From: Eubacteriales bacterium
Lineage (GTDB): Bacteria > Bacillota > Clostridia > Lachnospirales > Lachnospiraceae
Assembly (NCBI GenBank): GCA_030536755.1
Contig: JAUNPJ010000008.1
Coordinates: 1-64,000, forward strand
Reading direction: 5' to 3'
Length of the DNA stretch: 64,000 nt
The notes below the pieces were generated by a model. The model ran no database searches. It saw only the letters and a list, made by a program, of their open reading frames with translations, and was not told the origin of the DNA. A program made the position numbers and the translations under genes. Positions 1 to 64,000 of the stretch are shown piece after piece. Each line of letters begins with the position of its first letter. The first letter of the stretch is position 1.

Positions 1-149
1 AACTGGCTTTGTGTCCATTTCTTTTCCTGAATCAATTTCCAAACCACACGAAACAGGCGGTTCTGTTTCTCCATATCCTGTTCCAAATATTCCATTGGAA
101 ACTGGCTGGTTCCTAACCTCGTCTCAATCGTAAAACATTTTTTCAGCAC
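1..149 (-). CDS. Partial N-terminus of a possible transposase-like protein
   Basis: An open frame on the minus strand starts with GTG at 149, preceded by a good ribosome binding site (AAGGTGGT on the minus strand, about 7 bases away), and runs off the left edge. The visible 49 residues are charged and begin VLKKCFTIETRLG, continuing with a helix-like segment. They remind me of the start of OrfB/TnpB-type transposase proteins of Clostridia, but this is an impression from a short fragment. No catalytic motif lies inside the window. It could equally be another helical DNA-associated protein. Confidence 0.4.
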   Translation of the reverse strand, partial: MLKKCFTIETRLGTSQFPMEYLEQDMEKQNRLFRVVWKLIQEKKWTQSQ

Positions 150-378
150 AAAAGTACACCACCTTTACAGACCAAATGATTCTTCATCTGGCATAGTTAA
201 CAGTTTTTATATATAACTCTGCTATTTTATTAATCAATTATACAATTTAAAAACAATTATAAACAAAATAATATTTTGCATTATTCTATATTAAGAGTAT
301 AACAAAAACAAGAATTCTTGTAAATATGAATTATAATATATTTTTTATATAATTATTTCTATTTGTCGAAACAGTTGA
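150..378. other. AT-rich intergenic stretch
   Basis: The stretch is very AT-rich, with runs of A and T and no open frame with a ribosome binding site. A single TTGTCGAA (363-370), identical to the Spo0A box consensus, lies near its right end. One such match is expected by chance at this scale and is not called as a site. Confidence 0.5.
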
Positions 379-519
379 TTAACCCTGTTGGATCCGGTGC
401 AGACAGCCTGGTTCTTTGCAGCTCCGATTCTGCTGATCCTTCTGCTCTGGGTATTTGTCGGGACGAAAAGATCTATCTTCCATCACGAGTACACGATAGT
501 TGATAAAATTATTCATTAA
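379..519 (+). pseudogene. C-terminal remnant of an MFS/GPH-type transporter
   Basis: A short frame without a start or ribosome binding site encodes a hydrophobic helix (WFFAAPILLILLLWVFVGTK) followed by a basic-polar tail and a stop at 517-519. This looks like the last membrane helix and cytoplasmic tail of a major facilitator or sugar:cation symporter. The frame is closed upstream by TGA at 376-378 and nothing homologous precedes it, so it is a decayed gene end rather than a gene. Confidence 0.45.
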
Positions 520-592
520 GAACAATTAGCTTTGACTAGCAATTGAGTGTTAGAGTATGATAAAGAAAACTTCCGATAAACGAGGTGATACA

Positions 593-673
593 ATGAAACA
601 ACACAGGTTTTGGGCATGGGCTATGGTATTTTGCATGGGAATGTTGTTCTATACCGGAAAAAAGCACAAATAA
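593..673 (+). CDS. Small single-pass membrane protein, 26 aa
   Basis: ATG at 593 is preceded by GAGGTG five bases upstream, a convincing initiation site. The product is one hydrophobic helix rich in Met, Trp and Phe with basic ends (MKQHRFWAWAM..., ending GKKHK). Small proteins of this composition occur in Lachnospiraceae genomes and are sometimes annotated DUF6219, but that assignment is uncertain. It lies 40 bases before the DUF6110 gene and may be co-transcribed with the metal cluster. Function unknown. Confidence 0.5.
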   Translation: MKQHRFWAWAMVFCMGMLFYTGKKHK

Positions 674-713
674 GCAAAATATGAGATTGAGTTGCAGAAA
701 TGGAGGAATTATG

Positions 714-1016
714 ATGGATATTTTTAAGTTGAAAAATCTTGGAATATTTGCAGGTGGTGTATTATTTGGAACAGCAGGTGTTAAGCTGCTGTCCAGTCGA
801 GATGCCAAAAAGGCATATACAAGCTGTACAGCTGCTGTTCTTCGCGTAAAAGATTGTGTTATGAAGACGGCAGAGACAATACAGGAAAATGCAGAGGATA
901 TCGTAGCAGAAGCAAAGCTGATGAATGAAGAACGTGCAGCGGAAGAAGAAGCAGCTTTTCAGGAAGAAATGGACGGCTTTTCAGATGAGGATGCTGCGGA
1001 ATCCGAGGAAATATAA
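714..1016 (+). CDS. DUF6110 family protein
   Basis: The product is about 100 residues. A short N-terminal hydrophobic segment contains a Gly-rich motif (FAGGVLFGTAG), followed by AKKAYTSCTAAVLRVKDCVM with two Cys and a Glu-rich C-terminal tail. This is the DUF6110 pattern, which in Clostridia typically precedes a heavy-metal P-type ATPase, as it does here. The start is at 714 or 711; GGAGG at 702-706 suits both, and the longer start at 681 has no ribosome binding site. The stop codon abuts the TTG start of the ATPase, so translation is probably coupled. A role as accessory factor of the transporter is inferred from context only. Confidence 0.75.
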   Translation: MDIFKLKNLGIFAGGVLFGTAGVKLLSSRDAKKAYTSCTAAVLRVKDCVMKTAETIQENAEDIVAEAKLMNEERAAEEEAAFQEEMDGFSDEDAAESEEI

Positions 1017-3122
1017 TTGAAATTTATTATTAAGCATGAGATTCCGGGAAGAATCCGTATTCATTTGATGCAGAAACGTATGTCATGTGAGGAAGCTGAT
1101 ATATTGTTATATTATCTGAATACGCTGGGATATGTCACGCAGGCAAAGGTTTATGAACGGACGGCCGATGCCTGCGTTTGCTTTAACGGAGGAAGGGAGC
1201 CTTTGATTCAGGCACTGCAAAGATTCCGATATAAGTCCGTGGATGTTCCGGATACAGTACTTGCTGATTCGGGAAGAAAACTAAATCATACATATCAGGA
1301 GAAACTAATGCGTAAGGCGGCGCTCCATTATGCGGGAAAGCTATTTCTTCCTTATCGTGTCAGGTCAGTCTGGACTATATTAAAATCGGTTCGATATTTG
1401 AGGGAAGGGCTAAAAAGCCTGGTGAAGAGAAAAATGGAAGTGGCTGTACTGGATGCGACAGCAATTGGAGTCTCCATGATACGAGGAGATATGGACACTG
1501 CAAGTTCTGTTATGTTTCTTCTGGGAATTGGAGAGATACTGGAAGAATGGACTCATAAGAAATCGGTTGGAGATCTGGCTCGCAGTATGTCTCTGAATGT
1601 TTCGAAGGTGTGGTTAAAAAGTGATGAGCAGGAAATTCTTGTGGATTCCCGGCAGATCAAAGAAGGAAATCATATTGTGATCCATATGGGAAATGTCATT
1701 CCGTTTGACGGAGTTGTTTTAGAAGGAGATGGAATGGTAAATCAGGCATCTCTTACCGGTGAACCTCTTCCGGTTCATAAAGAAAAAGGTGGTTATGTGT
1801 ATGCCGGCAGTGTTCTGGAAGAAGGGGAACTTGTCATTTTTGTGAAGAAAGTTTCAGGAACTTCCCGATATGAAAAGATTGTCACAATGATCGAAGAATC
1901 TGAAAAGCTGAAATCTTCTGTTGAAGGAAAAGCAGAAAAGCTGGCAGATAAGCTGGTTCCTGTGACACTTGCCGGAACAGCAATCACCTGGATTCTTACA
2001 GGAAACATAACAAAGGCATTATCGGTATTGATGGTAGATTTTTCCTGTGCACTGAAGCTCGCGATACCCATTACGGTATTATCTGCGATTCGCCAGGCCG
2101 GAACTTATGATATTACCGTAAAAGGTGGAAAATATCTGGAAGCCGTTGCGGATGCCAGGACGATTGTATTTGACAAGACCGGTACTCTGACAAAGGCAAA
2201 ACCTACGGTGAAGATGGTAGTTCCGTTCTGCGATAAGGAAGAAAAGGAATTGCTTCGGTTGGCAGCTTGTCTCGAAGAACATTTTCCGCATTCTATGGCA
2301 AAAGCTGTTGTACATGCGGCGAAACAAGCAGGACTTGACCATGAAGAAATGCATTCAAAGGTGGAATATATTGTTGCCCACGGAATTTCTTCTTATGTGG
2401 GAGAAAAACGGGTCATTATCGGAAGCGCACATTTTGTTTTTGACGATGAAAAATGTCAGATTCGTGATGGATATCAGACACAGTTTGAAAATCTGCCGGA
2501 AGAATATTCGCAGTTATATCTGGCTGTAGATGGTATTTTGGAGGCCGTTATCTGTATTGAAGATCCACTGCGTGAGGAAAGTGCAAAGGTCATACAGGTA
2601 TTGAAAGATGCTGGATTTGCGAAGATTGTTATGATGACCGGAGACAGTGAACGTACTGCGGCTGCTGTGGCTGCAAAAGTCGGTGTGGATGAATATTATT
2701 CAGAAGTATTACCGGAGGATAAAGCAAAATTTATTAAGCAGGAACAAGCAATTGGCAGCAAAGTTTTGATGGTAGGTGACGGAATTAATGATTCACCGGC
2801 ACTATCAGCAGCGGATGTGGGAATTGCAATCAGTGATGGTGCGGAACTTGCCAGAGAAATTGCGGATATTACGATTGCCGCAGATAATCTATACCAGATT
2901 GTCAGACTAAAATATTTAAGTAATGCATTAATGAAACGGATTCAGAGAAACTATCGAAAGATTGTAGGAATTAATACAGTCTTGATTCTCCTGGGAGTTG
3001 GAAGCGTGATACAGCCTACTACATCGGCGATGTTTCACAATGTTTCAACACTGGCGATCAGTCTGCAGAGTATGCGGGATTTATCGGAGACTATTACAGA
3101 AAAAGAGGAAAAGACGGTTTAA
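1017..3122 (+). CDS. Heavy-metal P1B-type ATPase with N-terminal HMA_2-like domain
   Basis: This is a 701-residue integral-membrane ATP-driven metal pump. Residues 1-80 form an HMA_2-like domain (FIIKHEIPGRIRIHL) lacking a CxxC. The actuator TGE is in SLTGEPLPV near residue 249, the phosphorylation motif is DKTGTLT at Asp386, and the hinge GDGINDSPAL begins near residue 587. The membrane motif that is normally CPC/CPx in P1B ATPases reads F-S-C-A-L-K (342-347), with one Cys and no Pro, so the metal cannot be predicted from canonical rules. Start is TTG, directly abutting the DUF6110 stop; no better ATG exists upstream of the conserved domain. The neighbours are metal-binding proteins, which suits efflux or metallation of Fe, Mn, Cu or Zn. 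Confidence 0.9.
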   Translation: MKFIIKHEIPGRIRIHLMQKRMSCEEADILLYYLNTLGYVTQAKVYERTADACVCFNGGREPLIQALQRFRYKSVDVPDTVLADSGRKLNHTYQEKLMRKAALHYAGKLFLPYRVRSVWTILKSVRYLREGLKSLVKRKMEVAVLDATAIGVSMIRGDMDTASSVMFLLGIGEILEEWTHKKSVGDLARSMSLNVSKVWLKSDEQEILVDSRQIKEGNHIVIHMGNVIPFDGVVLEGDGMVNQASLTGEPLPVHKEKGGYVYAGSVLEEGELVIFVKKVSGTSRYEKIVTMIEESEKLKSSVEGKAEKLADKLVPVTLAGTAITWILTGNITKALSVLMVDFSCALKLAIPITVLSAIRQAGTYDITVKGGKYLEAVADARTIVFDKTGTLTKAKPTVKMVVPFCDKEEKELLRLAACLEEHFPHSMAKAVVHAAKQAGLDHEEMHSKVEYIVAHGISSYVGEKRVIIGSAHFVFDDEKCQIRDGYQTQFENLPEEYSQLYLAVDGILEAVICIEDPLREESAKVIQVLKDAGFAKIVMMTGDSERTAAAVAAKVGVDEYYSEVLPEDKAKFIKQEQAIGSKVLMVGDGINDSPALSAADVGIAISDGAELAREIADITIAADNLYQIVRLKYLSNALMKRIQRNYRKIVGINTVLILLGVGSVIQPTTSAMFHNVSTLAISLQSMRDLSETITEKEEKTV

Positions 3123-3147
3123 TCTGCCGTCTTCTTCTCTTTTTTAT
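3105..3147 (+). terminator. Rho-independent terminator after the P-type ATPase
   Basis: A nearly perfect inverted repeat spans the ATPase stop codon: an arm ending AAAGACGG, a short loop with the stop, then CCGTCTTCTTCTC followed by a run of T. The coding end contributes the left arm. Confidence 0.75.
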
Positions 3148-3233
3148 CAGATGTATCTATGGCAGTCAGCTTTCTGTTTAGCGGGCGCATACGGAATCTG
3201 GATATGGTGGAGATTTTGAAAGGAGCGAATAAA

Positions 3234-3587
3234 ATGACGGATTATGTTGTTGTAGGGATATTGATTATATTGATTGTGATAGGCATACGTTCCAGTGTTA
3301 AGCACTTCAAAGGTGAGGGCAGTTGTTGTGGTGGCGGATCCTCTGTTAAAGTGAAAAGAAAGAAACTGAAACAGGTTGTAAAACAAAGAACAGTTGTGAT
3401 TGAGGGGATGACCTGTGAACACTGCAAGGCACGTGTAGAAAGCAGATTAAATGAGTTAGATGGCGTATCAGCCAAGGTAAATCTGAAAAGGAAAATTGCG
3501 GCGGTGTCCATGGAAAAGGATGTAGAGGATGAGGTGATTAAGAGGGCTATAGAAAATGCCGGTTATGAGGTCGTAGAAGTACGATAG
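3234..3587 (+). CDS. Cys-rich membrane protein (FeoB-associated type) fused to an HMA domain
   Basis: The product is 117 residues. Residues 1-22 form a membrane helix (MTDYVVVGILIILIVIGIRS), followed by a Cys/Gly patch (SCCGGGS) like the small FeoB-associated Cys-rich membrane proteins. From about residue 45 comes a classic heavy-metal-associated domain with the metal site GMTCEHC. The start at 3234 is chosen because AAAGGAG lies upstream, whereas the longer frame from 3159 has no ribosome binding site. It lies between an ATPase and a TauE/SafE protein that also carries an HMA domain, so it is probably a membrane-tethered metal chaperone. The metal is unknown; copper or iron are the main candidates. 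Confidence 0.75.
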   Translation: MTDYVVVGILIILIVIGIRSSVKHFKGEGSCCGGGSSVKVKRKKLKQVVKQRTVVIEGMTCEHCKARVESRLNELDGVSAKVNLKRKIAAVSMEKDVEDEVIKRAIENAGYEVVEVR

Positions 3588-3598
3588 TCTTTCTGGTA

Positions 3599-3656
3599 AA
3601 GGCCTGTCGGAAAAGTCTGTTCAGATTAGATGAAAAAATCTATTCTGGACAGGCTT
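3599..3656 (+). terminator. Nested hairpin terminator
   Basis: GCCTGTC (around 3603) pairs with GACAGGC before TTTTTT at about 3655. An inner hairpin (CAGATTAGAT / AATCTATTCTG) sits inside it. It separates the HMA protein from the TauE/SafE gene. Confidence 0.7.
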
Positions 3657-3717
3657 TTTTCTTCATAAAAATCACAAATCTTTTTGATAACATGAATAAC
3701 CGAAGGAGGCATGTGTA

Positions 3718-5076
3718 ATGAGCGTTAATAGAAAACGACTGCGTATCGGTGGGATGTCATGTATAAATTGTCAGAATAAAATAGAACATAAGCTTAAGAA
3801 TACTGCGGGTATTCAGGAAGTTACCGTAAGCTACAATACGGGGTTTGCTGACATTGCGTATGATTCTGATAGGATTACGCTAAAAGATATCCGGACAATG
3901 ATTGAAAAAATGGATTATGAGGTATTACCGGAAACAGGAAAAGAGAGTTCCGATATGGGGAGGATAATATCCTTGCTGGTTATTATCGTTTCGCTGTATG
4001 TATTGCTTCAGCAGTTTGGAATTCTGAATTTGCTGGTACCAAGTGGGTTGGCTGACACAAAAATGGGATACGGGATGTTGTTTATCGTTGGACTTACTAC
4101 GTCCGTACACTGTATTGCCATGTGTGGCGGAATTAATCTTTCACAGTGTATCCCTCATGGCGAAAATGGTAATGAGAACGACAATAGGTTCGCTACTTTC
4201 CGACCGGCCATTTTGTATAACCTTGGTCGTGTGATTTCCTACACTGCAATCGGATTCCTCCTGGGGCTGGTGGGAATGTTGATTGGCGGAGGCTCCGGGA
4301 CAGGAGTTCCAATATTATTTCAAGGTGTTTTAAAAATGGTTGCCGGAATTTTTATGGTTATTATGGGTATCAATATGCTGGGAATCTTTCCCTGGCTGCG
4401 ACGCTTCAACCTGCGGATGCCAAAATTTCTTGCCGTAAAGATTGGTACGAAAAAGGTAAACTGCAGACAGCCTTTGATGGTTGGCCTTTTAAATGGATTA
4501 ATGCCCTGTGGACCGCTTCAATCCATGCAGATCGTGGCATTCGCTTCCGGAAATCCCTTTGCAGGTGCGCTTGCCATGTTCCTGTTCAGCTTGGGAACGG
4601 TGCCGCTTTTGCTGGGATTTGGCTCTCTGGTATCTGTTTTGGGTAAAAAGTTTTCTCAAAAAGTAATGAGTGTTGGAGCAGTCCTAGTAGTAGTTCTCGG
4701 ACTTGCAATGCTGTCTCAAGGTGCTAGTTTATCGGGACTTCTTCTTCCGGATCGGCTTTTCGTCAGCTTGAATGAAACCACAGAAGCCGGAGAAATAGAA
4801 ATTGTAGATGGGGTTCAGGTAATCAATAGTACTTTAGCCTCCGGCAGATATCCTGATATTACGGTACAGGCAGGTATTCCGGTAAAATGGGTCATTGACG
4901 CACCGTCGGGTTCCATCAACGGATGTAACTATAAAATGTTACTGAAAGAATATGGTATTGAGCATGAGTTTACAGAAGGAGAAAATATCATTGAATTTAC
5001 TCCGGTGCAGTCCGGGACAGTCCAATATATCTGTTGGATGGGTATGATACGCGGCAATATTTTTGTGACAGATTAG
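3718..5076 (+). CDS. HMA-TauE/SafE-cupredoxin fusion membrane protein
   Basis: A 452-residue protein with three parts. Residues about 6-65 are an HMA domain with GMSCINC. From about 78 to 345 there are multiple hydrophobic helices of the TauE/SafE (DsbD-like, UreH-like) family, with motifs such as TTSVHCIAMCGG and GLLNGLMPCGPLQ, each containing a membrane Cys. Residues from about 360 to 452 form a beta-rich cupredoxin-like domain ending TVQYICWMGMIRGNIF. Such fusions are annotated as sulfite exporter TauE/SafE family proteins; the combination of HMA, membrane Cys pair and cupredoxin suggests metal or thiol relay across the membrane, not sulfite export. The start is supported by GAAGGAGG upstream. 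Confidence 0.8.
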   Translation: MSVNRKRLRIGGMSCINCQNKIEHKLKNTAGIQEVTVSYNTGFADIAYDSDRITLKDIRTMIEKMDYEVLPETGKESSDMGRIISLLVIIVSLYVLLQQFGILNLLVPSGLADTKMGYGMLFIVGLTTSVHCIAMCGGINLSQCIPHGENGNENDNRFATFRPAILYNLGRVISYTAIGFLLGLVGMLIGGGSGTGVPILFQGVLKMVAGIFMVIMGINMLGIFPWLRRFNLRMPKFLAVKIGTKKVNCRQPLMVGLLNGLMPCGPLQSMQIVAFASGNPFAGALAMFLFSLGTVPLLLGFGSLVSVLGKKFSQKVMSVGAVLVVVLGLAMLSQGASLSGLLLPDRLFVSLNETTEAGEIEIVDGVQVINSTLASGRYPDITVQAGIPVKWVIDAPSGSINGCNYKMLLKEYGIEHEFTEGENIIEFTPVQSGTVQYICWMGMIRGNIFVTD

Positions 5077-5097
5077 AATGGAATAGAGGTTATAAAA

Positions 5098-5244
5098 ATG
5101 AAAGAATTATTATTGTATCATTGGCATTGTATTCTTCCGGTTGTTGGCATTATTGCCGCAATGATTTTTATGAGAGACAAGGATACAAATGGAAGACAGA
5201 AAGATAAAAAGAATAATAAAGAAATACATGAGGAAGGAAAATAA
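5098..5244 (+). CDS. Small membrane protein, 48 aa
   Basis: ATG at 5098 follows AGAGG nine to ten bases upstream and lies 21 bases after the TauE/SafE stop. The product has one hydrophobic helix (HCILPVVGIIAAMIFMR) and a highly charged Lys/Asn-rich tail. Its stop is five bases before the next start, so it is probably part of the same operon. No family is recognised. Confidence 0.6.
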   Translation: MKELLLYHWHCILPVVGIIAAMIFMRDKDTNGRQKDKKNNKEIHEEGK

Positions 5245-5248
5245 AAAT

Positions 5249-5830
5249 ATGGGAAGCAGAAAAAACACAGGCAGGAAGTCAAACAACAACATATTATTAG
5301 TTGTTGCTGCAGTGGTTCTTTGCATTGCAGTTACCATTATCTATTTTATTCAGCAAAATAATGATACTACTACAGTTTCAAATAATGTTTTAAATACTGC
5401 AACAGAAGATGCTGCGACAGAAAAAAAGGATGACAACGATGTGCAGGTCATTGCAGAAGGTAAAAGTCTGGTTATCCCAGTCAGCGATATTTCGTCTACT
5501 GCCAGCTTTTATCCGGTGGAAGTGGACGGAACACGGATGGAAGTGCTTGCGGTCGCCGATTCAGAGGACAATATCCGTACAGCTTTCAATACATGCCAAA
5601 TATGTTACGGTTCCGGGCGCGGATATTATGAACAGGAAGGGAATGTATTGATCTGCCAGAACTGCGGTAATCGTTTCACAGTCGATCAGGTCGAGATTCA
5701 GTCCGGAGGTTGTAATCCGTGGCCGATTTTTCCGGAAAATAAGGCGATAACTGATGATACGATTGAGATTTCCTATGATTTTTTGAAGGAATCGAAAGAA
5801 ATTTTTTCAAATTGGAGAACACAATATTAA
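5249..5830 (+). CDS. DUF2318 domain membrane protein
   Basis: The product is 193 residues. It has a basic N-terminus, a single membrane helix around residues 14-35, a Thr/Asn/Asp linker and an extracytoplasmic DUF2318-type domain with two Cys pairs (CQICYGSGRGYY and ICQNCGNRF) followed by GGCNPWPI. In the family these residues are thought to bind metal or an Fe-S/haem-like cofactor, and DUF2318 proteins often sit beside iron permease (Ftr/EfeU-like) systems. The start at 5249 is preferred because GAGGAAGGA lies upstream; the longer frame from 5189 overlaps the preceding small gene. Context suggests a metal-acquisition or metal-redox role. Confidence 0.8.
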   Translation: MGSRKNTGRKSNNNILLVVAAVVLCIAVTIIYFIQQNNDTTTVSNNVLNTATEDAATEKKDDNDVQVIAEGKSLVIPVSDISSTASFYPVEVDGTRMEVLAVADSEDNIRTAFNTCQICYGSGRGYYEQEGNVLICQNCGNRFTVDQVEIQSGGCNPWPIFPENKAITDDTIEISYDFLKESKEIFSNWRTQY

Positions 5831-5863
5831 CAGCTTACAAAGGAACAGGAAGGAAAAGATGAT

Positions 5864-6568
5864 ATGACGGGTTTGAAGAATATACTGGTAGTGGATGATG
5901 AAAAAATGATTCGGGAGGCGGTATCGTCTTACCTGGAAAAACAGGGGTATCGTGTTTTCCAGGCAGAAACAGGACAGGAAGCTTTGCATATTTTGGAAAA
6001 ACAGAATGTTTCGTTTGTGATTTTGGATTTAATGCTCCCGGATCTGCCGGGTGAGGAAGTTTGTGCCATGATTCGTAAACAGTCCCGCGTGCCGATGATT
6101 ATGCTGACGGCAAAAACAATGGAGAGTGATATGATAAGCGGCCTTAATCTTGGTGCAGATGATTACATCACAAAGCCATTCAGCCTGAAAAATCTGTATG
6201 CCCGGATGCAGGCTGTTCTTCGAAGATCTTCCGATGATTTAAAACCTCTTGCTGAAAAAATGTCATGGAATCATGGAGACCTTGTCATTGATTACAATCG
6301 CAAAGAGGTGTTAAAAAAAGGAGAGACCGTATCCGTAACGCCCATTGAATGGAAAATCTTATCTGCATTTACAAAATACCCGCAAAAGGTGTTTACAAGG
6401 GATGACTTAATAGAGGTGGCCTTTGATTTGGATTATGCCGGGTATGACAGGGTGATAGATACCCATGTAAAAAATCTGCGTAAGAAGATGGAAGATGATC
6501 CGAAAAAACCGGTTTATATTTGTACCGTTCATGGTATGGGGTACAAATTCGGGGGTGATGTGCAATGA
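5864..6568 (+). CDS. OmpR/PhoB-family response regulator
   Basis: A 234-residue regulator with an N-terminal receiver (acidic DDE at 11-13, phosphoacceptor Asp55 in VILDLMLPD, Lys in YITKPF) and a C-terminal winged helix (VTPIEWKIL...IDTHVKNLRKK...VHGMGYKF). The start ATG follows AGGAAGG. Its stop overlaps the kinase start by four bases, so the two are translationally coupled. It lies 33 bases after the DUF2318 gene, so it probably controls the metal cluster. Confidence 0.92.
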   Translation: MTGLKNILVVDDEKMIREAVSSYLEKQGYRVFQAETGQEALHILEKQNVSFVILDLMLPDLPGEEVCAMIRKQSRVPMIMLTAKTMESDMISGLNLGADDYITKPFSLKNLYARMQAVLRRSSDDLKPLAEKMSWNHGDLVIDYNRKEVLKKGETVSVTPIEWKILSAFTKYPQKVFTRDDLIEVAFDLDYAGYDRVIDTHVKNLRKKMEDDPKKPVYICTVHGMGYKFGGDVQ

Positions 6569-7998
6569 AGCGAAAACTCAGCACCCAGCTATCCGTGGGA
6601 TTTGTGCTTATTGTCCTGATTACCGTTTCGGTAATCAGTTTAACAGCGAATGTATTGATTCATCAGCAATTTGAAAAATATGTGGCAAAGCAGCAAAAAG
6701 CATTCTCAGAAGAATTGGCAGAAGCTCTGGCGCCTCAATACAATAGCAGCACCGGAGAATGGAATTTGGATTATATCCATGGATTTGGTATGTATGCGTT
6801 AAATGATGGCTACATGATTAAGTTGTATGATAAGAAGGGAAATGTTGTATGGGATGCAGAGAACCATGATATGACATTGTGTCATCAGGTTATGCAGGAA
6901 ATCAGTACACGTATGGAAGAAAAACATCCGGAGCTGAATGGCGAATTTTTGATTTACCGTTACAATTTGAATCAAAACAACAATATGGCAGGATATATAG
7001 AAGTGAGTTATTACAGCCCCTGTTATTTGAATGAAAATGATTTTCGATTCCTTGATTCACTCAATCGGATTCTTTTTATTGTGGGAATTTCGTCTATTGC
7101 AGGTGCAGCGATTGCGGGCGTAATTTTGGCAAGACGTTTCACGGTACCGATTGCAAAGGCAACAGAAATCACCAGGGAAATTTCAGAAGGGAATTATGCG
7201 ATCAGGTTTGAAGCAGATGTGCGGACACAGGAACTGACGGAACTTAGTCATGCCGTCAATCATATGGCAGGGTGTCTGGAAACGCAGGAAGCTATTCGCA
7301 GACGGCTGACTTCTGATGTGGCGCATGAGCTTCGGACGCCAATTGCCAATGTATCTTCCCATTTGGAAGCAATTATAGAGGGGGTATGGGAACCTACAAC
7401 GGAACGGCTGCAAAGCTGTTATGAGGAGCTTGGTAGAATATCCGGTATGATTAGTGATTTAGAGAAACTGCGCCAGATCGAAGATGAAAATATGATTTTG
7501 GAGAAAGAACCTGTGGATCTTCTGGAACTGTCGCAGGCAGTGCAGTGTGCATTTGAGCAGGAATTAGGTAAAAAACAGCTCACGTGCAAAGTGAGCGGAG
7601 AAGCTGCAGTCGTATTTGGAGATCAAAAACGTCTGCATCAGGTGATTTTCAATTTGGTATCCAATGCGATAAAATATTCGACAGAAGGTGGATGTATCAA
7701 TATCACTGTCAGGAATGAGACAGACACAGCTGCGTTGATCATAGAAGATCAGGGGATTGGTATTTCAGAAAAGGATTTGCCTCTGATTTTTGAACGTTTT
7801 TACAGAACAGACCGTTCCCGAAACCGGAAAACGGGTGGAGCAGGTATCGGTCTTACGATTGTGAAAGCAATTATTCAGGCACATGATGGGAAAATAAAAG
7901 TCGAAAGCAAAGAAGGTTATGGCAGTAAATTTACCATTATGCTGCCTAAGACACATACAAAGGCCGTTTTTAAGAACGAATTATTGGTCATATCTTGA
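6565..7998 (+). CDS. HAMP-domain sensor histidine kinase
   Basis: A 477-residue membrane kinase. It has a helix at about 9-30, an extracellular sensor of about 135 residues, a second helix near 168-190, a HAMP domain, HisKA with the phosphorylated His254 in VAHELRTPIANVSSH, and HATPase boxes (NLVSNAIKYS, DQGIGI, GGAGIGLTI). It partners the overlapping OmpR-type regulator. The sensor domain has no Cys- or His-rich metal site that I can see, so the signal is not evident. Confidence 0.92.
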   Translation: MKRKLSTQLSVGFVLIVLITVSVISLTANVLIHQQFEKYVAKQQKAFSEELAEALAPQYNSSTGEWNLDYIHGFGMYALNDGYMIKLYDKKGNVVWDAENHDMTLCHQVMQEISTRMEEKHPELNGEFLIYRYNLNQNNNMAGYIEVSYYSPCYLNENDFRFLDSLNRILFIVGISSIAGAAIAGVILARRFTVPIAKATEITREISEGNYAIRFEADVRTQELTELSHAVNHMAGCLETQEAIRRRLTSDVAHELRTPIANVSSHLEAIIEGVWEPTTERLQSCYEELGRISGMISDLEKLRQIEDENMILEKEPVDLLELSQAVQCAFEQELGKKQLTCKVSGEAAVVFGDQKRLHQVIFNLVSNAIKYSTEGGCINITVRNETDTAALIIEDQGIGISEKDLPLIFERFYRTDRSRNRKTGGAGIGLTIVKAIIQAHDGKIKVESKEGYGSKFTIMLPKTHTKAVFKNELLVIS

Positions 7999-8124
7999 TT
8001 TTCCATAGGGGGAGATGATATAATGTAAATTGGATTATTGCAAATAGTTTTGAGTTTGGTGACAGCATATAGTTTTCCTTGCAATTCCGAGAAATATGAT
8101 AAGAAAAAACAAGGAGCGAACAGT

Positions 8125-9960
8125 ATGAAAAAGAAAAAAATTTGTTTACTGCTGGTTCTCGTCATGCTTGTGACGCTGTTTGCGGGTTGTGGTGCAAACG
8201 ACACCGCAAAAGAAGATGCGGACACAATCACGGTGTATTTGTGGACCACTGCAATGTATGAAAAATACGCACCTTACATTCAGTCCCAGCTTCCGGATAT
8301 AGATATCCAGTTTGTGGTGGGCAACAATGATCTTGATTTCTACAAATTCATAAATGAGAATGGAGAATTGCCGGATATCATCACCTGTTGCCGTTTTTCA
8401 CTGCATGATGCTGCACCGTTGAAGGACAGTCTGATGGATCTGTCCACTACCTCTGAAGCCGGTGCCATCTATGATTCCTATCTCACCAGCTTTACGAATG
8501 AGGACGGCAGCATCAACTGGCTGCCAATGTGCGCCGATGTTCATGGATTTATTACCAATAAGGCGCTGTTTGATAAGTACAATATTCCTCTTCCTACGGA
8601 TTACGAAAGCTTTGTCTTTGCATGTCAGGCTTTTGAGAAGGTAGGCATCCGGGGGCATGTTGGTGATTATGCCTATGATTATACCTGCATGGAAGCCCTG
8701 CAGGGTATGTCCATACCGGAGCTTACCTCTGTGGAAGGACGTAAGTGGCGTACAGCATATTCAGATCCTGCAAGTACGGAGCGTGTCGGACTGGATGATA
8801 CCGTTTGGCCGGTTGTCTTTGAGCAGATGGAGCAGTTTATCAAGGATGTGAATCTGACTCCTGATGTTTTGGAATATGGTTACGATACTCCGGTAAATAT
8901 GTTTGCAAATGGCGAGGCAGCTATGATTACTGGCAGTTCAGCAAGAGTATTAGAGTTTAGAAACCAGGGAATTGATACAGTGATCTTACCATACTTTGGT
9001 CAGAATGGCGAGCAGTGGCTGATGACCACTCCGTATTTACAGGTTGCTTTGAACCGCAATCTGGAAAAAGATGAAGCCCGCCGGGAGAAGGCGATGAAAG
9101 TCCTGGATGTGATGATCTCTGAGGAAGGGCAGACAGTGCTTGCCAATGGTCAGGACGTCCTGACCTATAGTCAGGATGCGGGCATTCATCTTACCGAGCA
9201 TCTGTCAAACATCAGACCTCTCATTGAGCAGAATCGTATGTATATTCGCATTGCCTCCAATGACTTCTTTTCCGTGTCCAAGGATGTGGTTTCAAAGATG
9301 ATTACGGGCGAATACAACGAGCAGCAGGCTTATGAAGCCTTTGATGACGGGCTTCGCCAGCCCAAGGATGATTCTGCGGAGGTTATTTTGACTTCCGAGA
9401 AAGCATACTCCAACATTTTCCACAATAATGGCGGCAACGAATCCTATTCTGTTATGGCGAATTCTCTTCGTGAGTTATATGGCAGCGATGTGCTCATTGC
9501 GACGGGCAACAGTTTCACTGGCTCTGTACTTCGGGCAGATTACACCGAAAAGATGGCAGACTGCATGATTATGCCCAACGGACTGACGTCTTTCCACCGG
9601 GATATGACCGGTGCGGAACTGAAAGAGACGATTAAGGCTTACGTGGAAGGCATTGACGGAGGATTCAAGCCTTTTAACCGTGGTTCTCTGCCTATCGTCA
9701 GTGGCATCACAATTGAAGTTGAAGAGAACAATGGCACTTATATCCTGACCAAGGTGAAAAGAGGTGGCAGGGAGATCAAGGACGATGAGACCTTCTCTGT
9801 AACCTGTCTTGCAACTCCTGGACATTTTGCTCCTTTCCTTGCGAATGAAAGTCGTGTATTCACGGAGGGCGAAGAAAATGTAAGGGCTACCTGGACGAAC
9901 TTTGTCAAATCAGGCGGCGTTGTACTTGCCCAGCCGGAACATTACATCACACTGAAATAG
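8125..9960 (+). CDS. Lipoprotein: solute-binding domain fused to 5'-nucleotidase C-terminal-like domain
   Basis: A 611-residue secreted lipoprotein (signal peptide, lipobox FAGC with Cys22). Residues about 35-420 resemble family 1 extracellular solute-binding proteins (ITVYLWTT, LPDIITCCRF, NGEAAMITG). From about 440 to the end the sequence follows the 5'-nucleotidase C-terminal domain pattern: ESYSVMANSLRE, VLIATGN, MTGAELKETI, LPIVSGITIEV, FSVTCLATPGHFAPF. The metallophosphatase domain that normally precedes it is absent, so catalysis is unlikely and a ligand-sensing role is more plausible. The start at 8125 has AAGGAG upstream. Two hybrid kinases follow, so it may deliver a signal to them. 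A relic of the same C-terminus lies at 31274-31360. Confidence 0.8.
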   Translation: MKKKKICLLLVLVMLVTLFAGCGANDTAKEDADTITVYLWTTAMYEKYAPYIQSQLPDIDIQFVVGNNDLDFYKFINENGELPDIITCCRFSLHDAAPLKDSLMDLSTTSEAGAIYDSYLTSFTNEDGSINWLPMCADVHGFITNKALFDKYNIPLPTDYESFVFACQAFEKVGIRGHVGDYAYDYTCMEALQGMSIPELTSVEGRKWRTAYSDPASTERVGLDDTVWPVVFEQMEQFIKDVNLTPDVLEYGYDTPVNMFANGEAAMITGSSARVLEFRNQGIDTVILPYFGQNGEQWLMTTPYLQVALNRNLEKDEARREKAMKVLDVMISEEGQTVLANGQDVLTYSQDAGIHLTEHLSNIRPLIEQNRMYIRIASNDFFSVSKDVVSKMITGEYNEQQAYEAFDDGLRQPKDDSAEVILTSEKAYSNIFHNNGGNESYSVMANSLRELYGSDVLIATGNSFTGSVLRADYTEKMADCMIMPNGLTSFHRDMTGAELKETIKAYVEGIDGGFKPFNRGSLPIVSGITIEVEENNGTYILTKVKRGGREIKDDETFSVTCLATPGHFAPFLANESRVFTEGEENVRATWTNFVKSGGVVLAQPEHYITLK

Positions 9961-10101
9961 AAAATTGGCTATGACCAATTGAAATTATGACCATGCTCTG
10001 TTCTGCCTCGCAGACGGTAGTCAGCTGGAAGTATCAGGGAATGATGTGTTAATCAAGTAGGACTGACACGAAGTATTTGATTGAAGGAGGAGTAATCTAT
10101 C

Positions 10102-13029
10102 ATGAGAAAACGGCTGCGGTTTATCATAGTTACGTTTGTATTACTCGTGGGAATCATCACGGCTGGTGTTCGATATTATACATTCGTGTCGGAGACAATC
10201 TATACGGAAAGTGTTGCCCATCTGACGGAAATCTTTCGTCAGACCAACAGCTCGCTTACGGTTCTTGTGAAACAGAACTGGACGAATCTGCACATGTGGG
10301 AAGAGTATCTGCGAGATGTATCTGATGAAAGTCAGATTTGCGACTATGTCGCTGGATTAAAGGAAAAGACAGGATTTAACGATTTTTATTTCATTTCAGC
10401 CAAGAGTGGTGACTACATGACTGTGAATGGAAAAACGGGTTATCTTGATTTAAAGGGAAGCCTGCCGGAGCAGTTTGTTCAAGGACAGGATATTGTGATA
10501 AACACGGTGATGCCGGGGCAGCCTCAGCTTCTGATGTTTGCCGTATCGGTTGCCAATGGAACCTATCAGGGCTTTGAATATGATGTGATCGCCACAAGCT
10601 ACAATAATTCGGATATTGTGAAGGTGCTTGATATAGCCGCTTATGAGGGAAATGCCAGCAGCTATGTCATTCATTCAGATGGGCGTACCATCGTAGATAA
10701 CTCTGCCAACAAGCAGCAGGAAATCTATAATTTTCTGGCGATGTTAAGACAATACTCCGATTTGAACGACGATGAGCTCTTTGCCTTGCAGAAGGATTTC
10801 AAAGAGGGGCAATCCAGTGTCGCAATCGTAAAATTGGGTGAAAAAAAGTACTATCTAATTTATAAGCCAACAGGCATTCAGGACTGGATCATGCTCGGTA
10901 TTGTCCCTGCGGATGTGGTCAATGCCAGCATGAACAGTCTTCAAACAACGACGTCCTTAATTATGGGCGGCGTTTCTTCCTGTCTTGCTGTATTATTGTT
11001 GGTATGGCTATTCCGCAGAACCCGAATTAGATTGAAGCGAAAAGACAAGGAAATCCTTTGCAGGGATGAATTGTTCTCCAAGCTGTCCATTAACGTGGAC
11101 GATGCTTTCCTCATGCTGGACGCTGTAACTTTTCAAGTGGATTACGTTAGTCCGAATGTCGAGAGGCTATTAGGCCTTTCTGCCGAACAGATCACGAACG
11201 ATGTTCGAGTTATGAAAAAATTGATTGAGGGCAATCGTAATCCTCAGCAATGGGATTTCCTTTCGGATATTCTCCTCGGAGATCAGCATGAATGGAATAT
11301 GGATTATACACACCAACAAACCGGAGAACAACGTTGGTTCCATACGGTTGGTCTTTGCAGTGATGTTGAGGGTGAAAAAAAATACATTCTTGTATTGTCT
11401 GATCGCACGGCTGATAAGAATGCTAATATGGCACTTGAAGAAGCTGTTCATTCGGCAGAAAGTGCCAATAGAGCCAAGAGTACTTTCCTGAGTAACATGT
11501 CTCACGATATTCGTACCCCTATGAATGCAATCATCGGCTTTACCACGCTTGCTTCTGCCAATACCGGCAATGAGGAAAAAATCAAGGAATATCTTTCCAA
11601 GATTCTCTCTTCCAGCCAACACCTGCTTAGTCTGATTAATGATGTGCTGGATATGAGTCGAATCGAGAGTGGTAAAATCAGTCTGGAGGAGACAGAAGCC
11701 AACCTGTCAGATATACTGCATGACATCAAGACCATCATCAGTGGTCAGATTCATGCCAAGCAGTTGGAGTTGTACATGGATGTCATGGATGTAACCGATG
11801 AGGATGTATTCTGTGATAAAACCCGCCTGAATCAGGTGCTGCTGAATCTGTTGTCCAATGCCATCAAGTTTACTCCTGCCGGAGGAACGGTTTCTGTCCG
11901 GATAGCCCAGCTTCCCCATGCACCGGAGGGCAAGGGACTCTACGAGATTCGTGTGAAGGATACTGGTATCGGCATGAGCAGGGAATTTGCCGAAAAAATA
12001 TTCGAACCGTTTGAGCGCGAACGCACTTCCACTGTCAGCAGAATTCAGGGTACAGGTCTTGGTATGGCCATCACGAAGAATATCATCGACATGATGGGCG
12101 GAACCATTGAGGTACATACGCAGCAGGGAAAGGGCACGGAATTTGTTATCTGCGTAGCTATGAGTCTTCAGTCAGAGCGTAGAAACGTGGAGAAAATCAA
12201 AGAACTTGAGGGACTGAAAGCACTGGTGGTGGACGATGATTTCAACACTTGCAACAGTGTCACCAAAATGCTGGCACAGGTAGGCATGCGTTCTGAGTGG
12301 ACGCTCTACGGCAAGGAGGCGGTTCTCAGAGCCAGACAGTCCAGCGAGGTCAATGATGCATTTCATGCTTACATCATCGACTGGCGCCTGCCGGATATGA
12401 ATGGCATTGAGGTTACCAGGCAGATTCGCCGTCTTGGAGATGATACACCGATTATCATACTCACTGCCTATGACTGGTCTGATATTGAGGAAGAGGCAAG
12501 AAACGCCGGTGTGACTGCTTTCTGCGCGAAACCGATGTTTATGTCTGACCTGCGCGAAACACTGATGACTGCTATCGGGCAGCAGGAAGCGGAAAGCGGA
12601 GACATTCTTTTCCGCACAAAGGATGCTCTTGATTTTAAGGGCAAACATCTGCTGCTGGTTGAGGATAATGAACTGAACCGTGAGATTGCGCTGGAGATTC
12701 TTGGCGAGTATGGGTTCCATATAGATACAGCGGAAAATGGTGTGGAGGCTCTTGAAAAGGTATCTGCTTCCAGACCGGGAGATTACGACCTGGTTCTTAT
12801 GGATATTCAGATGCCTGTCATGGATGGATACGAAGCTACCAGACGTATTCGACTGCTGGATAATCCTGAGCTTTCTTCGATTCCGATTGTTGCTATGACA
12901 GCGAATGCCTTTGATGAGGATCGCAAAGCAGCGTCAGAATGCGGCATGAATGGGTTTATCTCGAAGCCAATAGAGTTAAAAGAACTGATTCATGTACTGG
13001 ATAGCGTGTTGGATGGAGCAAAGTGGTAA
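10102..13029 (+). CDS. Hybrid sensor histidine kinase (Cache-like, PAS, HisKA, HATPase, two receivers)
   Basis: A 975-residue protein. It has a membrane helix near 5-25, an extracellular Cache-like sensor of about 260 residues, a second helix near 288-310 and a PAS-like segment near 325-440. The kinase core has His468 in [15 protein letters not shown] and ATPase boxes [15 protein letters not shown] and GTGLGMAI. Two receivers follow: the first with Asp760 ([12 protein letters not shown]), the second with Asp901 ([11 protein letters not shown]). The start has GAAGGAGG upstream. It follows the solute-binding/5'-nucleotidase-like lipoprotein by 141 bases and probably reads its ligand state. No phosphotransfer domain or output domain is present, so the output partner is elsewhere, possibly a c-di-GMP enzyme. 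Confidence 0.9.
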
Positions 13030-13161
13030 TTTAATTGCTGGTTCATTTAGAAAAGTTGAAACACGAAGCGAAAGGGGCATCAGGCATTTAGTCGGATGTC
13101 CTTTTGACGTTTCTCGTTCCAAGGACTTATTTATAATCCAAATCTTGAGGAGATGATATAC
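13030..13161 (+). other. Intergenic stretch with possible weak hairpin
   Basis: GGGGCATC near 13075 can pair with GATGTCCTTTT near 13094. The pairing is imperfect and the T-run is short, so this may be a weak terminator between the two hybrid kinases. AGGAG at 13147-13151 serves the next gene. Confidence 0.3.
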
Positions 13162-16080
13162 ATGGCAAAAGAGTATTTTTTTGAAAATATGAGAAGAAAA
13201 TTACATATATGCCGTTCATGTAATATGGTAGAAAAAAGCAAGTGCGGATGTACAAGAATTGTTGTAAGCGTTTTACTTGTGGTATTCCTGGTTCAAATGA
13301 TCTTTCCGTTTACTGCCTTAGCTGCGGAATCCAAAACCATCCGTGTTGGCTATTTTGCATTTCCCGGATATCATGAGGTCTACCAAGATGAAAACGGACT
13401 TCAGGGCAGTGGGTATGGATTTGATTTTTTGCAGCTCCTTCGTAGATACACGAATCTGAATTATCAGTATGTCGGCTACGAAAACAGTTGGCAGGAAATG
13501 CAGCAGATGCTTCGGTCCGGAGAAATTGATATGGTGACCTCAGCAAGAAAAACCAGCCAGCGTGAGAAGGAATTTGCCTTTTCCAGCCCCATTGGCACCA
13601 GCAATGCAGAACTGTGTGTCCGTTCAGACGATACTCGTTTTCAGCTGAATGACTATAAAAGCTTTGACCAAATGACCATTGGTGTTCTAAAGTCCAATAG
13701 CCGGAACGATGATCTGGCGGCTCTGGCTCTGGAAAAAGAATTTACCTACCAAACTGTGGAGTATGACGAGGAAGCGGAACTGACTGAGGCACTCCGTAAT
13801 GGCGAAGTGGACGGAATCATTTCCAGCAGCCTGAGAAAGCATACCGGCGAAAAAATCGTAGCTCGGTTTGCACTGGAGGAATTCTATGTAATCGTCAGAA
13901 AAGAAGATACAGATCTGTTGAATGAAATCAACAAGGGTATCGATCAGATGGATCAAAACGAGGGCGATTGGAGGAACAAACTCTTTTATAAATACACGAC
14001 CAGCAACTTAGAAAGTGTACTCTCTTTTACTCAGGAGGAACAGGACTATATCCGTGCGGTTCAATCCGGCGAAAAAGTTATCACCGCCTGTGCCCAGCCA
14101 GACAGAGAGCCTTACTCGTATGTGGAAAATGGGAAACTGGTGGGAATCATACCAGATTACTTTGCTCATCTGATGGAGATGGCAGAACTCCCTTATTCCG
14201 TCATGATTGCGGAGAACCGGGCACAGTACTACGACTGGGCAGGGAACAACGCAGTGGACATTTACATGGATATAAGTGCGGACAGAAGCACGATTTTGCA
14301 GGAGAACAGTGGAATTTCCACAGATCCCTATATTCAGCTGACCATGTCTCGCGTGACGAAAAAGGACTTTCGTGGTGAAATCCAAACGGTTGCAGTTGCC
14401 TATAATCAGATGTATGACGGAATTGATATTGATATGGCGGAGAATGTTCAGTCAATCGCCTATGATACTCGAAGTGAGGCTTTGCAGGCAGTCAAGGATG
14501 GAACCGTAGATGCCTGCTATGTATATACATACATGGCGGAAAAGTTCGTTAATCAGGATCCTGACGGAGAATTGATTTTTCACATCGTCAATATGCCCGC
14601 CTCCGATCTGTCTATTGCCATCCGACCAACGACAGATCATGAACTGATCAGCATTCTGAATAAATGCCTGAAAGCAGATCAGTCTCTTGTTATGGACGAA
14701 CTTGTGGAAAAGTATACCCGCTATGAGCAGCCGGATGTTACCTTGGCGAAGTTTGTTAGAAATAATCCGTGGTTTTTGATTGCATTGATTGTTGTCATAT
14801 TGAGTGTTGGAACAGTAATTGTTCTGATACTCAGAAATAACCGGAATATGCGGGAAGTTGCGGACGAACGCACTGCTCTTGCTGCCAGCCTTAAGGAGAA
14901 GAACAGACTGCTGGAAGAATCTGTGCAGCAGGCCCAGAGTGCGAATATCGCAAAAACAACTTTTCTAAATAATATGTCTCACGATATTCGAACACCTATG
15001 AATGCTATTATTGGCTTTACCAATATCGCCTTGAGACATCATACGGAACCGGAAGTTCAGGGCTGCCTTGAAAAAATCGGGGAGAGTTCCGAACACCTGC
15101 TGACCCTCATCAACGATGTATTAGATATTAGCCGCATCGAAAGTGGAAAAACGAAATATACACCTGTCCCCGTGGACATTACCAAAGTTACAGATGCGGT
15201 GCTGGATATTATCAACGGATTTCTTATCAATCGCAATCTGACATTAACGGTAAGTCGGGCAAAATTGAAAACCCCCTACGTGTTGGCAGACCCAACGCGA
15301 ATCCGGGAAGTCCTGGTGAATATTCTTAGCAATGCAGTGAAATTTACAGATGATGGCGGAAGTATTCATTTTCAGACGAAGTATCATCCTGGCGAAGATG
15401 ACCAACATATCGTTTTATGTTATCGCATCACAGATACTGGCGTTGGAATGAGCAAGGAATTTTTGGAACGGGTTTTTGATGATTTTGCCCAAGAGGAGAA
15501 CGGAGCCAGAACTCAATATAAAGGCACCGGCCTGGGCATGGCTATCACCAAGCAGTATGTAGACTTGATGGGCGGCACCATATCTGTCGAGAGCAAAAAA
15601 GGCAGTGGATCTACATTCACGGTGGATCTTCCTATGGAGTTGACCAGTATGGAAAACATTGTTCAGCAGGAGGTATCACAGATGAAGGAGAATCTGTGCG
15701 GTATTCGGGTGCTTTTAGTGGAGGATAACGACCTCAATGCGGAAATTGCGGAGATTCAATTGGAAGAGCTGGGGATGAAAGTTACTCGCGCTATTGACGG
15801 AAAACAGGCAGTAGAACTCTTTACAGACAACCCGGCAGATACTTTTGATGTGATTCTCATGGATATCATGATGCCGCAGATGAATGGCTATGAAGCAACA
15901 AAAGCCATCCGTAGTATGCAGAATCGTTCGGATGCCGTTACAATCCCTATCGTTGCAATGACTGCAAATGCCTTTGCCGAGGATGTACAGGCTTCTTTGG
16001 ATTCCGGAATGAACGGACATTTGTCAAAGCCTATTGTCATGGATGAGGTTGTGAAGACCATCGCAAGAAATCTAAGTTGA
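13162..16080 (+). CDS. Hybrid sensor kinase with tandem SBP_bac_3 sensor domains (BvgS/EvgS-like)
   Basis: A 972-residue protein. A hydrophobic signal/anchor near 30-55 (VLLVVFLVQMIFPFTALA) is followed by two tandem periplasmic-binding-like domains of the SBP_bac_3 type, about 55-265 (TIRVGYFAFPGYHEV) and 290-520 (KVITACAQPDREPYSYVENGKLVG). A membrane helix lies near 535-556. The kinase core has His607 in [15 protein letters not shown] and ATPase boxes NILSNAVKF, DTGVGM and GTGLGMAI; one receiver has Asp901 (LMDIMMPQMNG). The start at 13162 is preferred to 13153 because AGGAG is nine bases before it. The architecture predicts direct sensing of amino-acid-like or other small ligands by a fused clamshell sensor. 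Confidence 0.9.
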   Translation: MAKEYFFENMRRKLHICRSCNMVEKSKCGCTRIVVSVLLVVFLVQMIFPFTALAAESKTIRVGYFAFPGYHEVYQDENGLQGSGYGFDFLQLLRRYTNLNYQYVGYENSWQEMQQMLRSGEIDMVTSARKTSQREKEFAFSSPIGTSNAELCVRSDDTRFQLNDYKSFDQMTIGVLKSNSRNDDLAALALEKEFTYQTVEYDEEAELTEALRNGEVDGIISSSLRKHTGEKIVARFALEEFYVIVRKEDTDLLNEINKGIDQMDQNEGDWRNKLFYKYTTSNLESVLSFTQEEQDYIRAVQSGEKVITACAQPDREPYSYVENGKLVGIIPDYFAHLMEMAELPYSVMIAENRAQYYDWAGNNAVDIYMDISADRSTILQENSGISTDPYIQLTMSRVTKKDFRGEIQTVAVAYNQMYDGIDIDMAENVQSIAYDTRSEALQAVKDGTVDACYVYTYMAEKFVNQDPDGELIFHIVNMPASDLSIAIRPTTDHELISILNKCLKADQSLVMDELVEKYTRYEQPDVTLAKFVRNNPWFLIALIVVILSVGTVIVLILRNNRNMREVADERTALAASLKEKNRLLEESVQQAQSANIAKTTFLNNMSHDIRTPMNAIIGFTNIALRHHTEPEVQGCLEKIGESSEHLLTLINDVLDISRIESGKTKYTPVPVDITKVTDAVLDIINGFLINRNLTLTVSRAKLKTPYVLADPTRIREVLVNILSNAVKFTDDGGSIHFQTKYHPGEDDQHIVLCYRITDTGVGMSKEFLERVFDDFAQEENGARTQYKGTGLGMAITKQYVDLMGGTISVESKKGSGSTFTVDLPMELTSMENIVQQEVSQMKENLCGIRVLLVEDNDLNAEIAEIQLEELGMKVTRAIDGKQAVELFTDNPADTFDVILMDIMMPQMNGYEATKAIRSMQNRSDAVTIPIVAMTANAFAEDVQASLDSGMNGHLSKPIVMDEVVKTIARNLS

Positions 16081-16173
16081 GAAAACATTGTACGAAATAA
16101 GGTGAAGCAAAAAGGGCATTCGCTATGTTTTTTGAGCAACAGAAATTAGCATGGTCAATATAAAAATTTCATA

Positions 16174-16219
16174 TTGACAAAGAGAACGGTCGTTAGCTAT
16201 AATAAAGAAAACGACCGTT
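16174..16219 (+). promoter_or_regulatory. Promoter with flanking inverted-repeat operator for the TetR gene
   Basis: TTGACA (16174-16179) and TATAAT (16198-16203) with an 18-base spacer form a near-perfect sigma-A promoter. AACGGTCGTT (16185-16194, in the spacer) and its exact reverse complement AACGACCGTT (16210-16219, just after the -10) bracket the -10 box. This is a typical autoregulatory TetR operator layout. Confidence 0.8.
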
Positions 16220-16238
16220 TGCATTTGGGGGATTGCGT

Positions 16239-16847
16239 ATGAAAGATATGCCAACAAAGGAAAGAATACTGTATGCAGCACTCGACCTTATTTCGGAAAA
16301 AGGTTATGACGGGGTGGGTGTAGATTTGATTGCAGAGAATGCCGGACTGAAAGGGCCTTCTCTTTATAGACATTACAAAGGGAAAGAGGACATTTTTCAT
16401 TCTCTTATAGATATGGTTGAATCCCATTATATAGAAGGATTTGGATTTAAGAATACACAAGAGAAATTTCCGGAAAGTATGGATGACTTAATTGAGAATG
16501 CCATGGGGAGAATCCAGTTTACAATGCACGATGATGTCATTCGCAAAACCCGAAGAATCCTGGCAATGGAGCAGTTTCGCAGCGAACGAATGGCGGAATT
16601 GACAACACGTTATCATCTGGAAAATCTGCAGGAATTTTATGCAGATATTTTTGCAGAAATGATGGGAAAAGGAGTGTTGAAGCAGGATGATCCCAAATAT
16701 CTTGCCTTGGAATTTGTTGCACCGGTCACTCTTCTGATTCATATATATGACAGGCAGCCGGAGAGAGAGACAGAGGTACTGGAAAGGATCCGAAAACATT
16801 TTGAACACTTTGCGAAAGTGTATGGGAAGGAGAAATCAGCTTGCTAA
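16239..16847 (+). CDS. TetR/AcrR-family transcriptional regulator
   Basis: A 202-residue protein with an N-terminal TetR helix-turn-helix (RILYAALDLISEKGYDGVGVDLIAENAGLKGPSLYRHYKGKEDIFHSLI) and an all-helical C-terminal ligand domain. ATG at 16239 is taken as the start because GGGGG lies six to seven bases upstream. It is probably autoregulated through the inverted repeats around its promoter. Its stop overlaps the TTG start of the LytTR regulator by seven bases, so three genes (TetR, LytTR regulator, GHKL kinase) likely form one operon controlled by TetR. The effector is not visible. Confidence 0.9.
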   Translation: MKDMPTKERILYAALDLISEKGYDGVGVDLIAENAGLKGPSLYRHYKGKEDIFHSLIDMVESHYIEGFGFKNTQEKFPESMDDLIENAMGRIQFTMHDDVIRKTRRILAMEQFRSERMAELTTRYHLENLQEFYADIFAEMMGKGVLKQDDPKYLALEFVAPVTLLIHIYDRQPERETEVLERIRKHFEHFAKVYGKEKSAC

Positions 16848-17563
16848 AGATTGCGATCTGTGATGACAGAAAAGAAGACAGAGACAGACTGAATCAGTAT
16901 GTACAGCAGTTTTGTCTGGAAAATATGCTGCAGGCTGAAATAAAAGTATTTGATCATCCGGATACACTGATCTGCGCATGTGAGAAACTGAGACCTCATA
17001 TTTATATTCTTGATATTGTGATGCCTATGATAAACGGAATACAGGCAGCAAGGGAATTAAGATGGAACCATCCGGATGCACAGATTATTTTTGTTACATC
17101 GGAAGAATCTTTTGCACTGGAGTCTTTTGATGTGAATCCGGTTAATTATCTTTTAAAACCTGTCAGAAAAGAAAAATTGTTTGCAACATTGAAGCTGGCA
17201 TTGAACCGAATCAGCCTGGAGGAAGAAAAAACAATTACGATCAAAGTGAAAGGCGGATATTGTACTCTTTATCTGAATGATATACTGTATGTAGATTATC
17301 GAAATCATGTGGTGAGTTATCATTTATTATCCGGAGAAGTGAGTTCCACCAGTACGCTCCGTATTGGATTTGCAGAATACCTGAATCAGTATCATTCGGA
17401 TGAGGATTTTGTGTTGTGTCACGAGTCTGTTGCGGTGGCAATCTGGGCAATTGATAAGCTTACCAGAACAGAACTTACGGTGAGAAACCGGGAGATTCTT
17501 CCGGTGGCAAAAAGCCGGTATGCACAGGTTTCTGAAAAATATATGAACTATAGATTCCGTTAA
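16841..17563 (+). CDS. LytTR-family response regulator (AgrA-like)
   Basis: A 240-residue protein. The receiver has acidic CDD at 7-9, phosphoacceptor Asp58 (YILDIVMPM) and conserved Lys in YLLKPV. A LytTR DNA-binding domain covers about 130-235 (KVKGGYCTLYLNDILYVDYRNHVVSYH...). TTG start with GGAG upstream, overlapping the TetR stop. It pairs with the downstream GHKL kinase. In the family such pairs often control peptide-signalled or surface functions, but no peptide precursor gene was found beside it. Confidence 0.88.
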   Translation: MLKIAICDDRKEDRDRLNQYVQQFCLENMLQAEIKVFDHPDTLICACEKLRPHIYILDIVMPMINGIQAARELRWNHPDAQIIFVTSEESFALESFDVNPVNYLLKPVRKEKLFATLKLALNRISLEEEKTITIKVKGGYCTLYLNDILYVDYRNHVVSYHLLSGEVSSTSTLRIGFAEYLNQYHSDEDFVLCHESVAVAIWAIDKLTRTELTVRNREILPVAKSRYAQVSEKYMNYRFR

Positions 17564-17583
17564 ATTCTGAGGGAGAGAGAAAA

Positions 17584-18915
17584 ATGCCGATACATATATC
17601 AGCAACAGAATTGTTGTTGGGAGTGGGAGATTTTCTGACTATTTATCTTTTTGGATATATGCAGAGAACCTTTTGTGAAAAAAGAAAATGGGTAAAAGAC
17701 AGACCTTTGCTGGTGCCGGCGATTTATCTGTTTGACTGGGGTATGCTTTTTGCAGCAAATTTGCAGGAGATTCCGCCGTTAAATCTTGTGGCTATGATTG
17801 CAGCATATATGCTTCCGCTTTTCCTGATCTATCATGTGAAAAGCTTCCGGGACTTGACCAATTTCTGGTTTTATCTGGTAGGAACGATGGTGATGGAGGT
17901 TATTCTTGGAATCAGTGGAGGATATCTGAACAATGAAATGGGATTCCGTACCCAATATGAACTGATTACGCCGCAGACAGCACTGCTTATGAATTGTATA
18001 GAAATCATTCTGGTACTTTTCATCTGCAGGTTCGGGAGCAAGGAAAAAGATAAAAGCTCAGATCACATGATTTTCTTACTTATGGCAATGCCGTTGGTTT
18101 CTGTGATGTTAATTGTTGCGGATATGTTCTCGTTAGCAATGGGGCAGTATCAGAACTTTAATTCGGGACAGTTCCTTAGAACAGCAATTTTGCTGGTTAT
18201 TGTGAATATTGCAATTTTTATAATTCTGGAAAAGTATACCGGTTTAATGAGACATGAAATGGAACTGGTACAGGAAAAGGCCAGACTGAAGTCGGATGCT
18301 GATATCATGGAAATGGCGGCAAAAACCATGAAAGAGCGGCTTCAGTCAGCAGAAACCATGATGCAGAAGGACAGGATGATGCGCCATGACAGAAGGCATT
18401 TTGAAGCACTGCTTCTTCAATTGCTGGAAGATGGGAGAACGTCGGAGGCAAAAAAATACCTGACAGAACGGCTTGCTATGGAACCGTGGGGAGTAAAGAA
18501 ATACTGCGAAAATACTACCGTGAATGCTGCCATCAGCCACTATATATCCTGGGCGGAAAAGGAAGGGATTCAGACGACAGTTTCTGCGAATATTCCGGTT
18601 CGTCTTGTGGTGGATGAAATGGAATTGGCTATTACGATCAGCAATCTTTTGGAGAATGCAGTATATGCCTGCCTGAAACTTCCGGAAGCAGAGCGATATT
18701 TGAAGCTGACGGCAAAATATAAAAGTCAGTTATTGCTTGAAATAGAGAATTCCTGTGAAGGTACGGTGCCCTTGAATAGCGAAGGTTATCCGTATTCTCA
18801 TGAGGAGAATCATGGAATCGGAACCAGGAGTGTATTAGCTTTTGTAAATAAAACAAACAGCGAGATTCATTATTTTGCGGAAGAAAAAAGATTTAGAGTG
18901 CGACTAATTGTATAA
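17584..18915 (+). CDS. GHKL-domain sensor histidine kinase (AgrC-like)
   Basis: A 443-residue protein with about six hydrophobic helices in the first 220 residues and no extracellular domain. A coiled region follows (MELVQEKARLKSDADIMEMAAKTMKERL), then the phosphoacceptor region MRHDRRHFEALLLQLL and a GHKL ATPase (NLLENAVYAC, HGIGTRSVLAF). It lies 20 bases after its response regulator with a purine-rich ribosome binding site. The AgrC-like layout suggests sensing of a small or membrane-partitioning ligand. Confidence 0.88.
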   Translation: MPIHISATELLLGVGDFLTIYLFGYMQRTFCEKRKWVKDRPLLVPAIYLFDWGMLFAANLQEIPPLNLVAMIAAYMLPLFLIYHVKSFRDLTNFWFYLVGTMVMEVILGISGGYLNNEMGFRTQYELITPQTALLMNCIEIILVLFICRFGSKEKDKSSDHMIFLLMAMPLVSVMLIVADMFSLAMGQYQNFNSGQFLRTAILLVIVNIAIFIILEKYTGLMRHEMELVQEKARLKSDADIMEMAAKTMKERLQSAETMMQKDRMMRHDRRHFEALLLQLLEDGRTSEAKKYLTERLAMEPWGVKKYCENTTVNAAISHYISWAEKEGIQTTVSANIPVRLVVDEMELAITISNLLENAVYACLKLPEAERYLKLTAKYKSQLLLEIENSCEGTVPLNSEGYPYSHEENHGIGTRSVLAFVNKTNSEIHYFAEEKRFRVRLIV

Positions 18916-18973
18916 ATGCTATTGCTCATGTGGTTATGAAGTATGGTGTATTGATGCCGGAAATGGGAAGCAG

Positions 18974-19180
18974 ATGATGCATCAGGAATTGAAAAAAACT
19001 CATGAATGGAATATGGCGGACACAGTGACTACGATGCGGATGGGGCCTCAGCCTTTCTGCTTTTCATTCCTTTGAAATCTATTGGGTTTCTTGTTGTTTA
19101 TACTTTTGCTGATTCGCTTTTTTCCTCTTTTATATCATTTTATATCAGATTCTTCCAGGAGAGATCTGGTATGCCGTCTT
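18974..19180 (+). pseudogene. Degenerate copy of the CDP-alcohol phosphatidyltransferase gene found at 25181
   Basis: The sequence follows the 5' part of the intact gene at 25181-25723 closely (HEWNMADTVTTMRMG against HKWNMADTVTTMRMG), then frameshifts. It lacks the internal part carrying the catalytic D-x2-DG-x2-AR motif and resumes at the segment around CGCCTTTTTCCTCTTTTATATC and IRFFQERSGMP in the alternative frame. It is an internally deleted duplicate. An open frame from 19006 to 19632 reads through it into a TetR fragment but is a chance fusion. Confidence 0.75.
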
Positions 19181-19632
19181 GGGGATTTGATGAAAAAAAG
19201 GAAATTGTGACAGCGGCTATGGAACTGCCGAAATGGAATCCCGGGTTATCAGAGAGAGATTTCACCCATCATGGAGATCTGGAAGAGGATTTAACTTCTT
19301 TTTCCAGTATTTATATGAGCAAAGTGACACCACAGATGGTAAAGGTTTCCATCGGTCTCAGATCTGCGGAGCTGCAAGGAGCAGCACTTCCTGGGATTAT
19401 GAAGGTACCTATGGTTTTCAAAGAAGTATTGGTGAATTACTTTACGCAAATGATAACAGAAGGAAAGATACGTGATTGCAATGTAGAGAGTATTTCATTA
19501 CAATTTATTGCTATGAATTTTGGGTTTGTATTCCTGGATGCTTCCTTTGGTGATCAATTGGTCGGTGTTTCCAGAGAGGAATATATCAGAAACAGTATCA
19601 GAGTTTTTGTTTCAGGTATCTGTGTATCATAA
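19181..19632 (+). pseudogene. C-terminal fragment of a TetR-family regulator
   Basis: The last 145 or so residues of the open frame (from KKEIVTAAMELPKWNPG to the end) resemble a TetR-family ligand-binding C-terminus, including a typical ending (VESISLQFIAMNFGFVFLDA...SIRVFVSGI). The helix-turn-helix that should precede it is missing and replaced by the phosphatidyltransferase relic. The tract between 19181 and 19632 remains open, so decay or recombination is recent. Confidence 0.6.
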
Positions 19633-19979
19633 AGTTTGATGTTAACGTGCTGAAGGAAAGTCAGCACGTTAAAAAATAATCTAAATGCAAGTGAATACTT
19701 GCAAAAAAGGAGGAGAAGATGAGAGTAAAACAGATAAAAATTGATTTTCATGTCACACCTGAAACAAAATGTCAATAGTTTTTTCATCAAAAAAGGCACT
19801 TTTTCCTCTGTTTCCATGAAGTCCGAACGATTGACTTCATTCACCAGCATCCGGTTGATTTTCTCCTGCATCGTCTCTCTTGCGTTCTCATTGTAATGGA
19901 ATCGGACAACATAGGTTGTCTGCCCGATCCTTTTTGTAAATGTATTGCTCTCTGTTTTCATATCTATCGTTTTATTCAT
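19554..19979 (-). CDS. TnpW-like mobile-element protein with non-native tail
   Basis: Minus-strand ATG at 19979 has GAGAGGAG upstream. Residues 1-55 (KTESNTFTKRIGQTTYVVRFHYNENARETMQEKINRMLVNEV) match the small TnpW proteins of Tn4551/Tn5397-like mobilizable elements. The family is normally about 50-70 residues. Here the frame runs on to 141 residues through DNA antisense to the truncated hydrolase and the TetR relic, so the tail is not native and the gene is a truncated remnant. No integrase or recombinase of such an element remains nearby. Confidence 0.6.
   Translation of the reverse strand: MNKTIDMKTESNTFTKRIGQTTYVVRFHYNENARETMQEKINRMLVNEVNRSDFMETEEKVPFLMKKLLTFCFRCDMKINFYLFYSHLLLLFCKYSLAFRLFFNVLTFLQHVNIKLYDTQIPETKTLILFLIYSSLETPTN
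19642..19709. promoter_or_regulatory. Two perfect palindromes between the TetR relic and a truncated gene
   Basis: TTAACGTGCTGA (19642-19653) is exactly repeated in reverse complement at 19661-19672 around a 7-base loop. A few bases on, GCAAGTGAATACTTGC carries a six-base palindrome (around 19687-19702). Neither is followed by a T-run on the plus strand, so terminator function is unlikely. They may be operators for the TetR protein whose C-terminal relic lies upstream. Confidence 0.45.
19719..19778 (+). pseudogene. N-terminal stub of an MBL-fold metallo-hydrolase gene
   Basis: ATG at 19719 has a perfect AAAGGAGG upstream, but the frame stops after 19 residues. The sequence MRVKQIKIDFHVTPE matches the conserved start of Clostridial MBL-fold hydrolases (normally followed by a YVYVYLI-type strand). 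The following DNA belongs, on the other strand, to a TnpW-like gene, so the hydrolase was cut by mobile DNA. Confidence 0.6.
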
Positions 19980-20068
19980 TGAGTTCTCCTCTCTCTGCCA
20001 GCCTCACAATCCTTAAGCAACCGGCAGCACTGCATTAATCAGTTTCTTATAATTTTTCTTTTACTCCG

Positions 20069-20097
20069 TTTACTTTCTACCTTGAATTGGATATAAT
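20069..20097 (+). promoter_or_regulatory. Promoter of the toxin-antitoxin pair
   Basis: TTTACT (20069-20074), a 17-base spacer and TATAAT (20092-20097) lie 52 bases before the AbrB-type antitoxin start. Confidence 0.6.
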
Positions 20098-20148
20098 AGA
20101 ATTAACATCAAGTTTTCTTTAGATTTCAAGAATAGAAAGGATGATTTT

Positions 20149-20406
20149 ATGAACCTTGCAAAAATTTCTTCAAACGGTCAGATCACAGTTCCGGTTGAAA
20201 TCCGCCGTCTGCTCGGTCTGAAATCTGGTGATAAAATTCTGTTTTTGCAGAAACAAAATGGTGAAATTGTAGTCAGCAATGCCTCCGCCCAGGCAATCCG
20301 CAAAGCACAGGCTGCCTTTTCCGGTGTGGCTGAGGAAATGGGTGTCTATAATGAAGATGATATTCAGGCACTTGTGGACGAAGTACGGTACGGAAAGGAA
20401 AGATAA
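20149..20406 (+). CDS. AbrB/MazE/SpoVT-type antitoxin
   Basis: An 85-residue protein with an N-terminal swapped-hairpin AbrB domain (AKISSNGQITVPVEIRRLLGLKSGDKILFLQKQNGEIVV) and a C-terminal helical tail that would bind the toxin. It starts after AGAAAGGA and lies two bases before the PIN-domain gene. This is the standard layout of a type II antitoxin and probable autorepressor. Confidence 0.88.
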   Translation: MNLAKISSNGQITVPVEIRRLLGLKSGDKILFLQKQNGEIVVSNASAQAIRKAQAAFSGVAEEMGVYNEDDIQALVDEVRYGKER

Positions 20407-20408
20407 TT

Positions 20409-20807
20409 ATGCGGATTCTGATTGATACAAACATTCTTTTTTCTGCATTGCTCTTTCCCCGGTCAAAGCCCGCAAAGGCTCTGCTCTATATTGCCCAGAA
20501 CCACGAAATGGTTCTCTGTGACCGCAATATAGCAGAGCTGCGGGACATCCTGAACCGTAAGGCACCCAAATATCTGCCGGATGCAGAAGTACTGCTTGCA
20601 GAAATGTCCTATGAGCTGATCCCTGCAGTTGACCATGCAGAAAAACTGATACGTGATGCAAAAGACCAGCCAATCCTGAATGCCGCCATCGTCTCCGATG
20701 TAGATGTGATCCTGACCGGAGATAAAGACTTTTTAAGTCTCGATATGGAACATCCAAAATGTATGACGGCTGCACAGTTCTTTGAGTATGAAGGCGTAGA
20801 GGAATGA
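20409..20807 (+). CDS. PIN-domain toxin (VapC-like ribonuclease)
   Basis: A 132-residue PIN-fold protein starting MRILIDTNILFSALLF, with Asp6 and the conserved Asn of the PIN core, a central Glu in IAELRDIL, and acidic residues in ILTGDKDFLSL. These form the acidic pocket of an Mg-dependent RNase in the family annotated as putative toxin component, PIN family. It is coupled to the AbrB-type antitoxin and followed directly by a terminator, so the pair is a self-contained cassette. Confidence 0.88.
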   Translation: MRILIDTNILFSALLFPRSKPAKALLYIAQNHEMVLCDRNIAELRDILNRKAPKYLPDAEVLLAEMSYELIPAVDHAEKLIRDAKDQPILNAAIVSDVDVILTGDKDFLSLDMEHPKCMTAAQFFEYEGVEE

Positions 20808-20825
20808 CCTCTGCGCCTTTTTTTC
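20792..20825 (+). terminator. Terminator of the toxin-antitoxin pair
   Basis: GGCGTAGAGG pairs with CCTCTGCGCC across a short loop containing the stop codon, followed by seven T. Confidence 0.85.
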
Positions 20826-21010
20826 TGCAAATTCCTGTCTTGCCCGACAGAGAGAGGACAGTTATTATCCCAGCCGGGACGGTATCCCGATCTGGGATTC
20901 TGTCTCTGCGTCAATGTCAACAAGGCACTTGAAACTTTTAACAATATCTAGCAAGAATTCCCACATCCTCTTAGGTGGTTGGGATGAATTGTAAAGAAGA
21001 ACATTTGTTC

Positions 21011-21100
21011 TTGTGATGTAATGAGCATTGTGGTATAATATACTCAGTCGATAAGAAAGGAAGTCTTTTATTATGAGAGAGTTAGACCACAATGCTCATT
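21011..21100 (+). promoter_or_regulatory. tnpA promoter inside a 15-bp inverted repeat that brackets the start codon
   Basis: TTGTGA (21011-21016), 17 bases, TATAAT (21034-21039) form the promoter. AATGAGCATTGTGGT (21020-21034) is exactly reverse-complemented at 21086-21100, just inside tnpA. Transcripts starting upstream of the element could fold and bury the ribosome binding site and start, while the element's own transcript lacks the left arm. Confidence 0.7.
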
Positions 21101-21489
21101 CAGTTTTTCTGTTGTATTATCACCTTGTTTTGGTCGTAAAATACCGACGAGATGTCTTTGACGATACGGTTTCTGACCGCGCTAAGGAAATCTTTTCTTA
21201 TATCGCACCAAGGTATGGCATTGAGGTTGATGAGTGGGATCATGATGGTGATCATATTCATGTGATGTTCCGGGCTCAGCCAAAGAGTGAACTCAGCAAG
21301 TTTATCAATGCTTACAAAAGTGCCAGCAGCAGACTCCTGAAAAAAGAATTCCCTGCGATTCGAAAAAAACTGTGGAAGGAAACGTTCTGGAGTCAGAGCT
21401 TCTGCCTGCTCACAGCCGGTGGAGCACCGATCGAAGTGATCAAAGAATATATAGAAACGCAGGGGGAGAAACATGGGAAAGAGTCATAA
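21073..21489 (+). CDS. tnpA: IS200/IS605-family TnpA transposase (HUH, Y1)
   Basis: A 138-residue single-strand transposase with the HUH motif HIH (His61, His63) in DHIHVMF and the probable catalytic Tyr126 in KEYIETQG. Length and motifs match intact Y1 transposases. Start ATG has AAAGGAAG upstream. It overlaps tnpB by 17 bases. It cuts and rejoins single-stranded element ends in the lagging-strand template. Confidence 0.93.
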   Translation: MRELDHNAHSVFLLYYHLVLVVKYRRDVFDDTVSDRAKEIFSYIAPRYGIEVDEWDHDGDHIHVMFRAQPKSELSKFINAYKSASSRLLKKEFPAIRKKLWKETFWSQSFCLLTAGGAPIEVIKEYIETQGEKHGKES

Positions 21490-22585
21490 AGCCTTCCAAT
21501 TCCGAATTTATCCAACCGTAGAACAGAAAGAATTGTTTGCGAAGACATTTGGGTGCTGTAGATTCCTCTATAACCAGATGCTTTCAGATAAGATGGAAGA
21601 ATATAAGAAGACTGGGAAAATGTTGAAAACGACACCGGCTGCCTATAAAAAAGAGTTTCCGTGGTTGAAGGAAGTAGATTCTCTTGCCCTGGCGAATGTG
21701 CAGCTGCATCTGGAACGAGCCTACAGAAATTTCTTTGAACGTCCGGAGAGTGGTTTTCCGAAGTTCAAATCAAAGCATCACAGCCGTAATGCATACACGA
21801 CGAATCTGGTGAATGGGAATGTTCAACTTTTTGGGAATGGGATCAAACTCCCCAAAGCTGGTGTGGTAAAGGCGAAGATCCACAGACAGATTCCGGAAGG
21901 ATTTCGGATGAAGGCTGTGACAGTCAGAAGACAACCTTCGGGGAAGTATTACGTCAGTATACTCTTTGAGTACTGTGTGGATGAAAACCAAGTCCAAGAC
22001 AGAGAAAGAAGAGAACGGAAGGTGATCGGTATCGATTATGCGATGCATGGACTAGCCGTATTTTCCGATGGAAGTAAATGCGAATATCCGGATTACTACA
22101 GAAGGTCAGAAAAACGACTGAGCAGGGAGCAGCGAAAGCTGTCACGTTGTAAGCACGGAAGCTCGAATTATCAGAAACAGAAGAAAAAGGTGGCACGGTG
22201 CCATGAGAAGGTCAAAAACCAGAGAAGAGATTTTCATCATAAGTTGAGTCGAACATTGGCGGAAGAGTATGAGGTTGTTGCTGTCGAGGATCTGAACATG
22301 AAGGCAATGAGTCAATGTTTGAATTTTGGGAAGAGTGTTGCGGACAACGGCTATGGGATGCTGCTGAATATGCTCGGTTATAAGCTGGAAGAGCGTGGAG
22401 GAAAGCTGGTAAAGGTAGATCGGTTTTTTCCATCCAGCAAAAGGTGCAGTCAGTGTGGAAAGGTCAAACAGGTATTACCATTGTCAGAAAGGGTATATCG
22501 ATGTGAGTGTGGTTACACGAATGACAGGGACGTGAATGCGGCGATTAATATCAGGGAAGAAGCATTACGGCTGCTCTCTGTATAA
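21473..22585 (+). CDS. tnpB: TnpB RNA-guided nuclease (IS605 OrfB)
   Basis: A 370-residue protein with an N-terminal helix-turn-helix/wedge region (FQFRIYPTVEQKELFAKTFGCCRFLYN) and a RuvC-like domain. All three catalytic acids are present: Asp188 (GIDYAMHG), Glu272 (AVEDLNM) and Asp353 (NDRDVNAAINI). The zinc ribbon CSQCGK ... YRCECG lies between the last two. Length and motifs indicate an active nuclease guided by RNA from the element's right end, cutting sites that match the guide and retaining the element after excision. Confidence 0.93.
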   Translation: MGKSHKAFQFRIYPTVEQKELFAKTFGCCRFLYNQMLSDKMEEYKKTGKMLKTTPAAYKKEFPWLKEVDSLALANVQLHLERAYRNFFERPESGFPKFKSKHHSRNAYTTNLVNGNVQLFGNGIKLPKAGVVKAKIHRQIPEGFRMKAVTVRRQPSGKYYVSILFEYCVDENQVQDRERRERKVIGIDYAMHGLAVFSDGSKCEYPDYYRRSEKRLSREQRKLSRCKHGSSNYQKQKKKVARCHEKVKNQRRDFHHKLSRTLAEEYEVVAVEDLNMKAMSQCLNFGKSVADNGYGMLLNMLGYKLEERGGKLVKVDRFFPSSKRCSQCGKVKQVLPLSERVYRCECGYTNDRDVNAAINIREEALRLLSV

Positions 22586-22774
22586 AAAATATGTCTGTTT
22601 CCAGACGGAATTCGTGTTCATATCTGGACGAAATATAGTTGTTATGCCCGTATTCGGGCTGAAAATCGAACCGCCGGGCAGGCGGGGATAGCTTATTGAT
22701 ACTTGCCCCATTAGGGGCATTGAGTAAGAAGCCCCCACTTCAAACGAAGTTAAGTGGTGAGAGCATGTCACCAT
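22586..22774 (+). ncRNA. Probable TnpB guide RNA (omega/reRNA) region
   Basis: The 190 bases after tnpB contain conserved-looking hairpins (CCGCCGGGCAGGCGGGG around 22670; GCCCCATTAGGGGC around 22705) and end in the GAAGCCCCCACTTC ... TTAAGTGGTGAGAGC structure typical of TnpB guide RNA 3' ends. The guide would be the bases just outside the right end, beginning near 22772. Confidence 0.65.
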
Positions 22775-22801
22775 AGAATAATCTGATACAATATACTTAA
22801 G
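22775..22801. repeat. 27-bp direct repeat, copy 1 (beside IS605 right end, before the UvrA-like gene)
   Basis: These 27 bases (AGAATAATCTGATACAAT...) are identical to 26289-26315 in front of the YesM-like kinase gene. They contain a -10-like TACAAT. This copy directly follows the IS605 right end. Confidence 0.85.
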
Positions 22802-22834
22802 CAGATGAATAATAATGGGGAGGATATAAGAATA

Positions 22835-25087
22835 ATGATTTCTAAAGAACATATTATCATTCGCGGTCTTCGTCAGAACAATCTGAAAAATGTATCGCTG
22901 GATATCCCGAAAGGAAAAATTGTGGTTTTCACCGGAGTATCAGGTTCCGGGAAGTCCAGCATCGTATTTGACACAATCGCTGCTGAGAGCCAGCGGCAGA
23001 TGAACGAAACTTATACTGCTTTTATGCGTGGAAGACTGCCCAAATATGAAAAGCCAAAGGTGGAGAGAATCGACAATCTTTCTGCTTCAGTCATTGTGGA
23101 TCAGTCCCGTCTGGGAGGCAACGCCCGTTCTACTGTGGGTACCATCAGTGATATGTATGCGGCATTGAGACTTTTATACTCCCGTATCGGTCAGCCTTAT
23201 GCAGGAACTGCATCCTATTTTTCCTTTAACGATCCGAATGGTATGTGTCCTGAATGCTCCGGCATTGGCAAGGTGATGACCGTGGATATTGAAAGTCGAA
23301 TAGACCCGGAAAAGACTTGGAACGAAGGGATGGCAGACCTTCCGGCATTCCATGTGGGCAACTGGTACTGGAAGCAGTACGCTGAGTCCGGTTTGTTTCC
23401 GCTGGACAAAAAGTGGAAGGATTTTACGGAACAGGAAAGAAACCGTCTGCTCTACGGCGCGGATACCCCAGATGGTAAGAGGCTGAGCAAAAAAGTAGAT
23501 GGCGTCTCCCACTATCTTCACAGAATGCTGATCCATCGGGATACCTCCACACTGAAGGAAGCTTCCGTCAAACGACTGATGTATCTGGTGGAGGAGAAAC
23601 CATGTCCTTTGTGCCATGGACGGCGCCTCAATAAAAAATCTCTTGCCTGTAAGGTGGAAGGATACAGCATTGATGAAATGTGTGCTATGGAATTTACGGA
23701 ACTTGTCAAAGTGCTGCGCAAAATCACTGATCCAAGAGCCAAAACCATTGTAGAGGCTCTGACTGCGTCTCTTGAGCGTATGATCGATATTGGTCTTCCA
23801 TATCTTTCCATGGATCGGGAATCCTCTACCTTGTCAGGAGGAGAGGCACAGCGTTTAAAGCTGGTACGTTATATGGGCAGTGCCCTTACCGGCATGACTT
23901 ACATTTTTGATGAACCAAGCACCGGAATGCATCCCAGGGACGTGTATCGTATGACAAGACTTTTGCAGAATCTGCGTGACAGAGGGAATACAGTTCTTGT
24001 GGTGGAGCATGACAAGGATGTGATTTCTATTGCTGATGAAATCATTGATGTTGGACCTTTAGCAGGAAAAAATGGTGGTCAGATTCTGTTTCAGGGAAGC
24101 TATGAAGCTTTGCTTCTGTCTGGAACCAGAACGGGAAATGCCATGAAACATATCGAACCGCTGAAAGAAATGCCACGAGTACCAAAAGAATTTCTTCCGG
24201 TACAAAATGCCAGTGTTCATAATCTGAAACATGTATCAGTAGATATCCCACTCAATGTACTGACTGTGGTTACCGGTGTAGCTGGTTCCGGAAAAAGTTC
24301 TCTCATCCGGGATGTATTTGCAAAACAGTATGCCGATCGGGTGGTTTTGGTGGATCAGTCGCCGGTGACTGCCACAGGACGCTCTACTCCGGCTACATTT
24401 TTGGGATTTTTTGATGAGATACGAAAAGTGATAGCGAAAGAAAATGGGGTGGATGTCGGACTGTTTTCTTTTAACAGCAAGGGGGCATGTCCTGTCTGCA
24501 GCGGACGGGGGCAGATCGTCACGGAGCTGGTATTTATGGATCCGGTTACTACGGTCTGTGAAGCCTGCGAGGGAAAAAGATACAGCCAGGAAGCTATGTC
24601 TTATCAATATAAGGGCAAAAACATTGTGGAGATTCTTGAGATGTCTGCCGGGGAGGCCTACGAGTTTTTCAAGGAAAACAGGAAGCTTAAAAAGGCTTTG
24701 GGAGCTATGCTGGAGGTGGGACTGCCCTATCTGTCCCTGGGGCAGCCGCTTAGTACACTGTCCGGTGGCGAGCGTCAGCGTGTGAAGCTGGCAAAAGATT
24801 TGTACAAGAAGGGGAATATCTATGTGTTAGATGAGCCTACCACCGGGCTTCATGCTTCTGATGTAAAGACAGTAATGGAATTGTTGGATGGTTTGGTAGA
24901 CCGGGGAAATACCGTAATTGTCATTGAACATAATCTGGATGTGATGAAGCATGCTGACTGGCTGATCGATGTCGGACCGGATGGCGGTACAGCCGGCGGT
25001 CAGATCGTCTTTACAGGAACACCACGGGAAATGGTCGATAAGGCGCATACCATCACAGCAGAATATTTGAGAAAAAGTATCAGATAA
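22835..25087 (+). CDS. UvrA-like ABC ATPase (UvrA2/DrrC type)
   Basis: A 750-residue UvrA paralog with two ATPase modules: Walker A GVSGSGKSS and GVAGSGKSS, signatures LSGGEAQR and LSGGERQR, Walker B YIFDEPS and YVLDEPT. Zinc modules show as CPECSG, CPLCHG, CPVCSG and CEAC. It is about 190 residues shorter than housekeeping UvrA (around 940), as in UvrA2/DrrC-type proteins linked to drug resistance or DNA-binding-drug tolerance. ATG at 22835 is preferred because GGGGAGG precedes it. It is a stand-alone accessory copy next to an IS element and TetR relics, so a detoxification role is plausible but unproven. Confidence 0.88.
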   Translation: MISKEHIIIRGLRQNNLKNVSLDIPKGKIVVFTGVSGSGKSSIVFDTIAAESQRQMNETYTAFMRGRLPKYEKPKVERIDNLSASVIVDQSRLGGNARSTVGTISDMYAALRLLYSRIGQPYAGTASYFSFNDPNGMCPECSGIGKVMTVDIESRIDPEKTWNEGMADLPAFHVGNWYWKQYAESGLFPLDKKWKDFTEQERNRLLYGADTPDGKRLSKKVDGVSHYLHRMLIHRDTSTLKEASVKRLMYLVEEKPCPLCHGRRLNKKSLACKVEGYSIDEMCAMEFTELVKVLRKITDPRAKTIVEALTASLERMIDIGLPYLSMDRESSTLSGGEAQRLKLVRYMGSALTGMTYIFDEPSTGMHPRDVYRMTRLLQNLRDRGNTVLVVEHDKDVISIADEIIDVGPLAGKNGGQILFQGSYEALLLSGTRTGNAMKHIEPLKEMPRVPKEFLPVQNASVHNLKHVSVDIPLNVLTVVTGVAGSGKSSLIRDVFAKQYADRVVLVDQSPVTATGRSTPATFLGFFDEIRKVIAKENGVDVGLFSFNSKGACPVCSGRGQIVTELVFMDPVTTVCEACEGKRYSQEAMSYQYKGKNIVEILEMSAGEAYEFFKENRKLKKALGAMLEVGLPYLSLGQPLSTLSGGERQRVKLAKDLYKKGNIYVLDEPTTGLHASDVKTVMELLDGLVDRGNTVIVIEHNLDVMKHADWLIDVGPDGGTAGGQIVFTGTPREMVDKAHTITAEYLRKSIR

Positions 25088-25180
25088 GGAAAAAGAATCA
25101 TATTCTGTGATCGGAAGTATTATGTAGAATATTTGATGAACAAATATGTAGAGAAAACCAGATTGTTGAGGAGATAGCAG

Positions 25181-25723
25181 GTGATGTTTCAAAAATTAAA
25201 AAATGCTCATAAATGGAATATGGCGGATACTGTGACGACCATGCGGATGGGTGTCTCTGTCTTTTTATTTTTTCTTTCCTTGGAAACTATTTGGTTTCTT
25301 GTTATCTACACATTTGCCGGTCTGACGGATGTATTGGATGGATGGCTTGCCAGAAGAACCGGAAGAGCAAGTGAGTTTGGCGCAAGGCTGGACAGCATCG
25401 CTGACTTGTTGTTTTACGGTGTTTTACTGGTTCGCCTTTTTCCTCTTTTATATCAGATTCTTCCAGGAGAGATCTGGTATGCCGTATTTGGGATTATCGC
25501 TGTACGTTTTGCGTCGTATATTGCAGCTGCGGTCAAATATCATCGCTTTGCGTCACTGCACACATGGCTGAATAAGTTGACAGGTGCGGCAGTATTTCTA
25601 CTGCCTTATGTACTTTTTTCCCCATTCGGTGTTGTATATAGCTGGGCAGTATGCATTCTGGCATTTGCTGCGTCTGTGGAGGAACTGGATTATAATGTTG
25701 GACGATTATATTTTTCAATTTAA
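25181..25723 (+). CDS. CDP-alcohol phosphatidyltransferase family protein (PgsA-like)
   Basis: A 180-residue membrane protein with the family signature D-x2-D-G-x2-A-R-x8-G-x3-D-x3-D visible as TDVLDGWLARRTGRASEFGARLDSIAD, and about five membrane helices. The enzyme moves a phosphatidyl group from CDP-diacylglycerol to an alcohol; the alcohol cannot be told from sequence. Start GTG 25181 (GAGGAG seven bases upstream) or ATG 25184. A truncated copy lies at 18974-19180. Confidence 0.85.
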   Translation: MMFQKLKNAHKWNMADTVTTMRMGVSVFLFFLSLETIWFLVIYTFAGLTDVLDGWLARRTGRASEFGARLDSIADLLFYGVLLVRLFPLLYQILPGEIWYAVFGIIAVRFASYIAAAVKYHRFASLHTWLNKLTGAAVFLLPYVLFSPFGVVYSWAVCILAFAASVEELDYNVGRLYFSI

Positions 25724-26004
25724 AGCATATCCGGATAAAGGCGCAAAGAGGTTTATCTGGGGAGGAATGAGTGCTGTTATGGGAGAAAAGCCTGCATTAC
25801 ATCCTTATGAATTCAACGTTGCTTTTGTTGTTATATTCCTATTTTTGCATTCATTTTATGATTTTTATGAGAAAGGCAGAAAATCTTGAAAAGATTTTTC
25901 GGGCGAATAGAAATAAGGAATGAGTGTTTACACCTAACCGTTAAGGTGGAAATGTATGCATATATATTTATATACATTTTAAGTAACGGTGTGCAGTACA
26001 GGAG
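25724..26004 (+). other. Intergenic stretch with imperfect inverted repeats
   Basis: No gene with a ribosome binding site was found. Around 25931-25948 CACCTAACCGTTAAGGTG forms a short hairpin, and an AT palindrome with TATATACAT follows. TAACGGTGTG at about 25984 partly mirrors the first arm. These may be remnants of a mobile-element end or a degraded leader. Confidence 0.35.
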
Positions 26005-26163
26005 GCGGTAAAGCGTGGTGCATTACGGCCCGACCGACTTCGTTCCTGGCAGAAGCTGATGAATGAGAATCGATATGTGGAAGATACACAAAGCTATCTG
26101 GCTGAGAAAAAGCAAAAATTTAAAAATATTGCGAAAATCAATAAAAGGAATCGGAAAAGATAG
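26005..26163 (+). pseudogene. C-terminal remnant of an RsgA (YjeQ) ribosome GTPase gene
   Basis: The frame reads AVKRGALRPDRLRSWQKLMNEN...SYLAEKKQKFKNIAKINKRNRK and ends at TAG 26161-26163. This matches the C-terminal tail of RsgA, downstream of its zinc-binding CxH region (normally GCAVK). No start, GTPase or zinc motif remains upstream, so only the last 52 codons survive. Confidence 0.6.
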
Positions 26164-26205
26164 AGAAAAATCAATATCCGTTTAAGGTATGCATCATTGC
26201 ACGAA

Positions 26206-26242
26206 GGAAAAGACGTCAGTATTCAATGCTGGCGTCTTTTGG
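26206..26242 (+). terminator. Terminator after the RsgA remnant
   Basis: AAGACGTCAG pairs with CTGGCGTCTT across an eight-base loop, followed by TTGG. Probably the old terminator of the RsgA gene. Confidence 0.6.
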
Positions 26243-26288
26243 CCTATAAAATTGACACAATTGTCTTGATTATCTGTCTATCCAAAAC

Positions 26289-26315
26289 AGAATAATCTGA
26301 TACAATATACTTAAG
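26289..26315. repeat. 27-bp direct repeat, copy 2 (promoter region of the YesM-like kinase)
   Basis: Identical over 27 bases to 22775-22801. It contains TACAAT and ends at the AAGGAGG ribosome binding site of the kinase gene, so it probably holds the -10 region and transcription start. Confidence 0.85.
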
Positions 26316-26327
26316 GAGGTACGTGAT

Positions 26328-27629
26328 ATGCTTCGAATGGAAATAGCGCTGCTGTTCGTTTTGAGCTTTATTGCTTACATTTATTTTTCAGCAGGCAGAA
26401 AATATACGTTATTACATAAAACTTTCTCTATCTTATTGATTACCATGTTGATTCATCTGACACTTGATGGGATTACTGTTTATACGGTCAATCATCTGGA
26501 TACTGTTCCGCGATTGCTGAATGATATTGTGCATCGGCTGTTTATTGGCAGTCTGGTATTTGCCGTGTATCTGTTTTATCAATATATTGCAATCCTTGTA
26601 GAAGAGGAAAGCGGAAAACCGAGGTATCTGGATCTTTTGGCCAGAATTTTTTTGATCATTGCACAGGCAGGCGTACTATTGCTGCCGATTCATTATGCCG
26701 TCACCGCAGAGGGAAATTATTCAGATGGAATTCATGCAAATGTCTGCTATGTCAGTATGGTGTTTTATCTGTTTTTGTGTGTATGGATTCTGATCAGAAG
26801 CTGGAAGCAGATGGATTCCAAAAAGAAGTTCGCAATTGGAGCTGCGCTTGTGATTGAAGTGGTCGTTTCCATACTGCAGGCATTTCATCCCACCTGGCTG
26901 ATCAGTGGTATGGGACTGACTCTGATGACGCTTTCCTTTTATCTGACACTGGAAAATCCGGACAGCATCCGTGCAGAGCTGATTGAGCAGAAAATGTCCA
27001 TGTTATATCTGAAAAGCCAGGTAAATCCTCATTTCCTGTATAATACTCTGGATACGATCCGGATTCAGGCGCAGTTGAACGGAGATAAAAAGGTAGCCGA
27101 CCTTTTGATGCAGCTGGTGGATTTTTTTCGCCTTAGTGTGAAGGTGGATCGTTCTATGGTTACGCTTGACGATGAGATGGAACTTTTGGAAAGTTATATG
27201 GAGCTGATGTGTTATCGTTATCCTAATTTGAGATGTGAATACGATATTGATCCGGATTTGGGCGGAATGCAGGTGCCGAATTTTATCCTGCAGCCGATTG
27301 TGGAAAACAGTCTGCTTCATGGATTAAAGAATAAAGGATATCGCGGAGAATTATGGATTACAGCAAAAAAAACAGAACATAATCGGATGGAAATTTTAGT
27401 CAGCGATAGCGGAAGTGGTTTCGAAGAAGGAAAAAAGGAGATTATTGATCAGATGCTTTTGCAGTATGCCAGACAACCTGCAAAACTAGAAGGAAACAGT
27501 ATTGGGATTTTGAATGTGCAAAAGCGTATCAAACTATTATGTGGGCGGGAATACGGGCTTTGGTATACCGAAAATCCAACCGGAGGTGTGACGGCCCATT
27601 TGTTGTTGCCTATGAAGGAGGAGGCGTAA
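26328..27629 (+). CDS. YesM/LytS-type sensor histidine kinase
   Basis: A 433-residue protein with about seven membrane helices in the first 215 residues. The His_kinase domain has the phosphorylated His235 in SQVNPHFLYNTLDTI, and the ATPase has N- and G-boxes (ILQPIVENSLLHG, SDSGSGF, GIGILNVQKRI). The ribosome binding site AAGGAGG lies close to ATG 26328. The stop overlaps the AraC-type regulator start (TAATG). Such pairs usually control sugar uptake, but no sugar genes are adjacent here. Confidence 0.9.
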   Translation: MLRMEIALLFVLSFIAYIYFSAGRKYTLLHKTFSILLITMLIHLTLDGITVYTVNHLDTVPRLLNDIVHRLFIGSLVFAVYLFYQYIAILVEEESGKPRYLDLLARIFLIIAQAGVLLLPIHYAVTAEGNYSDGIHANVCYVSMVFYLFLCVWILIRSWKQMDSKKKFAIGAALVIEVVVSILQAFHPTWLISGMGLTLMTLSFYLTLENPDSIRAELIEQKMSMLYLKSQVNPHFLYNTLDTIRIQAQLNGDKKVADLLMQLVDFFRLSVKVDRSMVTLDDEMELLESYMELMCYRYPNLRCEYDIDPDLGGMQVPNFILQPIVENSLLHGLKNKGYRGELWITAKKTEHNRMEILVSDSGSGFEEGKKEIIDQMLLQYARQPAKLEGNSIGILNVQKRIKLLCGREYGLWYTENPTGGVTAHLLLPMKEEA

Positions 27630-28378
27630 TGAGAAAATTGAGTGTGCTTTTAGTGGACGATGAAATTATGATACGGGAGGGATTTAAAAGGCTGTTTGAC
27701 TGGGAAGCCCATGACTGCAAAGTGGTCGGTGAAGCATCCGATGGTATGGAGGCGCTGAATCAGATTGAGACATTGCAGCCGGATATTGTCATTATGGATA
27801 TCAATATCCCGGTCATGAATGGATTAAAAGTGATTCAGCTTAGCCGAATCAAATATCCGGATATTGCTTTTGTGATCGTGTCCGGTTACGATGATTTTTC
27901 TTATTGCAGGGAAGCACTCCGACTTCAGATCACAGATTATATATTAAAGCCTGTCAATTATGAGGAGTTTGGAAACTGCATTGATAACCTGAAGATTTCT
28001 TTGTATAAGAAGAGAATCACACAGGAAAAAGAACCGAAAAAACAGGAAGAACGAACAATTTCGGGGATTACCCGCTATATTCAGGAGCATCTTTCGGAAG
28101 AGATCAGCCTGACCGTTTTGGCAGAGAAATTTCATTTGAATCCTCAGTATATCAGCCAGCTTTTTAAAAATGAAATAGGTGTCGGATTTCTGACTTATTT
28201 AACGAATGCCCGTTTGGAAAAAGCGAAGAAACTGCTGGTATCCACATCGCTTTCTATAGCAGAGATTGCAGATCAGAGCGGATATGGGGACTACCGGGTT
28301 TTCACAAAAGTGTTTAAAAAGACGGAAGGTATTACCCCGTCACAATTTAGAAGAGATTTTTTTGACTCTTATCATTGA
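27629..28378 (+). CDS. AraC-type response regulator (YesN-like)
   Basis: A 249-residue protein with an N-terminal receiver (Asp57 in VIMDINIPVMNG; Lys in YILKPVN) and a C-terminal AraC DNA-binding domain (LSEEISLTVLAEKFHLNPQYISQLFKNE...IAEIADQSGYGDYRVFTKVFKKTEGITPSQFR). Length is short for the family because the linker is only about 20 residues. Start ATG 27629 with GGAGGAGG, overlapping the kinase stop. Confidence 0.92.
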   Translation: MRKLSVLLVDDEIMIREGFKRLFDWEAHDCKVVGEASDGMEALNQIETLQPDIVIMDINIPVMNGLKVIQLSRIKYPDIAFVIVSGYDDFSYCREALRLQITDYILKPVNYEEFGNCIDNLKISLYKKRITQEKEPKKQEERTISGITRYIQEHLSEEISLTVLAEKFHLNPQYISQLFKNEIGVGFLTYLTNARLEKAKKLLVSTSLSIAEIADQSGYGDYRVFTKVFKKTEGITPSQFRRDFFDSYH

Positions 28379-28440
28379 TATATTTTGAAAGGATACCTTT
28401 GCTGAGTGTTGTACCGTTTTTTGGATTGCTGCAGAAACAC

Positions 28441-28481
28441 TTGACGAAATCTTGACGAATATTTTGACGAAATCTTGACGA
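28441..28481 (+). promoter_or_regulatory. Four helically phased TTGACGA repeats (0A-like boxes)
   Basis: TTGACGA starts at 28441, 28452, 28464 and 28475, i.e. spaced 11, 12 and 11 bases. The first three fit the Spo0A box consensus TGNCGAA exactly; the fourth ends in G. The array lies about 130 bases before a gene encoding a stand-alone Spo0A-type DNA-binding domain. Confidence 0.75.
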
Positions 28482-28612
28482 GTTTCTTTACCGATTTTTG
28501 GAATTTATCGATTAATATGAATGCAGAGTAAATTTTGCTCAAGACTGCGCAGTGTATGAAAAGGACGGAATACATATTTTACATCATGTAAGAAAGGAAA
28601 GGGATAAGAGGA

Positions 28613-28963
28613 ATGAAAAATATATATGGAATAATCAGAAAACTTGGAGTTACTTCGAAATATAATGGATACTTTTTTTTGACGGATGCGATTCATCTGG
28701 CTATGGATTCTCAGGACAAATCTATAAAGATTACGAAAGACATTTATCCATGTCTGGCAAAAAAATACGAAACGACACCCATGAATATTGAACGAAATGT
28801 TCGTACGGTTATTAACATCTGCTGGGAAACAAACAAGGAAGGGATGGATGAGATTGCCGGTCATTCTCTGAGCTGCAAGCCAACAAACAGTGAATTTGTA
28901 AAAATGGTTGTTTCCTATCTCGCAGAAGAACAGACAGGTGCCAGACCTGTTTTTGCTCAATAA
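28613..28963 (+). CDS. Stand-alone Spo0A C-terminal DNA-binding domain protein
   Basis: A 116-residue protein that covers the Spo0A effector domain: IRKLGVTSKYNGYFFLTDAIHLAM..., KDIYPCLAKKYETTPMNIERNVRTVINICW (the helix-turn-helix region) and KPTNSEFVKMV near the end. It has no receiver domain, so it cannot be controlled by phosphorelay in the normal way. Spo0A itself is about 260 residues. Purine-rich AGGAAAGGG lies upstream of ATG 28613. Spo0A-box-like repeats lie on both sides of the gene, which suggests autoregulation or competition with Spo0A at sporulation-type promoters. Confidence 0.82.
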   Translation: MKNIYGIIRKLGVTSKYNGYFFLTDAIHLAMDSQDKSIKITKDIYPCLAKKYETTPMNIERNVRTVINICWETNKEGMDEIAGHSLSCKPTNSEFVKMVVSYLAEEQTGARPVFAQ

Positions 28964-28966
28964 AAA

Positions 28967-28983
28967 TGTCGAAAGCTGTCGAA
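28967..28983 (+). promoter_or_regulatory. Pair of consensus Spo0A boxes
   Basis: TGTCGAA occurs at 28967-28973 and again at 28977-28983, ten bases apart, just after the stop of the Spo0A-C gene and ahead of the orphan response regulator. Confidence 0.6.
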
Positions 28984-29137
28984 CGAAAACTCGAATTTCG
29001 CATTGACTTTGCTTTAAATTACATTGTATAATGTTCTGCGTCAGATCATGACAAAGGGTGAAAGAGAAAGGAAATTGAAGCAGCAGTATTGAAATATACT
29101 TTTTTGGGTATGCTGGTTTATATAATATGTGAGATTG

Positions 29138-29177
29138 AGGCTTATCAGATAGAGATACTTGGTAAGCCTTTTTTACT
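29138..29177 (+). terminator. Terminator before the orphan response regulator
   Basis: AGGCTTA pairs with TAAGCCT, followed by TTTTTTAC. It lies between the Spo0A-C gene and the regulator, so the two are separate units or the regulator is attenuated. Confidence 0.65.
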
Positions 29178-29228
29178 TTTTTATAATTTTGGGCCTTTTT
29201 CAAAAATAACTTTATTATGAGGTGTGTT

Positions 29229-29906
29229 ATGGAAACAATAGCTGTAATTGAAGATAATGTACTGACTGGAGACATGATAACAGAGATTTTAATGAATGAG
29301 GGATTTCGCGTGATTCGGGCATATTCAGGAACGGAAGCGTTATATCTGCTGAAACAAAACAGGCCGGATCTGATCTTGCTGGATTTGGTTCTTCCCGGTC
29401 TTGACGGCGAAGGTGTTCTGGAACATATTAATGGGATACCGGTCATCATACTGAGTTCAAAAGCAGAAGTGGAGGACAAGATCAATCTTTTGAATGAGGG
29501 TGCCTGCGATTATATAACCAAACCGTTTAATGCAGGAGAATTGATTGCCCGTATTTTGGTTCAGTTACGCAAAGAAAAAAATTCAAGTAATTACATAAAA
29601 AAATCAACCTTATCTGTTGGCAATTTAACACTGGATCCTTTGTCTTTGAACTTAATTGTTGAGTCACAAGCCGTAAAAGTGACAAAAACGGAATGTGCGA
29701 TTCTCAAACTGTTGATGTCCCATTCCAAGTATACCATTTCCAGGGATTTACTGCTGGATAATATCAGTTATGAAACACCGGATTGCACGGAGAAATCCCT
29801 GAAGCAGCATATTTATAATTTACGAAAGAAATTGTGCAGTATTAACAGCTCCATCCAGATCGAAACTGTTCGGGGTGTTGGGTTTAAATTGTCTGAAAAC
29901 ATATAA
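29229..29906 (+). CDS. Orphan OmpR/PhoB-family response regulator
   Basis: A 225-residue protein with receiver (IEDN at 7-10; Asp52 in ILLDLVLPG; Lys in DYITKPF) and winged helix (VTKTECAILKLLMSHSKYTISRDLLLDNI...LKQHIYNLRKKL...VRGVGFKL). ATG 29229 has GAGGTG four bases upstream; an in-frame ATG at 29217 is possible. No kinase gene lies next to it. The C-terminal DNA-binding part diverges from the regulator at 5864. Confidence 0.88.
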   Translation: METIAVIEDNVLTGDMITEILMNEGFRVIRAYSGTEALYLLKQNRPDLILLDLVLPGLDGEGVLEHINGIPVIILSSKAEVEDKINLLNEGACDYITKPFNAGELIARILVQLRKEKNSSNYIKKSTLSVGNLTLDPLSLNLIVESQAVKVTKTECAILKLLMSHSKYTISRDLLLDNISYETPDCTEKSLKQHIYNLRKKLCSINSSIQIETVRGVGFKLSENI

Positions 29907-29989
29907 TTATATAAAAAATATTAGAGTGAAAGAAAAGGCACATCAAGAGGTAATGAATTATCTATGACAGCCAATGCACTTGAATATAC

Positions 29990-30018
29990 TTGTCCAATAA
30001 TTTGGCGGATGTTATAAT
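29990..30018 (+). promoter_or_regulatory. Promoter of the ECF S-component gene
   Basis: TTGTCC (29990-29995), 17-base spacer, TATAAT (30013-30018). No known riboswitch pattern was seen in the 60-base leader, only a short CCCGG/CCGGG hairpin. Confidence 0.6.
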
Positions 30019-30077
30019 GTTGCCGTAATTGTATTGTATCCCGGCTGCCGGGAATGATAACAAGGAGGATTTGTATA

Positions 30078-30737
30078 ATGAAAGAGAGAAAACATGACAC
30101 ACGTTGGATGGTAAGCGTTGCACTGATGGCTGCAATTGTTATCGTATTGGCGAATACACCGCTTGGTATGATTCAGCTTCCGATCATTAAGGCAACAACT
30201 GTACATATTCCAGTCATCATCGGAGCAATTTTGTTGGGACCATCTGCAGGAGCGATTTTAGGGTTTGTGTTCGGTGTATGTTCACTTATCAGCAACACAA
30301 TGGCGCCGACACTGTTATCTTTTGCGTTTTCGCCATTTATGAGTACGACAGGTATTCCGGGCGTATGCAAAGCTCTCTGGATTTCTGTGGGATGTCGTAT
30401 TCTGATTGGGATTGCGGCAGGATGGCTCTGGATTTTATTGCAAAAAATCAATGTAAATCAGTTGATTGCACTTCCGATCGTAGGATTTGTCGGTTCTATG
30501 GTAAATACGGTTACTGTTATGGGAAGTATTTATCTGCTGTTTGCACAGCAGTATGCTGAGGCAAAGGAGGTAGCTATTACAGCTGTGTGGGGACTGGTTA
30601 TGGGAACAGTGGCTGCATCTGGTATCCCGGAGGCAATTGCGGCAGCAATACTTGTGCTCGCGCTTGGTAAGATCCTGATTCAGGTGTTCAAGAGATTGAA
30701 TATGCCTGTGGGAAACAAGAAGACCACAGTGAAATAA
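30078..30737 (+). CDS. ECF transporter S component
   Basis: A 219-residue membrane protein with about six helices, starting MKERKHDTRWMVSVALMAAIVIVLANTPLG and containing KATTVHIPVIIGAILLGPSAGAILGFVFG, the loop typical of vitamin-binding S components that dock with the EcfAAT module. The pattern is closest to pantothenate-type S components, but the substrate is uncertain. ATG 30078 follows AAGGAGG; upstream in-frame codons lack a site. The energising EcfA/T genes are not in this window. Confidence 0.85.
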   Translation: MKERKHDTRWMVSVALMAAIVIVLANTPLGMIQLPIIKATTVHIPVIIGAILLGPSAGAILGFVFGVCSLISNTMAPTLLSFAFSPFMSTTGIPGVCKALWISVGCRILIGIAAGWLWILLQKINVNQLIALPIVGFVGSMVNTVTVMGSIYLLFAQQYAEAKEVAITAVWGLVMGTVAASGIPEAIAAAILVLALGKILIQVFKRLNMPVGNKKTTVK

Positions 30738-30783
30738 TAATCATAACAGAAAGAAGTTCTCTGTGAATAATGGAAGCAAAGTT

Positions 30784-30851
30784 TAAAAGCTCTGAAAGTC
30801 TTATAAGCACAGAATTTAGTTGTTCTTATAAGGTTTTCAGAGCTTTTTTTG
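30784..30851 (+). terminator. Terminator after the ECF S component
   Basis: AGCTCTGAAA with CTTATAAG in the left arm pairs with CTTATAAG and TTTTCAGAGCT in the right arm, followed by TTTTTTT. A long two-part stem. Confidence 0.85.
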
Positions 30852-30881
30852 TAAAAATGTAATCTTTTATGACGAAAAACA

Positions 30882-31040
30882 GATAACATGTTACTGTTCA
30901 CTCCGTTCACAGTAACTTAGCCAAAATTCATTCCAGATTGCCTTCGGCAATGGAATTTTGGCTTGTATGTCTCGGGATTTTGGCATATTCATGCCAAAAC
31001 ACCTCGCGGGATAGTGCCGTGTGAACAGTAACGATAACAT
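30882..31040. mobile_element. 143-bp MITE with 12-bp terminal inverted repeats and 8-bp target duplication
   Basis: The element runs from GTTACTGTTCAC (30890-30901) to its exact reverse complement GTGAACAGTAAC (31021-31032). It is flanked by GATAACAT on both sides (30882-30889 and 31033-31040). Inside are further hairpins: GCCAAAATTC ... GAATTTTGGC with a TTGCC-TTC-GGCAA tip, and TTTTGGCA TATTCA TGCCAAAA. It contains no gene. The features are those of a miniature inverted-repeat transposable element mobilised in trans. Confidence 0.85.
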
Positions 31041-31273
31041 CAAAATTCGTGTATAAGATAAGAAAATTCCTTGTTTTTCCAATGTAGAGTATGATATGAT
31101 AATTAATTATAAAAGTGTATTTTTGCGTAGAATTTAACGTCATTTTATATTTCAAAGTGTAGTTAGATAGCTATGAGCAGGCTGTAAAAGTGATTCAGCA
31201 GTTTGTTTTGGGATAATAGTCCATTTCTGAATTGACATCCATGGACGGACAGAACTGGAGACATAGATATTAA

Positions 31274-31360
31274 GATTTTTCGGGAGAGGATGCATGGGCA
31301 GAATATATCAAGAACGGCGGCAGTCTGGAGGAACCTGAGAATTACATTATATTAGAATAA
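31274..31360 (+). pseudogene. C-terminal relic of a second solute-binding/5'-nucleotidase-like lipoprotein
   Basis: The frame DFSGEDAWAEYIKNGGSLEE then PENYIILE-stop parallels the end of the protein at 8125-9960 (EENVRATWTNFVKSGG... PEHYITLK). It is closed upstream by TAA at 31271-31273 and has no start. It ends 20 bases before the c-di-GMP enzyme gene. Confidence 0.7.
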
Positions 31361-31379
31361 GAGAAAGAGGAAATTGAGC

Positions 31380-33986
31380 ATGATACCAAAGAAAAAGATT
31401 TTAATTGTAGAGGACAATGCACTCAACCGGGCTATGCTGAGTGAAATCCTGGCTGATGAATATCAGGTGCTGGAGGCTGAAAATGGACGGGCGGCACTGG
31501 ATGTCCTGAGCCAGTATGGGGATAGCATCGCTCTCATCCTTTTAGATGTTATGATGCCGGTGATGGATGGATATACTTTTTTGGATCACGTAAAAAAGGA
31601 AGATAAACTGGCGCTGATTCCGGTGATCGTGATGACTCAGAGTGACAGTGAGGATGACGAGGTATCTGCGTTGGCCCACGGTGCAACGGACTTTGTACCC
31701 AAGCCTTATCGGCCTCAGGTTATTCTGCACCGGGTGGCAAGCATTATCAAGCTGCGGGAGACTGCGGCCATGGTCAATCAGTTTCAATATGATCGGCTTA
31801 CCGGACTTTACAGCAAAGAGTTTTTTTATCAGAAAATGCGGGAGACACTGCAGAATGATCTGGAGCAGGAGTATACCATTATTTGTTTTAACGTTGAAAA
31901 TTTCAAGCTGTACAACGACACTTTTGGTGTAAAGGCGGGAGACCGTCTGCTGCAGGAGATTGCTGCCAGCCTGCGTGAGCAGATTGGTCAAAAAGGAATC
32001 TGCTGCAGGTACAGCGCGGACCGTTTTCTATGTCTGAAGGAGCGAAAACAGGAACAGGAAGATCGTAAACGCTTTTTCGGCAGTATATTTTTGGAAAACG
32101 ATGGGAACAGGGGAAGTGTGTCTGCAAAGTGGGGCATCTATGAGGTGACGGACCGTTCTATACCTGTGGAACAGATGTGCGACAGAGCTCTGTTGGTCGT
32201 TGACAGCATCAAGGGACAGTACAATCAGCATTTTGCTGTTTATGATGATGCGCTTCGAGGCAAGCTGCTGCGAGAGAAGAATATTACTGATGCTATGGAG
32301 ATTGCGTTGGCAGAAGAACAATTTATTGTTTATTTCCAACCGAAGTACAATCTGAATGAAAATACCATGGCTGGAGCGGAAGCGCTGGTGCGCTGGATAC
32401 ATCCAGAGTGGGGATTTATGTCACCGGGAGATTTTATCCCTCTGTTTGAGAAGAATGGTTTTATTACCCGGCTGGATCAGTATGTCTGGGAGCATGTATG
32501 TGCCCAGCTTCGCAGTTGGAAAGAGAAAGGATATCCGCTTTTGCCGGTATCCGTGAATGTTTCTCGTTTAGACATTTATCAGATGAATCTGGCAGAGTTG
32601 ATTCTTGGAATTGTGCAGAAATACGGCATTGATCCTGAGTATCTGCATCTGGAGATTACAGAGAGTGCCTATGCAGAAAATCCTGGAAAAATCATCAAAA
32701 CTGTGGATGAGCTGCGCAATCTGGGCTTCATCATTGAGATGGATGATTTCGGCAGCGGCTATTCCTCTCTGAATATGCTGAACCAGATGAACCTTGATAT
32801 TTTGAAGCTGGATATGAAATTCATCCAGAATGAAATGGAGAAACCAGCGGAACAGAGCATTCTGCGTTTTATCGTGAATCTGGCTCACTGGATGAATCTG
32901 AGTGTGGTGGCGGAAGGTGTAGAGACCCGAGAACAGATGGAACGTTTGAGGGAAATGGAATGCGATTATGTTCAGGGATATTATTTTGCAAAACCCATGC
33001 CCATCGAAGAATATGAAGAATTATTGGAAAGCCAATCTTCCCAATTTGTGGTTCAGCCGATGAAGGTATCACAGAAGGAGACCAGTATGCGCAGTCTGCT
33101 GGTGGTAGATGAAGATGATAAATACAGAGCAAAAGTCTGCAATACGTTTGAGGGACATTATAGAGTTCTGGAAGTCTCCGATGCGCAAAGTGCGCTTGCA
33201 CGTATCATGGAGTATGGATGTGACGCAGTTTCTGCTATCATCCTGAGTATGACGATTCCCGAAAACGGCGCTGATTCGCTTCTGAAAATTTTGCGGCAGA
33301 ATCCGAGATTCTGGCATATTCCTGTGCTGGCTACCGTGCAGGGCGGAGAAATAATGGAGAAAACATCATTGGCATGGGAAACAGATGATTTTCTTTGCAA
33401 GTGCCATCCACAGCGAGATTTGTACAAACGGGTATCACGTTTGATTAGAATAGCAGCGTCTCATGAGCGTGAGAGCACTTTGCGGGATGAGGCCAGTCGT
33501 GATTATCTGACTGGTCTGCTTAACCGCCGCGGGCTTCAGATTGCCATGGAGTCTTTGCGGAAAGAGGATTTGCCTTTGGCGGTATGCCTGTTTGATCTGG
33601 ATGATTTGAAAAAAGTGAATGATAACTTCGGTCATGATGTGGGAGATCGGATTCTTCGGCAATTTGCCGATCTTCTCCGTCGTAAGACCCGCTCGGAAGA
33701 TATTCTTTGTCGTTACGGCGGAGATGAATTTGTAGTCATTTTGAGGCGTTTTGGCGATAAGGCGGCTGTGTTGAAAAAAGGGGAAGAGCTTTGCCGGGCT
33801 TTTCGCGAGTACTTTGAGGAAGAAAATTTTTGTGCGGCCTGTTCCGGGGGCATTGCTCTGTGCGGAGTAGATGAGAAAACGTCTGTTAAGTTGATTGAGT
33901 GCGCAGATCAGGCTCTGTATTGTGCCAAGAGAGAAAATAAGGGACACTGCTGTCTATGGAATGGTGATAAAGATAGTATTGAATAA
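31380..33986 (+). CDS. REC-GGDEF-EAL-REC-GGDEF c-di-GMP turnover protein, copy 1
   Basis: An 868-residue cytoplasmic protein. Residues 1-125 are a receiver with Asp56 (ILLDVMMPVMDG). About 140-285 is a degenerate GGDEF (YSADRF replaces GGDEF). About 300-545 is an EAL phosphodiesterase with intact EALVRW, DDFGSGYSSL and AEGVETR. About 570-690 is a second receiver whose acceptor Asp is Ser (AIILSMTIP). About 705-860 is a GGDEF cyclase with intact CRYGGDEF. It should both make and break c-di-GMP, gated by phosphorylation of the first receiver. ATG 31380 has AGAGG nine bases upstream. It shares its architecture with the protein at 43485. Confidence 0.9.
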   Translation: MIPKKKILIVEDNALNRAMLSEILADEYQVLEAENGRAALDVLSQYGDSIALILLDVMMPVMDGYTFLDHVKKEDKLALIPVIVMTQSDSEDDEVSALAHGATDFVPKPYRPQVILHRVASIIKLRETAAMVNQFQYDRLTGLYSKEFFYQKMRETLQNDLEQEYTIICFNVENFKLYNDTFGVKAGDRLLQEIAASLREQIGQKGICCRYSADRFLCLKERKQEQEDRKRFFGSIFLENDGNRGSVSAKWGIYEVTDRSIPVEQMCDRALLVVDSIKGQYNQHFAVYDDALRGKLLREKNITDAMEIALAEEQFIVYFQPKYNLNENTMAGAEALVRWIHPEWGFMSPGDFIPLFEKNGFITRLDQYVWEHVCAQLRSWKEKGYPLLPVSVNVSRLDIYQMNLAELILGIVQKYGIDPEYLHLEITESAYAENPGKIIKTVDELRNLGFIIEMDDFGSGYSSLNMLNQMNLDILKLDMKFIQNEMEKPAEQSILRFIVNLAHWMNLSVVAEGVETREQMERLREMECDYVQGYYFAKPMPIEEYEELLESQSSQFVVQPMKVSQKETSMRSLLVVDEDDKYRAKVCNTFEGHYRVLEVSDAQSALARIMEYGCDAVSAIILSMTIPENGADSLLKILRQNPRFWHIPVLATVQGGEIMEKTSLAWETDDFLCKCHPQRDLYKRVSRLIRIAASHERESTLRDEASRDYLTGLLNRRGLQIAMESLRKEDLPLAVCLFDLDDLKKVNDNFGHDVGDRILRQFADLLRRKTRSEDILCRYGGDEFVVILRRFGDKAAVLKKGEELCRAFREYFEEENFCAACSGGIALCGVDEKTSVKLIECADQALYCAKRENKGHCCLWNGDKDSIE

Positions 33987-34006
33987 ATGAAAAGGAGGAT
34001 AATAAG

Positions 34007-34156
34007 ATGAAACATATAGTTGAGGATGACAGAAGAGAAGCACGTCAGTCAATGCTGGATGCGTATCCGTCGATTCAGTATTTGTATTCAGCAGATGACG
34101 GCAATACCGTAGTACTCTATTTAAAATTTAAAAAATGCGACGGCAACTTTCAGTAG
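34007..34156 (+). CDS. Small hypothetical protein, 49 aa
   Basis: ATG 34007 has a perfect AAAGGAGG upstream, and the frame stops at 34154-34156. The product is a soluble acidic-polar peptide (MKHIVEDDRREARQSMLDAYPS...). No family recognised. It lies 20 bases after the c-di-GMP enzyme and just before a terminator, so it is probably co-transcribed with it. Confidence 0.6.
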   Translation: MKHIVEDDRREARQSMLDAYPSIQYLYSADDGNTVVLYLKFKKCDGNFQ

Positions 34157-34195
34157 CTTTGGTGCAGAACCGGAAGTAATTGAATTTTAAATATT

Positions 34196-34227
34196 TGGGG
34201 GATGGTCAGAATGACCATCCCCCCTTG
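34196..34227. terminator. Strong GC-rich hairpin
   Basis: GGGGGATGGTCA pairs with TGACCATCCCCC around a three-base loop. It is followed by TTGAGTTTT, a moderate T-run, and ends the c-di-GMP enzyme unit. Confidence 0.75.
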
Positions 34228-34236
34228 AGTTTTCTC

Positions 34237-34411
34237 TTATTTACTCTCTTTGTCAGACCAGCTTATAAAATCCTCTAATGTTTGAGTGAATTCTACGGTT
34301 ATCTCAGAGCCATCGTTGACTAGAATGTCACCAGGTCACTGTCCTTTGTGATTTCCACAAGCGGAAGGATTTCGTCATCTTCAGCAACAACGGCATCATC
34401 AATCGCTTGCT
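34237..34411 (-). pseudogene. Frameshifted remnant of an unknown acidic protein
   Basis: On the minus strand two abutting frames read DDAVVAEDDEILPLVEITKD... and, after one frameshift, ILVNDGSEITVEFTQ...ISWSDKESK, ending at TAA (34237-34239 on the plus strand as TTA). The Asp/Glu-rich content looks coding, but the frame is broken and no start is found. Function unknown. Confidence 0.4.
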
Positions 34412-34454
34412 AGTATAATCCACATATCTCCTTAAAATTATTCTTTTGCCCATA

Positions 34455-35474
34455 TCAGAAAAGAGATACAACCGATTGTCGTTCTACGATTTCCACATCC
34501 ATGGTTACGTGGCATTGAATCTCTTCGTCTTCCTTGTTGATTTTTTTCAGAAGAAGCTGCGTAGCCAGGAACGCCTTTTGGGAAATATGCTGGGAAATGG
34601 AGGTCAGCTTGGGCGACGTATATTGGCATAGAGTCAGGTTATCGTATCCAATCACGGAAAGATCCACCGGAACCCGAAGACCTCCCAGACGTGCTCCCTC
34701 CATGATACCGATTGCACAGATATCTGCGGTTGTCACGGCTGCAGTTATTTCACTTCCTGACGATGCAATTGCCTTCCCGGCAGCGATACCTCCCTCATAA
34801 GAAGGAGAATAGGGGAAAATATATTCTTCTCGGAAAGGAATTCCGCTCTCCTCCAATGCTCTGCGATAGCCGTTCAGACGTTTGGTGAGCAGATAGTTGC
34901 CCTCGTAATCTGCGACAAAAGCAACGTGCGTATGCCCCCGATTGATCATATATTTGGTAGAAAGATAGAGGCCTTTCTCGTCGTTGGAGCAGATATTGAT
35001 GAGCCCGGGGGTTGTCAGATGACTGTCAAAAATAGCAATCGGACATGGGGAGGATTCAATAAACTGGCGAAGATAGTCATGCTGGTCAGGATATAGAAAT
35101 ATAATTCCGTCTACATTCCAGTTTTTCAGAAGCTGTGTGATATCTGCTTTTTTTGAAATCGAGCGTACCATGGTGTAATAGCCGTTATTTCTTAATTCTT
35201 TTTCAATCGTGCCGATCATGGTACTGATATAGGGATTTTCCAGATAGTTATCTTCTGCAGATTCTTCATCGAGTGAGATAATGATTCCAATAATACGGGA
35301 CGTCTTGTTGGTCAGGCTTCTTGCGGTCAGGTTTGGAACGTATCCGCACTCTTCAATAATGGCATTTACTTTTTCTATAGTTTTCGCAGAGACACGGTTG
35401 TTTTTGCCGTTTATTACATTGGAAACGGTCATCATGCTGACTCCGGCTTTTTCTGCAATATCTTTTAATGTCAT
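34455..35474 (-). CDS. LacI-family transcriptional regulator of the alpha-glucoside operon
   Basis: A 339-residue repressor with an N-terminal LacI helix-turn-helix (MTLKDIAEKAGVSMMTVSNVINGK...TARSLTNKTSRIIGII) and a periplasmic-binding-type effector domain (VAFVADYEGNY, VPVDLSVIGYDN). The start at 35474 is chosen because it gives the standard LacI N-terminus and has GAGGAAAG upstream; the longer frame from 35519 does not. It is divergent from the binding-protein operon, whose promoter carries the palindrome TTTAGCGCTAAA that this protein probably binds. Confidence 0.92.
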   Translation of the reverse strand: MTLKDIAEKAGVSMMTVSNVINGKNNRVSAKTIEKVNAIIEECGYVPNLTARSLTNKTSRIIGIIISLDEESAEDNYLENPYISTMIGTIEKELRNNGYYTMVRSISKKADITQLLKNWNVDGIIFLYPDQHDYLRQFIESSPCPIAIFDSHLTTPGLINICSNDEKGLYLSTKYMINRGHTHVAFVADYEGNYLLTKRLNGYRRALEESGIPFREEYIFPYSPSYEGGIAAGKAIASSGSEITAAVTTADICAIGIMEGARLGGLRVPVDLSVIGYDNLTLCQYTSPKLTSISQHISQKAFLATQLLLKKINKEDEEIQCHVTMDVEIVERQSVVSLF

Positions 35475-35711
35475 TTCTTTCCTCATTTCTATCACTTTTG
35501 CAGATTTTGATTTTACCAAAACAATTTATACGAACTTTGTCATTAAATTATTTGGTTTATAAACCTTTAAAGACGATTCATATATTTTTATTATTATACT
35601 ATATAAAGCAAATAAATTCAATGAACTTTTTTAGAAAAAAGAATAAGATATACATAATAACCAAAAAAATAGAATATTTCATGTAAAAAGTGATGAAAAT
35701 ATAATTGATAG

Positions 35712-35761
35712 TTGACGAACTGGCAAAGGTGTGATAGTTTAATAATAAGTTTAGCGCTAAA
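35712..35761 (+). promoter_or_regulatory. Promoter and LacI-type operator of the alpha-glucoside operon
   Basis: TTGACG (35712-35717), 17-base spacer, TAGTTT (35735-35740). The perfect palindrome TTTAGCGCTAAA (35750-35761) with central CG sits at the expected transcription start, as for LacI-type repression. The stretch from about 35535 to 35700 is AT-rich without further signals. Confidence 0.75.
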
Positions 35762-35855
35762 TTAAATGAGAGCAAAAATGCTCCATGTTCAGTAGGAAAT
35801 ATTTCGTGAGAATACTGAACAAACAAAAAACATTGAGAAAGATGAGGGTAAGATT

Positions 35856-37223
35856 ATGAAGAAGAAACTTCTTGCAGCTATGATGGCGACTGTTGTTGCA
35901 GCAACAAGCTTAGTCGGATGTGGTTCAGGCGCAGCAAAGAAAGAAGCAGAGGAGAAAAAAGTAGAAGTACCTACAGAGCCTTTTGGAGACACGGTGAAAT
36001 ATGATCCTTCTGTGGAAATCAATGATGGAAAAGATATCACTGTAGAATTATGGGAGTGGGGAAGTGATGACTTATTCCAGGAAGTGATTGATGGATATAC
36101 AGCTATCCATCCAAATGTAACGATCAAGCTTGTAAACAACCCATGGGAAGATTATTGGACAAAGCTTCCACTTGCTTTGGATGGACAAAAAGGTCCTGCA
36201 ATCTTTAACATTCATAACAGCTATCATGAAAACCTGATCAATTATCTGGCTCCGCTTGATATTCCGGTGGAAGACCTGCAGGCAGACTTTACAGGCGTAG
36301 ATGCGCACGTGATTGACGGAAAAGTATATTACATTGATTATGGTATGATGACTGGTTCTGTATATTACAATAAACAGATGTGGGAAGCTGCCGGTCTTAC
36401 AGAAGAGGATATTCCAAAAACATGGGATGAGATGCGTGAAGTTGCCAAAAAACTGACCATCAAAGATGGTGACAAATTGATTCAGGCAGGCTTGAATTTC
36501 AATGATGATTTCCATCAGAATTACCTTCTTGGTCTGAATTATCAGCTTGGAGAAAACCTGTTCCAGGAAGATGGAAAAACTCCAAATGTGAATTCTGATG
36601 CAATGAAGAAAGTAATGCAGATGCTGGTAGATCTGTATGAAGTGGACGGAGTAGGTTCTAAAGATTTCGGTGAAAAAGCTGCTGACAGTTTTGGTCAGGG
36701 ACAGTCCGCTATGGTTCTTCAGTGGGGACACTATTACAATACTCTGAAAACAACATGGAGCAACATCGACTTTGGCGTATTTGAAATTCCTACATTTGAC
36801 GGAGAGCCATACGCATACAACCGTTATAATGGTGAGTCTACCTTTGGTGTCAATAAAAATGCTCCGGAAGACCAGCAGGCAGTTGCACAGGATTTCGTAA
36901 AATATTTCCTCGCAAATGATGATGCACAAGTTGCGTTTAACCTGGCAATGAGTACTTTCCCGGCGAAAAAATCTCTTGCAGACAATGAGAAAATTCTGGA
37001 GAATCCATCTCTGAAAGTACTTTCCGAGCATATCGACCATTACATCTGGCCAGGCCCAATGCCTTCCACTGTGGAGACATCTCTGAAAAAAGCAGGAGAG
37101 GATATTTTCTTTAACGGTGTGGCGATTGATACTGCTTTGGACGAAGCACAGAACAATATTATCAAAGATATGAAGAGCAGTTCTTTTGAATCTGTAGAAA
37201 ATCTTTATACCTATGCGAAATAA
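35856..37223 (+). CDS. Carbohydrate ABC transporter substrate-binding lipoprotein
   Basis: A 455-residue family 1 solute-binding protein with signal peptide and lipobox (SLVGC, Cys22), followed by ITVELWEWGSDDLFQEVIDGYTAIHP and the core motif with AYNRYNGESTFGVNKNAPE. It delivers the sugar to the permeases encoded directly downstream. With GH31 and GH13 alpha-glucosidases in the same operon, alpha-linked gluco-oligosaccharides are the likely ligands. Confidence 0.92.
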   Translation: MKKKLLAAMMATVVAATSLVGCGSGAAKKEAEEKKVEVPTEPFGDTVKYDPSVEINDGKDITVELWEWGSDDLFQEVIDGYTAIHPNVTIKLVNNPWEDYWTKLPLALDGQKGPAIFNIHNSYHENLINYLAPLDIPVEDLQADFTGVDAHVIDGKVYYIDYGMMTGSVYYNKQMWEAAGLTEEDIPKTWDEMREVAKKLTIKDGDKLIQAGLNFNDDFHQNYLLGLNYQLGENLFQEDGKTPNVNSDAMKKVMQMLVDLYEVDGVGSKDFGEKAADSFGQGQSAMVLQWGHYYNTLKTTWSNIDFGVFEIPTFDGEPYAYNRYNGESTFGVNKNAPEDQQAVAQDFVKYFLANDDAQVAFNLAMSTFPAKKSLADNEKILENPSLKVLSEHIDHYIWPGPMPSTVETSLKKAGEDIFFNGVAIDTALDEAQNNIIKDMKSSSFESVENLYTYAK

Positions 37224-37270
37224 TCTGACGCAAATCTGTGGTGAAGAATAGAAGAGGGAGGTAGACATTT

Positions 37271-38149
37271 ATGTTTAGAAAAACGCATCCCCTGCAAAGC
37301 AGGAGCGAAATTATTCTCAGGAATATTGTTGTAACAGCGATGGTAATCTTTTTTACTGTATTTCTGATCGTTCCCATTGGTATCGCGTTTGCAGGAAGCT
37401 TTCATGAATGGAATCCTTTAAGTGGAACTTATAATTTCCTGGGATTGGAAAACTACAAAGAGGTATTTACAAGTGCTTTGTTCGGAAAATCAATGCTGAA
37501 TACACTCATATTTTCAGTCGTTGTTATTTTCTTCCGTGTAGCACTTGGACTGGGAATTGCATATGCGATTTATTCGGCTCTGGTAAAACACAAAAGCTTT
37601 TTCCGGGCACTATATTACATGCCGGTTGTAACACCTATGGTAGCAGTGGCATTTGTATGGAAGTTCATGTACAATCCGCAGATTGGTACGATCAACCAGA
37701 TTTTTGGACTTGATGTAAACTGGCTGATGAACCCGAAAACGGCATTGCTGGCAGTTATGATCATGACCATTTGGAAAGATTTCGGTTATGCAGTTGTTAT
37801 GTTTATGGCAGGGCTTTATTCCCTGCCGGCCGATGCGCTGGAAGCGGCAAAGGTTGATGGGGCAAACGCATGGCAAACCTTCCGTTATATCACACTGCCT
37901 CTTTTGAAACCGATGACACTGTTTGTGGTGATTACTTCTATTATTTCCTACATTCAGGCATATGTCCAGATTCTCATTATGACAGAAGGAGGTCCTGGTA
38001 CTGCTACATATCTGTCTTCTTACATTATCTATGATGAGGCGTTTGTAAAATATAATTTTGGTTATGCATCAGCATTGTCCTTTGTGCTGTTTGTGATCAC
38101 TGCAGTATTTACATGGTTATCCTTCCGGGTTTCCGGAACGGAGGAATAG
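37271..38149 (+). CDS. Sugar ABC permease (MalF/UgpA-type)
   Basis: A 292-residue permease with six membrane helices and the EAA loop (YSLPADALEAAKVDGANAWQTFRYITLPLLKP) that docks with the ATPase. It starts after AGAGGGAGG. No ATPase gene is in the operon, so it likely uses a shared MsmK/MalK-type ATPase encoded elsewhere. Confidence 0.92.
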   Translation: MFRKTHPLQSRSEIILRNIVVTAMVIFFTVFLIVPIGIAFAGSFHEWNPLSGTYNFLGLENYKEVFTSALFGKSMLNTLIFSVVVIFFRVALGLGIAYAIYSALVKHKSFFRALYYMPVVTPMVAVAFVWKFMYNPQIGTINQIFGLDVNWLMNPKTALLAVMIMTIWKDFGYAVVMFMAGLYSLPADALEAAKVDGANAWQTFRYITLPLLKPMTLFVVITSIISYIQAYVQILIMTEGGPGTATYLSSYIIYDEAFVKYNFGYASALSFVLFVITAVFTWLSFRVSGTEE

Positions 38150-38158
38150 GAGGTTGTT

Positions 38159-38980
38159 ATGAGAAGAAAAGTAAGTGTGATTGCATTAAATACCATTCTT
38201 CTTCTGTTGGGAGTGGTAACCGTGTATCCATTTGTGTGGATGCTGTCATCCTCCTTTAAGCAGAACAGTGAGATCATGGCACTGGAGCAGCATCTTCTTC
38301 CCCAGACATTTGTACTGGACAATTATGTGAACATGAATGCTCATTTTAATTTCATGCGCTTTTTTGCAAACAGTTTACTGATTACACTTGTGGTTACAGT
38401 AATTGTGGTTTATACCAGTACGCTCTGCGGATTTGTTCTGAGTAAATATGAATTTAAAGGAAGAAAACTGCTTTTTGGATTTGTGCTCAGTACGATGATG
38501 ATTCCCTGGTGTGTTACCATTATTCCGAAGTACTCGATGATTCAGAGTTTTGGATGGATGGACAGCTATAAAGCATTGATTATTCCCGCTATGTTCAGTG
38601 GATTTGGAATTTTCATGATGAAGCAGCATATTTCTGCTCTGCCGGATGAAATTCTGGAAGCTGCAAGAATGGACGGTGCGAATGAGTTTTATATTTTCCA
38701 CCGCATTGTGCTGCCAATGTCCAAAAATGGAATTTCCAGTATTGCTATTTTCCAGTTTTTGTGGACCTGGGAAGACTTCCTGTGGCCATATCTGGTAATC
38801 AATTCGGAGGAAAAGCAGCTTCTGGCGGTGGGACTGAAAATGTTTAACGGACAGTACTCAACCGATTATGGTGCACTGTTTGCCGCTACGGCAATCTCAA
38901 TCATTCCAGTACTTCTGATTTATCTGTTTTTCCAGAAACAGTTTATTGCCGGTATTGCATCATCCGCAGTAAAAGGTTAA
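38159..38980 (+). CDS. Sugar ABC permease (MalG/UgpE-type)
   Basis: A 273-residue permease with six helices and EAA loop (ALPDEILEAARMDGANEFYIFHRIVLPMSK), ending in the typical VKG. It lies nine bases after the first permease and completes the membrane part of the importer. Confidence 0.92.
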   Translation: MRRKVSVIALNTILLLLGVVTVYPFVWMLSSSFKQNSEIMALEQHLLPQTFVLDNYVNMNAHFNFMRFFANSLLITLVVTVIVVYTSTLCGFVLSKYEFKGRKLLFGFVLSTMMIPWCVTIIPKYSMIQSFGWMDSYKALIIPAMFSGFGIFMMKQHISALPDEILEAARMDGANEFYIFHRIVLPMSKNGISSIAIFQFLWTWEDFLWPYLVINSEEKQLLAVGLKMFNGQYSTDYGALFAATAISIIPVLLIYLFFQKQFIAGIASSAVKG

Positions 38981-39017
38981 TGAATCGTAGAAATATTGAA
39001 AGCTAGGAGACAGTAAT

Positions 39018-41414
39018 ATGCAGGATATTTATAAAGTAGAAACACGCCCCGCTGCTCTGGAGGGCAACATGGTAACCGGAGAACGGTATAGAATCACTGT
39101 GCTGACGGAGAGTCTTCTTCGTCTGGAATACAGTGAGGACGGTATTTTTGAAGACAGAGCAACACAGATGGTGTTTTTCCGGGATTTTCCTCAGGTAAAG
39201 TACAGAGTAATATCCGGCGAAGACGGAATAGAAATCCATACTTCACGTGTTCATCTGAAGTATAATGAAAAAGAATTTTCCAGCCATGGCCTGAGCATTC
39301 AGGTCAAAGGAAATTTGAGTGCTTATCACAGCATTTGGCATTATGGAGAAGAAATCCATGATCTGGGAGGAACAGCCAGAACTCTTGATGAGGCTAATGG
39401 CGCAATTCCTCTGGAGCATGGAATCATCTCCAGATTCGGATACTCTGTCATTGATGACAGCAGATCTCAGGTGCTGCTGGAGGATGGATGGATTGAGCCC
39501 AGAAAAAAAGGAATCAGAGATTTGTATTTCTTCGGATATGGGCACAATTACAAAGAAGCATTGAATGATTTTTACCGCCTATGCGGAAAAACGCCGATGC
39601 TTCCTAGATTTGCACTGGGAAACTGGTGGAGCCGTTATTATAAATACACAGAAGAAGCGTATATGGAACTGATGGAACGCTTTGAAAGAGAGAATCTGCC
39701 TTTTACCGTTGCCGTGATTGATATGGACTGGCATCTGGTAGATATTGATCCGAAATACGGAAGCGGATGGACTGGGTATACCTGGAATCGGGAGTTCTTT
39801 CCTGATCCAGAGCGTTTTTTGCGAAGACTTCATGAGAAAGGTATGCGGACAACGCTGAATGTTCATCCGGCAGAGGGAGTGCAGGCACACGAGGAAATGT
39901 ATCAGGAAATGGCGGAAGTGATGGGTGTGGACGTCGAGGCGGAAGATCCTGTTCTCTGTGATCCTGCCAGTCCGGAATTTATGGAAGCGTATTTTCAGTA
40001 TCTGCATCATCCGAGAGAAAAAGAAGGCGTGGATTTCTGGTGGATTGACTGGCAGCAGGGAAGTAATTGTAAGATAGAAGGTCTGGATCCGCTCTGGATT
40101 TTCAATCATTTTCATTTTCTTGACAGCAAAAGAAATGGAAAACGTCCTATGACGTTTTCCAGATATGCAGGTCCTGGAAGTCACCGATATCCGATTGGAT
40201 TTTCCGGGGATACAGTGATTACCTGGGAGTCGCTCGATTTTCAGCCGTATTTTACCAACACAGCTGCCAACATCGGATATGGATGGTGGAGTCATGATAT
40301 TGGCGGACATATGCTGGGTTACAAAAATGATGAAATGACAGCCCGTTGGACGCAGTATGGTATTTTTTCTCCGATTATGCGTCTTCACAGTTCCAGCAGT
40401 GAATTTAACGGCAAGGAACCGTGGAGATTTAAAAAGGAGGCAGAGCTGGCAATGGGTGAGGCACTTCGGATGCGCCATGCAATGATTCCTTATCTGTATA
40501 CGATGAATTATAGAAGTTATCAGAAAAATCTTCCGGTGAATCTTCCTATGTATTATGAATATCCGGAAGAAAAAAAGGCTTATGAAGTGGAAAATCAGTT
40601 CCTGTTTGGAACAGAAATGATCGTTGCGCCTGTGACACAGCCAAGAGTTTCCGGATTGAATGTGGCGAAAGTGACTGTTTGGCTGCCGGAAGGAATCTGG
40701 TATGATATCTTTACCGGTACTGTGTATCGAGGCGGAAGAACGCTGGATATGTATCGGACAATCGACAGCATTCCTGTTCTTGCAAAGGCAGGCGGAATTC
40801 TTCCTTTTACAGATGAAATCAGCGGTGTACAGGCATCTCACAATCCCAACATGCTGCGCATAAAAGTATTTGCCGGTGCTGATGGAAGTTTTGAATTGTA
40901 TGAAGATGACAATGAGACCTGTTTATATGAGGAAGGTCATTGTGTTATCACAGAAATGCGGTATAATGAAGAGGAAGAAGCTGTTTTTACGGTTCTGCCG
41001 TCAAAGGGAGAAGTATCTCTCATTCCTGAGAAACGCTCTTATACAGTTGAAATGACAGGCTATCAGAGAGAGGCAGTGAAGTCCGCACGTATATTTGTGG
41101 ATGGAACTGTTGTTTCGGCGGATATGTCTTACGATGAAAATAAGCAGGCTGTTCTGGTTGCGATTGCAGAGGTTGGTGTAAACCAGACTGTAAAAATCTG
41201 TATGGATCTGAAGTGTCGCAGCAAGCAGAATCGAGTGAAGGAACACTGTTTTGCATTCCTCAATCAGGCTGAGATAGAATTTATGCTGAAAGATGAGTTA
41301 TACAGTTTGATTCAAAAAGAAAAAGATATGACAGTTCTTGCGGCAGAATTAAATGCTATGAATCTTAGCCGTGATCTGTATGGAGCACTTCTGGAAATCA
41401 TCACAGCAAAATAA
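39018..41414 (+). CDS. GH31 alpha-glucosidase/alpha-xylosidase
   Basis: A 798-residue GH31 enzyme without a signal peptide, hence intracellular. It has an N-terminal beta domain, then the barrel with PRFALGNWWSRYYKYTEEAY, the nucleophile Asp344 (FWWIDWQQG), the acid/base candidate Asp398 (FSGDTVITWESLDFQ) and the SHDIGGHMLG loop. The C-terminal portion beyond about 660 adds a beta domain and a helical tail. It acts by retention on alpha-linked glucosides or xylosides; the exact glycosidic bond is not fixed by sequence. AGGAG precedes the start. Confidence 0.9.
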   Translation: MQDIYKVETRPAALEGNMVTGERYRITVLTESLLRLEYSEDGIFEDRATQMVFFRDFPQVKYRVISGEDGIEIHTSRVHLKYNEKEFSSHGLSIQVKGNLSAYHSIWHYGEEIHDLGGTARTLDEANGAIPLEHGIISRFGYSVIDDSRSQVLLEDGWIEPRKKGIRDLYFFGYGHNYKEALNDFYRLCGKTPMLPRFALGNWWSRYYKYTEEAYMELMERFERENLPFTVAVIDMDWHLVDIDPKYGSGWTGYTWNREFFPDPERFLRRLHEKGMRTTLNVHPAEGVQAHEEMYQEMAEVMGVDVEAEDPVLCDPASPEFMEAYFQYLHHPREKEGVDFWWIDWQQGSNCKIEGLDPLWIFNHFHFLDSKRNGKRPMTFSRYAGPGSHRYPIGFSGDTVITWESLDFQPYFTNTAANIGYGWWSHDIGGHMLGYKNDEMTARWTQYGIFSPIMRLHSSSSEFNGKEPWRFKKEAELAMGEALRMRHAMIPYLYTMNYRSYQKNLPVNLPMYYEYPEEKKAYEVENQFLFGTEMIVAPVTQPRVSGLNVAKVTVWLPEGIWYDIFTGTVYRGGRTLDMYRTIDSIPVLAKAGGILPFTDEISGVQASHNPNMLRIKVFAGADGSFELYEDDNETCLYEEGHCVITEMRYNEEEEAVFTVLPSKGEVSLIPEKRSYTVEMTGYQREAVKSARIFVDGTVVSADMSYDENKQAVLVAIAEVGVNQTVKICMDLKCRSKQNRVKEHCFAFLNQAEIEFMLKDELYSLIQKEKDMTVLAAELNAMNLSRDLYGALLEIITAK

Positions 41415-41454
41415 CAGATTTTGAAATTTGAGAGCAGAAAGGCGGATGATAACA

Positions 41455-43122
41455 ATGAAAAAAAACTGGTGGAAGGAAGCAGTTGTGTATCAGATTTACC
41501 CGAGAAGCTTCATGGACAGCAACGGAGACGGAATCGGAGATCTGAAGGGAATTACTTCCAAACTGGATTATCTGAAGAAACTGGGAATTGATGTGATCTG
41601 GCTGTCGCCTGTGTATCAGTCACCGAATGATGATAACGGATATGATATCAGCGATTATCAGGCCATTATGGAAGAATTCGGAACGATGGAAGACTTTGAT
41701 GAAATGCTGTCAGAAGCTCACAAGCGCGGTCTGAAAATTGTCATGGATCTGGTAGTCAATCATACTTCTGATGAACACCGCTGGTTTGCAGAAAGTCGAA
41801 AAGCAGAAGAGAATGCTTATTCTGATTATTACATCTGGCGTGAAGGAAAACAGGGAGAGATGCCCCCGAACAACTGGGGGTCCTGCTTTGGCGGTTCTGC
41901 ATGGCAGTATGATGAAGAACGCGGGATGTACTATCTTCATCTGTTCTCAAAGAAACAGCCGGATTTGAACTGGGATAATCCGATGGTGCGTCAGGATGTG
42001 TTTGATATGATGACCTGGTGGTGCGAGAAAGGCATTGACGGTTTCCGTATGGATGTGATCAGTATGATTTCCAAAACAAAGGAAATGCCGGATGGAGAAA
42101 TAAACGGATTGTACGGAGATTATGGTCCATATTGTGTTCACGGTCCGAATATCCATAAGTATCTCAAAGAAATGAATGAGAAAGTTCTGTCAAAGTATGA
42201 TCTTATGACGGTGGGAGAGACACCGGGTGTAACGGTAGAGCAGGCAAAGCTCTATGCGGGAGAGGACTCCAATGAACTGAGTATGGTATTCCAGTTTGAA
42301 CATGTGGATGCGCATGGCAAATATGGAAAATGGACCGACGAGAAGATGCCGCTTCCCGAGCTGAAAAAAATTCTTTCCAAATGGCAGACGGAGCTTTATG
42401 GAAAGGCATGGAACAGCCTTTTCTTGGATAATCATGACCAGCCAAGAGCAGTATCACGCTTTGGAAATGACAGTCCGGAATACAGAAATGTTTCTGCAAA
42501 AATGCTTGCCACCTGTCTTCATATGATGCAGGGAACACCTTATATATTTCAGGGAGAGGAACTGGGAATGACCAATTATCCTTTTGAAAGTCCGGAGGAT
42601 TTCAGGGATATCGAAAGTATCAATGCGTATCAGGAATGGTGTGAGAGCGGCAGAGTCAGCCATGACATTTTCTGGCCATGCATCACGTTTATCAGCAGAG
42701 ACAATGCACGTACACCTGTTCAGTGGGATGATACGGAAAATGCCGGATTTACCACAGGCATACCGTGGATTCAGGTAAATCCCAATTATAAAGAAATCAA
42801 TGCGAAAAAGGAAATGTCAGATTCAGATTCGGTATTTCATTATTATCAAAAGCTGATTGCGCTTAGAAAAGAATATGATCTGATCGTTTATGGTAAATAT
42901 GAGATGCTTCTTGAAGAGGATGAAAATCTTTTTGTATATACCAGAGAAATGAAAGGTGAAAAACTGCTCACGGTATGTAATTTTACAGAGCAGGAACAGG
43001 AATTTGACCTCCCGAATGAATTTCAAAATGCGGTTTGCCTGATTGCAAATCTTCCAAATGTATATGAGCAGAGAAAGATTCTGTTAAAGCCGTATGAGGC
43101 GTTTGTCCTTTATAAAAAATAG
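41455..43122 (+). CDS. malL: GH13 oligo-1,6-glucosidase-like alpha-glucosidase
   Basis: A 555-residue GH13 enzyme starting MKKNWWKEAVVYQIYPRSF. Catalytic residues are Asp200 (GFRMDVISMI), Glu255 (TVGETPG) and Asp328 (FLDNHDQPR), almost the numbering of Bacillus oligo-1,6-glucosidase. The residue after the nucleophile is Val, which in this subfamily goes with alpha-1,6 rather than alpha-1,4 specificity (Thr). This points to isomalto-oligosaccharides as substrate. The start at 41455 has AAAGGCGG upstream. Last gene of the LacI-controlled operon. Confidence 0.9.
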   Translation: MKKNWWKEAVVYQIYPRSFMDSNGDGIGDLKGITSKLDYLKKLGIDVIWLSPVYQSPNDDNGYDISDYQAIMEEFGTMEDFDEMLSEAHKRGLKIVMDLVVNHTSDEHRWFAESRKAEENAYSDYYIWREGKQGEMPPNNWGSCFGGSAWQYDEERGMYYLHLFSKKQPDLNWDNPMVRQDVFDMMTWWCEKGIDGFRMDVISMISKTKEMPDGEINGLYGDYGPYCVHGPNIHKYLKEMNEKVLSKYDLMTVGETPGVTVEQAKLYAGEDSNELSMVFQFEHVDAHGKYGKWTDEKMPLPELKKILSKWQTELYGKAWNSLFLDNHDQPRAVSRFGNDSPEYRNVSAKMLATCLHMMQGTPYIFQGEELGMTNYPFESPEDFRDIESINAYQEWCESGRVSHDIFWPCITFISRDNARTPVQWDDTENAGFTTGIPWIQVNPNYKEINAKKEMSDSDSVFHYYQKLIALRKEYDLIVYGKYEMLLEEDENLFVYTREMKGEKLLTVCNFTEQEQEFDLPNEFQNAVCLIANLPNVYEQRKILLKPYEAFVLYKK

Positions 43123-43165
43123 AAAGAAGCACCTGGCTGCAAACGGTCAGGTGTTTCTTTTTTGT
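43122..43165 (+). terminator. Terminator of the alpha-glucoside operon
   Basis: AGAAAGAAGCACCTG pairs with CAGGTGTTTCTTTTTT across an 11-base loop. Confidence 0.85.
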
Positions 43166-43375
43166 TTATATATATACAAAGAGAAAAAGGATTTCAAATT
43201 TGTTAATAAATTTTGACGGAGGCGAATAATTCAGGATAAAGTAAATTTTTCCGACAAATTTCGATTTATTTGGACTTTTTGGGCGGAATATGATATGATA
43301 AATAACAAATAAACTTGAATTATTTTTGCAATGTGAGGGGAGAATTTGAATTTAAAAAATAAATAGAAGCACAGT

Positions 43376-43434
43376 AAAGCTGTTTTAGCTTTTGCCATGA
43401 GAATTAATATGCAAAGACTAAAATGGCTTTTTTA
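43376..43434 (+). terminator. Hairpin with T-run in the leader of the second c-di-GMP enzyme gene
   Basis: AAAGCTGTTTTAGCTTTTGC pairs, with a few mismatches, with GCAAAGACTAAAATGGCTTT, followed by TTTTTA. It lies only 50 bases before the start at 43485 and downstream of AT-rich promoter-like DNA (43260-43320), so it may attenuate the gene. No c-di-GMP riboswitch core was recognised. Confidence 0.55.
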
Positions 43435-43484
43435 TAATAAAGGCTCTGTTGTGGGGGAAAATAAGAAAAGAGTTGAGAAAGAAA

Positions 43485-46085
43485 ATGCAAAAACAAATAT
43501 TAATCGTAGAAGATAACAGTATCAATCGTGAAATGTTGATTGAGATTTTGTCTGACGAGTATAAAGTGCTCGAAGCTGAAAACGGACAGGCAGCTCTGGA
43601 GGTTTTAGCGAATAGTCGGGATGACATTGCGCTGATTCTTTTGGATGTTATGATGCCGATCATGGATGGGTATACTTTTTTGGAAGAGATGAAAAAAGTT
43701 CCTAAACTGGCAGCGATTCCGGTTATTGTTATGACGCAGGGGGACAGTGAGGAGGATGAGGTGGCTGCATTGTCACACGGTGCTACCGACTTTTTGCCCA
43801 AACCGTATCGTCCGCAGATTATCCTGCATCGCGTGGAAAACATAATTAATTTTCGTGAGACGGCTGCGATGGCGAATCAGTTTAAGTATGATCATATGAC
43901 CGGACTTTACAGCAAAAGATTTTTCTGTCAGCGGGTGAGAGACGTCCTTTTGCAGAATCCGGAACGGGAATATGACATCATATGTTCAAATATTGAAAAT
44001 TTTAAACTGTTCAACGATGCATTTGGTGTGCAGGCTGGAGATCGCCTGCTGTGTGAAATAGCAAAATATTTTAAAGAGAAAGGAAAAGAACAGGAATTTT
44101 TTGGCAGACTCAGTGCAGATCGCTTTGTATGTTTGAGACAGCGCAAAGAAGTATATCATGAAGAAAATTTTCAAAAATTCGGAGAACAGATCAATAATCT
44201 GTCCAATGCGAAAAATGTAATTTTAAAATGGGGAATCTACAGAATCGAAGACCGATCCGTCCCGGTAGAACGAATGTGCGACCGTGTTTTGCTGGCAGCA
44301 GACAGTATTAAAGGGCAATATCATAAATGCGTTGCTGTGTATGATGATGCGTTGCGTGATCAGCTGCTGCGGGAACAGGCAATCGTGGAGGAGATGGAGA
44401 GTGCTCTGAGAGAAGACCAGTTTACGGTATATCTTCAGCCAAAGTACAGCCTGAATGACAACGGGCTTGCAGGAGCAGAGGCATTGGTACGTTGGAATCA
44501 TCCGGAAAGGGGATTTATATCACCGGGAGAGTTTGTTCCTGTATTTGAAAAAAATGGTTTTATCACACAGATGGATTGTTTTGTCTGGGATCGTGCATGT
44601 GCATTGCTTCGGGAGTGGCGTGACAAAGGATATCCTCGCATTCCGCTGTCTGTCAATGTGTCCCGGGCCGATTTTTATCAGTCAGATCTGGTAGATATCC
44701 TGCTGGGAATAGTGCAGAAATATAATCTTTCGCCGATGGATCTTCACTTGGAGATTACGGAGAGTGCTTATACAGAAAATCCGGCACAGATTCTCAGTGA
44801 GGTAGAAAAACTCCGGAAGCGGGGATTTGTTCTTGAAATGGATGACTTTGGAAGTGGGTATTCTTCTCTGAATATGCTCAACCAGATGAAACTGGATATT
44901 ATTAAGCTGGATATGAAGTTTATACAGAGTGAGACTGCAAAACCCGCCAATCAGGGGATTCTCCGTTTTATTGTCGATCTTGCACACTGGATGAACCTGA
45001 GCGTGGTAGCCGAAGGTGTGGAAACCCGTGATCAGCTGATTCGACTCAGGGAGATTGGGTGTGATTATGCACAGGGATACTTTTTTGCAAAACCGATGTC
45101 AAGCCAGGAATTTGAGAAGAAACTGAAGGAGCAGCAAAGAAAAGAGGAAACGCTTCCGATTCAGGAATCTTTTTCTGATAAGAATACTCGATGCATTCTT
45201 ATTATCGATGAGGATGCGAAATATCGGGATGCGGTAAAAAGTGCGTTTCGGGAAACGTATCAGATTCTGGAAGCAGCAGATCTGCAGAGCGCCATGGTTC
45301 ATCTTACCAAACAGAAAAATTCGATTTCCATTGTAATCGTAAGTATGATGCTTTCAAAACAGGGAGGAGCTGCAATTCTGAAATATCTCAATGAAGATCA
45401 GTCATCATGGAGAATTCCTGTTTTGGCTACGGGCGTTTGTGACAGCGATATGGAGAAAACGGCATTTCGATTTGGTGCAGATGATTTTGCATGTAAGCCG
45501 CATGATGTGTACAGTCTGAAAAAACGTGTGGAACGTCTGCTGGGACTGATGACCTATCATGAAAGGGAACGCCAGCTTCGCGATGAGGTATTTCGCGATT
45601 ACCTGACGGGACTTTTGAACCGGCGCGGTCTTCATGCATCGGTAAATGCCCTAAAACAGGATGATTTGCCGATTGCTTTGTATTTTTTTGATTTAGATAA
45701 TTTGAAAAAGACGAATGATTGCTGTGGACATGAGGCGGGGGACCACATGCTGCAGATTTTTGGAGAATTGCTTCGTCAGTGCAGCAGGAGCACGGATATT
45801 GTGGCCCGCTATGGGGGAGATGAATTTGTGATGGTCATGAAGCATATTCCTTCCAAAGAATTTGCTCTGAAAAAGGGAAAAGAAATCTGCGGTTTGTTTA
45901 AGGAGTTTCAGCGGTCGGAAAATATTTTTGCCGGCTGTTCCGTTGGTGTTGCCATATGCGGAGTCAATGAGAAACCTTCAGCACAATTATTTAAACGTGC
46001 GGATCAGGCATTGTATCGTGCAAAATCACAAAATAAAGGTGGATGCTGTCTGTGGGACGGGAGAATTGATCAAATAGAACTTTAA
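43485..46085 (+). CDS. REC-GGDEF-EAL-REC-GGDEF c-di-GMP turnover protein, copy 2
   Basis: An 866-residue paralog of the protein at 31380 with the same domain order. Receiver 1 keeps its Asp (ILLDVMMPIMDG). The first GGDEF is degenerate (RLSADRF). EAL is intact (EALVRW, DDFGSGYSSL, AEGVETR). Receiver 2 has Ser at the acceptor position (IVIVSMMLS). The last GGDEF is intact (ARYGGDEF). Conservation of both the intact and the degenerate modules in two copies suggests that the inactive domains are kept for regulation. It follows a hairpin that may attenuate it. ATG 43485 is used because it aligns with the start of copy 1. Confidence 0.9.
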   Translation: MQKQILIVEDNSINREMLIEILSDEYKVLEAENGQAALEVLANSRDDIALILLDVMMPIMDGYTFLEEMKKVPKLAAIPVIVMTQGDSEEDEVAALSHGATDFLPKPYRPQIILHRVENIINFRETAAMANQFKYDHMTGLYSKRFFCQRVRDVLLQNPEREYDIICSNIENFKLFNDAFGVQAGDRLLCEIAKYFKEKGKEQEFFGRLSADRFVCLRQRKEVYHEENFQKFGEQINNLSNAKNVILKWGIYRIEDRSVPVERMCDRVLLAADSIKGQYHKCVAVYDDALRDQLLREQAIVEEMESALREDQFTVYLQPKYSLNDNGLAGAEALVRWNHPERGFISPGEFVPVFEKNGFITQMDCFVWDRACALLREWRDKGYPRIPLSVNVSRADFYQSDLVDILLGIVQKYNLSPMDLHLEITESAYTENPAQILSEVEKLRKRGFVLEMDDFGSGYSSLNMLNQMKLDIIKLDMKFIQSETAKPANQGILRFIVDLAHWMNLSVVAEGVETRDQLIRLREIGCDYAQGYFFAKPMSSQEFEKKLKEQQRKEETLPIQESFSDKNTRCILIIDEDAKYRDAVKSAFRETYQILEAADLQSAMVHLTKQKNSISIVIVSMMLSKQGGAAILKYLNEDQSSWRIPVLATGVCDSDMEKTAFRFGADDFACKPHDVYSLKKRVERLLGLMTYHERERQLRDEVFRDYLTGLLNRRGLHASVNALKQDDLPIALYFFDLDNLKKTNDCCGHEAGDHMLQIFGELLRQCSRSTDIVARYGGDEFVMVMKHIPSKEFALKKGKEICGLFKEFQRSENIFAGCSVGVAICGVNEKPSAQLFKRADQALYRAKSQNKGGCCLWDGRIDQIEL

Positions 46086-46113
46086 AGCAGAGAGTTAATA
46101 ATGCAAAGCATAA

Positions 46114-46155
46114 CAAAAAAGGGCGAGTAATGCAAAACATATACTCGCCCTTTTT
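46114..46155. terminator. Bidirectional terminator
   Basis: AAAAAGGGCGAGTA and TACTCGCCCTTTTT form a near-perfect hairpin between the converging c-di-GMP enzyme gene and the minus-strand DUF624 gene. Confidence 0.9.
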
Positions 46156-46185
46156 GTGTGTTTTAATAAATGAAAGAACATTTCA

Positions 46186-46836
46186 TTAAAACTGTTTGCC
46201 GCTTGCCTCCAGATCGTTTTCCAATTCTTCCGGAATATACTTCCGGAAAATAGCAATAAAAATACCGGATGTCAGATAGCCAATCAGTCCGGCACCACAG
46301 CAGATCAAAAGACCTGCCAGTGGTGGGAAGAAAAAGGCAAGACAAATAAAAGTCCCATAGATTATGAGCAACAACAGAGAAGATGGAAAGTGCCGAATTG
46401 ACATAATCAGGGCATTTTTAACATTGTCAAAGATGCGGTTTTCAAACTTTGCCTGCACTGGAAAGATGTAAATGCAAAGCAATGTGAAAGGAATCAGGAG
46501 GATGGAACAGCAAATAAGGAGCATCCGTCCTATGGTATTGTTCATAGCCATAGCTATGCGGATGTCTGTGAAGAGAAGGATTGCTGCTGTCAAAAGTATC
46601 AGCCAGATGATGGAAGACTGGCGGAAATTTTCCCGGAATGATTTACGGAAATTTCGACTTACATATCCTTCTCCTGTGCGAATACGCTTCATGCAGCTGT
46701 AGTAAAGCGCTGTGGTAGAAGCGCCGATTGTGAAAACAGGAAGGCTGTACAACAGCCAGAGAAAATGTAATGTCAGGATATCGGCAACCAGGTATAGAAA
46801 ACGTGAAAACAGGCTGTCGAAAGAAAATAAATTCAT
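46186..46836 (-). CDS. DUF624 (YesL-like) membrane protein
   Basis: A 216-residue membrane protein with four or five helices and the N-terminal FSRFLYLVADILTLHFLWLLYSLPVFTIGASTTALYY typical of YesL/DUF624 proteins, which sit beside sugar ABC transporters and glycosidases. ATG 46836 has AAAGGAG eight bases upstream. It is divergent from the arabinan locus and may share its control region. Function unknown in the family. Confidence 0.88.
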   Translation of the reverse strand: MNLFSFDSLFSRFLYLVADILTLHFLWLLYSLPVFTIGASTTALYYSCMKRIRTGEGYVSRNFRKSFRENFRQSSIIWLILLTAAILLFTDIRIAMAMNNTIGRMLLICCSILLIPFTLLCIYIFPVQAKFENRIFDNVKNALIMSIRHFPSSLLLLIIYGTFICLAFFFPPLAGLLICCGAGLIGYLTSGIFIAIFRKYIPEELENDLEASGKQF

Positions 46837-46943
46837 AGTAAACACTCCTTTGGGTAAACTTTTGTTAAATTTGATTCCTTAACACAACATTATTATATTG
46901 AGATTTATATAAAAATACCAGATGTAATAATTCACAAAATATA

Positions 46944-47015
46944 TTTAGATAAATCAGTAATATTTTACAAAAATCTAAAATACATATTGCCAGTTTTTGC
47001 TTGTTGGTGTAGACT
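46944..47015 (+). promoter_or_regulatory. Two operator-like sites and promoter before the first GH43 gene
   Basis: TTTACAAAAATCTAAA (46964-46979) fits the palindrome TTTAGA-N4-TCTAAA at 11 of 12 positions. A weaker site TTTAGATAAATCAGTA (46944-46959) lies exactly 20 bases upstream. A plausible promoter TTGCCA (46987-46992), 17 bases, TAGACT (47010-47015) starts seven bases after the operator. Confidence 0.6.
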
Positions 47016-47051
47016 TAGCTCATTATCTATAATAAAGGAGGTAGAAACAAC

Positions 47052-48041
47052 ATGGATAAAAGCAATTACCGGCAAACGGAATACAACACACCGTTTATCG
47101 AGCAGAGGGCAGATCCATATATGTACCGTCATACAGATGGTATGTATTATTTTACGGCATCTGTTCCGGCCTATGATCGAATTGTACTGCGCAGAGCGGA
47201 TACGATTACAGGGCTTCAGACTGCTGAGGAAAAGACACTCTGGGTTAAGCATGAAAACGGTTCGCAGAGTATTCACGTATGGGCTCCGGAAATTCATTAT
47301 GTAGACGGAGGGTGGTATATTTACTACGCAGCCGGAGACAAGGATAATGTGTGGGAAATCCGTCCTTATGTACTTCACTGCAAGGGAGAAGACCCGATGG
47401 AGGATGCATGGGAAGAGTTGGGAATGATGCGGGCTGCGGATGAAGATGAATTCTCATTTCATGCATTTTCATTGGATGGAACTGTTTTTGAAAACAAAGG
47501 TGAAAATTATTATATCTGGGCTGAAAAGACAGGAGTGGGCAAACAGATTTCCAATCTTTATATTGGAAAGATGGAAACTCCTAATAAGCTTGCAACTACG
47601 CAGGTACTTTTGACGACTCCGGATTATGACTGGGAAAGAATTGATTTCTGGGTAAATGAGGGGCCGGCAATTTTGAAGCATAATGGAAAAATTTTCATGA
47701 CTTTTTCTGCGAGTGCTACAGGAGAATGCTATTGTATGGGATTGATGTATGCGGATGAAAATGCGGATTTGCTTGATCCTCGTTCATGGACAAAACTTCG
47801 TCATCCAATTCTTAAGACGGATGGTGAGAAAGGCATATTTGGCCCGGGACATAATTCATTTGTCAAGGCAGAAGATGGAAAAACAGATTTATGTATTTAT
47901 CATGCAAGACCATATGATGAGATTGTTGGCGATCCACTTTATGACCCAAATCGCCATGCCATGATTATGAAGATTTGTTACGATGAAGATGAGTTTCCGG
48001 TATTTTCTTATCAAAAAACTTCTGATATTTTTGAAAAATAA
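47052..48041 (+). CDS. GH43-family glycosidase, intracellular (alpha-L-arabinofuranosidase-like)
   Basis: A 329-residue five-bladed propeller enzyme without signal peptide. The N-terminal catalytic Asp is in RADPYMYRHTDGMYYFTASVP; later conserved segments are HVWAPEIHYVDGGWYIYYAA, a candidate general acid in FWVNEGPAIL, and GPGHNSF. These indicate a GH43 of the exo-arabinofuranosidase type. It would release arabinose from imported arabino-oligosaccharides. The start has AAAGGAGG upstream. Confidence 0.85.
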   Translation: MDKSNYRQTEYNTPFIEQRADPYMYRHTDGMYYFTASVPAYDRIVLRRADTITGLQTAEEKTLWVKHENGSQSIHVWAPEIHYVDGGWYIYYAAGDKDNVWEIRPYVLHCKGEDPMEDAWEELGMMRAADEDEFSFHAFSLDGTVFENKGENYYIWAEKTGVGKQISNLYIGKMETPNKLATTQVLLTTPDYDWERIDFWVNEGPAILKHNGKIFMTFSASATGECYCMGLMYADENADLLDPRSWTKLRHPILKTDGEKGIFGPGHNSFVKAEDGKTDLCIYHARPYDEIVGDPLYDPNRHAMIMKICYDEDEFPVFSYQKTSDIFEK

Positions 48042-48058
48042 AAATATCAGTCATATAT

Positions 48059-48192
48059 TTTAGATTTCGCTAAAATATTATGTTAAAATGCACAAAAAAT
48101 AATTATTAAAATTGTAAATAACAATGAAAATCATAATTGACTTTAGAAAAAACTAAAAAAATATTGTTAAATCTAAAATGATATGCTATGAT
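48059..48192 (+). promoter_or_regulatory. Operator-like sites and promoter of the arabino-oligosaccharide ABC operon
   Basis: TTTAGATTTCGCTAAA (48059-48074) and TTTAGAAAAAACTAAA (48142-48157) each match TTTAGA-N4-TCTAAA at 11 of 12 positions. The promoter is TTGTTA (48164-48169), 17 bases, TATGAT (48187-48192). A lone half-site TCTAAA (48172-48177) lies in the spacer. The second site ends six bases before the -35, as in front of the first GH43 gene. Confidence 0.7.
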
Positions 48193-48263
48193 GAGTCTGT
48201 AAAAAAGTGAACTGAGTGATGCACAATGTGCTATTTAAGTGGTTAAGTGGAAAGGAGATTAAA

Positions 48264-49655
48264 ATGCAACTTAAAAAGGTAGTGGCTGCTGGACTGGCGG
48301 CAACAATGTTAGCAGGGGTACTGACAGGGTGTGGAGGCAGCTCCAAGAAAAGCGAAGACGCTGATGGAAAAAAGAATCTTTCAGTGTTTATCTTTGCAAA
48401 CGATCATGAGTCTGCAGTTTACAAAGATATGATCGAGCAGTTCAAAGAAGATCACAAAGATACCATTGCTAATGTTGATATTCAGATTACAACACAGGAA
48501 GAATATTCTAAAACATTGACTGGTATGATGACTGCCGGCGATCTTCCGGATGTATTTTATGTAGGACCGGAATCTGTAGAACAGTTTGTAGAAAATGGAT
48601 ATATTGAGGATCTGCAGCCTATTCTTGAAGAGAAAGGAATTTCAACGGATGGACTGGTTGCACAGGAGGCTCTGAATAGTTATCGCTACGATGGAGAAAA
48701 AACTGGCGAAGGCGATCTGTATGCATTGCCGAAAGATGCATCTGTATTCGCATATGCATATAATAAAGATCTTTTCGACAAAGAGGGTATTCCTTATCCA
48801 GATCCGGAAAATCCATATACATATGAGGAATTTGTTGAAGTTTGTAAGAAATTTACAAAGGATACAGATGGAGATGGAGAGGTTGACCAGTGGGGTTGTG
48901 GATTCGCAAATGCATTTATGCTTCAGCCATTTGTATGGTCTAACGGAGCTACCTATCTGACAGATGATTACAAAAAAGTAAATATTGATACACCTGAATT
49001 TAAAGATGCTCTTCAGAAATATGTAGACTGCACACTGGAGCATAAGATTACACCGACTGTTGAACAGGATGCTTCTTTAGGTGTTTACCAGAGATGGCTT
49101 GCTGGTCAGGAAGCGTTCTATGCATGTGGTACATGGGATGTTGCTGCTTTTATGGATGAAGAAACATTCCCGTTTGAATGGGATTTATGTGCATATCCGA
49201 CATTGTCAAGCGGAAAGACAATGACGTGGCTTGGAACAGTTGGATTCTGTGTATCTGCTAAGAGTGACAATAAGGAAGAAGCGACAGAACTGATTTCTTA
49301 TCTGTGTACAGATGAAGACGGACAAAAGGAACTGTCTGGTGTTACAAGTGGAAAGTCTATTCAGCTGCCAAATATCAAGAGTCTGGCAGAAGGTGAGTTC
49401 GTGACTGCAATTGAAGATGGAACACTTGCATTTCCATCAAACGTAAATGTATTCTTTAATTATCTGAACGGAACAGATAAATATGAGGGAAGATTTACAG
49501 AAACAACATATACACCAAATGCGGAGTGGCATGATATTTTCCTCGAAGGTCTGGATAATGTAAAGAATGGTTCTATGACTGTTGATGAGTACGTTTCAGA
49601 GGTGGCGCCGAAGATGCAGGAATCTCTGGATGAAGCATGGGAAAGTGTAGAGTAA
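48264..49655 (+). CDS. ABC transporter substrate-binding lipoprotein (arabino-oligosaccharide candidate)
   Basis: A 463-residue family 1 solute-binding protein with signal peptide and lipobox (GVLTGC), starting at ATG 48264 after AAAGGAGA. The core carries NLSVFIFANDHESAVYKDMIEQFKEDHKD and a DTDGDGEVDQWG loop like a Ca-binding motif. It is followed two bases later by the first permease. The surrounding GH43, GH51 and GH127 genes indicate arabino-oligosaccharides as ligand. Confidence 0.9.
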   Translation: MQLKKVVAAGLAATMLAGVLTGCGGSSKKSEDADGKKNLSVFIFANDHESAVYKDMIEQFKEDHKDTIANVDIQITTQEEYSKTLTGMMTAGDLPDVFYVGPESVEQFVENGYIEDLQPILEEKGISTDGLVAQEALNSYRYDGEKTGEGDLYALPKDASVFAYAYNKDLFDKEGIPYPDPENPYTYEEFVEVCKKFTKDTDGDGEVDQWGCGFANAFMLQPFVWSNGATYLTDDYKKVNIDTPEFKDALQKYVDCTLEHKITPTVEQDASLGVYQRWLAGQEAFYACGTWDVAAFMDEETFPFEWDLCAYPTLSSGKTMTWLGTVGFCVSAKSDNKEEATELISYLCTDEDGQKELSGVTSGKSIQLPNIKSLAEGEFVTAIEDGTLAFPSNVNVFFNYLNGTDKYEGRFTETTYTPNAEWHDIFLEGLDNVKNGSMTVDEYVSEVAPKMQESLDEAWESVE

Positions 49656-49656
49656 G

Positions 49657-50577
49657 ATGAGTGGAAAAAAATCAGTAAAGAAAAAAATGAGCAAGGCACA
49701 ATTCAAAGAGCATTGCTGGGGATTGGCTTTTGTATCACCGCCGTTTATCGGATTCTGTCTTTTTATGGCATTTCCAATCATATTTGCATTCATTGCCAGC
49801 TTGACAAAGTGGAATGGCATGAACAATATGATGGACAACTTTGTGGGTCTTGAGAATTACATCAAGCTGCTTGGAGATGAGAAATTCTGGAAAGTACTTG
49901 GAAATACCGTTATTTATATGATTGGTATTCCAGTTGGAATGATTCTTGCACTGGTGATTGCTGTTGGAATGAACCGTAAAATTAAGGGAATTAAAATTCT
50001 TCGTACTCTTTATTATGTACCGGTTGTATCCTCTCTCGTTGCAGTTGCGATTTTGTGGATGTGGGTATTTAATTATGATTATGGTTTGTTAAACAGTATT
50101 ATTAAGACGCTGACAGGAATGCATGGACCAAACTGGCTTGGGGATGAATTTTGGGTGAAGGTATCCATGATTATTTTCATGGTCTGGAAAGGTCTGGGTG
50201 GATCCATTATTCTGTATCTGTCCGGTTTACAGAGCATTCCGAGAGATTACTATGAAGCTGCTAAAATTGATGGAGCCAGTGGATTTAAACTGTTTCGTTA
50301 TATCACACTTCCATTGGTATCACCAGTTACTTTCTATCTGTTGATTACTGGACTGATCGGAGGTTTCCAGGTATTTGTAGAGGTATTGGTAATGGTGCCA
50401 AATGGAGGCTTAAACTACAGTGCAGCTACGGTTGTATTTTATTTGTATGACAAAGCATTTGGAAGTAATCAGATGGGTTATGGATCTGCAATGGCGTTTC
50501 TTCTGGCTATCCTTATCTTTATTGTTACAGCGATTAACTTTAAAGGACAGGATAAATGGGTTAAAACGATTGAGTAA
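49657..50577 (+). CDS. Sugar ABC permease (MalF-type)
   Basis: A 306-residue permease, six helices, EAA loop SIPRDYYEAAKIDGASGFKLFRYITLPLVSP. It begins two bases after the binding-protein stop, so translation is coupled. Partner of the next permease; no ATPase gene is present. Confidence 0.92.
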   Translation: MSGKKSVKKKMSKAQFKEHCWGLAFVSPPFIGFCLFMAFPIIFAFIASLTKWNGMNNMMDNFVGLENYIKLLGDEKFWKVLGNTVIYMIGIPVGMILALVIAVGMNRKIKGIKILRTLYYVPVVSSLVAVAILWMWVFNYDYGLLNSIIKTLTGMHGPNWLGDEFWVKVSMIIFMVWKGLGGSIILYLSGLQSIPRDYYEAAKIDGASGFKLFRYITLPLVSPVTFYLLITGLIGGFQVFVEVLVMVPNGGLNYSAATVVFYLYDKAFGSNQMGYGSAMAFLLAILIFIVTAINFKGQDKWVKTIE

Positions 50578-50589
50578 GGAGGTGGGAAT

Positions 50590-51459
50590 ATGGCAAATTT
50601 GGATGAAAAATCTTCAGAGGTTAAAACAACGAAAAGTAAAGTGGTCGATGGAGTCATCTTTGCATTGCTTCTCTTAGGAGCAATTGCAATGGTATTCCCA
50701 CTGATTTATATGCTGCTTAGTTCTTTTATGACAAAGAACCAAATTCTTTCTGCGAATTTCTCTATTATACCGGATCCGTGGAAATTTGGAAAATATGCGG
50801 AAGTACTTCAGAAACCGGAATTTTTGAGAGGTCTTCGCAATACATTAATGGTTGCAGTTCCTGTACTGGTTGTCGGCGGTTTTACTTCTTCCCTTGCAGC
50901 ATTTTCGTTTAGTAAATTGAAATTTAAAGGAAAAAACGGAATCTTCCTTGGACTTCTTGCGACTATGATGATTCCGTTTGCAGTTGTTATGATTCCGCAG
51001 TATGTAATGTTTACAAAAATGGGATGGACCAATAGTCTTCTGCCGCTGATCATTCCTGGATTATTTGGTAATGTCAGCATTATCTTCTTCCTGAGACAGA
51101 ATCTGACCAGTGTTCCCGATTCCATTGTTGAGGCTGCGAAGATTGATGGCTGCGGCTACTTCAGAATGTATTACAGCATTTTTCTTCCGCTTATGAAAGG
51201 CGCATTGATGACCCAGCTTGTTCTGTGGTTTATGGGAATCTGGAATGATTATCTTGCACCGACTATTTTCATTCAGAATGAGGAATGGTTTACTTTGCAG
51301 GTAGTTATTCGATCTTTCAATGCATACTATGCGGTCAACAGTGATTATCCGCTGATTATGGCAGCATCTGTGCTGGCGATTTTGCCGACACTTGCACTGT
51401 TTTTCTTCTTCCAGCGTTACATCATTGAATCAATGGCTGTGTCTGGAGTAAAAGGTTAA
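50590..51459 (+). CDS. Sugar ABC permease (MalG-type)
   Basis: A 289-residue permease with six helices and EAA loop (SVPDSIVEAAKIDGCGYFRMYYSIFLPLMKG), ending VSGVKG. The start follows AAGGAGG. A terminator-like hairpin follows at 51467. Confidence 0.92.
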   Translation: MANLDEKSSEVKTTKSKVVDGVIFALLLLGAIAMVFPLIYMLLSSFMTKNQILSANFSIIPDPWKFGKYAEVLQKPEFLRGLRNTLMVAVPVLVVGGFTSSLAAFSFSKLKFKGKNGIFLGLLATMMIPFAVVMIPQYVMFTKMGWTNSLLPLIIPGLFGNVSIIFFLRQNLTSVPDSIVEAAKIDGCGYFRMYYSIFLPLMKGALMTQLVLWFMGIWNDYLAPTIFIQNEEWFTLQVVIRSFNAYYAVNSDYPLIMAASVLAILPTLALFFFFQRYIIESMAVSGVKG

Positions 51460-51466
51460 AAACGAT

Positions 51467-51497
51467 AGGGTTGCTCTTCAGGAGTTTCTGAAAAGCG
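51467..51497 (+). terminator. Terminator-like hairpin between the ABC operon and a GH43 gene
   Basis: AGGGTTGCT pairs, with G-U pairs, with AGCGGCCCT, followed by TTTTTT. The AAAAGGAG of the next gene begins a few bases later, leaving no space for a promoter in between. Confidence 0.7.
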
Positions 51498-51522
51498 GCC
51501 CTTTTTTAAAAGGAGAAGAATA

Positions 51523-52857
51523 TTGGCTGATGGAATATTAAGATTGAATGACTGTGATGTTCGTAGTAATCCGGCGGTATGGTCTCATGACCCTTCCATG
51601 ATGTGGGATCCTGTTACAGGCAGATATTATTCCTATAGTACAGATGTTTTCAGGCCCGAATTTGGACTTAGCAGTCCGATTGGCATTCCTGTGCGAAGCT
51701 CTGAAAATATGGTGGACTTCAAATATGAAGGGATCGTATTGTCGGAAGGTGCCATAGCACAGGGAAGGGACAATGGGACATATCCCGATACAATAGAATT
51801 CTGGGCTCCTTTTGCAGAATATGTAAATGGCGAATACCGTATATACTATTCTGCAACGAAAGCGTTTGGAAGTTCAGAGTCACGGATATGGCTGGCTACA
51901 GCGAAAAATCCTCTTGGACCGTTTGAAAACAGAGGTATTGTAGCAGATACGTGGGGAACGGATGACAGCTATCCGAATGCGATTGATGCACATATTATAT
52001 GGAAGGAATCGCGATGCTATCTGGTATATGGTTCCTTTTTTGGAGGAATTTATATCAAAGAACTAAATGGAGATACGGGACTTCCTCTTGACGGTAATGC
52101 GAAAAATCTTGGAATATGCATTTCACGTAAAGCAGAGATTCCAAGAATTGACGGTCCGGAAGGGGCTGCTGTCATTTATGTGCCGGAGACGGGATATTTC
52201 TATCTGTTCCAGTCCTATGGATGGCTTGGTGATGACTACGATATCCGGGTCGGAAGAAGCCGGGAGGTGACAGGTCCTTATCTGGATATGGAAGGAAAAA
52301 ATCTTGTTGAAGAATCCATGGGTGTGAAAATTGCGGGAAGTTACCGGTTTAAAGCGGAAAATCCCAGAGCTGATGAAGGAAATAACGGATGGGTGTGGGA
52401 TGGGTTGCGAGGACCGGGGCATGGAGTTCCTTTTTATGATACTCAGACAGGACAATATTTTTTTGTGCATCATATTCGGGATGGCGCAGCTGTCAATCGG
52501 GAATATGATCCAAAAGAAAACAGAGCGAGTTACAAAGTACATTATATGATGATACGGCCGATGTTCTTTATCAATGGATGGCCGGTGTTGGGACCGGAGC
52601 CTTATCAGGGAGAAAAATTTGAGCCGGTTTCTCCCAGAGAGGCAAAAGGATATTGGGAAATGATTGTATTAGATGATCAAGACAATGAAATAAAAGATTC
52701 TATGGAATGTGTACTGGATGCAGACAGCGATTATCTGACGAATGGCAGAATTTATCAATGTCGTGACCTGGAGAACCAGAGAGATACTCTTGTGGTAACT
52801 GGATTTTCAAATTCGGGTATTGCATATTGGGGAAAATTCATGTATAGTATTGTTTAG
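51523..52857 (+). CDS. GH43 arabinanase-like enzyme, intracellular
   Basis: A 444-residue enzyme without signal peptide. It has HDPSMMWDPVTGRYYSYSTD (catalytic base Asp), FWAPFAEYVNGEYRIYYSA, NAIDAHIIW and a candidate acid in IDGPEGAAVIYV, followed by GPGHGVPF and a small beta-rich C-terminal domain. The pattern is that of endo- or exo-1,5-alpha-L-arabinanases. It starts with TTG 51523 after AAAAGGAG. The gene follows a terminator hairpin, so its expression may be set by read-through. Its stop codon overlaps the operator before the ArsR-type gene. Confidence 0.85.
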   Translation: MADGILRLNDCDVRSNPAVWSHDPSMMWDPVTGRYYSYSTDVFRPEFGLSSPIGIPVRSSENMVDFKYEGIVLSEGAIAQGRDNGTYPDTIEFWAPFAEYVNGEYRIYYSATKAFGSSESRIWLATAKNPLGPFENRGIVADTWGTDDSYPNAIDAHIIWKESRCYLVYGSFFGGIYIKELNGDTGLPLDGNAKNLGICISRKAEIPRIDGPEGAAVIYVPETGYFYLFQSYGWLGDDYDIRVGRSREVTGPYLDMEGKNLVEESMGVKIAGSYRFKAENPRADEGNNGWVWDGLRGPGHGVPFYDTQTGQYFFVHHIRDGAAVNREYDPKENRASYKVHYMMIRPMFFINGWPVLGPEPYQGEKFEPVSPREAKGYWEMIVLDDQDNEIKDSMECVLDADSDYLTNGRIYQCRDLENQRDTLVVTGFSNSGIAYWGKFMYSIV

Positions 52858-52868
52858 AATAATCTAAA
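52853..52868. promoter_or_regulatory. Perfect operator-like palindrome before the ArsR-type regulator
   Basis: TTTAGAATAATCTAAA is a perfect inverted repeat with a four-base centre. It overlaps the stop codon of the upstream GH43 gene and lies 48 bases before the regulator start. It is the best-matching copy of the motif also found before 47052 and 48264. Confidence 0.75.
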
Positions 52869-52916
52869 GTGATTGAGGGAATTGTCTCCTATACCGTAAG
52901 AAAGCAGGGAAACGCA

Positions 52917-53858
52917 ATGTTACACATTAAGAGTTTAGATGAAGGTCTTGAGGTCTTTAAGGCACTTGGATCAGATCTGCGCCTTAACATTATTAAGCTT
53001 CTCCAGGAAAATTATGAGATGAATATGAATGAGTTGGCGACAAGTCTTGGCATTACGAACGGGGCACTTACCAGCCATATCAAGAAGCTGGAAGAAAGCG
53101 GAATTATTAAAGTTTTGACAGAACATGGCGGTCACGGAAACCAGAAACTTTGCCGTGTGGCTGTGGATAAAATTTTGATTGATGTAGAGTCTGATGAAGA
53201 TGAGGATGAGAAAAATATCTATAATACGGAAGTACAGGTAGGACATTATTCGGACTATGAGGTTTATCCGACTTGTGGTCTTGCGACGGACAAGGCTTTG
53301 GTAGGTGAGGTGGATGATCCGAGATATTTTGCTCATCCAGATCGAATTAATGCAAGAATTTTGTGGTTTACGAAGGGATATATTGAATATATCATCCCAA
53401 ACCTGCTTCCCAGTGCTACGAAGATTGATCAGATTACGTTATCTCTTGAAATCAGTTCGGAGGCACCGGGAGTCAATAATGACTGGCCATCGGATATTTC
53501 TTTTTATTTAAATGATGTAAAGATTGGAACATGGACTAGCCCGGGTGATTATGGAGATGTACAGGGAATATTCACACCGGATTGGTGGTTTCCAAACTGG
53601 AATCAGTATGGTCTTTTGAAAATGATCGTCATTAACAAAAAAGGTACTTTTGTGGATGGATTGAAGATTTCCGATGTGAATATCCATCAGTTTAATCTGG
53701 ATTATAAGAGCACAGTTCGTTTTAAATTTCAGATAGAAGAAGATGCCAAAAATATAGGCGGTATTACAATTTTTGGAAGCGGATTCGGCAATTATAACCA
53801 AGATATTAAAGTGCGGATTTCATATAGCCCGATGGAAATCGAGACGAAATGCAAATAA
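52917..53858 (+). CDS. ArsR-type regulator with beta-rich C-terminal sensor domain
   Basis: A 313-residue protein. The N-terminal 85 residues are an ArsR-like winged helix (LEVFKALGSDLRLNIIKLLQENYEMNMNELATSLGITNGALTSHIKKLEESGIIKVL) without the metal-binding Cys pairs of ArsR/SmtB. After an acidic linker (DESDEDEDEK) comes a domain of about 200 residues rich in beta strands and aromatics (DISFYLNDVKIGTW, DWWFPNWNQYG), like a jelly-roll. It could bind sugar. ATG 52917 with AGGGA is preferred to GTG 52869. It probably controls the arabinan genes through TTTAGA-N4-TCTAAA. Confidence 0.8.
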   Translation: MLHIKSLDEGLEVFKALGSDLRLNIIKLLQENYEMNMNELATSLGITNGALTSHIKKLEESGIIKVLTEHGGHGNQKLCRVAVDKILIDVESDEDEDEKNIYNTEVQVGHYSDYEVYPTCGLATDKALVGEVDDPRYFAHPDRINARILWFTKGYIEYIIPNLLPSATKIDQITLSLEISSEAPGVNNDWPSDISFYLNDVKIGTWTSPGDYGDVQGIFTPDWWFPNWNQYGLLKMIVINKKGTFVDGLKISDVNIHQFNLDYKSTVRFKFQIEEDAKNIGGITIFGSGFGNYNQDIKVRISYSPMEIETKCK

Positions 53859-53860
53859 CA

Positions 53861-53916
53861 GAAAAAAACCGGCTCAATAAACTGTAAAAATACAGTTTTG
53901 TTGAGTCGGTTTTTTA
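53861..53916 (+). terminator. Strong terminator between the regulator and the extracellular GH43 gene
   Basis: AAACCGGCTCAA with AAACTGT in the left arm pairs with ACAGTTT and TTGAGTCGGTTT, followed by TTTT. It ends about 16 bases before the next start codon. Confidence 0.88.
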
Positions 53917-53932
53917 TGGTGAGAGGAAAAGG

Positions 53933-55393
53933 ATGAAAAGAAAGAGTTTTATGTTTATGCTGGCGGTTGTGCTTATTGGTCTTTCTGGTTGTCAGAAAAA
54001 TACAAAATTAAAAGAAGAAACACCGGTGGAAAAGAAGTTTGATGAGGTATCTGTACACGATCCTTCTGTTATTCAGGGGGAAGATGGAGCGTATTATATT
54101 TTTGGATCGCATTTAGCGGTTGCAAAAACAACGGATCTGATGAATTGGAACTATGTGAATCAGGGGGTAAAAAACGACAACGATGTGATTCCCAATGTGT
54201 TTTCAACCATGAAGGAGGCTTTTGAATGGTCGCACAGCAATACGTTTTGGGCACCGGATGTGGTACGGTTAAAGGATGGAAGTTATCGCATGTATTATTG
54301 CAACTGTCAGGGAGATGCGCCTGTTTCCTGTCTTGGAATTGCTTCATCGGATTCTGTGGAAGGTCCGTATACGAACCAGGGACTTCTTTTGAAATCAGGA
54401 ATGGGTGCCAGTGAAAAAGATGAAGATGGAAATCTTTATCAGGCAGCATCCGATCCGAATACAGTTGATCCGGCTGTTTTTTACGATAAGGACGGAAAAC
54501 TCTGGATGATTTATGGGTCTTATTCCGGAGGGATTTTTATAAAGGAAATGGATTCGGAGACTGGAATGCCGTTGGAGAGCGGATATGGTAAAAAGCTTCT
54601 GGGAGGCAATCATCTGAGGATAGAGGCTCCTTATGTGATTTATAATGAAAAGACGGAATATTATTATCTGTTTCTGTCTTTTGGCGGACTGGATTCGGAT
54701 GGTGGTTATAATATCCGTGTCTGCCGGTCAAAAAATCCGGATGGCCCGTATGAGGATTCCATGGGACAGGAAATGGAGGACTGCAAAGGCCCGGTTGGTA
54801 GTGCATTCAGCGATTCATCCGCAGAGCTTTATGGGACCAAGCTAATGGGCGGATACAAATTCTTGTGGAAAGAGGGAGAGGAAGGAAAAGAACGAAAAGG
54901 TTACCTCTCTCCTGGACACAATTCCTGTCTGTATCAGGAGGAAACAGGAAGTTATTATATTATTTATCATACCCGTTTTGAAAATAGCGGCGAAGAGCAT
55001 CAGGTGAGAGTTCATCAGATGTTCTTTAATCAGGAGGATTGGCCGGTGATTGCGCCATATCGATATGCAGAAGAAAAGCTGGAGGCGTGTACAGAGAAGG
55101 AAATCTATGGAGTTTATAAATTTATCAATCATGGGCGTGACATCTCGTCAGAGATGAAAGAATCAGAAGAAATTGTCCTGGAAAAGAACGGGAAAATGAC
55201 AGGTGCAGTGGAAGGTACGTGGGAGCTTTCCGATGACTGTCACATTACACTGGAAACGGAAGATGCCTCTTATTCGGGTGTTGTTTTGAAACAGTGGGAC
55301 GAAGATGGAAAAAAATATGTCATGACATTTACAGCATTGGACAGTAAATCAGGAACTGCTGTCTGGGGCAGTGGACTTGCTGCCATAGAATAA
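53933..55393 (+). CDS. GH43 arabinanase-like lipoprotein, extracellular
   Basis: A 486-residue lipoprotein ([20 protein letters not shown], lipobox Cys20). It has [66 protein letters not shown], a candidate acid in [19 protein letters not shown] LSPGHNS, and a C-terminal GH43-associated beta domain. The layout matches endo-1,5-alpha-L-arabinanases. As the only secreted glycosidase in the locus, it would cut arabinan at the cell surface. AGAGGAAAAGG precedes the start and a strong terminator lies directly upstream. Confidence 0.87.
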
Positions 55394-55416
55394 CAACAGA
55401 AGGAGATAATGATATT

Positions 55417-56919
55417 ATGGCTAGATTAGTAATTAATGCAAATAAGAAAGTAAGCAAGATTCATAAGGAAATTTATGGACACTTTTCAGAACATCTTGGA
55501 AGATGCATCTATGAAGGAATTTATGTGGGAGAGGATTCTCCGATTGAAAATGTAAATGGTATGCGTACCGATGTTGTGGAAGCACTGAAGGAAATCTGGA
55601 TTCCGGTACTTCGATGGCCGGGCGGCTGTTTTGCAGATGAATATCACTGGATGGATGGAATCGGCCCGAAAGAAAATCGCAAAAAGATTATCAATACCCA
55701 CTGGGGAGGTGTTGTAGAGGATAACAGTTTCGGAACACATGAGTATTTTGAACTTTGTCGTCAGCTGGGATGTGAAACTTATGTGAATGGAAATCTGGGA
55801 AGCGGTACGGTCCAGGAAATGTCTGAATGGGTAGAGTATATGACATTTCAGGGTGTTTCTCCGATGGCAGAGCTTCGTGCAAAAAATGGGCATGACGATC
55901 CGTGGAAGGTAGATTTCTTTGGTGTCGGAAATGAAAACTGGGGATGTGGCGGAAATATGAATCCGGATTTTTATGCCAATGAGTATCGAAGATATCAGAC
56001 TTATGTACGTGACTACAATAGTGACCATAAAATTCAGAAGATTTGCTGCGGTGCCAATGTAGATGACTATGAGTGGACAAGAGAAGTTCTGAAAACATGT
56101 TTTAATCATTCATTACCGCAGCATCATGGATTTATGGATGGTCTGTCTTTGCATTACTATGTCCATCCGGAGGGGTGGGAAATCAAAGGAAGTGCGACAG
56201 ACTTTGATGATAAGGTGTGGTATAAAACACTGAATAAGGCACTGTTTATGGACGAATTGATCAGTCGCCATGCAACGATTATGGATGAGTATGATCCAAA
56301 GAAAGAAATTGCAATGATCGTAGATGAGTGGGGAACCTGGTTTACGGTAGAGCCGGGAACAAATCCGGGATTTTTGTATCAGCAGAATACGATGCGTGAT
56401 GCGCTGGTAGCAGGAATCACACTGAATATCTTTAATAAACACAGTGATCGTGTGCGTATGGCCAATCTGGCACAGATGGTAAATGTACTTCAGGCCGTAC
56501 TTCTGACAGAAGGGGAGAAAATGCTGAAAACACCGACCTATCATGTGTTTGATATGTACAAATATCATCAGGAAGGGATGCTGGTAGACAGCTGTATTGA
56601 CACAGAGACAATTGGTGTAGAGGAAGAGTATCCAGTTCCGAATCTGACAGAATCTGTGTCTGTTGATAAAGATGGAGTGCTGCATATTACAATTACAAAC
56701 CTGTCTCTGGAAGAGAATTATGAAATCGATGGAGTGCTTCTTGACCAGGATGTTGAAAGTGTAACAGGAGAAATTGTTGTCAATGAAATGCATGCAATGA
56801 ATACGTTTGAGGCTCCTGAGACGGTTCGAAAGGAAGTATTTGATCAGGTGACAATCACAGACAAGGGATTGAAATTTACCATTCCAGCCTGCAGTGTGGT
56901 ACATCTGGCTGTGAAATAA
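55417..56919 (+). CDS. abfA: GH51 alpha-L-arabinofuranosidase
   Basis: A 500-residue intracellular GH51 enzyme. It starts [38 protein letters not shown]. Acid/base Glu173 lies in [11 protein letters not shown] and nucleophile Glu304 in VDEWGTWF; both fit the family numbering. It releases terminal arabinofuranose from arabino-oligosaccharides with retention. It begins after AAGGAG and its stop overlaps the start of the DUF6171 gene by one base. Confidence 0.95.
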
Positions 56920-57185
56920 TGGAGACAAGGATCTGCAGGCAGTGTCTGCTGCGGGATATGCCCGAGAGCGAACATTTTCAAAGTATGTATGATTACATTG
57001 CCAGGCTTTCGAAGGAAGATAAAGTGTCTGATGAGACTTATGAAAAGCGACTGGAAATTTGCAGAAAATGTGAGCATCTGATGAGTGGCATGTGCCGCAA
57101 ATGTGGGTGTTATGTGGAAATGCGGGCAGCGATGAAGATACGCAGCTGCCCAGATATTCCGGACCGGTGGCAAACAGGAAAGTGA
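56919..57185 (+). CDS. DUF6171 family Cys-rich protein
   Basis: An 88-residue protein with CRQCLLRDMPE near the start, a helical middle part, and CRKCEHLMSGMCRKCGCYVEMRAAMKIRSCP, about eight Cys in Cx2C-type spacing, which suggests one or two zinc sites. This is the DUF6171 pattern. It is sandwiched, with overlap, between GH51 and GH127 genes. No function is known; its location could be conserved with arabinose enzymes or incidental. Confidence 0.8.
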   Translation: METRICRQCLLRDMPESEHFQSMYDYIARLSKEDKVSDETYEKRLEICRKCEHLMSGMCRKCGCYVEMRAAMKIRSCPDIPDRWQTGK

Positions 57186-57199
57186 CAGGAGGAACGCAC

Positions 57200-59227
57200 A
57201 TGGACAGAAACGATTTCAGCACACCGATTAATCTGAAAAATATAGAGGTGACCGATTGCTTTTGGGAAAATAAAATGAAGGTGGTCAGAACAGAAGTGAT
57301 TCCGTATCAGTGGAGAGCATTGAATGATCAGGTGGAAGGTGCCGCTTTAAGCTACTGTATGCATAACTTTAAGGCAGCAGGGAAGATGAATCAGGAAAAG
57401 GCGAAGCTCGGAGCTGCATTTCAGGAGCCGGTATATACTTTTCGTGGTTTTGAAGCACTTCCCGATGATCCCAAACATCCGGATGAAAACAAGTTTTACG
57501 GATTTGTTTTTCAGGACAGCGATTTTTATAAATGGATTGAGGCGGTAGCCTATTCTCTCATTTCTAATCCCGATTCTGAATTGGAAAAAATGGCAGATGA
57601 AGCGATTGAAATTGTATGTGCCGCGCAGCAGGACGATGGATATCTGGATACCTATTACATTTTAAACGGAAAAGACAAGATTTTCTCGAATCTCAGAGAT
57701 CATCATGAGCTGTACTGCATGGGACATCTTCTGGAAGGCGCTGTGGCTTATTATGAGGCAACCGGAAAAGACAGGCTTTTGAAGGCTGCCTGTCGTTTTG
57801 CGGATTATGCAGCAGAGTATTTTGGAGAAGAAGAAGGAAAATGCAAAGGATATCCTGGACATGAAATTGCGGAGATGGCATTGGTACGTTTGTATGAAGC
57901 GACCAGAGAAGAAAAATATCTCCGGCTTGGACGCTATTTTGTGGACGAACGCGGGAAACGTCCATACTATTTTGATGGGGAGCATCCTCAGGATATAAAA
58001 GGAAAGAAAGAGGACCTTCGCTATGAATACCATCAGGCGCATATTCCAGTGCGTGAGCAGACAGAGGCTGTTGGACATGCTGTGCGTGCTGTGTATCTGT
58101 ATTCGGGAATGGCAGATGTAGCACGTCTTACACAGGATGAAACGCTTTGGTTAGCTTGTGAGAAGCTGTGGGATAATATGGAAACAAAGAAGTTGTACAT
58201 TACAGGAGGCATTGGAGGAACTCATATAGGAGAAGCATTTTCTTTTAATTATGATCTTCCGAATGATACTGCGTATGCTGAGACATGTGCATCAATAGGG
58301 CTGATTTTCTGGGCAAGAAGAATGCTGGAGATTCGGTCCGATTCCAGATATGCGAATGTTATGGAACTGGCACTTTACAACACAGTTCTTGCAGGAATGG
58401 CACTGGATGGTAAGAGTTTCTTTTATGTTAATCCGCTGGAGGTGTTTCCGAAAGCCTGCAAAAAGGATGAAAGAAAACTTCATATAAAATCAGTACGCCA
58501 GAAATGGTTTGGTTGCGCGTGCTGTCCTCCGAATCTCGCAAGAATCATAAGTTCTGTTGGCAGCTATGCATTTACAGAAAATAGAGACACTCTGTTTGTG
58601 CATGTTTATATGGGATGCAGGATTACAAAATGTATAGACCAGGAAGAGATTGAGGTCAGTATTGTTTCTGGATTCCCTTATGATGGAAATGTGCAGATTG
58701 ATGTATCTGCCGGCAATGTGCCATTTACTTTGGCTTTTCGGATTCCTGACTGGTGTGATGATTATGAGATATCTGGGCCAGATGCTGCAAAAGCGGAAGA
58801 AAAGGATGGATATTTGTATCTGACAAAAATATGGGGCGAAAACGAAACAATTACTCTGTACTTCCCGATGCAGGTTCAGATTCTCCAGGCAGATCCAAGA
58901 GTCAGGGAAGATATTGGCAAGGTTGCCGTAAGGCGGGGGCCTGTGACATATTGTCTGGAAGAAGCAGATAATGGAAAAAACCTTCATATGCTTACCGTCG
59001 ACTGCGAAGCAGAACCGGAGACAGAAGAGTGTTTCATTGAAGGAGAGCGTGTTGTTTCCATTTTGATTCCGGGATATCGTGAGGTGATACCAGAGGGAAA
59101 GAAACTCTATACAAAAGCAGAGAAAATCAGAAATATGCCAGTAAAGCTCCGGTTTGTTCCATATTATACCTGGGGAAATCGTGGGGAAAATGAAATGACT
59201 GTATGGGTCAGAAGAGAAAGAGCATAG
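57200..59227 (+). CDS. GH127 beta-L-arabinofuranosidase
   Basis: A 675-residue intracellular enzyme. It has an alpha-helical barrel with EYHQAHIPVREQTEAVGHAVRAVYLYSG and IGGTHIGEAFSFNYDLPNDTAYAETCASIGLIFW. The active-site cysteines are in WFGCACCPPNLAR (Cys441 and Cys442). In the family, Glu and Cys of AETC plus the CC pair hold zinc and one Cys is the nucleophile, and all are present. It hydrolyses beta-L-arabinofuranosyl linkages as in extensin-type glycans. The start at 57200 has ACAGGAGG; the longer frame overlaps DUF6171. Confidence 0.9.
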   Translation: MDRNDFSTPINLKNIEVTDCFWENKMKVVRTEVIPYQWRALNDQVEGAALSYCMHNFKAAGKMNQEKAKLGAAFQEPVYTFRGFEALPDDPKHPDENKFYGFVFQDSDFYKWIEAVAYSLISNPDSELEKMADEAIEIVCAAQQDDGYLDTYYILNGKDKIFSNLRDHHELYCMGHLLEGAVAYYEATGKDRLLKAACRFADYAAEYFGEEEGKCKGYPGHEIAEMALVRLYEATREEKYLRLGRYFVDERGKRPYYFDGEHPQDIKGKKEDLRYEYHQAHIPVREQTEAVGHAVRAVYLYSGMADVARLTQDETLWLACEKLWDNMETKKLYITGGIGGTHIGEAFSFNYDLPNDTAYAETCASIGLIFWARRMLEIRSDSRYANVMELALYNTVLAGMALDGKSFFYVNPLEVFPKACKKDERKLHIKSVRQKWFGCACCPPNLARIISSVGSYAFTENRDTLFVHVYMGCRITKCIDQEEIEVSIVSGFPYDGNVQIDVSAGNVPFTLAFRIPDWCDDYEISGPDAAKAEEKDGYLYLTKIWGENETITLYFPMQVQILQADPRVREDIGKVAVRRGPVTYCLEEADNGKNLHMLTVDCEAEPETEECFIEGERVVSILIPGYREVIPEGKKLYTKAEKIRNMPVKLRFVPYYTWGNRGENEMTVWVRRERA

Positions 59228-59246
59228 ACTGGGAGAATGAAAAACA

Positions 59247-60545
59247 ATGAATAAAAACAAATTTGCACCAGTTCCGCCAATGGGATGGAACAGCTATGAT
59301 TATTATGATACGACTGTGAACGAAGAACAGGTCAGAGAAAATGCAAACTATATGGCAGAGCATATGAGAGAGTATGGATGGGAATATATTGTTGTGGACA
59401 TAGAGTGGTATTCCCATAAGCCCGGAACTATGCGCGACCAGTTTCAGTATATTCCATTTGGAGATGTCGAAATGGATGCGTATTCCAGACTTCAGCCGGA
59501 TCCGGAGCGTTTTCCGTCATCTGGGGACGGCAGCGGATTTAAAAAATTAGCTGATGAAATTCATAACATGGGGCTGAAATTTGGTATCCATATCATGCGT
59601 GGTATCCCAAGAATTGCTGCGCATCTACATAGAAGAATTTGGGGAACGGATGTGACTGCGGATATGGTGGCAGATCCGTCTTCCATCTGCAAATGGAATC
59701 CGGATATGTACGGAGTCAGAAATACAAAGGAAGGTCAGCTTTATTATGATTCTTTGTTTCAGATGTATGCCGAATGGGGTGTTGATTTTGTAAAATGTGA
59801 TGATATCTGTAATACAAATCTTTATACAGATAATCCATATTCGGCACGTCATGAGATTGAGATGATTGCAAAGGCAATTCAGAAATGTGGGCGTCCGATT
59901 GTGCTGTCTTTATCCCCGGGCCCGGCTCTGATTGAAAAAGCATGGCATTACGAAAAGTACGCGAATATGTGGCGAATCACGGATGATTTTTGGGATAATT
60001 GGGAACTTTTGAAAGATATGTTCCAGCGATGCGAATTATGGGAAAATCAGGTATCACAGGGATGTTATCCGGATTGTGATATGTTGCCGTTAGGTTACGT
60101 GGGAAAAGCCTTTGGTGATGAGCGTAAGACGAATTTTACATATGAGGAACAAAAAACAATGATGACACTCTGGTGTGTGTTTGGTTCGCCTCTGATGATT
60201 GGCGCAGAGCTTACGAAACTGGATGAGATGACACGGTCACTTCTGACCAATCGGGATATATTAAATATGCTGACTCCGAAATGTCGTCCACATCAGATTA
60301 GAAAGAGTGAAAACGAAGCAATATGGACCGCATACAACGCAGAAACAAGTGAAAGATACGTAGCGTTGTTTAATCTTGCAGATGAAGAGAAAAAGTTAGA
60401 GGTTTCATTAGAAGAGATTGATGATCTGCCGGAAAAGGTTAATACATTTGAATTATGGACGAAAGAACGAGAGCAAAGGAGAGGTGGGAAAATAGAAGAA
60501 ATGATTCTGGCGCATGGATGCAGAGTATATCAAATTCAAGATTAG
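59247..60545 (+). CDS. GH27 family glycosidase (alpha-galactosidase or beta-L-arabinopyranosidase)
   Basis: A 432-residue intracellular GH27 enzyme starting PPMGWNSYDYYDTTVNEEQ. The nucleophile Asp lies in WGVDFVKCDDICN, the acid/base Asp in MWRITDDFWDNW, and the family loops GIHIMRGIPRIAAH and FGSPLMIGAELTKLD are present. The family includes alpha-galactosidases and beta-L-arabinopyranosidases. The arabinose locus favours the latter, or removal of galactose/arabinopyranose side groups, but sequence does not decide it. It lies 19 bases after the GH127 gene and ends the operon. Confidence 0.85.
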   Translation: MNKNKFAPVPPMGWNSYDYYDTTVNEEQVRENANYMAEHMREYGWEYIVVDIEWYSHKPGTMRDQFQYIPFGDVEMDAYSRLQPDPERFPSSGDGSGFKKLADEIHNMGLKFGIHIMRGIPRIAAHLHRRIWGTDVTADMVADPSSICKWNPDMYGVRNTKEGQLYYDSLFQMYAEWGVDFVKCDDICNTNLYTDNPYSARHEIEMIAKAIQKCGRPIVLSLSPGPALIEKAWHYEKYANMWRITDDFWDNWELLKDMFQRCELWENQVSQGCYPDCDMLPLGYVGKAFGDERKTNFTYEEQKTMMTLWCVFGSPLMIGAELTKLDEMTRSLLTNRDILNMLTPKCRPHQIRKSENEAIWTAYNAETSERYVALFNLADEEKKLEVSLEEIDDLPEKVNTFELWTKEREQRRGGKIEEMILAHGCRVYQIQD

Positions 60546-60610
60546 ATTCATTCGACAGTGCTATAAACTAGAGAGAAGAGTGAACACAGAAATGTGTGTT
60601 TGCCTATAAT

Positions 60611-60640
60611 GAAAAGAGGGAAATTTTTCCCTCTTTTCAT
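60611..60640. terminator. Terminator after the arabinose locus
   Basis: GAAAAGAGGGAAA pairs exactly with TTTCCCTCTTTTC around a tiny loop. Confidence 0.88.
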
Positions 60641-60765
60641 GCTTTATATTACCACAAAATGGCGAAAATTTCAAGTCTGGAACAAATGTGGGTTTTGCGT
60701 TATAATCACCGAACATTATATAGAAAACATGCGTGTAATCGTATAGGAAATGGAGGAAAGAGCGT

Positions 60766-61218
60766 ATGGACTGGCTTGAGGTGATGTCGCAAAAAAATCA
60801 GATTCAAAAGGTAATGCAGACTAATCAATACACGGAGCGGTTTGGTCTTGTTCTGTCAGAAGAGGAGGCTAATCTTCTTGTGCAGGAGAGAAGCAACAGT
60901 CTGCGGCAGGAACAGAGGGTGGAGTTTGGCGAGGAAATTCTTCCGAAGCTGATTTTTCAGTTTTGTGACTCTCCCTATCTTTCACAGGACAATTATATGG
61001 AAAGCATCATAAGGCTGCAGGAAATTTTTTATCTTTATAAAAATGAATCGCTGGATGATTTGTCCGATGATGAATTGCTGGACTATATGAAAGAAAAGTT
61101 TGATGGAGTGTGTCAGGGTGATTTTGAATATCTGGAGGGAACGGTTCTGGAAGCGTTTGCGCGGAATGTGCGTGCAGAAAGCAGAAAATACATGGGCAGC
61201 TGCCGGGAGGAAGAGTAG
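60766..61218 (+). CDS. DUF6323 family protein
   Basis: A 150-residue acidic, probably all-helical protein (MDWLEVMSQKNQIQKVMQTNQ..., VLSEEEANLLVQERSNSLRQEQRVEFG, LDDLSDDELLDYMKEKFDG). It matches the DUF6323 pattern. It starts after GGAGG and lies two bases before the DUF6179 gene. The two are usually neighbours in Lachnospiraceae as far as I recall. No membrane or catalytic motif; function unknown. Confidence 0.75.
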   Translation: MDWLEVMSQKNQIQKVMQTNQYTERFGLVLSEEEANLLVQERSNSLRQEQRVEFGEEILPKLIFQFCDSPYLSQDNYMESIIRLQEIFYLYKNESLDDLSDDELLDYMKEKFDGVCQGDFEYLEGTVLEAFARNVRAESRKYMGSCREEE

Positions 61219-61220
61219 AG

Positions 61221-62051
61221 ATGGAATATGAATTAGAAGAATTGATTCCCGTTGTAGCAGAGCTGGCAAGAAAATATACCTCTGGAGAGAGTACATCCAT
61301 TACTTATGAGAGAGCGAACCATCTTATGGAAGCAGTTTTGTATTGCATTCATCAGTGTGAGAGCGGAAATGCTCTGACCGGAGGAGAACGTCTGACAGCG
61401 CAGCAGGCATACCAGCTTGGATTTCAAAAAGTGTGTGAGAAGACAAAACAGACGCAAGAACAGTATAACAGAATGATTGGTGAATTTTTTGGATATGGAA
61501 ATGAAAATTATGAGGACACGGTCAGGAAGGCCATTCCGGGATTCTTTCGGCTTTATAATCCAAGATTTGCACCTCAGGAAACGATTATTACGATGGACTA
61601 TCCCGTCTTGATGCCACCGGATCAGTACTCTGGAATTGATGCAATCGAAGCATATCTTGCGTGCGTGTGTCTGGAACAGCAATTTATGGGGGCATTCCCA
61701 GAAGAATATGTAATTGGAATTTTGAAAAGCTATCAGGCGGATTATCAGAGTCAGTTTTATAATCTGTGCAGAATTCTGCTGCGGCACATTCTGGGAAAAA
61801 TGATGATTGCCGAGTGCACAAATTCCGAGGAAGATACAGAAGTATATACGGTTTTGCAGGTACGGATCGGCAGGTACTCCAAAGAAGAATGGAAAGAGCG
61901 GCTAAAGAAGAAGATTCATCAAATGATTCTGCAGAAATGGGATGGAAACCGGGAGCTGGAAGCATATTTAAAGCTGGATGTGGACGATTTTGTTTCGGAA
62001 TTTATGCTGGCAGCGGAACATCACAATCTGGATAAAGTGATTGTATTGTAG
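61221..62051 (+). CDS. DUF6179 domain protein
   Basis: A 276-residue protein, predicted all-helical: ELEELIPVVAELARKYTSGESTSITYERANHLMEAVLYCIHQ, TAQQAYQLGFQKV, and a C-terminal VDDFVSEFMLAAEHHNLDKVIVL. It matches DUF6179 in pattern. The start GAAGAGTAGAGATGG overlaps closely with the upstream stop, so translation is coupled to DUF6323. No known fold or activity. The AAA+ gene follows about 100 bases later with its own promoter-like AT-rich gap. Confidence 0.75.
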   Translation: MEYELEELIPVVAELARKYTSGESTSITYERANHLMEAVLYCIHQCESGNALTGGERLTAQQAYQLGFQKVCEKTKQTQEQYNRMIGEFFGYGNENYEDTVRKAIPGFFRLYNPRFAPQETIITMDYPVLMPPDQYSGIDAIEAYLACVCLEQQFMGAFPEEYVIGILKSYQADYQSQFYNLCRILLRHILGKMMIAECTNSEEDTEVYTVLQVRIGRYSKEEWKERLKKKIHQMILQKWDGNRELEAYLKLDVDDFVSEFMLAAEHHNLDKVIVL

Positions 62052-62153
62052 TAAAACGGTGATGCGGTGCCAAAAGAAAATAAAATGTACATCCTTGTCA
62101 AAATATGATATATTGTTAAATATATAATAAATGGGAAAACAGGAGAATGGATT

Positions 62154-63638
62154 ATGCCAGTATTTGACTTTAGTGAAGCACCAGATAAGAAAAATTATTC
62201 AGAATGTACTTATACAACTTTTCAGTCCAATGAGGATACCGCTTCCCCGGAACATCCGATGATCGTTCTGGACAACAGCAAAAGACAATGGAAGCACCAT
62301 TCCTGCGGCGTGTTTACGAATCAGAGTCAGCGCACAGCGTTTGAATTTGACGAGGAGGATGGAACTGTCAGCGCCGATATTCTGAAAGTGGATGCGCGTT
62401 TTGTCAGCCTGCTTCGCTGGCTGGGAAAAAATCATATCAATGTACGTTTGTCAGGAAAGAATCTGGAAGACGGTTATGCCGTTTACAAGATTCGTGAGAT
62501 TGCGTTTGGCGGAGGCACCAAGCTTTCTGCGGAGGATGGATTCCTGCAGTTTATGATCGAGAGACTGCTGGCGAGCAGTGCACCGAAGGAGGAGCCGGAG
62601 GATGAGGACCAGGAGGAGACCGGCGATGATATGAAGCTGACAAGCTTACAGAGCATCACGGATTTTATGACCTGCGCGGGCAAAACGCTGCCGGATAACA
62701 TTCGTCTTTGGGCGAGAAGAAATCTTGCCGTTGCGCGTTCTCATGAGGTGACTGCGGAGGAGAGACGCCATGCACAGCGTGCACTCTCCATTATGATGAA
62801 TATTCAGTGGAGAAACAATTATTTTGAATCCATTGATCCAAAGGAAGCCCGCAGAATTCTGGATGAAGAACTCTACGGCATGGAGCGGGTAAAACAGAGA
62901 ATTATGGAGACGATCATTCAGATCAACCGTACGCACACGCTTCCTGCGTATGGTCTTTTGCTTGCCGGTCCTGCCGGAACAGGAAAGTCACAGGTGGCTT
63001 ATGCGGTGGCGCGTATCCTGAAGCTTCCATGGACGACGCTGGATATGAGTTCCATCAATGATCCGGAGCAGCTGACAGGAAGCTCCCGTATTTATTCCAA
63101 CGCCAAACCCGGAATTATCATGGAGGCATTTTCCATGGCGGGAGAGTCCAATCTTGTCTTTATCATTAACGAGTTGGATAAAGCATCTTCCGGAAAAGGA
63201 AATGGAAATCCGGCGGATGTTTTGCTGACGCTTCTGGATAACCTTGGATTTACCGATAATTATATAGAGTGTATGATTCCGACGGTAGGTGTATATCCGA
63301 TTGCCACAGCGAACGACAAAGACCAGATCAGCGCACCGTTGATGTCTCGTTTTGCGGTGATCGATATTCCGGATTATACAGCTGAGGAAAAGAAGATTAT
63401 CTTTTCTCAGTATGTATTGCCGAAGGTGCTTAAGCGTATGAGTCTGCATGAAAATGAGTGCGTGGTGACACAGGAAGCGGTAGATGCTGTCATTGAAAAA
63501 TATTCCAACACGACAGGTATTCGTGATCTGGAGCAGGCGGCAGAGCATATTGTGGCCAATGCTTTGTATCAGATTGAGGTTGATCATGCACCGCAGGTCG
63601 TTTTCAACGGGGAAATGGTACATCGCCTGCTGGATTAG
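62154..63638 (+). CDS. Lon-like AAA+ ATPase without protease domain
   Basis: A 494-residue protein. Residues 1-165 are a unique N-terminal region. An AAA+ module begins near 245 with MERVKQRIMETIIQIN and Walker A GPAGTGKS near residue 272. Sensor-type motifs follow (IATANDKDQISAPLMSRF) and a C-terminal helical lid (NTTGIRDLEQAAEHIVA), as in Lon. Walker B reads VFIINELDK, with Asn in place of the usual Asp but Glu kept. The Ser-Lys protease domain of Lon is absent. It may remodel a protein partner, perhaps from the adjacent DUF6323/DUF6179 pair. ATG 62154 follows GGAGA. Confidence 0.85.
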   Translation: MPVFDFSEAPDKKNYSECTYTTFQSNEDTASPEHPMIVLDNSKRQWKHHSCGVFTNQSQRTAFEFDEEDGTVSADILKVDARFVSLLRWLGKNHINVRLSGKNLEDGYAVYKIREIAFGGGTKLSAEDGFLQFMIERLLASSAPKEEPEDEDQEETGDDMKLTSLQSITDFMTCAGKTLPDNIRLWARRNLAVARSHEVTAEERRHAQRALSIMMNIQWRNNYFESIDPKEARRILDEELYGMERVKQRIMETIIQINRTHTLPAYGLLLAGPAGTGKSQVAYAVARILKLPWTTLDMSSINDPEQLTGSSRIYSNAKPGIIMEAFSMAGESNLVFIINELDKASSGKGNGNPADVLLTLLDNLGFTDNYIECMIPTVGVYPIATANDKDQISAPLMSRFAVIDIPDYTAEEKKIIFSQYVLPKVLKRMSLHENECVVTQEAVDAVIEKYSNTTGIRDLEQAAEHIVANALYQIEVDHAPQVVFNGEMVHRLLD

Positions 63639-63727
63639 ACAGATAGAAAATAAGGAAATGTTTGAACGCATGGCACGATATAGAAAACTGCATATATTAA
63701 AATGAGTAAATGATTCAGGTGAAAATG

Positions 63728-64000
63728 ATGCAGAATTATGTTTCCGGCTCTCTGGAAATACATTTGTTTTTTGGAAGGATTATGAAGGAACATTCTCTGT
63801 TTTTGATGGCTTCTTTTCCTGAGAAAGAGACAGCTTATAAGCGGCAGGCAGACTGGTATCGGACACAGTTTGAGAAAGCTCTGGAAATGACGGTAGCCCT
63901 TGCAAATGGAAGGGTCAAAGAGGAAGTTCTTCGTTCCGGAGAGGTAGTTACGCAATATACGGAAAAGGCAGAACGTCAGACACAGCAGCTGACTGGAATT
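63728..64000 (+). CDS. DUF2935 domain protein, partial
   Basis: The frame is open to the right edge (91 codons visible). It begins MQNYVSGSLEIHLFFGRIMKEHSLFLMASFPEKE, the start of the DUF2935 helical-bundle family, whose conserved His and Glu residues suggest metal binding. ATG 63728 is preferred with AGGTGA five bases upstream; ATG 63725 and 63710 are alternatives. Confidence 0.8.
   Translation, partial: MQNYVSGSLEIHLFFGRIMKEHSLFLMASFPEKETAYKRQADWYRTQFEKALEMTVALANGRVKEEVLRSGEVVTQYTEKAERQTQQLTGI

What the first reader, a model, noticed from the sequence alone, without database searches (positions are those of the whole stretch)
28441..28983. Stand-alone Spo0A DNA-binding domain flanked by phased 0A-like boxes
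A 116-residue protein equals the Spo0A effector domain without the receiver. About 130 bases upstream lie four TTGACGA repeats at 11/12/11-base spacing; three fit TGNCGAA. Just after the stop are two consensus TGTCGAA boxes ten bases apart. One match is common by chance, but four in 41 bases in helical phase is not. The simplest reading is an unphosphorylatable Spo0A mimic that controls itself or competes with Spo0A, possibly tuning sporulation. The sequence shows the repeats and domain; the regulatory logic is inference.
Basis: partly seen in the sequence, partly recalled or inferred. Interest (0 to 1): 0.8.

Follow-up and report, generated by a model that had tools for sequence, protein, structure and literature searches.

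The report
Receiver-less Spo0A under OmpR-type control
A bacterium, likely of the gut family Lachnospiraceae, carries a small protein that is only the DNA-binding half of the sporulation master switch Spo0A, and the striking repeat array in front of its gene is likely a docking site for a neighbouring regulator of another family, not for Spo0A as first thought, so a different signal would switch this Spo0A look-alike on.

Summary
In detail: a 116-aa stand-alone Spo0A DNA-binding domain (28613-28963), four TTGACGA repeats upstream, two TGTCGAA boxes after the stop. Reading the upstream array as Spo0A boxes does not survive comparison. In six other array-bearing genes the repeat is essentially TTKAC, and the G that Spo0A needs is near random (5 of 24 units). 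All 7 array-bearing genes adjoin an OmpR/PhoB-family response regulator (here 29229-29906); none of 96 other scorable stand-alone genes has the array. Six loci with a ~60%-identical regulator and no detected Spo0A_C gene carry the same array before an ABC-transporter gene. So the array is most likely the regulator's site, driving the Spo0A-like gene. The downstream pair is a better Spo0A site: 10-bp tandem, kept in 4 of 6 loci (one with 2 mismatches) at a near-fixed distance before a sigma-A-like promoter; but a terminator follows before the regulator gene, and in two relatives that promoter precedes a ~100-aa unknown protein. Binding was not tested.

The parts
28441..28491 (+). TTGAC direct-repeat array: four TTGACGA units (28441, 28452, 28464, 28475) and a degenerate fifth (TTTAC, 28487); predicted OmpR-type regulator site
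28513..28518 (+). candidate -10 element TAATAT of the Spo0A-like gene (weak, inferred)
   Evidence: TAATAT present in five of the seven array loci; the consensus scan calls no promoter here
28613..28963 (+). stand-alone Spo0A_C protein, 116 aa, no receiver domain
28967..28983 (+). tandem 0A-type boxes TGTCGAA-AGC-TGTCGAA, 10-bp spacing
   Evidence: kept in 4 of 6 compared loci (0, 0, 0 and 2 mismatches)
29003..29032 (+). sigma-A-like promoter TTGACT-N18-TATAAT, 19 bases after the second box
   Evidence: 11 of 12 matches; number of promoter-like sites in the region is at the shuffle mean; conserved
29138..29175 (+). terminator-like hairpin with T run, between that promoter and the regulator gene
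   Evidence: MFE -17.6 kcal/mol, z -4.9; also in G002 and G180; the scan, limited to loops of 3-8, does not list it
29229..29906 (+). OmpR/PhoB-family response regulator, 225 aa (ATG at 29229; the ORF list gives 29217)

Best explanation
The gene at 28613-28963 encodes only the DNA-binding half of Spo0A, and the TTGAC array in front of it is likely the binding site through which the neighbouring OmpR/PhoB-family response regulator (29229-29906) would switch it on. Shown: the domain, the array, its linkage to the regulator across genomes, the same array beside the regulator's relatives where no Spo0A-like gene was detected, and the tandem 0A-type boxes with a promoter-like sequence downstream. 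Inferred: the regulator, once phosphorylated, binds the 11/12-bp direct repeats and activates; the Spo0A-like protein, needing no phosphorylation, then binds 0A-type boxes including its own downstream pair, adding to or competing with Spo0A there. In many other stand-alone genes the promoter region carries 0A-type boxes instead, so this clade looks like a promoter swap that put a Spo0A look-alike under a different signal.
For: Array tracks the regulator: a four-unit TTKAC array with at most 1 mismatch in 20 positions is upstream of 5 of 5 stand-alone genes with the regulator's orthologue within 1.5 kb downstream (one of them, G472, broken), plus two others (G002, whose contig ends inside the regulator gene; G452 copy 2, directly behind the regulator), out of 105 stand-alone loci; of the other 98, two had too little upstream sequence and 96 scored 4 to 9 mismatches; the lowest of 510 shuffles scored 3. 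The ~60%-identical regulators in six genomes (G144, G328, G305, G449, G448, G453) have no Spo0A_C gene by tblastn in the 5-13 kb held around each, and 6 of 6 have the array directly after the regulator (0, 0, 2, 1, 2, 2 mismatches by the same score), with a -10-like hexamer about 9 bases behind the last unit, before an ABC ATPase gene (the G144 one scores best with TIGR03740, 230.6 bits, below its cut-off of 309.75). In four of these the kinase ORF behind it matches HisKA and HATPase_c over cut-off. A more distant regulator (49% identical) with TTTAC units before an ABC ATPase is in G436. Both regulator groups share a nearly identical helix TPDCT[EQ][KR]SLKQH[IV]xNLR. The 0A-critical G5 is G in 5 of 24 units outside the window; single changes of G2, C4 or G5 lowered Spo0A-DBD affinity about tenfold (PMC3485338, passages). 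In G472 the Spo0A-like gene is broken while array and regulator are kept. The isolated Spo0A effector domain binds DNA without phosphorylation (PMC3485338, passages). Downstream pair: 0 mismatches in window, G002, G452a, 2 in G180; 36/36/37/36 bases from first box to -35.
Against: No binding or expression was measured. The loci are related, so counts are not independent events. In the window itself three of four units do fit TGNCGAA, and the window and G002 are two of only three close-clade proteins with R instead of H at the R214 position, which would fit a site also read by the Spo0A-like protein. A third regulator copy in G452 (contig 5, 87% identical) has no array (best score 5 mismatches) and no Spo0A_C gene in the 8 kb held, though its contig starts 298 bases upstream. 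The three-unit pattern alone is no rarer than its control in 64 genomes. The tandem-box promoter runs into a terminator-like hairpin before the regulator gene, so a feedback arm onto the regulator is weak. The -10 of the Spo0A-like gene is a guess.
Confidence: 0.65

Rival explanations
1. One reading: the array is a set of phased 0A boxes through which the Spo0A-like protein or Spo0A controls the gene.
For: Three of four units fit TGNCGAA in the window; recognition-helix E, R, R kept; stand-alone genes elsewhere carry oriented TGTCGAA upstream.
Against: G5 is near random in orthologous arrays, G2 is T in 6 of 24 units, spacing is 11/12 rather than 10, and the array is absent from 96 scorable stand-alone genes without the regulator but present beside the regulator's relatives where no Spo0A_C gene was detected.
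Confidence: 0.1
2. Dual-use site: in the window and G002 lineage the regulator's array has drifted so that some units are read by both the OmpR-type regulator and the Spo0A-like protein.
For: Window and G002 alone in the seven array-bearing loci have R at the R214 position and have the largest share of TGNCGAA units (3 of 4 and 1 of 4, versus 1 of 20 in the other five).
Against: One lineage only; the window's two half-arrays share an identical 18-base stretch, so a local duplication could explain the shared G; 11/12-bp spacing does not suit a 10-bp Spo0A tandem (recalled).
Confidence: 0.15
3. The Spo0A-like gene is passive cargo or a decaying relic of Spo0A with no regulatory role.
For: One copy, G472, has at least one premature stop.
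Against: 219 protein hits, a stand-alone match in 53 of 64 genomes of one other genus, E and R of the recognition helix kept and oriented boxes upstream.
Confidence: 0.08

Closest known systems
Spo0A effector domain (Spo0A_C; solved as 1FC3 and 1LQ1)
   Same: Query residues 4-106 aligned, E 6.5e-17 and 3.3e-16; recognition-helix E-R-x-x-R kept
   Different: No receiver domain; one- and three-residue deletions before the PTNSEF motif; domain spans residues 4-103 of 116
OmpR/PhoB-family regulators that bind direct repeats about one helical turn apart (PhoB, PhoP, SpaR; repeat geometry recalled)
   Same: Receiver plus winged-helix domain; adjacent 11/12-bp direct repeats
   Different: Repeat is TTKAC; best NCBIfam matches (PhoB 153 bits) stay below their cut-offs; no kinase gene seen beside the window copy
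Lantibiotic-protection type regulator-ABC-kinase operons
   Same: Relatives of the regulator sit before an array, an ABC ATPase and a kinase gene
   Different: In the window clade a Spo0A-like gene, not a transporter gene, follows the array; the ATPase is below the curated TIGR03740 cut-off
Tandem 0A boxes at Spo0A promoters (abrB-like; layout recalled)
   Same: TGTCGAA pair at 10 bp upstream of a sigma-A-like promoter
   Different: Lies behind a Spo0A-like gene, before a short transcription unit

Membership tests
Spo0A_C domain family | Profile score over cut-off across the domain | tested here: met
   106.7 bits against 25, profile 1-104 of 104
Spo0A_C domain family | Base-contact residues of the recognition helix (E213, R214, R217; names and numbers recalled) | tested here: met
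   N-I-E-R-N-V-R aligned to R-V-E-R-A-I-R
Spo0A_C domain family | Binds TGTCGAA DNA | not testable with these tools
   needs gel shift or footprint
Spo0A (full response regulator) | Receiver domain and full-length score | tested here: not met
   TIGR02875 78 bits against 200, profile 151-257 of 262 only
0A boxes (upstream array) | G2, C4, G5 of TGNCGAA kept in orthologues | tested here: not met
   outside the window G5 in 5 of 24 units, G2 replaced by T in 6 of 24, C4 kept in 21 of 24
0A boxes (upstream array) | 10-bp tandem spacing (recalled) | tested here: not met
   11/12/11
0A boxes (downstream pair) | Consensus, 10-bp spacing, conservation | tested here: met
   0, 0, 0 and 2 mismatches in window, G002, G452a, G180; absent in G452b, single box in G472
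OmpR/PhoB-family response regulator | Response_reg plus Trans_reg_C domains | tested here: met
   82.1 and 62.0 bits, both over cut-off
OmpR/PhoB-family response regulator | Binds the TTGAC array | not testable with these tools
   linkage only

The most novel reading that the evidence does not exclude
Receiver-less Spo0A paralogues form a widespread, undescribed second layer of Spo0A-box control in Lachnospiraceae, normally wired into loops by 0A-type boxes at their own promoters, and in this clade captured by an OmpR-type envelope-stress regulator through a promoter swap, so that an antibiotic- or envelope-type signal reaches Spo0A target genes without any phosphorelay.
Probability: 0.35. Interest if true: 0.78.

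Novelty: new variant of a known kind. Interest (0 to 1): 0.57.

Why it matters
Surveys use the Spo0A_C domain to recognise Spo0A (PMC6136694, passages), yet 53 of 64 genomes of one genus, inferred to be Blautia, hold a short gene with that domain alone. If these proteins bind 0A boxes they would alter how sporulation and stationary-phase genes respond in these bacteria, and the window clade shows how such a look-alike can be re-wired to another signal. The site assignments make clean, testable predictions.

Tried and rejected

Limits of the counts: the 105 stand-alone loci are those with an open frame of at most 200 codons among 139 unique Spo0A_C-like places (tblastn with the window protein, E <= 1e-6) in the loci fetched; not every stand-alone match was fetched, and the list is cut. 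Seven of the 105 have 166-200 codons and may include odd Spo0A genes; with a 165-codon limit the results stand (TGTCGAA 30 of 96, array 7 of 98). Control upstreams (257) are of other genes in the same fetched loci, some probably inside operons. The protein search admits only candidates of 0.55 to 1.75 times the query length, so could not have listed full-length Spo0A.

Full report
What is there. The window (contig 39 of a 3.84-Mb genome in 145 contigs) holds a 116-aa ORF at 28613-28963 that is the Spo0A effector domain alone (Pfam Spo0A_C 106.7 bits; 1FC3 and 1LQ1 by sequence). The NCBIfam model for whole Spo0A reaches 78 of a required 200 bits and only profile positions 151-257. The genome also has a full-length Spo0A (contig 24, 154 bits, open frame 287), a more distant match in a 170-codon frame (contig 125, 65 bits) and one below cut-off (contig 52, 22.7 bits). 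The recognition helix reads N-I-E-R-N-V-R, so the three positions known from Spo0A (E213, R214, R217, recalled) are kept.

How widespread. Of 219 protein hits the best 120 are listed; all 120 carry PF08769, and all but one (188 aa) have 104-147 aa, but the tool admits only lengths near the query's. In 397 genomes of the family 261 have a match to the query; the list is cut and holds both stand-alone genes and full-length Spo0A. In 64 genomes of one other genus, inferred to be Blautia, 54 have a match at E <= 1e-19, and in 53 of these a match lies in a frame of 184 codons or less; 63 of 64 have some Spo0A_C match. Among the 120 listed proteins the R214 position reads H in 91, R in 23 and was not found in 6.

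The upstream array. I aligned the upstream regions of seven genes (window, G002, two copies on G452 contig 19, one on G452 contig 45, G180, G472). All share the repeats in register (units). Position six of the unit, which is G5 of a putative TGNCGAA box, is G in 4 of 4 units in the window but A7 C4 G5 T8 in the 24 units of the other six loci; G2 is T in 6 of those 24, C4 is kept in 21. Published work says Spo0A contacts G2, C4 and G5, and each single change lowered affinity about tenfold (PMC3485338, passages read). The conserved part is TTKAC with a following A-rich stretch, not the 0A box.

What it tracks. In these loci the next or previous gene is an OmpR/PhoB-family response regulator; it is 80-88% identical to 29229-29906 in G452, G180 and G472, where the Spo0A-like proteins are 65-76% identical to the window's (86% in G002, whose regulator gene is cut by the contig end). 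Among 105 unique stand-alone loci (open frame <= 200) the four-unit array with at most one mismatch is found in 7, and all 7 adjoin that regulator; of the 98 others two had no scorable upstream sequence and 96 scored 4 to 9 mismatches; 510 shuffled regions scored 3 or more. Conversely the regulator's ~60%-identical relatives in six genomes (three of 397 family genomes; three of 64 in the inferred Blautia genus) have no Spo0A_C gene by tblastn in the 5-13 kb held, while 6 of 6 have the array directly behind the regulator gene at 0 to 2 mismatches, ending about 9 bases before a -10-like hexamer of an ABC-transporter ATPase gene. In five of the six a membrane-type ORF and a kinase-like ORF follow (the G328 contig is only 5.1 kb and its far part was not inspected); four of the kinases were scanned and match HisKA and HATPase_c, the one membrane ORF scanned only a permease family below cut-off. 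A more distant case, a 49%-identical regulator with TTTAC units and an ABC ATPase, is in G436. The recognition helices are nearly identical across both main groups. I conclude that the array is the regulator's site. That it activates is inferred from its position and from the family (recalled).

Counter-evidence. The three-unit pattern alone is not specific, though in G452 and G472 its only matches are these arrays. A third G452 regulator copy on contig 5 has neither array (best score 5) nor Spo0A_C gene in 8 kb, with 298 bases upstream of it available. The window and G002 proteins have R where the other five array-bearing copies have H, so a double use in this lineage is possible.

The downstream boxes. 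TGTCGAA-AGC-TGTCGAA (28967-28983) stands 19 bases before TTGACT-N18-TATAAT (29003-29032). The pair and the promoter recur with 0 mismatches in G002 and G452a and 2 in G180, first box to -35 at 36, 36, 37 and 36 bases; G452b lacks both, G472 has a single TGTCGAA near the regulator's start. In G452a and G180 this promoter precedes a ~100-aa ORF of unknown family (47 homologues; found in no other locus held, nor in the window); nine of its homologues' longest-contig lengths equal those of listed Spo0A_C homologues against 0 to 3 for eight shifted comparisons. In the window and G002 that ORF is absent, and the promoter leads to a strong hairpin with a T run (MFE -17.6 kcal/mol, z -4.9) before the regulator gene. 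So the boxes would control that short unit first; control of the regulator would need read-through.

The wider family. In an unbiased 7-mer count TGTCGAA is the top word upstream of 55 distant stand-alone genes (17 loci, shuffled 1.2; reverse strand 1), and GTCGTAT and TGTCGTA are the top two words in 47 close ones (TGTCGTA 24, shuffled 0.3 to 0.5; reverse 0), usually running into a -10-like sequence. Pooled: TGTCGAA 30 of 103 forward, 1 of 103 reverse, against 6 of 257 control upstreams forward and 10 reverse. Whether Spo0A or the stand-alone proteins read these boxes is open; the residue-box association is confounded by ancestry.

Mechanism. Best reading: signal, OmpR-type regulator, TTGAC array, stand-alone Spo0A domain, 0A boxes. 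The first links rest on linkage and conservation, the last on homology and on the published behaviour of the isolated domain (PMC3485338, passages). None was measured. PMC12090719 (passages) and PMC11210211 (passages) were looked at and added nothing on stand-alone domains.

Noticed in passing
L101:4448-4753, L105:6909-7202: Conserved ~100-aa protein (starts MYLSTLFLSE or MYLSTIFLSD) between the Spo0A-like gene and the regulator in G452 and G180; 47 homologues, no Pfam family over cut-off, no fold match.
   Followed up: partly
window 29039-29175: Predicted ~135-nt RNA from the tandem-box promoter to a terminator-like hairpin, where two relatives have the small ORF; possible relic or small RNA.
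   Followed up: partly
upstream of stand-alone genes in the genus of G452 (e.g. L075-L100): TGTCGTA present in 25 of 48 close-clade loci; 21 of the 25 also hold a TCGTA run into a -10-like hexamer.
   Followed up: partly
L193 (G436 contig 3), G463 contig 14: TTTAC variant of the array, in G436 between a 49%-identical OmpR-type regulator and an ABC ATPase; the G463 match was not opened.
   Followed up: partly
window 31374-33986; L101:1844-3499: Response-regulator GGDEF-EAL protein near the cassette in the window, and a relative (69% identical over 557 columns) just upstream of it on G452 contig 19.
   Followed up: no
L107:5230-5445: G472 copy of the Spo0A-like gene has at least one premature stop while array and regulator are kept.
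   Followed up: partly
window 21073-22585: IS200/IS605-type pair: Y1 transposase (PF01797) and TnpB-like OrfB (PF01385, Cas12f1-like TNB).
   Followed up: partly
window 20149-20807: MazE-type antitoxin domain (PF04014) followed by a PIN-domain protein (PF13470), likely a toxin-antitoxin pair.
   Followed up: partly
genomes G111, G409, G324, G335: 8 to 11 matches to the Spo0A-like protein in one genome, an unusual expansion.
   Followed up: no
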